A stretch of DNA of 11,608 nucleotides from Eubacteriales bacterium (GTDB lineage: Bacteria; Bacillota_A; Clostridia; Christensenellales; Aristaeellaceae), in contig JAUMYC010000015.1 in the NCBI GenBank assembly GCA_030528845.1, positions 9,874-21,481 on the forward strand, in the 5' to 3' direction. The notes below the pieces were generated by a model that was not told where the DNA came from, ran no database searches, and saw nothing but the letters and a program-made list of their open reading frames with translations. This document shows, piece after piece, positions 1 to 11,608 of the stretch (positions are counted from its first letter, which is position 1; the number at the start of each line of letters is the position of its first letter). The translations under genes and the position numbers were made by a program.

Positions 1-150
1 CTCCTGCGCGTCGCGGCGGCGCTGGAACGGCGCAGCGAGCATCCGCTGGCCCGCGCCATCTGCGAATACTGCGACGCGCGCGGCGTGGCGGGCGAAACGC
101 CCGAAGGCTTCGAGGCCATCGCGGGGCGCGGCGTGCGCGGCCTGATCGAC
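1..150 (+). pseudogene. P1B-type heavy-metal ATPase, internal fragment, fused in frame to uxaC
   Basis: The reading frame is open from base 1 and its first 50 codons are not uronate isomerase. They carry SEHPLA (nt 34-51), the nucleotide-domain motif of P1B metal-pumping ATPases (CopA, ZntA, CadA), whose His contacts the ATP adenine. About 24 residues later comes GRGVRG (nt 124-141), matching the GxGxxG loop of the same domain. Order and spacing fit the family. The metal-binding, membrane and DKTGT phosphorylation segments lie upstream of the window or are absent. The remaining ATPase (DGVND motif, last helices) is missing because the frame passes into UxaC at about codons 47-51. The substrate cannot be told from this piece. 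It is either a broken gene or one side of an assembly chimera, and no working pump can be encoded here. Confidence 0.8.
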
Positions 151-1119
151 ATGAGCAACGTGCGCTTCATCGGCACGACGGACGACCCGGTCGATTCTCT
201 GGAATGGCATGCGAAGATCGCTGCCGACCCGGCTTTCAAGACCACCGTCGCGCCCTCCTTCCGCCCGGACAAGGCGCTCAATATCGACAAGCCCGGCTGG
301 AAGGAATACATCGCCTCTCTGGGCGAGGTCTCCGGCGTTGAGATCAAGGACATCGACAGCCTCGAAGAGGCCCTGCGCGGCCGCATCGAGCATTTTGCGG
401 CGCACGGATGTAAGGCCAGCGACCATGGCCTCGATTTTATGGTCTATGCAGAGGCGACCGGAGAAGAGCTCAGCGAGATCATCCGCAGGGGCCTCGCGGG
501 CGAGGAGACCACCGCGCAGGAAGCCGCCGCGCTCAAGACCGCGCTGCTGCTCTTCTGTGCAGGCGAATATGTGCGCCTCGGCTGGGCCATGCAGATCCAC
601 TACAACGCGCTGCGCAACCCCAACAGCGCCATGCTCGCCAAGCTCGGCCCGGACACCGGCTTTGACTGCGTGGGCCCGAACAACGGCTCCGCCGCCATGG
701 CGAAATTCCTCGACGCCGCCTATAAGGCCGGCAAGCTGCCCAAGACGATCCTCTACAGCCTCGACGGCACGGACAATCTCTTCCTCGACAGCCTCATCGG
801 TGCGTTCCAGGGCACCGAGCTGCCCGGCAAGATCCAGCACGGCAGCGCATGGTGGTTCAACGACACCAAGCAGGGCATGATCGACCAGCTCGTCAGCCTC
901 GCCAACCTGAGCATTCTGGGCAATTTCGTCGGCATGCTCACCGACTCCCGCTCCTTCCTGAGCTACACCCGCCACGAATACTTCCGCCGCATCCTGTGCG
1001 ATCTGATCGGCGGCTGGATCGAAGAGGGCGAATATTCGGCGGATCTCGAATACGCCGGCAGGCTCGTGCAGGACATCTGCTGCGGCAACGCAGTCCGCTA
1101 CTTTGGATTGGAGGATTAA
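151..1119 (+). CDS. uxaC: Glucuronate isomerase (uronate isomerase), C-terminal two thirds only
   Basis: UxaC interconverts D-glucuronate and D-fructuronate (and galacturonate and tagaturonate) in the cytoplasm, the first step of hexuronate breakdown. From about codon 51 the frame aligns closely with E. coli UxaC as I recall it: GTTDDP just after the junction, RPDK at nt 262-273, HGCKASDHG, then GSAWWFND and LTDSRSFLSYTRHEYFRR near the C-terminus. The 322 residues match the C-terminal part of a roughly 470-residue family. The first ~150 residues, including the N-terminal HxH metal-binding motif, are replaced by ATPase sequence, so the encoded protein should be inactive as read here. A proper start is not visible, and the start given is only the first UxaC-like codon. 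The stop lies 3 nt before uxuA and GGAGG at 1109-1113 is the uxuA ribosome binding site, so the two are co-transcribed. Confidence 0.9.
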   Translation: MSNVRFIGTTDDPVDSLEWHAKIAADPAFKTTVAPSFRPDKALNIDKPGWKEYIASLGEVSGVEIKDIDSLEEALRGRIEHFAAHGCKASDHGLDFMVYAEATGEELSEIIRRGLAGEETTAQEAAALKTALLLFCAGEYVRLGWAMQIHYNALRNPNSAMLAKLGPDTGFDCVGPNNGSAAMAKFLDAAYKAGKLPKTILYSLDGTDNLFLDSLIGAFQGTELPGKIQHGSAWWFNDTKQGMIDQLVSLANLSILGNFVGMLTDSRSFLSYTRHEYFRRILCDLIGGWIEEGEYSADLEYAGRLVQDICCGNAVRYFGLED

Positions 1120-1122
1120 GCA

Positions 1123-2175
1123 ATGAAGATGAAAATGTCGTTCCGCTGGTATGGCGAAAGCGATCCCGTTTCTCTGGAATATATCTCGCAGATCCCCGGC
1201 ATGCGATCCATCGTCTCCGCCGTCTACGACGTCAAGCCCGGCGAGGTCTGGCCGGAGGAGAGCCTCGCCGCGATGAAAAAGCAGTGCGAGGAGCACGCGC
1301 TGGTGTTCGACGTGGTCGAATCCATCCCCGTGCACGAGGACATCAAGCTGGGCCGCAACAATGTGGATCAGCTGCTGGAGGTCTATTGCGAAAACATCCG
1401 CCGCTGCGCCAAATACGGCGTGAAATGCGTGACGTATAACTTCATGCCCGTGTTCGACTGGACGCGCACGCAGCTGGACAAAAAGCATCCGGACGGCTCC
1501 ACCAGCCTTGTCATGTACTGGGAGCAGATGCGCGGGCTCGATCCGCTCAAGGACGATATCCACCTGCCCGGCTGGGATTCGAGCTACACGCAGGAGGAAG
1601 TGCGCGAGCTGATCAGCGCATACGGCGAGCTGGGCGAGGACGGCCTTTGGGCAAACCTTGAGAAATTCCTGAAAAAGGTGATCCCGGTGGCGGAGGAATG
1701 CGGCGTGCGCATGGCTATCCATCCGGACGACCCGCCCTATCCGATCTTCGGCCTGCCGCGCATCATCACCTGCGAGGAAAACCTTGACCGCTTCCTGAAG
1801 ATCGTGGACAGCCCTGCCAACAGTCTCTGCCTGTGCACGGGCTCCCTCGGCTGCGCGGAGAGCAACGATATCCCCGCCATGGTGCGCAAGTACGCCGCGA
1901 TGGACCGCATCGCCTTCATGCATATCCGCAACGTCAAGATCCTCGAGGACGGCTCCTTTGAAGAAAGGGCGCATCTTTCCTCCTGCGGCACGCTCGATAT
2001 CTACGAGATCGTCAAGGCGCTGGCGGAGAACGATTTCGAAGGCTATGTGCGCCCGGACCACGGCCGCATGATCTGGGGAGAGACGGGCAAGCCCGGCTAC
2101 GGCCTGTTTGACCGCGCGCTGGGCGCGGCGTATATCAACGGCCTGTTCGAGGCCTGCGAAAAGAGCGCGAAATAA
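1123..2175 (+). CDS. uxuA: Mannonate dehydratase
   Basis: Dehydrates D-mannonate to 2-keto-3-deoxy-D-gluconate (KDG), the third step of glucuronate catabolism, with a divalent metal (usually Mn2+ or Fe2+). The 350 residues are full length for the shorter Gram-positive form. Visible family motifs are MAIHPDDPP (His200), CTGSLG (Cys238), MHIRNVK (His267) and [11 protein letters not shown] (Asp312). His, Cys, His and Asp at this spacing correspond to the metal ligands known from characterised mannonate dehydratases. The ATG at 1123 is chosen because GGAGG at 1109-1113 sits 9 nt before it, inside the end of uxaC; ATGs at codons 3 and 5 are less well placed. It follows uxaC after 3 nt and precedes uxuB after 19 nt, so it is one transcription unit. 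Nothing in the gene looks damaged. Confidence 0.96.
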
Positions 2176-2194
2176 AACGGGGGAGGGCATAAAA

Positions 2195-3046
2195 ATGCTG
2201 CAGAACGTACTCAATACCGATTTGACCGGCAAGGTCGCCATCGTCACCGGCGCGGGCGGCGTGCTCTGCTCCGGTTTTTCCAAGGTGCTCGCGCGCGCGG
2301 GCGCGAAGGTAGCGCTGCTGGATATCAACGAAGAAGCCGCAAAGGCCTTTGCGGAGGAGATCGTCGCCGAGGGCGGCGTCGCCAAGGCGTATAAATGCAA
2401 CGTGCTGGATAAGGAGAGCTGCCTTGCCGTGGCCGAGCAGACCAAAGCTGACCTCGGCCCCTGCGATATCCTCGTCAACGGCGCGGGCGGCAACAACCCG
2501 CGCGCGACGACCGACAAAGAGTATTTCGAACTCGGCGATATCGACGCGGACACCAAGAGCTTTTTCGATCTGGAGGCCGAGGGCGTCGGCTTCGTGTTCA
2601 ACCTGAACTTCCTCGGCGCGCTCATCCCCACACAGGCCTTTGCCCGTCAGATGACCGGGCGCGAGGGCTGCTCCATTTTGAACATTTCTTCCATGAACGC
2701 CTACACTCCGCTGACCAAGATCCCTGCCTATTCCGGCGCAAAGGCCGCCATCTCGAACTTCACGCAGTGGCTGGCCGTGCATTTTTCCAAGGTCGGCATC
2801 CGCGTGAACGCCATTGCCCCGGGCTTCTTCTCCACCAAGCAGAACGCGGCCCTGCTCTGGAACCCGGACGGCACGCCCACCGCACGCACGGGCAAGATCC
2901 TCGCCGCGACGCCCATGGGACGCTTCGGCGAGGCCGGCGAGCTCGAAGGCGCGCTGCTGTTCCTGCTCAATAACGAGGCGGCCGGCTTCATCACCGGCGT
3001 GGTGCTGCCCGTAGACGGCGGCTTCTCGGCCTATTCCGGCGTGTAA
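2195..3046 (+). CDS. uxuB: SDR-family fructuronate reductase (D-mannonate oxidoreductase)
   Basis: Short-chain dehydrogenase of 283 residues. It shows the cofactor loop TGAGGVLCSG (18-27), Asp43 at the end of strand 2 (suggesting NAD(H)), NGAGGN (95-100) in place of the usual NNAG, catalytic Ser166, and YSGAK (Tyr179, Lys183) at the standard 13-residue Ser-Tyr spacing. The C-terminus VLPVDGGFSAYSGV is typical. Position between uxuA and kdgK, and similarity to Bacillus-type SDR mannonate oxidoreductases (YjmF-like), support reduction of D-fructuronate to D-mannonate. This is not the family of E. coli UxuB, so the symbol denotes function, not homology. The start at 2195 is preferred over in-frame upstream codons because those overlap uxuA by tens of nt, while a strong ribosome binding site (GGGGGAGGG, 2179-2187) precedes 2195. 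Another sugar-acid dehydrogenase activity is possible but less likely here. Confidence 0.88.
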   Translation: MLQNVLNTDLTGKVAIVTGAGGVLCSGFSKVLARAGAKVALLDINEEAAKAFAEEIVAEGGVAKAYKCNVLDKESCLAVAEQTKADLGPCDILVNGAGGNNPRATTDKEYFELGDIDADTKSFFDLEAEGVGFVFNLNFLGALIPTQAFARQMTGREGCSILNISSMNAYTPLTKIPAYSGAKAAISNFTQWLAVHFSKVGIRVNAIAPGFFSTKQNAALLWNPDGTPTARTGKILAATPMGRFGEAGELEGALLFLLNNEAAGFITGVVLPVDGGFSAYSGV

Positions 3047-3069
3047 AAGACAGAAAGGGAGAGAGAACC

Positions 3070-4092
3070 ATGGCAAAAGTCGTGACATTTGGCGAGATCA
3101 TGCTCCGCCTGGCCCCGAACGGATACTACCGCTTCTTTCAGAACGACCAGATGCAGGCGACCTTCGGCGGCGGCGAAGCCAACGTCGCGGTCTCTCTGGC
3201 GAATTTCGGTCTGGAGAGCAAATATGTGACCAAGCTGCCCAAGCACGCCATCGGACAGGCGGCTGTCGATTCTCTGCGCTATTTCGGCGTGGATACCTCC
3301 GCGATCGTGCGTGGCGGAGACAGGGTCGGCATCTACTATCTCGAAAAGGGCGCTTCCCAGCGCGGCTCCGTGTGCATCTATGACCGCGCGCATTCCGCCA
3401 TTCAGGAATCAAAGCCCGAGGATTTTGACTGGAAGGCGATCTTTGAAGGGGCCGATTGGTTCCATTTCACCGGCATCACCCCTGCGCTGGGCGCAAACCT
3501 CGTGGAGACCTGCCTGCAGGCCTGCAAAGCCGCCAAGGAGCTGGGCGTGAAGATCAGCTGCGACCTGAACTATCGCGGCAAGCTCTGGACGCGCGCCGAG
3601 GCTCGCGAGGCCATGAGCGAGCTGTGCAAGTATGTCGACGTGTGCATCGCCAACGAGGAAGACGCCAAGGACGTCTTCGGCATCGAGGCGGAGAACACCG
3701 ACATCTACGGCGGCAAGCTCGATCACGCGGCGTACACCTCCGTCGCAAGGCAGCTCAAGGAAAAGTTCGGCTTTGAAAAGGTCGCCATCACGCTGCGCAG
3801 CTCCATTTCGGCCAACGACAACGACTGGGCGGGCATGCTCTATGACGGCGAGGAGTTCTATTTCTCCAAGTCGTACCACCTGCATATCGTCGACCGCGTC
3901 GGCGGCGGCGATTCCTTCGGCGCAGGGCTGATCTACTCCATCCTGAACGGAAAGACCGCGCAGCAGACGATCGAGTTTGCCGTGGCGGCTTCCGCGCTCA
4001 AGCATTCCGTCGAGGGTGATTTCAACCGCGTGTCTGTTTCCGAAGTGGAAAAGCTCGCGGGCGGCGACGGCTCCGGCCGCGTGCAGCGCTGA
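3070..4092 (+). CDS. kdgK: 2-dehydro-3-deoxygluconokinase (KDG kinase), PfkB family
   Basis: PfkB/ribokinase-fold sugar kinase of 340 residues that phosphorylates KDG with ATP to 2-keto-3-deoxy-6-phosphogluconate (KDPG). The N-terminus VVTFGEIMLRLAP and GGGEANVAVSLANFG (33-47) form the substrate-binding signature. DRVGGGDSFGAG near 275-286 is the second PfkB signature, with Asp281 as the expected catalytic base and the GGGD/GAG anion hole. The DxxGGGD form (instead of DTTGAGD) is common in clostridial KDG kinases. The ATG at 3070 has an AGAAAGGGAGAG-type ribosome binding site 23 nt or less upstream and follows uxuB by 23 nt. It is last in the operon: a hairpin terminator starts 26 nt after the stop. 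KDPG aldolase (eda), needed to finish the pathway, is not encoded in this window. Confidence 0.93.
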   Translation: MAKVVTFGEIMLRLAPNGYYRFFQNDQMQATFGGGEANVAVSLANFGLESKYVTKLPKHAIGQAAVDSLRYFGVDTSAIVRGGDRVGIYYLEKGASQRGSVCIYDRAHSAIQESKPEDFDWKAIFEGADWFHFTGITPALGANLVETCLQACKAAKELGVKISCDLNYRGKLWTRAEAREAMSELCKYVDVCIANEEDAKDVFGIEAENTDIYGGKLDHAAYTSVARQLKEKFGFEKVAITLRSSISANDNDWAGMLYDGEEFYFSKSYHLHIVDRVGGGDSFGAGLIYSILNGKTAQQTIEFAVAASALKHSVEGDFNRVSVSEVEKLAGGDGSGRVQR

Positions 4093-4117
4093 GCGCAGGC
4101 GCATCCCAAAGACAAAC

Positions 4118-4152
4118 ATGCCCCGGTTCGCTTCGGCTGGCCGGGGCATTTT
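4118..4152 (+). terminator. Rho-independent terminator of the uronate operon
   Basis: A perfect 9-bp stem (ATGCCCCGG at 4118-4126, CCGGGGCAT at 4141-4149) with a 14-nt loop is followed directly by a TTTT run (4149-4152). It lies 26 nt after the kdgK stop and before the promoter of the next gene. Confidence 0.85.
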
Positions 4153-4185
4153 CGGCGAAAAAAGGCCCAAACAGGCGGATGGTAA

Positions 4186-4247
4186 CAACGGTTGCTTGCC
4201 TGCAACGGCCATTTTGCGGGATAATGGGCCCGCACAGTCAGGTGCGG
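4186..4247 (+). promoter_or_regulatory. Promoter and possible operator of the XRE regulator gene
   Basis: TTGCCT (4196-4201), an 18-bp spacer and GATAAT (4220-4225) form a plausible sigma-A promoter. Two small symmetries overlap it: GTTGC/GCAAC (4191-4195 and 4202-4206) flanking the -35 box, and a perfect 6-bp inverted repeat CCGCAC/GTGCGG (4230-4235 and 4242-4247) beginning near the expected transcription start. CAACGG also occurs twice (4186-4191, 4203-4208). These could be operator half-sites for autoregulation by the downstream protein or a small 5' hairpin; the sequence alone does not decide. The gene's ribosome binding site GGGGAG (4251-4256) follows. Confidence 0.5.
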
Positions 4248-4265
4248 AAAGGGGAGCAATAAAAG

Positions 4266-4808
4266 ATGCTCAGTGAAAATATCAGAACGCTGCGAAAGGC
4301 CAAGGGCCTTTCGCAGGAGGAACTCGCCGTTCGACTCAACGTTGTTCGCCAGACGGTCTCCAAATGGGAAAAGGGGCTCTCCGTGCCGGACGCCGGGATG
4401 CTGATCGCCCTCGCGGAGGCGCTCGAAACGACGGTGAACATCCTGCTGGACGAAGCTCCGCCGCAGGTGGAAACGCCGGAGAACACCGCGCAGCTCGCGG
4501 CCAAGTTAGAGCTGCTCAACCGCCGGTTTTACGAGATGGCGGAACGTCGGCGCAGGCTTTGGCGCGGCGCATCTCTGGCGCTGGGCGTGCTCGGCCTGAT
4601 CCAGCTGGCGCAATGGCTGCTCAGGCTGTATCATCGTGCTTCCGTACAGGCGGACATGGCCGCAAACGAGGCCATCATCGGCGGCGCGGACGGCCCGACC
4701 GCCATCATCGTTTCCAGAGCTTCGCCGGAGGAATGGGGCGCGATCCTCGGCGCGGTCGCCCTTGTCGCCGCCGCCGTCGTGTTTTACCGCACGCGCCGCA
4801 GGATTTGA
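4266..4808 (+). CDS. Membrane-anchored XRE-family transcriptional regulator
   Basis: 180 residues. The N-terminal 60 form a Cro/C1-type helix-turn-helix (LRKAKGLSQEELA, then VVRQTVSKWEKG with the recognition helix around 27-35), close to many Firmicutes regulators. A short linker leads to RRRR (94-97), a first membrane helix (about 101-119), an outside loop of about 35 residues, a second helix (about 156-174) and a basic tail RTRRR. Positive-inside rules put the HTH and C-terminus in the cytoplasm and the loop outside. The loop holds IIGGADGPTAII (137-148), a motif I recall from the beta subunit of sodium-pumping decarboxylases and from unrelated small clostridial membrane proteins; it does not make this a decarboxylase. 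GGGGAG 9 nt upstream supports the ATG at 4266. Targets are unknown; the uronate operon before it and the small membrane gene after it are candidates. Confidence 0.85.
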   Translation: MLSENIRTLRKAKGLSQEELAVRLNVVRQTVSKWEKGLSVPDAGMLIALAEALETTVNILLDEAPPQVETPENTAQLAAKLELLNRRFYEMAERRRRLWRGASLALGVLGLIQLAQWLLRLYHRASVQADMAANEAIIGGADGPTAIIVSRASPEEWGAILGAVALVAAAVVFYRTRRRI

Positions 4809-4890
4809 CGCAAAATTAAGAAAAAATGATTCTTGTCGCGCACACCGGCACAAATCCGCGCCGATCGCATATTGATGGAGAGGAGGCCGG

Positions 4891-4911
4891 ATGAAAGGGG
4901 TGCGCGTATGA
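4891..4911 (+). other. Possible 6-codon leader ORF upstream of the small membrane protein gene
   Basis: GAGAGGAGG (4878-4886) is the best ribosome binding site in this gap, yet it serves the ATG at 4891, which reads M-K-G-V-R-V and stops with TGA at 4909-4911, overlapping the next gene's ATG (4908-4910). This layout would allow translational coupling. It may be chance, since the downstream gene also has its own AAAGGGG site. Confidence 0.3.
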
Positions 4912-5213
4912 TGAATCAGAATGGGACCACTCCGTATACGACCTGTCAGGGCAGAGACGTTCAGTATGCCGCCAGCCGCAGCGGGAATTGCGCGAATGCG
5001 TGCGCAGTCGCGCCGAGGATCCCTGTCTGTCGGTTCAACGTCACGCTGTATATCTCGATCGTCATCCTCGCGGCGGCTGTCGGCCTGATCGTGGGGCTCG
5101 TGTTCACAGAACGGCTGACTGCGGCGCTCCCGGCGCTGATCGTGCTGGCCGTCGCTCTGGCGGTGGAGATCGCCGCTGTGCTCATTTACAACTGGTACAG
5201 AAACCGCAGCTGA
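4908..5213 (+). CDS. Small two-helix membrane protein, function unknown
   Basis: I do not recognise this protein. It has 101 residues from ATG 4908 (or 100 from the adjacent ATG 4911), with AAAGGGG at 4894-4900 as ribosome binding site. The first ~40 residues are polar with four cysteines (at 12, 27, 31 and 40 counted from the second Met), followed by two strongly hydrophobic helices (LYISIVILAAAVGLIVGLVF and LPALIVLAVALAVEIAAVLI) joined by a short TERLTA loop, and a basic end YRNRS. Longer forms from TTG 4833 or ATG 4875 lack a good ribosome binding site and add charged residues of no clear pattern. Both termini should lie on the same side; the basic tail favours inside. It follows the membrane-anchored regulator by about 100 nt on the same strand without a terminator between, so co-transcription is likely. 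A strong terminator follows. Confidence 0.65.
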   Translation: MMNQNGTTPYTTCQGRDVQYAASRSGNCANACAVAPRIPVCRFNVTLYISIVILAAAVGLIVGLVFTERLTAALPALIVLAVALAVEIAAVLIYNWYRNRS

Positions 5214-5221
5214 GCCTGCCC

Positions 5222-5240
5222 CCGGCGCCCTTGGCGCCGG
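5222..5240 (+). terminator. GC-rich hairpin after the small membrane protein gene
   Basis: A perfect 8-bp inverted repeat (CCGGCGCC at 5222-5229, GGCGCCGG at 5233-5240) with a 3-nt loop starts 8 nt after the stop codon. No T-run follows, so alone it is a poor intrinsic terminator; it may stabilise the 3' end or act with the stronger hairpin downstream. Confidence 0.45.
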
Positions 5241-5284
5241 CTACATGCGCCTGCGCGCGCCCCGCCTCCCGAACACAAAACAAG

Positions 5285-5324
5285 AAAACGCCGAGAAGAG
5301 GAACCGTCCTCTTGTCGGCGTTTT
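5285..5324 (+). terminator. Strong, probably bidirectional rho-independent terminator
   Basis: Two 18-nt arms (5285-5302 and 5307-5324) pair with a single mismatch around a 4-nt loop ACCG. The arm ends are AAAA on the left and TTTT on the right, so it can stop transcription in both directions. It isolates the regulator/membrane-protein unit from the isomerase promoter 20 nt further on. Confidence 0.88.
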
Positions 5325-5344
5325 GCTCTGCACGGGCGCGTTGG

Positions 5345-5373
5345 TGGACAAGCCCGAAAAGAAGGATTATAAT
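5345..5373 (+). promoter_or_regulatory. Near-consensus sigma-A promoter for the sugar isomerase gene
   Basis: TGGACA (5345-5350, 5 of 6 to TTGACA), a 17-bp spacer and a perfect TATAAT (5368-5373). Transcription should start near 5380. This rules out the ATG at 5374 as translation start and leaves a leader of about 24 nt before ATG 5404. It is the strongest-looking promoter in the window. Confidence 0.82.
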
Positions 5374-5403
5374 ATGAAAAAGACTGCAAGGAGGCGTTTG
5401 ATT

Positions 5404-6282
5404 ATGCGAAAAAAAGGCTTGATCGGCGTGCAGATGTCCACCATCGCGCCGGCGAAAATGCCCGGCTTTGAGGCGTATGAGGTCATGGGCAAATTGGCGG
5501 ACATCGGCTTCCGCTGCGTGGAGATCTCGCAGGTGCCGATGACGAAGGAAAACGTGGCGGGCTTTCGCAGGGCGATCGACCGGCTGGGCTTTCGGGTCTC
5601 CTCGCTCACGGCGTCGATCGATCCCATGGCGCCCGGCATGCCGGGAGAATACCTCTCCGTGCCGGAGGATTATCAAAAAATGCTCGACGACGCGCGCACG
5701 CTCGGCTGCGACCTGTTTCGCATCGGCATGATGCCCATGAGCGCGATCGGCGACGTGCAAAAGTGCATAGACTTTGCCAAGCGCGCCGAGGAATACGCGC
5801 TCAAGCTCAAGGAAGACGGCTTCGACCTGTATTATCATAACCATCACATCGAGTTTTTGAAGCTGGAAGGGAAATATCTTCTGGATATCCTGCGCGAAAA
5901 CGCGCCGCATTTGGGCTTTGAGCTCGACACCCATTGGATCCATCGCGGGGGCGAAAACCCGGTGGAGATCATCCGCAAATATGCCGGCAGCGTGCGCCTT
6001 CTGCATCTGAAGGATTACAAGATCGCCAATGTCGAAATGCCGGATCTGCGCGGCCCGGACGGCATGGCGCGCTTTGTCACGGCGTTTTTTGACAAGCCCG
6101 TGCGCTTTGCGGAGCTCGGCGCGGGCTCGCTGCCCATCAAGGCGTGCATCGAGGCCGGCTTAGAGGGCGGCGCGGAATACTTCCTCATCGAGCAGGACGA
6201 TTCCTACGGCAGAGACCCCTTCGATTGCCTGCGCGACTCGCGCGCGCATCTGATCGAGCTGGGCTATGCGGACTGGTTCTGA
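5404..6282 (+). CDS. Sugar phosphate isomerase/epimerase-like TIM-barrel protein
   Basis: 292-residue protein of the xylose-isomerase-like TIM barrel superfamily (COG1082-type, with IolE, epimerases and endonuclease IV). Likely metal ligands sit at the ends of successive strands: YHNHHIEF (Glu150), ELDTHW (Asp175), HLKD (His201) and ELGAG (Glu237), the Glu-Asp-His-Glu set of this family, with His147/His177 as candidate substrate contacts. The N-terminus GLIGVQMSTI is the usual first strand. The substrate is unknown; a keto-sugar or sugar acid isomerisation or epimerisation is the usual role. The ATG at 5404 is chosen over 5374 because AAGGAGG (5388-5394) lies 9 nt before it and the promoter's TATAAT abuts 5374. 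It is followed after 4 nt by a YjbR-type gene. Its own strong promoter and the preceding terminator separate it from the regulator unit. Confidence 0.85.
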   Translation: MRKKGLIGVQMSTIAPAKMPGFEAYEVMGKLADIGFRCVEISQVPMTKENVAGFRRAIDRLGFRVSSLTASIDPMAPGMPGEYLSVPEDYQKMLDDARTLGCDLFRIGMMPMSAIGDVQKCIDFAKRAEEYALKLKEDGFDLYYHNHHIEFLKLEGKYLLDILRENAPHLGFELDTHWIHRGGENPVEIIRKYAGSVRLLHLKDYKIANVEMPDLRGPDGMARFVTAFFDKPVRFAELGAGSLPIKACIEAGLEGGAEYFLIEQDDSYGRDPFDCLRDSRAHLIELGYADWF

Positions 6283-6286
6283 CAGG

Positions 6287-6664
6287 ATGGATCGGAACGA
6301 TGTCGCGCGGCTGATCCGCAACGCATACGGCGTCGAGCCGGAAACGCCTTGGCCCAAATATCCGGGCAATCAGGTCTATCGCGGCGGCAGCGGGAAATGG
6401 TTCGCGCTGGTGATGGACGTGGCGGCGGAAAAGCTCGGCCTGCCCGGCGATGGGAACATGGAGATCATGAACGTGAAATGCGACCCGGCGCTGCTCGGCT
6501 CGCTGCTGAGCGACGAAGGCTTTTTCCCTGCCTACCACATGAACAAGGCAAACTGGATCAGCGTCGTGCTGAACGAAAAAACGGACGGAGAGGCGATCCG
6601 CTTTCTGCTGCGCAGGAGCTTCGAGCTGACCGGCGGGCGGCAGAGCCGACCGAAAAAAGAATAA
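6287..6664 (+). CDS. MmcQ/YjbR family (DUF419) protein
   Basis: 125 residues matching the MmcQ/YjbR family along its length: an N-terminal helix with YGVEPE, then PWPKYPGN (21-28), GKWFALVMDV (36-45), LGLPGDG, NVKCDP (62-67), GSLL, FPAYHMNK (80-87) and WISVVL. The fold is CyaY-like. Members are often labelled DNA-binding, but the biochemical role is not established. The ATG at 6287 is preferred because family members start with M-x-R/K-x-x-V; it lies 4 nt after the isomerase stop with almost no ribosome binding site of its own, so translation is probably coupled to the isomerase. An ATG at 6266 would give a 7-residue longer form overlapping the upstream gene by 17 nt. It is last in its operon; no clear + strand terminator with a T-run follows. 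Confidence 0.9.
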   Translation: MDRNDVARLIRNAYGVEPETPWPKYPGNQVYRGGSGKWFALVMDVAAEKLGLPGDGNMEIMNVKCDPALLGSLLSDEGFFPAYHMNKANWISVVLNEKTDGEAIRFLLRRSFELTGGRQSRPKKE

Positions 6665-6698
6665 AGCAAAACCACCCGGAATGATAGGGCGACATAAA

Positions 6699-6736
6699 AC
6701 AGTACCAGGGACGGTGAGATGCTTTCCTGGTACTGT
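6699..6736. repeat. REP-like palindrome with 11-bp arms
   Basis: ACAGTACCAGG (6699-6709) and CCTGGTACTGT (6726-6736) are perfectly complementary around a 16-nt loop that contains GGACGG. The core resembles the AGGGACGGT palindromes that I recall as dispersed REP-type repeats in Firmicutes. Read on the minus strand it is followed by TTTTAT, read on the plus strand by AAAGG. It may be a REP/MITE relic in the convergent intergenic space. A weaker 6-bp inverted repeat (TATCGG 6761-6766, CCGATA 6775-6780) lies just downstream. Confidence 0.55.
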
Positions 6737-6813
6737 AAAGGTGGATTTGGTACGATAGGATATCGGCAAACTGTCCGATAAACTGGAATAGGCCCAATTG
6801 CTGCGCCGCGCCA

Positions 6814-6910
6814 GAGCCTCCCCTGTGTAAGGGGAGGTGCCCCGCAGGGGCGGAGGGGTTGTCAATCCCTCAGTCAGCTTCGCTGACAGCTCCCTTTACA
6901 CAAGGGAGCC
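6814..6910. repeat. Composite palindromic intergenic repeat (MITE-like), about 97 bp
   Basis: Four hairpins in tandem: CCTCCCC/GGGGAGG (6817-6823, 6831-6837), GCCCC/GGGGC (6839-6851), GTCAGC/GCTGAC (6873-6878, 6882-6887) and CTCCCTT/AAGGGAG (6890-6896, 6902-6908). The first hairpin and the reverse complement of the last share TGTGTAA and flanking CTCCC/GGGAG, so the outer ends form imperfect terminal inverted repeats. I recall closely similar units, ending in CTCCCTTTACACAAGGGAGCC, scattered between genes of gut Clostridia. It encodes nothing, lies between convergent genes, and is probably a non-autonomous repeat element. Confidence 0.7.
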
Positions 6911-6933
6911 TTTCCGAAACCGATACAAAACGC

Positions 6934-6970
6934 AAAAATCCGACCTACGATCGTAATCGTAGGTCGGATT
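6934..6970 (-). terminator. Rho-independent terminator of the MATE/CARF-HEPN operon
   Basis: A perfect 15-bp stem (6937-6951 and 6956-6970) with a 4-nt loop. On the minus strand it is followed by TTTTT (AAAAA at 6934-6938 on the plus strand), and it lies about 60 nt after the CARF-HEPN stop. It could also slow + strand read-through from the isomerase operon, though the + strand side has only a delayed T-run. Confidence 0.88.
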
Positions 6971-7032
6971 AACTGTTTTACGAACACCGCGCGAAAACGG
7001 GTGGTTTTGCTTGTATGCGCCAAGGCGCGGAA

Positions 7033-8958
7033 TTATTCCGTCGGCATATCGTCCTGCGGCCTGAGCATGCGCACGTTGATCTGCAGATCCTGTCCGTTGT
7101 AGGAGCAGGAATAGGTATCCTCGAGCAGCAAATCGGGGGCGAGCCCGGTGAGCGGCGCGAGCCTGTGTTCGGCGGTGTAGGCGCGGAACTGCCAGCCGCT
7201 GATGCAGATCGGCTCTGCAGTCTTTTGTACCTTTGCGCAGGCCGCGCGATAGATGCGCAGGAAGCGCTCGATCGCCTTTTGCAGCAGCAGGAAGTTTTCG
7301 TTTTCGTGCAGCTCCTCCTGATGGGCGAGCGCGCGCTCCTCGCTGCGCGCATGACTGACCTGATTACGCAGGTTGCCGATCTCATAGTAATGCAGGAAGA
7401 TGTCATAGAGCATGTTGTCGTCGCCAAGATCTGAGTAAGTGTTGCACAGCATGGGATAGGCGCCGTGCAGCTGATCCACCAGCACCTGCGAGAGATCCTG
7501 GGAGACTTTTTCTCTGGGCTGGCGGTTGTTGATCACGCTGCGCGGGTAGTTCTTCAGGAAGAAGTGGTCCAGATCGTTGAACACATAGCGGCATTTGGGG
7601 ATCTCGTTCCAAAAGAGAAGATTCCAGCTCTCCAGCGCCTTGCCAACGTCTTCCACGCTGCGCGCGTAATAGTAGATGCCGCGCCGCACGATATCCGACG
7701 GCACGAGGGCTTCGATCATCGTCAGCGCCTGCTGGTAGAACTGCTTGCGCAGCGCCCAGCTGATCAGCGCCGGTACGCTGACTTCCTCCCCTTCGAGCAG
7801 ATCGCCGTAGTCGCGCTCGATGCCCTGACGCAGGACGGAAAAGAGCGACGTGCCGGTGTCGGTGCTCCTGCGGGGCTGCTCATTCATGCGGCGGAAGATC
7901 ATCTTCAGCGCCTGTATGCCGTAGGTAAGGTCGGACATATTGCACATCGAAACGCCCACGTCCACATATTTCATCGCCTTGAGCAGGTTCAGCACGGCGG
8001 GGTCTTTCACTTCGTGGCGCGTACAGAATTCCTCGAGCAGCTCCATCTTGCCGTATCTGACGAAGGCCTGCATGCCCGAGAGCAGAGTCTCGACTTCGTA
8101 GCGGCCGATCTCGTCGTCGATGGAATGGGTGAAGCGGTCGGGATGCAGACGGGTGTGGATGATGCTCTTGACGCGGAAGCGCTCGTTGGAGCAGTAGACC
8201 ATTGCGAGCATGGACCACATGGTGTAGCTGTCGGCCTTGTCCATGCCGTGGATGTCGATGTAGATATTCACGCCTTTTACCAGGCGCATGGCGAGGTTGT
8301 TGATCATTTTCACCATGCTTTCGATGGTGAAGCTGCCCTTTTCGTCCTTTTCCATGGGGACAAAGCGCGCGGAAACGGCCTCGTTGCTGCGCAGGGCGTT
8401 CATCCTGAAAAACGGGTTCATCTGCGCAAACATCATATGCTTGATCCAGCGCTCGTCCTTCGCATTCTGCGGCTCGGCCATGACTTTTTTATATTGCTCG
8501 AAAGCCTCGGGCGTAGTGGCCGCCTTCAGGAAGCGGTTGCCGCGTCCGCCGGAGAAGGCGCGGCGCATGAGCGCCAGCAGCTCGCTGCGCTGCTCCTCCG
8601 TTTTTTCGTAGAGGATATCGTCTGTCTCGATGTCGAGCCTGTCGAGATATTGAGAGATGCGATAGCAGAAGAAGTCGTATTCGCACACGGCGTCAAGGCT
8701 GCTCTGCACGGGCAGGGTATAGCTGCTCAGAGGGCGCGGCTTCTCGGCCTGCGCCCCTCCGGCGCCTTTGGGCCCGAGCACGAGGATCTCGTCGATGTTG
8801 TATTGCGAGAGGATGTATTTCGTACCCGCCTCGGCGCTGCTGATGCCCGTACAGAAGCGCAGCTCGCCGTGCGTGTCGGTGCTGGAATAATATTCGGCGT
8901 GCAGATGATCCTTTGTGAAGCCCAGAGTGGTGATCAGAATGTTTTTCTCTTTGTTCAT
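7033..8958 (-). CDS. CARF-HEPN (Csx1/TM1812-like) putative nucleotide-activated ribonuclease, no CRISPR locus nearby
   Basis: 641 residues. The N-terminus ILITTLGF (7-14) and later IDEILVLGPKGA look like the first strands of a CARF (Rossmann-like) sensor. NIYIDIHGMDKADS has DIHG (235-238), matching the DxTHG signature of Csx1/TM1812-type CRISPR proteins. LLSGMQAFVRYGKMELLEEF resembles the helix after the CARF domain in these proteins, and LRNQVSHA gives R531-N-Q-V-S-H536, the HEPN RNase motif Rx4H. Family members bind cyclic oligoadenylate made by Cas10 and degrade RNA. About 100 residues follow the HEPN motif, longer than usual, with a beta-rich tail of unknown role. The start codon overlaps the MATE stop by one base (TAATG), with GGAGG inside the MATE end, so translation is coupled. 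No array or cas gene is visible. Assignment rests on motifs seen by eye; the ligand and activity are inference. Confidence 0.72.
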   Translation of the reverse strand: MNKEKNILITTLGFTKDHLHAEYYSSTDTHGELRFCTGISSAEAGTKYILSQYNIDEILVLGPKGAGGAQAEKPRPLSSYTLPVQSSLDAVCEYDFFCYRISQYLDRLDIETDDILYEKTEEQRSELLALMRRAFSGGRGNRFLKAATTPEAFEQYKKVMAEPQNAKDERWIKHMMFAQMNPFFRMNALRSNEAVSARFVPMEKDEKGSFTIESMVKMINNLAMRLVKGVNIYIDIHGMDKADSYTMWSMLAMVYCSNERFRVKSIIHTRLHPDRFTHSIDDEIGRYEVETLLSGMQAFVRYGKMELLEEFCTRHEVKDPAVLNLLKAMKYVDVGVSMCNMSDLTYGIQALKMIFRRMNEQPRRSTDTGTSLFSVLRQGIERDYGDLLEGEEVSVPALISWALRKQFYQQALTMIEALVPSDIVRRGIYYYARSVEDVGKALESWNLLFWNEIPKCRYVFNDLDHFFLKNYPRSVINNRQPREKVSQDLSQVLVDQLHGAYPMLCNTYSDLGDDNMLYDIFLHYYEIGNLRNQVSHARSEERALAHQEELHENENFLLLQKAIERFLRIYRAACAKVQKTAEPICISGWQFRAYTAEHRLAPLTGLAPDLLLEDTYSCSYNGQDLQINVRMLRPQDDMPTE

Positions 8959-10289
8959 TATACCCCTCCGCCGTGTTTGATGGTGCGGTGATAGCGGTGC
9001 TGCAGCAGCGCCATGCGCACGAGCTGCGAGGCCAGCGAGCCAGCCCAGATGCCCCAGATGCCGCCCTGCAGCCAGACAGTGCCCACGAAGCTGACCGCGT
9101 TGAGCACGACCATGGAAATGATGGCGGCGTTCATGGTGAAGCGCACGTCGCCCGTGCCCTGGAAGACGCCGTTATAGATGATCTGGCGCGCCTGAATGGG
9201 CGAGATCACGCCGATGACGATGCAGGAGAGCATGCCCGTGCGGATGAACGCCTCTTCATCGCCGAAGAAGGCGTAGTAGGGGCGCCCAAAGGCGATGAAC
9301 AGCACCGAGAGGACGAGGGCCGCGATCATGCCCATGCGCAGGATCATGTCGGAATAGGCGCGCACGCCGTTGTCGTCCTTCGCGCCGAAGCTCTTGCCCA
9401 CGAGCGCGACCGCAGCCGCCTGCATGCCGCTGCCGAGCGCGAAGTTGATGTTCATCAGGTGCATGCCCACGGAATAGACCGACATGGAGAAGGAGCCGGT
9501 GTAGGCGGCGATGATGCCGGCGAGCAGGAAGCTCAGCCGAGTGGCAAGGTTTTCAGAGACGACCTTTTTCCACATGCCGAGGATATCCTTCAGGCTCGAC
9601 AGGGCAAAGCGGACGCGGTTTGCTATGCAATAATGCAGGCTGACGAAGGTGCCGGGCCGCAAGGCGAACGCCAGACACACGACCAGCGCGGCGGCTGTTC
9701 CGGCCACGGTCGCGATGGCAGCGCCGCGGATGCCCAGCGCGGGCGCGCCCCAATTGCCCTCGATGAGCATGTAGTTGAGCAGGATGTTCACGCCGCTCGA
9801 CACGATGTTGGAGACGAGAGTGAGCTTTGTGTGGCCGCAGCCGCGCTGCGCGGCGTTGATCAGCATGAAGATGATATTAAAGAGCATCCCGCCCATGACG
9901 ATGCGGAAATACAGCACGGAATCGGCCATGGTGTCCGGCTGGTTGCTGCACAGGCGCATGATCGGCTCGGCAAAGACAACGCACAGCGCGCTGATCGCCG
10001 CGCCCAACGCCAGCGAGATGCTAAGAGCGGTGATCAGAAGACGGTTTGCCGCCGGTCGGTCTCCCTTGCCGACGGCGCGCGCCGTGAGCGAGGAGACGGT
10101 GGTGTTGATGGCGAAAAACACGCACAGTACAAACAGGCGCGGCTGGTTCGTGACGGAAATGGCTGAAATGGCGGCAAGGCCCATCGAAGAGACCATCTTC
10201 GAGTCGATAACGGAGGCCATGGTCGTGAAGAGAGACTCCAATATGGCCGGAATGGATATTTTCAAGATCTCTCTGCGCTTTTTTTGCAT
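8958..10289 (-). CDS. MATE family multidrug/metabolite exporter
   Basis: 443-residue polytopic membrane protein with about 12 hydrophobic helices in two similar halves, as in MATE (MatE, NorM/DinF-like) Na+ or H+ antiporters. Typical features are the N-terminal REILKISIPAILESLF followed by Asp29 in VIDSKMVSSMG, QPRLF in helix 2, ARAVGKGD at the first loop, INAAQRGCGHTK before the middle helices, VGKSFGAKD at the repeat position in the second half, and VFQGTGDVRFT. Substrate cannot be read from the sequence. The ATG at 10289 is preferred over 10340 because the extended -10 box places the transcript start near 10348, leaving no room for a leader before 10340, and the protein family starts close to KKREIL. 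It forms a two-gene operon with the CARF-HEPN gene, whose ribosome binding site is encoded by its last GGGV codons. Confidence 0.92.
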   Translation of the reverse strand: MQKKRREILKISIPAILESLFTTMASVIDSKMVSSMGLAAISAISVTNQPRLFVLCVFFAINTTVSSLTARAVGKGDRPAANRLLITALSISLALGAAISALCVVFAEPIMRLCSNQPDTMADSVLYFRIVMGGMLFNIIFMLINAAQRGCGHTKLTLVSNIVSSGVNILLNYMLIEGNWGAPALGIRGAAIATVAGTAAALVVCLAFALRPGTFVSLHYCIANRVRFALSSLKDILGMWKKVVSENLATRLSFLLAGIIAAYTGSFSMSVYSVGMHLMNINFALGSGMQAAAVALVGKSFGAKDDNGVRAYSDMILRMGMIAALVLSVLFIAFGRPYYAFFGDEEAFIRTGMLSCIVIGVISPIQARQIIYNGVFQGTGDVRFTMNAAIISMVVLNAVSFVGTVWLQGGIWGIWAGSLASQLVRMALLQHRYHRTIKHGGGV

Positions 10290-10354
10290 GGATAAAACTC
10301 TCTTTTCTTTGTTTAATTTACGCCTCGGCTTCGGGCGCATATCTCTTTTATAAT

Positions 10355-10363
10355 ATTATATCA
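10355..10363 (-). promoter_or_regulatory. Extended -10 promoter of the MATE/CARF-HEPN operon
   Basis: On the minus strand TGATATAAT (complement of 10355-10363) is an extended -10 element (TGnTATAAT). No convincing -35 hexamer is seen: the T-rich stretch at the expected distance matches only about 3 of 6. The transcript would start near 10348, some 60 nt before ATG 10289. Confidence 0.6.
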
Positions 10364-10434
10364 GTAAAAAGAAAAGAAGAAAAGTATGTCGGCGCAAGCG
10401 CTGCGTTTTTTACGGAACAGGGAGGGCTTGCTGC

Positions 10435-10479
10435 GAAAAATCCCCCGCCTCCCGGCAAAACTCTCGGGAGGCGGGGGAT
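10435..10479 (-). terminator. Rho-independent terminator of the ccdA/thioredoxin operon
   Basis: A perfect 15-bp GC-rich stem (10440-10454 and 10465-10479) with a 10-nt loop, followed on the minus strand by TTTTT (AAAAA at 10436-10440 on the plus strand). It begins about 25 nt after the thioredoxin stop codon and separates that operon from the MATE promoter. Confidence 0.92.
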
Positions 10480-10503
10480 GCGTGTGCGGAAGGCTTGGCG
10501 CGC

Positions 10504-11118
10504 TCAGCCGGTGATCATATCGATGCCCTGCTGCAGGGCGTCGGCGCTCAGAGCGCCCGAGGCCTGCGCGATCAAGTGGCCGTCTGCGTCGATAAAATAG
10601 GTCGACGGGATGGAATAGACGCCGTAGGTCGAGGCTGCACTGCCGATATGATCGTAGAGGATGGGGAAGGTATAGCCGTTCTTTTCGATGAAGGCGCTTG
10701 CGCTCTGCTGCGTTTCGCGGCCTCCGTCGGTCAGGTTGACCATGACGAACTGCACGTCTTCGCCAAGCTGCTCGTATTTTTCCTGAAAGTCGGGCATCTC
10801 GCTCTGGCACGGGCCGCACCAGCTCGCCCAGAAGTTCAACACGACGGGCTTGCCGACGTACTCGCTCAGGCGCACCTCGTTGCCCTCCTTGTCAAAGGCG
10901 GTGAAATCCGGCGCAAGGAGCGCTGCGTCGTCTTCGTGGTCGTGCTCGGGCGCGCTTTCCTCAGCCGCAGCCGGCTCGTCCTCCGTCTGCGCGGGGGAAT
11001 GCACGAGCATCTGCTGCGCGTCCATGTTCTGCCCGAGGCGATCGTAGAGGATATACGCTCCCGCGATGATCAGGACGAACGCCAGAACCAACGCGGCGAG
11101 AGATTTCTTGTTGTTCAT
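10504..11118 (-). CDS. Membrane-anchored TlpA/ResA-like thioredoxin
   Basis: 204 residues: a short basic start MNNKK, one signal-anchor helix (7-25), an acidic and His-rich linker (about 45-66, with EHDHEDD) and a TlpA/ResA-type thioredoxin domain outside the membrane. It has PDFTAFDKEG, FWASWCGPC (redox Cys101 and Cys104) and the cis-proline loop SIPSTY (Pro171) followed by FID. Such proteins reduce or exchange thiols in the extracytoplasmic space, for example in cytochrome c maturation or oxidative repair; which one applies here is unknown, and no cytochrome gene is seen. ATG 11118 is preferred over GTG 11127 because AGAGGT lies 7 nt before it. The CcdA-type gene 44 nt upstream is the expected electron donor. 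No lipobox is visible, so anchoring is by the helix. Confidence 0.92.
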   Translation of the reverse strand: MNNKKSLAALVLAFVLIIAGAYILYDRLGQNMDAQQMLVHSPAQTEDEPAAAEESAPEHDHEDDAALLAPDFTAFDKEGNEVRLSEYVGKPVVLNFWASWCGPCQSEMPDFQEKYEQLGEDVQFVMVNLTDGGRETQQSASAFIEKNGYTFPILYDHIGSAASTYGVYSIPSTYFIDADGHLIAQASGALSADALQQGIDMITG

Positions 11119-11162
11119 TGTCTGCACCTCTTTTCAAATGGAGATCGGGATCCTGCCTGTCG

Positions 11163-11608
11163 TCAGCTCAGCAGGCTCAGCAGCCTGCCGAGCATGCCGG
11201 TGGCCATCAAAATGCCGATGACCACGAGCAGCGCGCCGCTGACGGCGTTGATGGTCTTGTAGTTCTTCTTGATCCAGTTAAACGCGCCCTTGAGATAATC
11301 GATCAGCACGGCGCTGAGGATGAAGGGGATGCCCAGCCCCAGCGAATAGGCCAGCAGCATCAGCATGCCCCGGAGCGCATGTCCCTGCTGGGAGGCCAGC
11401 ATCAGCGCGGAGCCGAGGAACGCGCCCACGCAGGGCGTCCAGCCCAGAGAGAAGATCACGCCGAAGAGCAGGGCGGAGAAGAAATTCATGTTCTGCGTGT
11501 TGACGTGACGGCTGCTGCCTTTGAAGAGCGTGAGCTTGAACACGCCCAGAAAATTCAGGCCGAAGAAGATCACGATCAGACCGGAGACGATGTTCACGGC
11601 GGTCTGAT
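11163..11608 (-). CDS. ccdA: CcdA/DsbD-type thiol-disulfide transmembrane transporter, 5' end beyond the window
   Basis: The last ~148 codons of a polytopic membrane protein; the frame is still open at the window edge, so the true start lies outside. Visible helices are GLIVIFFGLNFLGVF, SALLFGVIFSLGWTPCVGAFLGSALML, a helix around MLMLLAYSLGLGIPFIL, and a final one around SGALLVVIGILMATGML. GWTPCVGAFLGS is the signature of CcdA/DsbD transmembrane domains and carries one of the two reactive cysteines; the other should be in the missing first helix. The protein takes electrons from cytoplasmic thioredoxin to an extracytoplasmic thioredoxin-like partner, which fits the membrane-anchored TlpA-like gene 44 nt downstream. 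About 85-90 residues are probably missing relative to the usual ~235. Confidence 0.9.
   Translation of the reverse strand, partial: QTAVNIVSGLIVIFFGLNFLGVFKLTLFKGSSRHVNTQNMNFFSALLFGVIFSLGWTPCVGAFLGSALMLASQQGHALRGMLMLLAYSLGLGIPFILSAVLIDYLKGAFNWIKKNYKTINAVSGALLVVIGILMATGMLGRLLSLLS

Follow-up and report, generated by a model that had tools for sequence, protein, structure and literature searches.

The window, by which we mean the whole 11,608-nucleotide stretch of DNA analyzed here, from a bacterium related to Clostridia, carries two overlapping genes on its minus strand. The downstream gene (7033..8958) is an ORF of 641 residues encoding a CARF-HEPN ribonuclease-like protein, in which a CARF domain occupies approximately residues 3-288, with a helical insert inside it at about 88-190, and is followed by a helical and HEPN part at about 290-612. 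A preliminary description of the locus had read the motifs ILITTLG, DIHG (235-238) and RNxxxH (531-536) in this gene, and all three are present in the ORF, the last as RNQVSH. It had also assigned the product to the Csx1-type ribonucleases, and both profile search and structure prediction agree. The PADLOC profile CARF2--CARF_HEPN matched the protein with an E-value of 1.9e-24, and the PDLC01830 match, at the same E-value, best covers residues 286-431; profiles related to the protein are already in PADLOC. An AlphaFold model of the single chain (pLDDT 84.8, pTM 0.66) was matched by Foldseek and VIA-align to Csx1-Crn2, Csx1, Csm6, Card1 and Can2, with a Csx1 ribonuclease as the top structural match. 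With CARF, linker and HEPN taken together, the closest fold was that of Marinitoga Csx1-Crn2 (8y6z, 8y7f, 8y7g), a type III ribonuclease fused to a ring nuclease, at about 12% identity and an rmsd of 4.6-7.9. The window protein differs from it in the helical insert of its CARF domain, and the match ends by residue 612, so that this alignment gives no sign of a Crn2 domain. A sequence search of solved structures with the window protein returned no relative and two chance hits. Taken together, we find a Rossmann-like CARF domain at the N-terminus, a HEPN domain with R-X4-H at the C-terminal side and a profile match to a named family, which makes this a CARF-HEPN protein of the Csx1/Csm6 kind.

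According to the available text of PMC10702470, mutation of either the arginine or the histidine of R-X4-H in a Csm6 abolished RNA cleavage. The RN...H pattern is kept in 75 of 76 core proteins of at least 560 residues, and the sole failure, L033, still has the R, N and H when aligned. For a closer comparison we aligned 106 stand-alone proteins, reduced to 99 by removal of near-duplicates at 90%, together with seven type III-side proteins. R531, N532 and H536 are kept in 98 of the 99 non-redundant stand-alone proteins, the exception (P0022) being truncated, and Q409 is kept in every one. A 16-protein alignment that includes type III-D cousins has W401, Q409-Q410, R531-N532 and H536 as invariant positions.

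Directly upstream of the CARF-HEPN gene, and overlooked in the preliminary description, lies a gene for a MATE family efflux transporter (8958..10340, minus strand; the ORF has 460 residues). Translation probably begins at the ATG at 10289 (MQKKRREIL), judging from comparison with L001, the closest CARF-HEPN locus found, whose adjoining MATE is 62% identical to that of the window. The product exceeds the curated cut-offs of the MATE family for both PF01554 (E 3.4e-46; 157.3 bits against 24.9) and TIGR00797 (176.9 bits against 147.4). WgkD, SolL and GntT, small natural product exporters by their NCBIfam names, belong to the MATE family like the window pump, but the window protein falls far under their equivalog cut-offs (best 112.8 bits against 510), and their family names make no mention of a CARF protein.

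The two genes share a single base in a stop/start overlap, TAATG, that we read from the sequence (8956..8960, minus strand) and that is immediately preceded by GGAGGGG. Upstream, a TATAAT read by eye (10355..10360, minus strand) is a possible -10 box of a two-gene operon; a consensus promoter scan of 6600-11608 found no complete promoter. In the gap between the MATE gene and a thioredoxin-like gene, a likely intrinsic terminator recognized by eye (10442..10477, minus strand) consists of a 13-bp G+C-rich stem, a 10-nt loop and then TTTTT, and here the terminator scan gives just a weaker sub-stem (10460-10443). A second terminator-like hairpin, with 15 pairs and a T-rich tail, lies downstream of the CARF-HEPN gene (6937..6970, minus strand; listed by the scan on both strands). 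Terminator-like sites number 12 in the scanned region, compared with 4.6 (sd 2.4) in shuffles. Given the gene overlap, the flanking hairpins and the TATAAT, MATE followed by CARF-HEPN looks like an operon of its own, and the two genes would share a single transcript.

The genes around the pair belong to sugar-acid catabolism (part of a glucuronate isomerase gene, mannonate dehydratase, D-mannonate oxidoreductase and a sugar-kinase-like gene), and the window also contains a regulator, a TIM-barrel protein, a YjbR protein and thiol-disulfide genes. An Rfam search of the window gave no RNA family at gathering thresholds. The ORF at 1-1119 (plus strand) begins with about 55 residues that resemble a heavy-metal P-type ATPase (TIGR01525, E 5.9e-8) and goes on as glucuronate isomerase from profile position 140; it is either a deletion fusion or an assembly join.

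A protein database search identified 28 relatives of the CARF-HEPN protein, the window protein included, at 28-100% identity. P0002 and P0004-P0008, which belong to the subclade of the window, are 49-54% identical. A profile search returned the identical set of 28, both searches having scored about 7990 candidates sharing the most words. From a scan of 84,980 species genomes we obtained 96 encoded relatives and kept 80 loci (L001-L080). By record titles, the relatives in our tree are mostly from Bacillota, with three from Actinomycetota and one from a spirochaete. The CARF-HEPN profile matches once in 41 of 50 carrier genomes. Full-length matches number three among 200 genomes from the family to which G002 belongs (Lachnospiraceae by title) and two among 391 genomes of its class, taken as Clostridia, with G002 counted in both, and we conclude from these counts that the CARF-HEPN family is sparse.

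The best-known role of CARF ribonucleases is that of output arm in type III CRISPR signaling. One explanation is that the window protein is a standard Csx1-like effector and responds to cyclic oligoadenylate from a type III system elsewhere in the genome, with the MATE neighbor being incidental. The intact CARF and HEPN domains are consistent with such a role, and the preliminary description had proposed, as one of two mechanisms, that the enzyme works in trans with a type III locus elsewhere. Its statement that no CRISPR locus lies beside the gene holds, as the window contains no array. No array was detected in loci L001-L080 either, using a script that required at least three exact 20-mers spaced 48-90; among other loci the script flags L163, L174, L176 and L178, as well as L154, which is a coding repeat by its look. 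By this array search and the Cas10 search below, the window family is not tied to type III loci or arrays in the way that type III ancillary effectors are.

We then searched for Cas10 in 50 carrier genomes, those of 50 of the 80 loci, all of them drafts of unreported completeness. Cas10 was found in four (G006, G010, G026 and, as a fragment, G043), but never on the contig that bears the CARF-HEPN gene, and clear Cas10 was not found in the other 46 drafts. PF22335 at E <= 1e-9 matches three of the 50 carriers (G006, G010 and G026) compared with 42 of 391 Clostridia, so that Cas10 at this threshold is no commoner in carriers. Above its curated cut-off, PF22335 matches eight of the 50 carriers, but also E. 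coli. We inspected singly the weaker matches in six genomes (L084-L089) and one GGDEF neighbor in L029; the six were rejected as Cas10, all being GGDEF proteins, and the match in L083 (G010) is Cas10-like. The Csm1 model adds the contig-end fragment of G043 (L102), a real Cas10 by its Cmr2 helical domain, and TIGR02578 exceeds its cut-off in one carrier genome. The genome of the closest relative (G001, locus L001) has no match with two Cas10 models. We conclude from these 50 drafts that the CARF-HEPN family as a whole shows no association with Cas10, and the proposed action in trans is unsupported at the level of the family.

As positive controls, we considered distant cousins of the protein. 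One of them lies beside Cas10d, a Cas5/Cas7 III-D protein and Csx20, identified by profile (L171), and another is accompanied by a Cas10 palm match (G602) and a detected array (L178). Type III genes were recognized by reading beside the cousins in L170 and L172, and for six of eight weak cousin matches a Cas10 palm match is no more than about 7 kb away. The type III cousins also have Csx20-like ring-nuclease genes as neighbors, recognized by profile in L171 (6873-7229) and by reading in L170 (9171-9602), L172 (6690-7055) and L178 (2006-2407).

The type III-D CARF2-HEPN (Csx1-like) effectors of Clostridia in L170, L171, L172 and L178 share the CARF domain, helical part and HEPN domain with the window protein and are matched by the same PADLOC models. 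They differ in adjoining type III genes, in having a GGxR motif and in having a short segment at the positions of window residues 88-190 (21-26 residues), whereas the window family is without GGxR and mostly has a long insert. Of the seven type III-side proteins in our alignment, four lie beside type III genes and the others are L175 and the L173 pair of G010, the type III locus of G010 being on another contig than that pair. The GGxR motif, which follows CARF strand 4, is present in all seven and missing from all 99 stand-alone proteins, which argues against an ordinary type III effector acting in trans. Position 241 is arginine in the seven type III-side proteins and mostly A, S, F or T in the stand-alone family. 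Lysine occupies it in the window protein, L001, P0002-P0007, L025 and P0022, and arginine in L017 and P0008. Because K241 is kept in the window protein (R in P0008), the pocket is still basic at this place, and members of the subclade of the window may bind nucleotides in the usual way, as the trans explanation would have it. The segment that matches window residues 88-190 has a median length of 110 residues in the stand-alone family (range 40-120, with four proteins having shorter inserts of 40-58 residues) and measures 21-30 residues in five type III-side proteins.

According to the available text of PMC4012209, a conserved basic residue after CARF strand 4 is part of the ligand pocket, and CARF families without it are suggested to bind other ligands; inserts are described that form a cap over the pocket and may determine which ligand it takes. 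The preliminary description had offered, besides action in trans, the possibility that the enzyme answers a different messenger. Since the motif after strand 4 differs and a helical insert is present, this second mechanism fits better than the first on such indirect evidence, and the family of the window protein would then answer a messenger other than that made by Cas10.

The CARF-HEPN pair of G010 (L173 1800-3878, plus strand, and 5316-7706, minus strand) combines long inserts (111 and 213) with an intact GGxR, and Cas10 and an array are on another contig of this genome (L174). This pair joins the stand-alone family with support of 100/99, while 29 stand-alone rows by themselves receive just 91/73. 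By its sequence features and placement, the L173 pair may be transitional, connecting type III effectors with the stand-alone family.

To determine how widely the pump accompanies the enzyme, we considered the 78 loci with a core ORF. Of 49 ORFs of at least 150 residues that lie immediately upstream in the same orientation, 18 encode a MATE, compared with seven of 614 other neighbor ORFs. The enrichment has a Fisher p-value of 5e-17, which overstates independence because the loci are related. The seven MATE genes elsewhere are divergent upstream (L004, L005), downstream (L013, L016) or more than 5 kb off (L025, L037, L053). Of the 78 rows in the CARF-HEPN tree, 21 have the MATE label and 57 do not; the label is present in 11 of 16 rows surrounding the window, in 17 of the 42 rows of its clade and in four of the 36 rows of the other clade. 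It needs 13 changes on this tree, at least 10 of them forced by starred branches, compared with 18.7 in shuffles. Seven loci stop at a contig edge upstream of CARF-HEPN, and contig ends explain only part of the absences. Thus, linkage to MATE is frequent near the window, and in the family as a whole only a minority of members show it. An upstream MATE is still too frequent for chance, which speaks against an incidental neighbor. Weighing this together with the Cas10 counts and the lost GGxR motif against the basic residue 241 and the four genomes with Cas10, we consider it very improbable that the window protein is a type III effector acting in trans.

Two kinds of MATE are linked to the CARF-HEPN genes: one, the window type, has 34-62% identity (36-50% for fragments), and the other, found in L041, L042, L044 and L048, has 20-24%. 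MATE and CARF-HEPN distances correlate (Mantel r 0.70, p 1e-4, 15 pairs), and the correlation rises to 0.91 without L004 and L005, whose MATE is divergently oriented. Such a correlation is expected from joint inheritance, and it could come from the species tree alone. Among 25 genomes chosen by hand, 15 known to be linked and 10 not, a window-type MATE (at least 34% identity) adjoins CARF-HEPN in all 15 linked genomes, the copy in G009 being a fragment at a contig end and that in G007 being broken, and one extra unlinked copy is present in G014. The best MATE in the 10 unlinked genomes reaches 30% identity at most. In L007 (3-922, plus strand), the linked MATE is broken into two ORFs and the adjoining CARF-HEPN gene is still open.

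We also built a MATE tree from 15 linked, 20 unlinked and 13 generic copies, the unlinked set being 19 top loci plus L114, some of them near-copies, with lower-scoring unlinked copies left out. The linked 15 and unlinked 20 fall on two sides of one branch with support of 99/99. At E <= 1e-60, the linked-MATE profile finds matches in 126 of 391 genomes, among them G002, which is linked. No CARF is present in the roughly 1.5-kb flanks of the 19 top-scoring unlinked MATE loci. A MATE subfamily wholly dedicated to CARF-HEPN was considered and rejected, since the subfamily also occurs alone in these genomes and loci. From these trees and counts, the pairing of MATE with CARF-HEPN looks old, yet the pump can live alone.

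In one clade, ABC transporter genes lie directly upstream of CARF-HEPN (L021 2-1885, L023 167-4554 and L024 2-3080), so that an exporter of another family occupies the position of MATE. Pfam identifies the one at L023 2365-4554, the remainder are assigned by BLAST cluster, and by reading they are bacteriocin-export-like.

The other neighbors of the relatives bear on a different explanation, in which the protein is a stress or envelope-signaling ribonuclease under partner-switch or second-messenger control and the pump is one of several membrane and signaling genes in its regulon. STAS-domain genes occur near CARF-HEPN in nine of 80 loci (10 ORFs), as at L014 12023-12319, L080 4657-4953, L031 2870-3175, L032 2056-2355, L037 2018-2329, L041 8019-8339, L048 8235-8588, L030 9276-11305 and L055 7555-9132. 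The gene order in L041 and L048 is STAS, MATE, CARF-HEPN, and in L030 and L055 the STAS domain is part of a fusion with APH-like and HATPase domains. Three Solobacterium loci have a GGDEF gene downstream of CARF-HEPN, identified by Pfam in L029 (12338-13498) and by BLAST cluster in L033 (6610-7776) and L034 (2237-3403). A gene with a RelA_SpoT domain is found 136 bp upstream of CARF-HEPN in L074 (165-869, plus strand); as a conserved partner it was rejected, its cluster being present in three of 80 loci (L074; L047 at about 0.7 kb; L064 at about 2.3 kb). These STAS, GGDEF and RelA_SpoT neighbors speak for such signaling control. Each link is limited to a few loci, GGDEF and GGDEF-EAL neighbors included, and none is seen in the window or beside L001, and we regard this explanation as quite improbable.

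HEPN ribonucleases are common abortive-infection effectors, which favors a third explanation: a CRISPR-independent abortive-infection switch in which a phage-triggered cyclase would make the ligand, the ribonuclease would arrest the cell, and the MATE would export excess ligand or serve as a second effector. The cousins are type III effectors by profile and by place, and the sparse distribution of the family (three of 200 and two of 391 genomes) is common for defense genes. Against it, a SMODS cyclase match was found in just one of the 50 carrier genomes, and no cyclase family is prominent among the neighbor clusters listed. In viral contigs, none of 168 pattern matches was a relative by tblastn. 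In addition, the scanned neighbors in the window are genes of sugar-acid catabolism, regulation, transport and redox functions. On balance we find an abortive-infection switch unlikely.

Instead, we favor a model that couples the enzyme to the pump. With no CRISPR genes alongside and an efflux pump in the same operon, the enzyme may obey a different chemical signal. In this model, the CARF-HEPN protein would be a homodimer whose CARF domain binds a small nucleotide-like ligand rather than cyclic oligoadenylate made by Cas10. Ligand binding would bring the R531/H536 HEPN site together and RNA would be cut, and as a result growth would slow or stop. The MATE pump, made from the same transcript, would export the ligand or a toxic compound that gives rise to it, and would thereby hold the ribonuclease off until the pump is overwhelmed. 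The relation between pump and ligand is the weakest step, and we propose it tentatively.

Computation supports the domains, the conserved catalytic motif, the overlapping genes, co-inheritance in part of the family, the missing association with Cas10 and the altered pocket motif. That a presumptive ribonuclease left CRISPR, probably changed its ligand and became coupled to a putative transporter is, in our judgment, an evenly balanced proposition. The full module, in which MATE sets the level of a new ligand not made by Cas10 and a re-shaped CARF pocket converts its build-up into RNA cleavage and growth arrest, is a possibility that falls short of being probable. If true, it would be a chemical-stress or antibiotic-sensing switch that was built from an antiviral part and paired with two kinds of MATE.

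CARF proteins outside CRISPR are known in general, according to the available text of PMC4012209 and PMC12669027, and the latter describes CARF homologs as abundant outside CRISPR-Cas. RtcR and other non-CRISPR CARF proteins, as far as the available text describes them, have a CARF sensor outside CRISPR like the window protein, but the output of RtcR is NtrC-like AAA+/sigma-54 and not HEPN, and the window protein still has K241. No description of CARF-HEPN paired with MATE came to light in the literature searched, which was short of most subscription papers.

A lineage that keeps the ribonuclease motif without Cas10 or the usual pocket motif, and in part with an exporter, would show that a sensor-effector can be reused for other signals. 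The family thus offers a concrete handle on what CARF domains outside CRISPR sense, and the linked pump suggests seeking the ligand among pump substrates.
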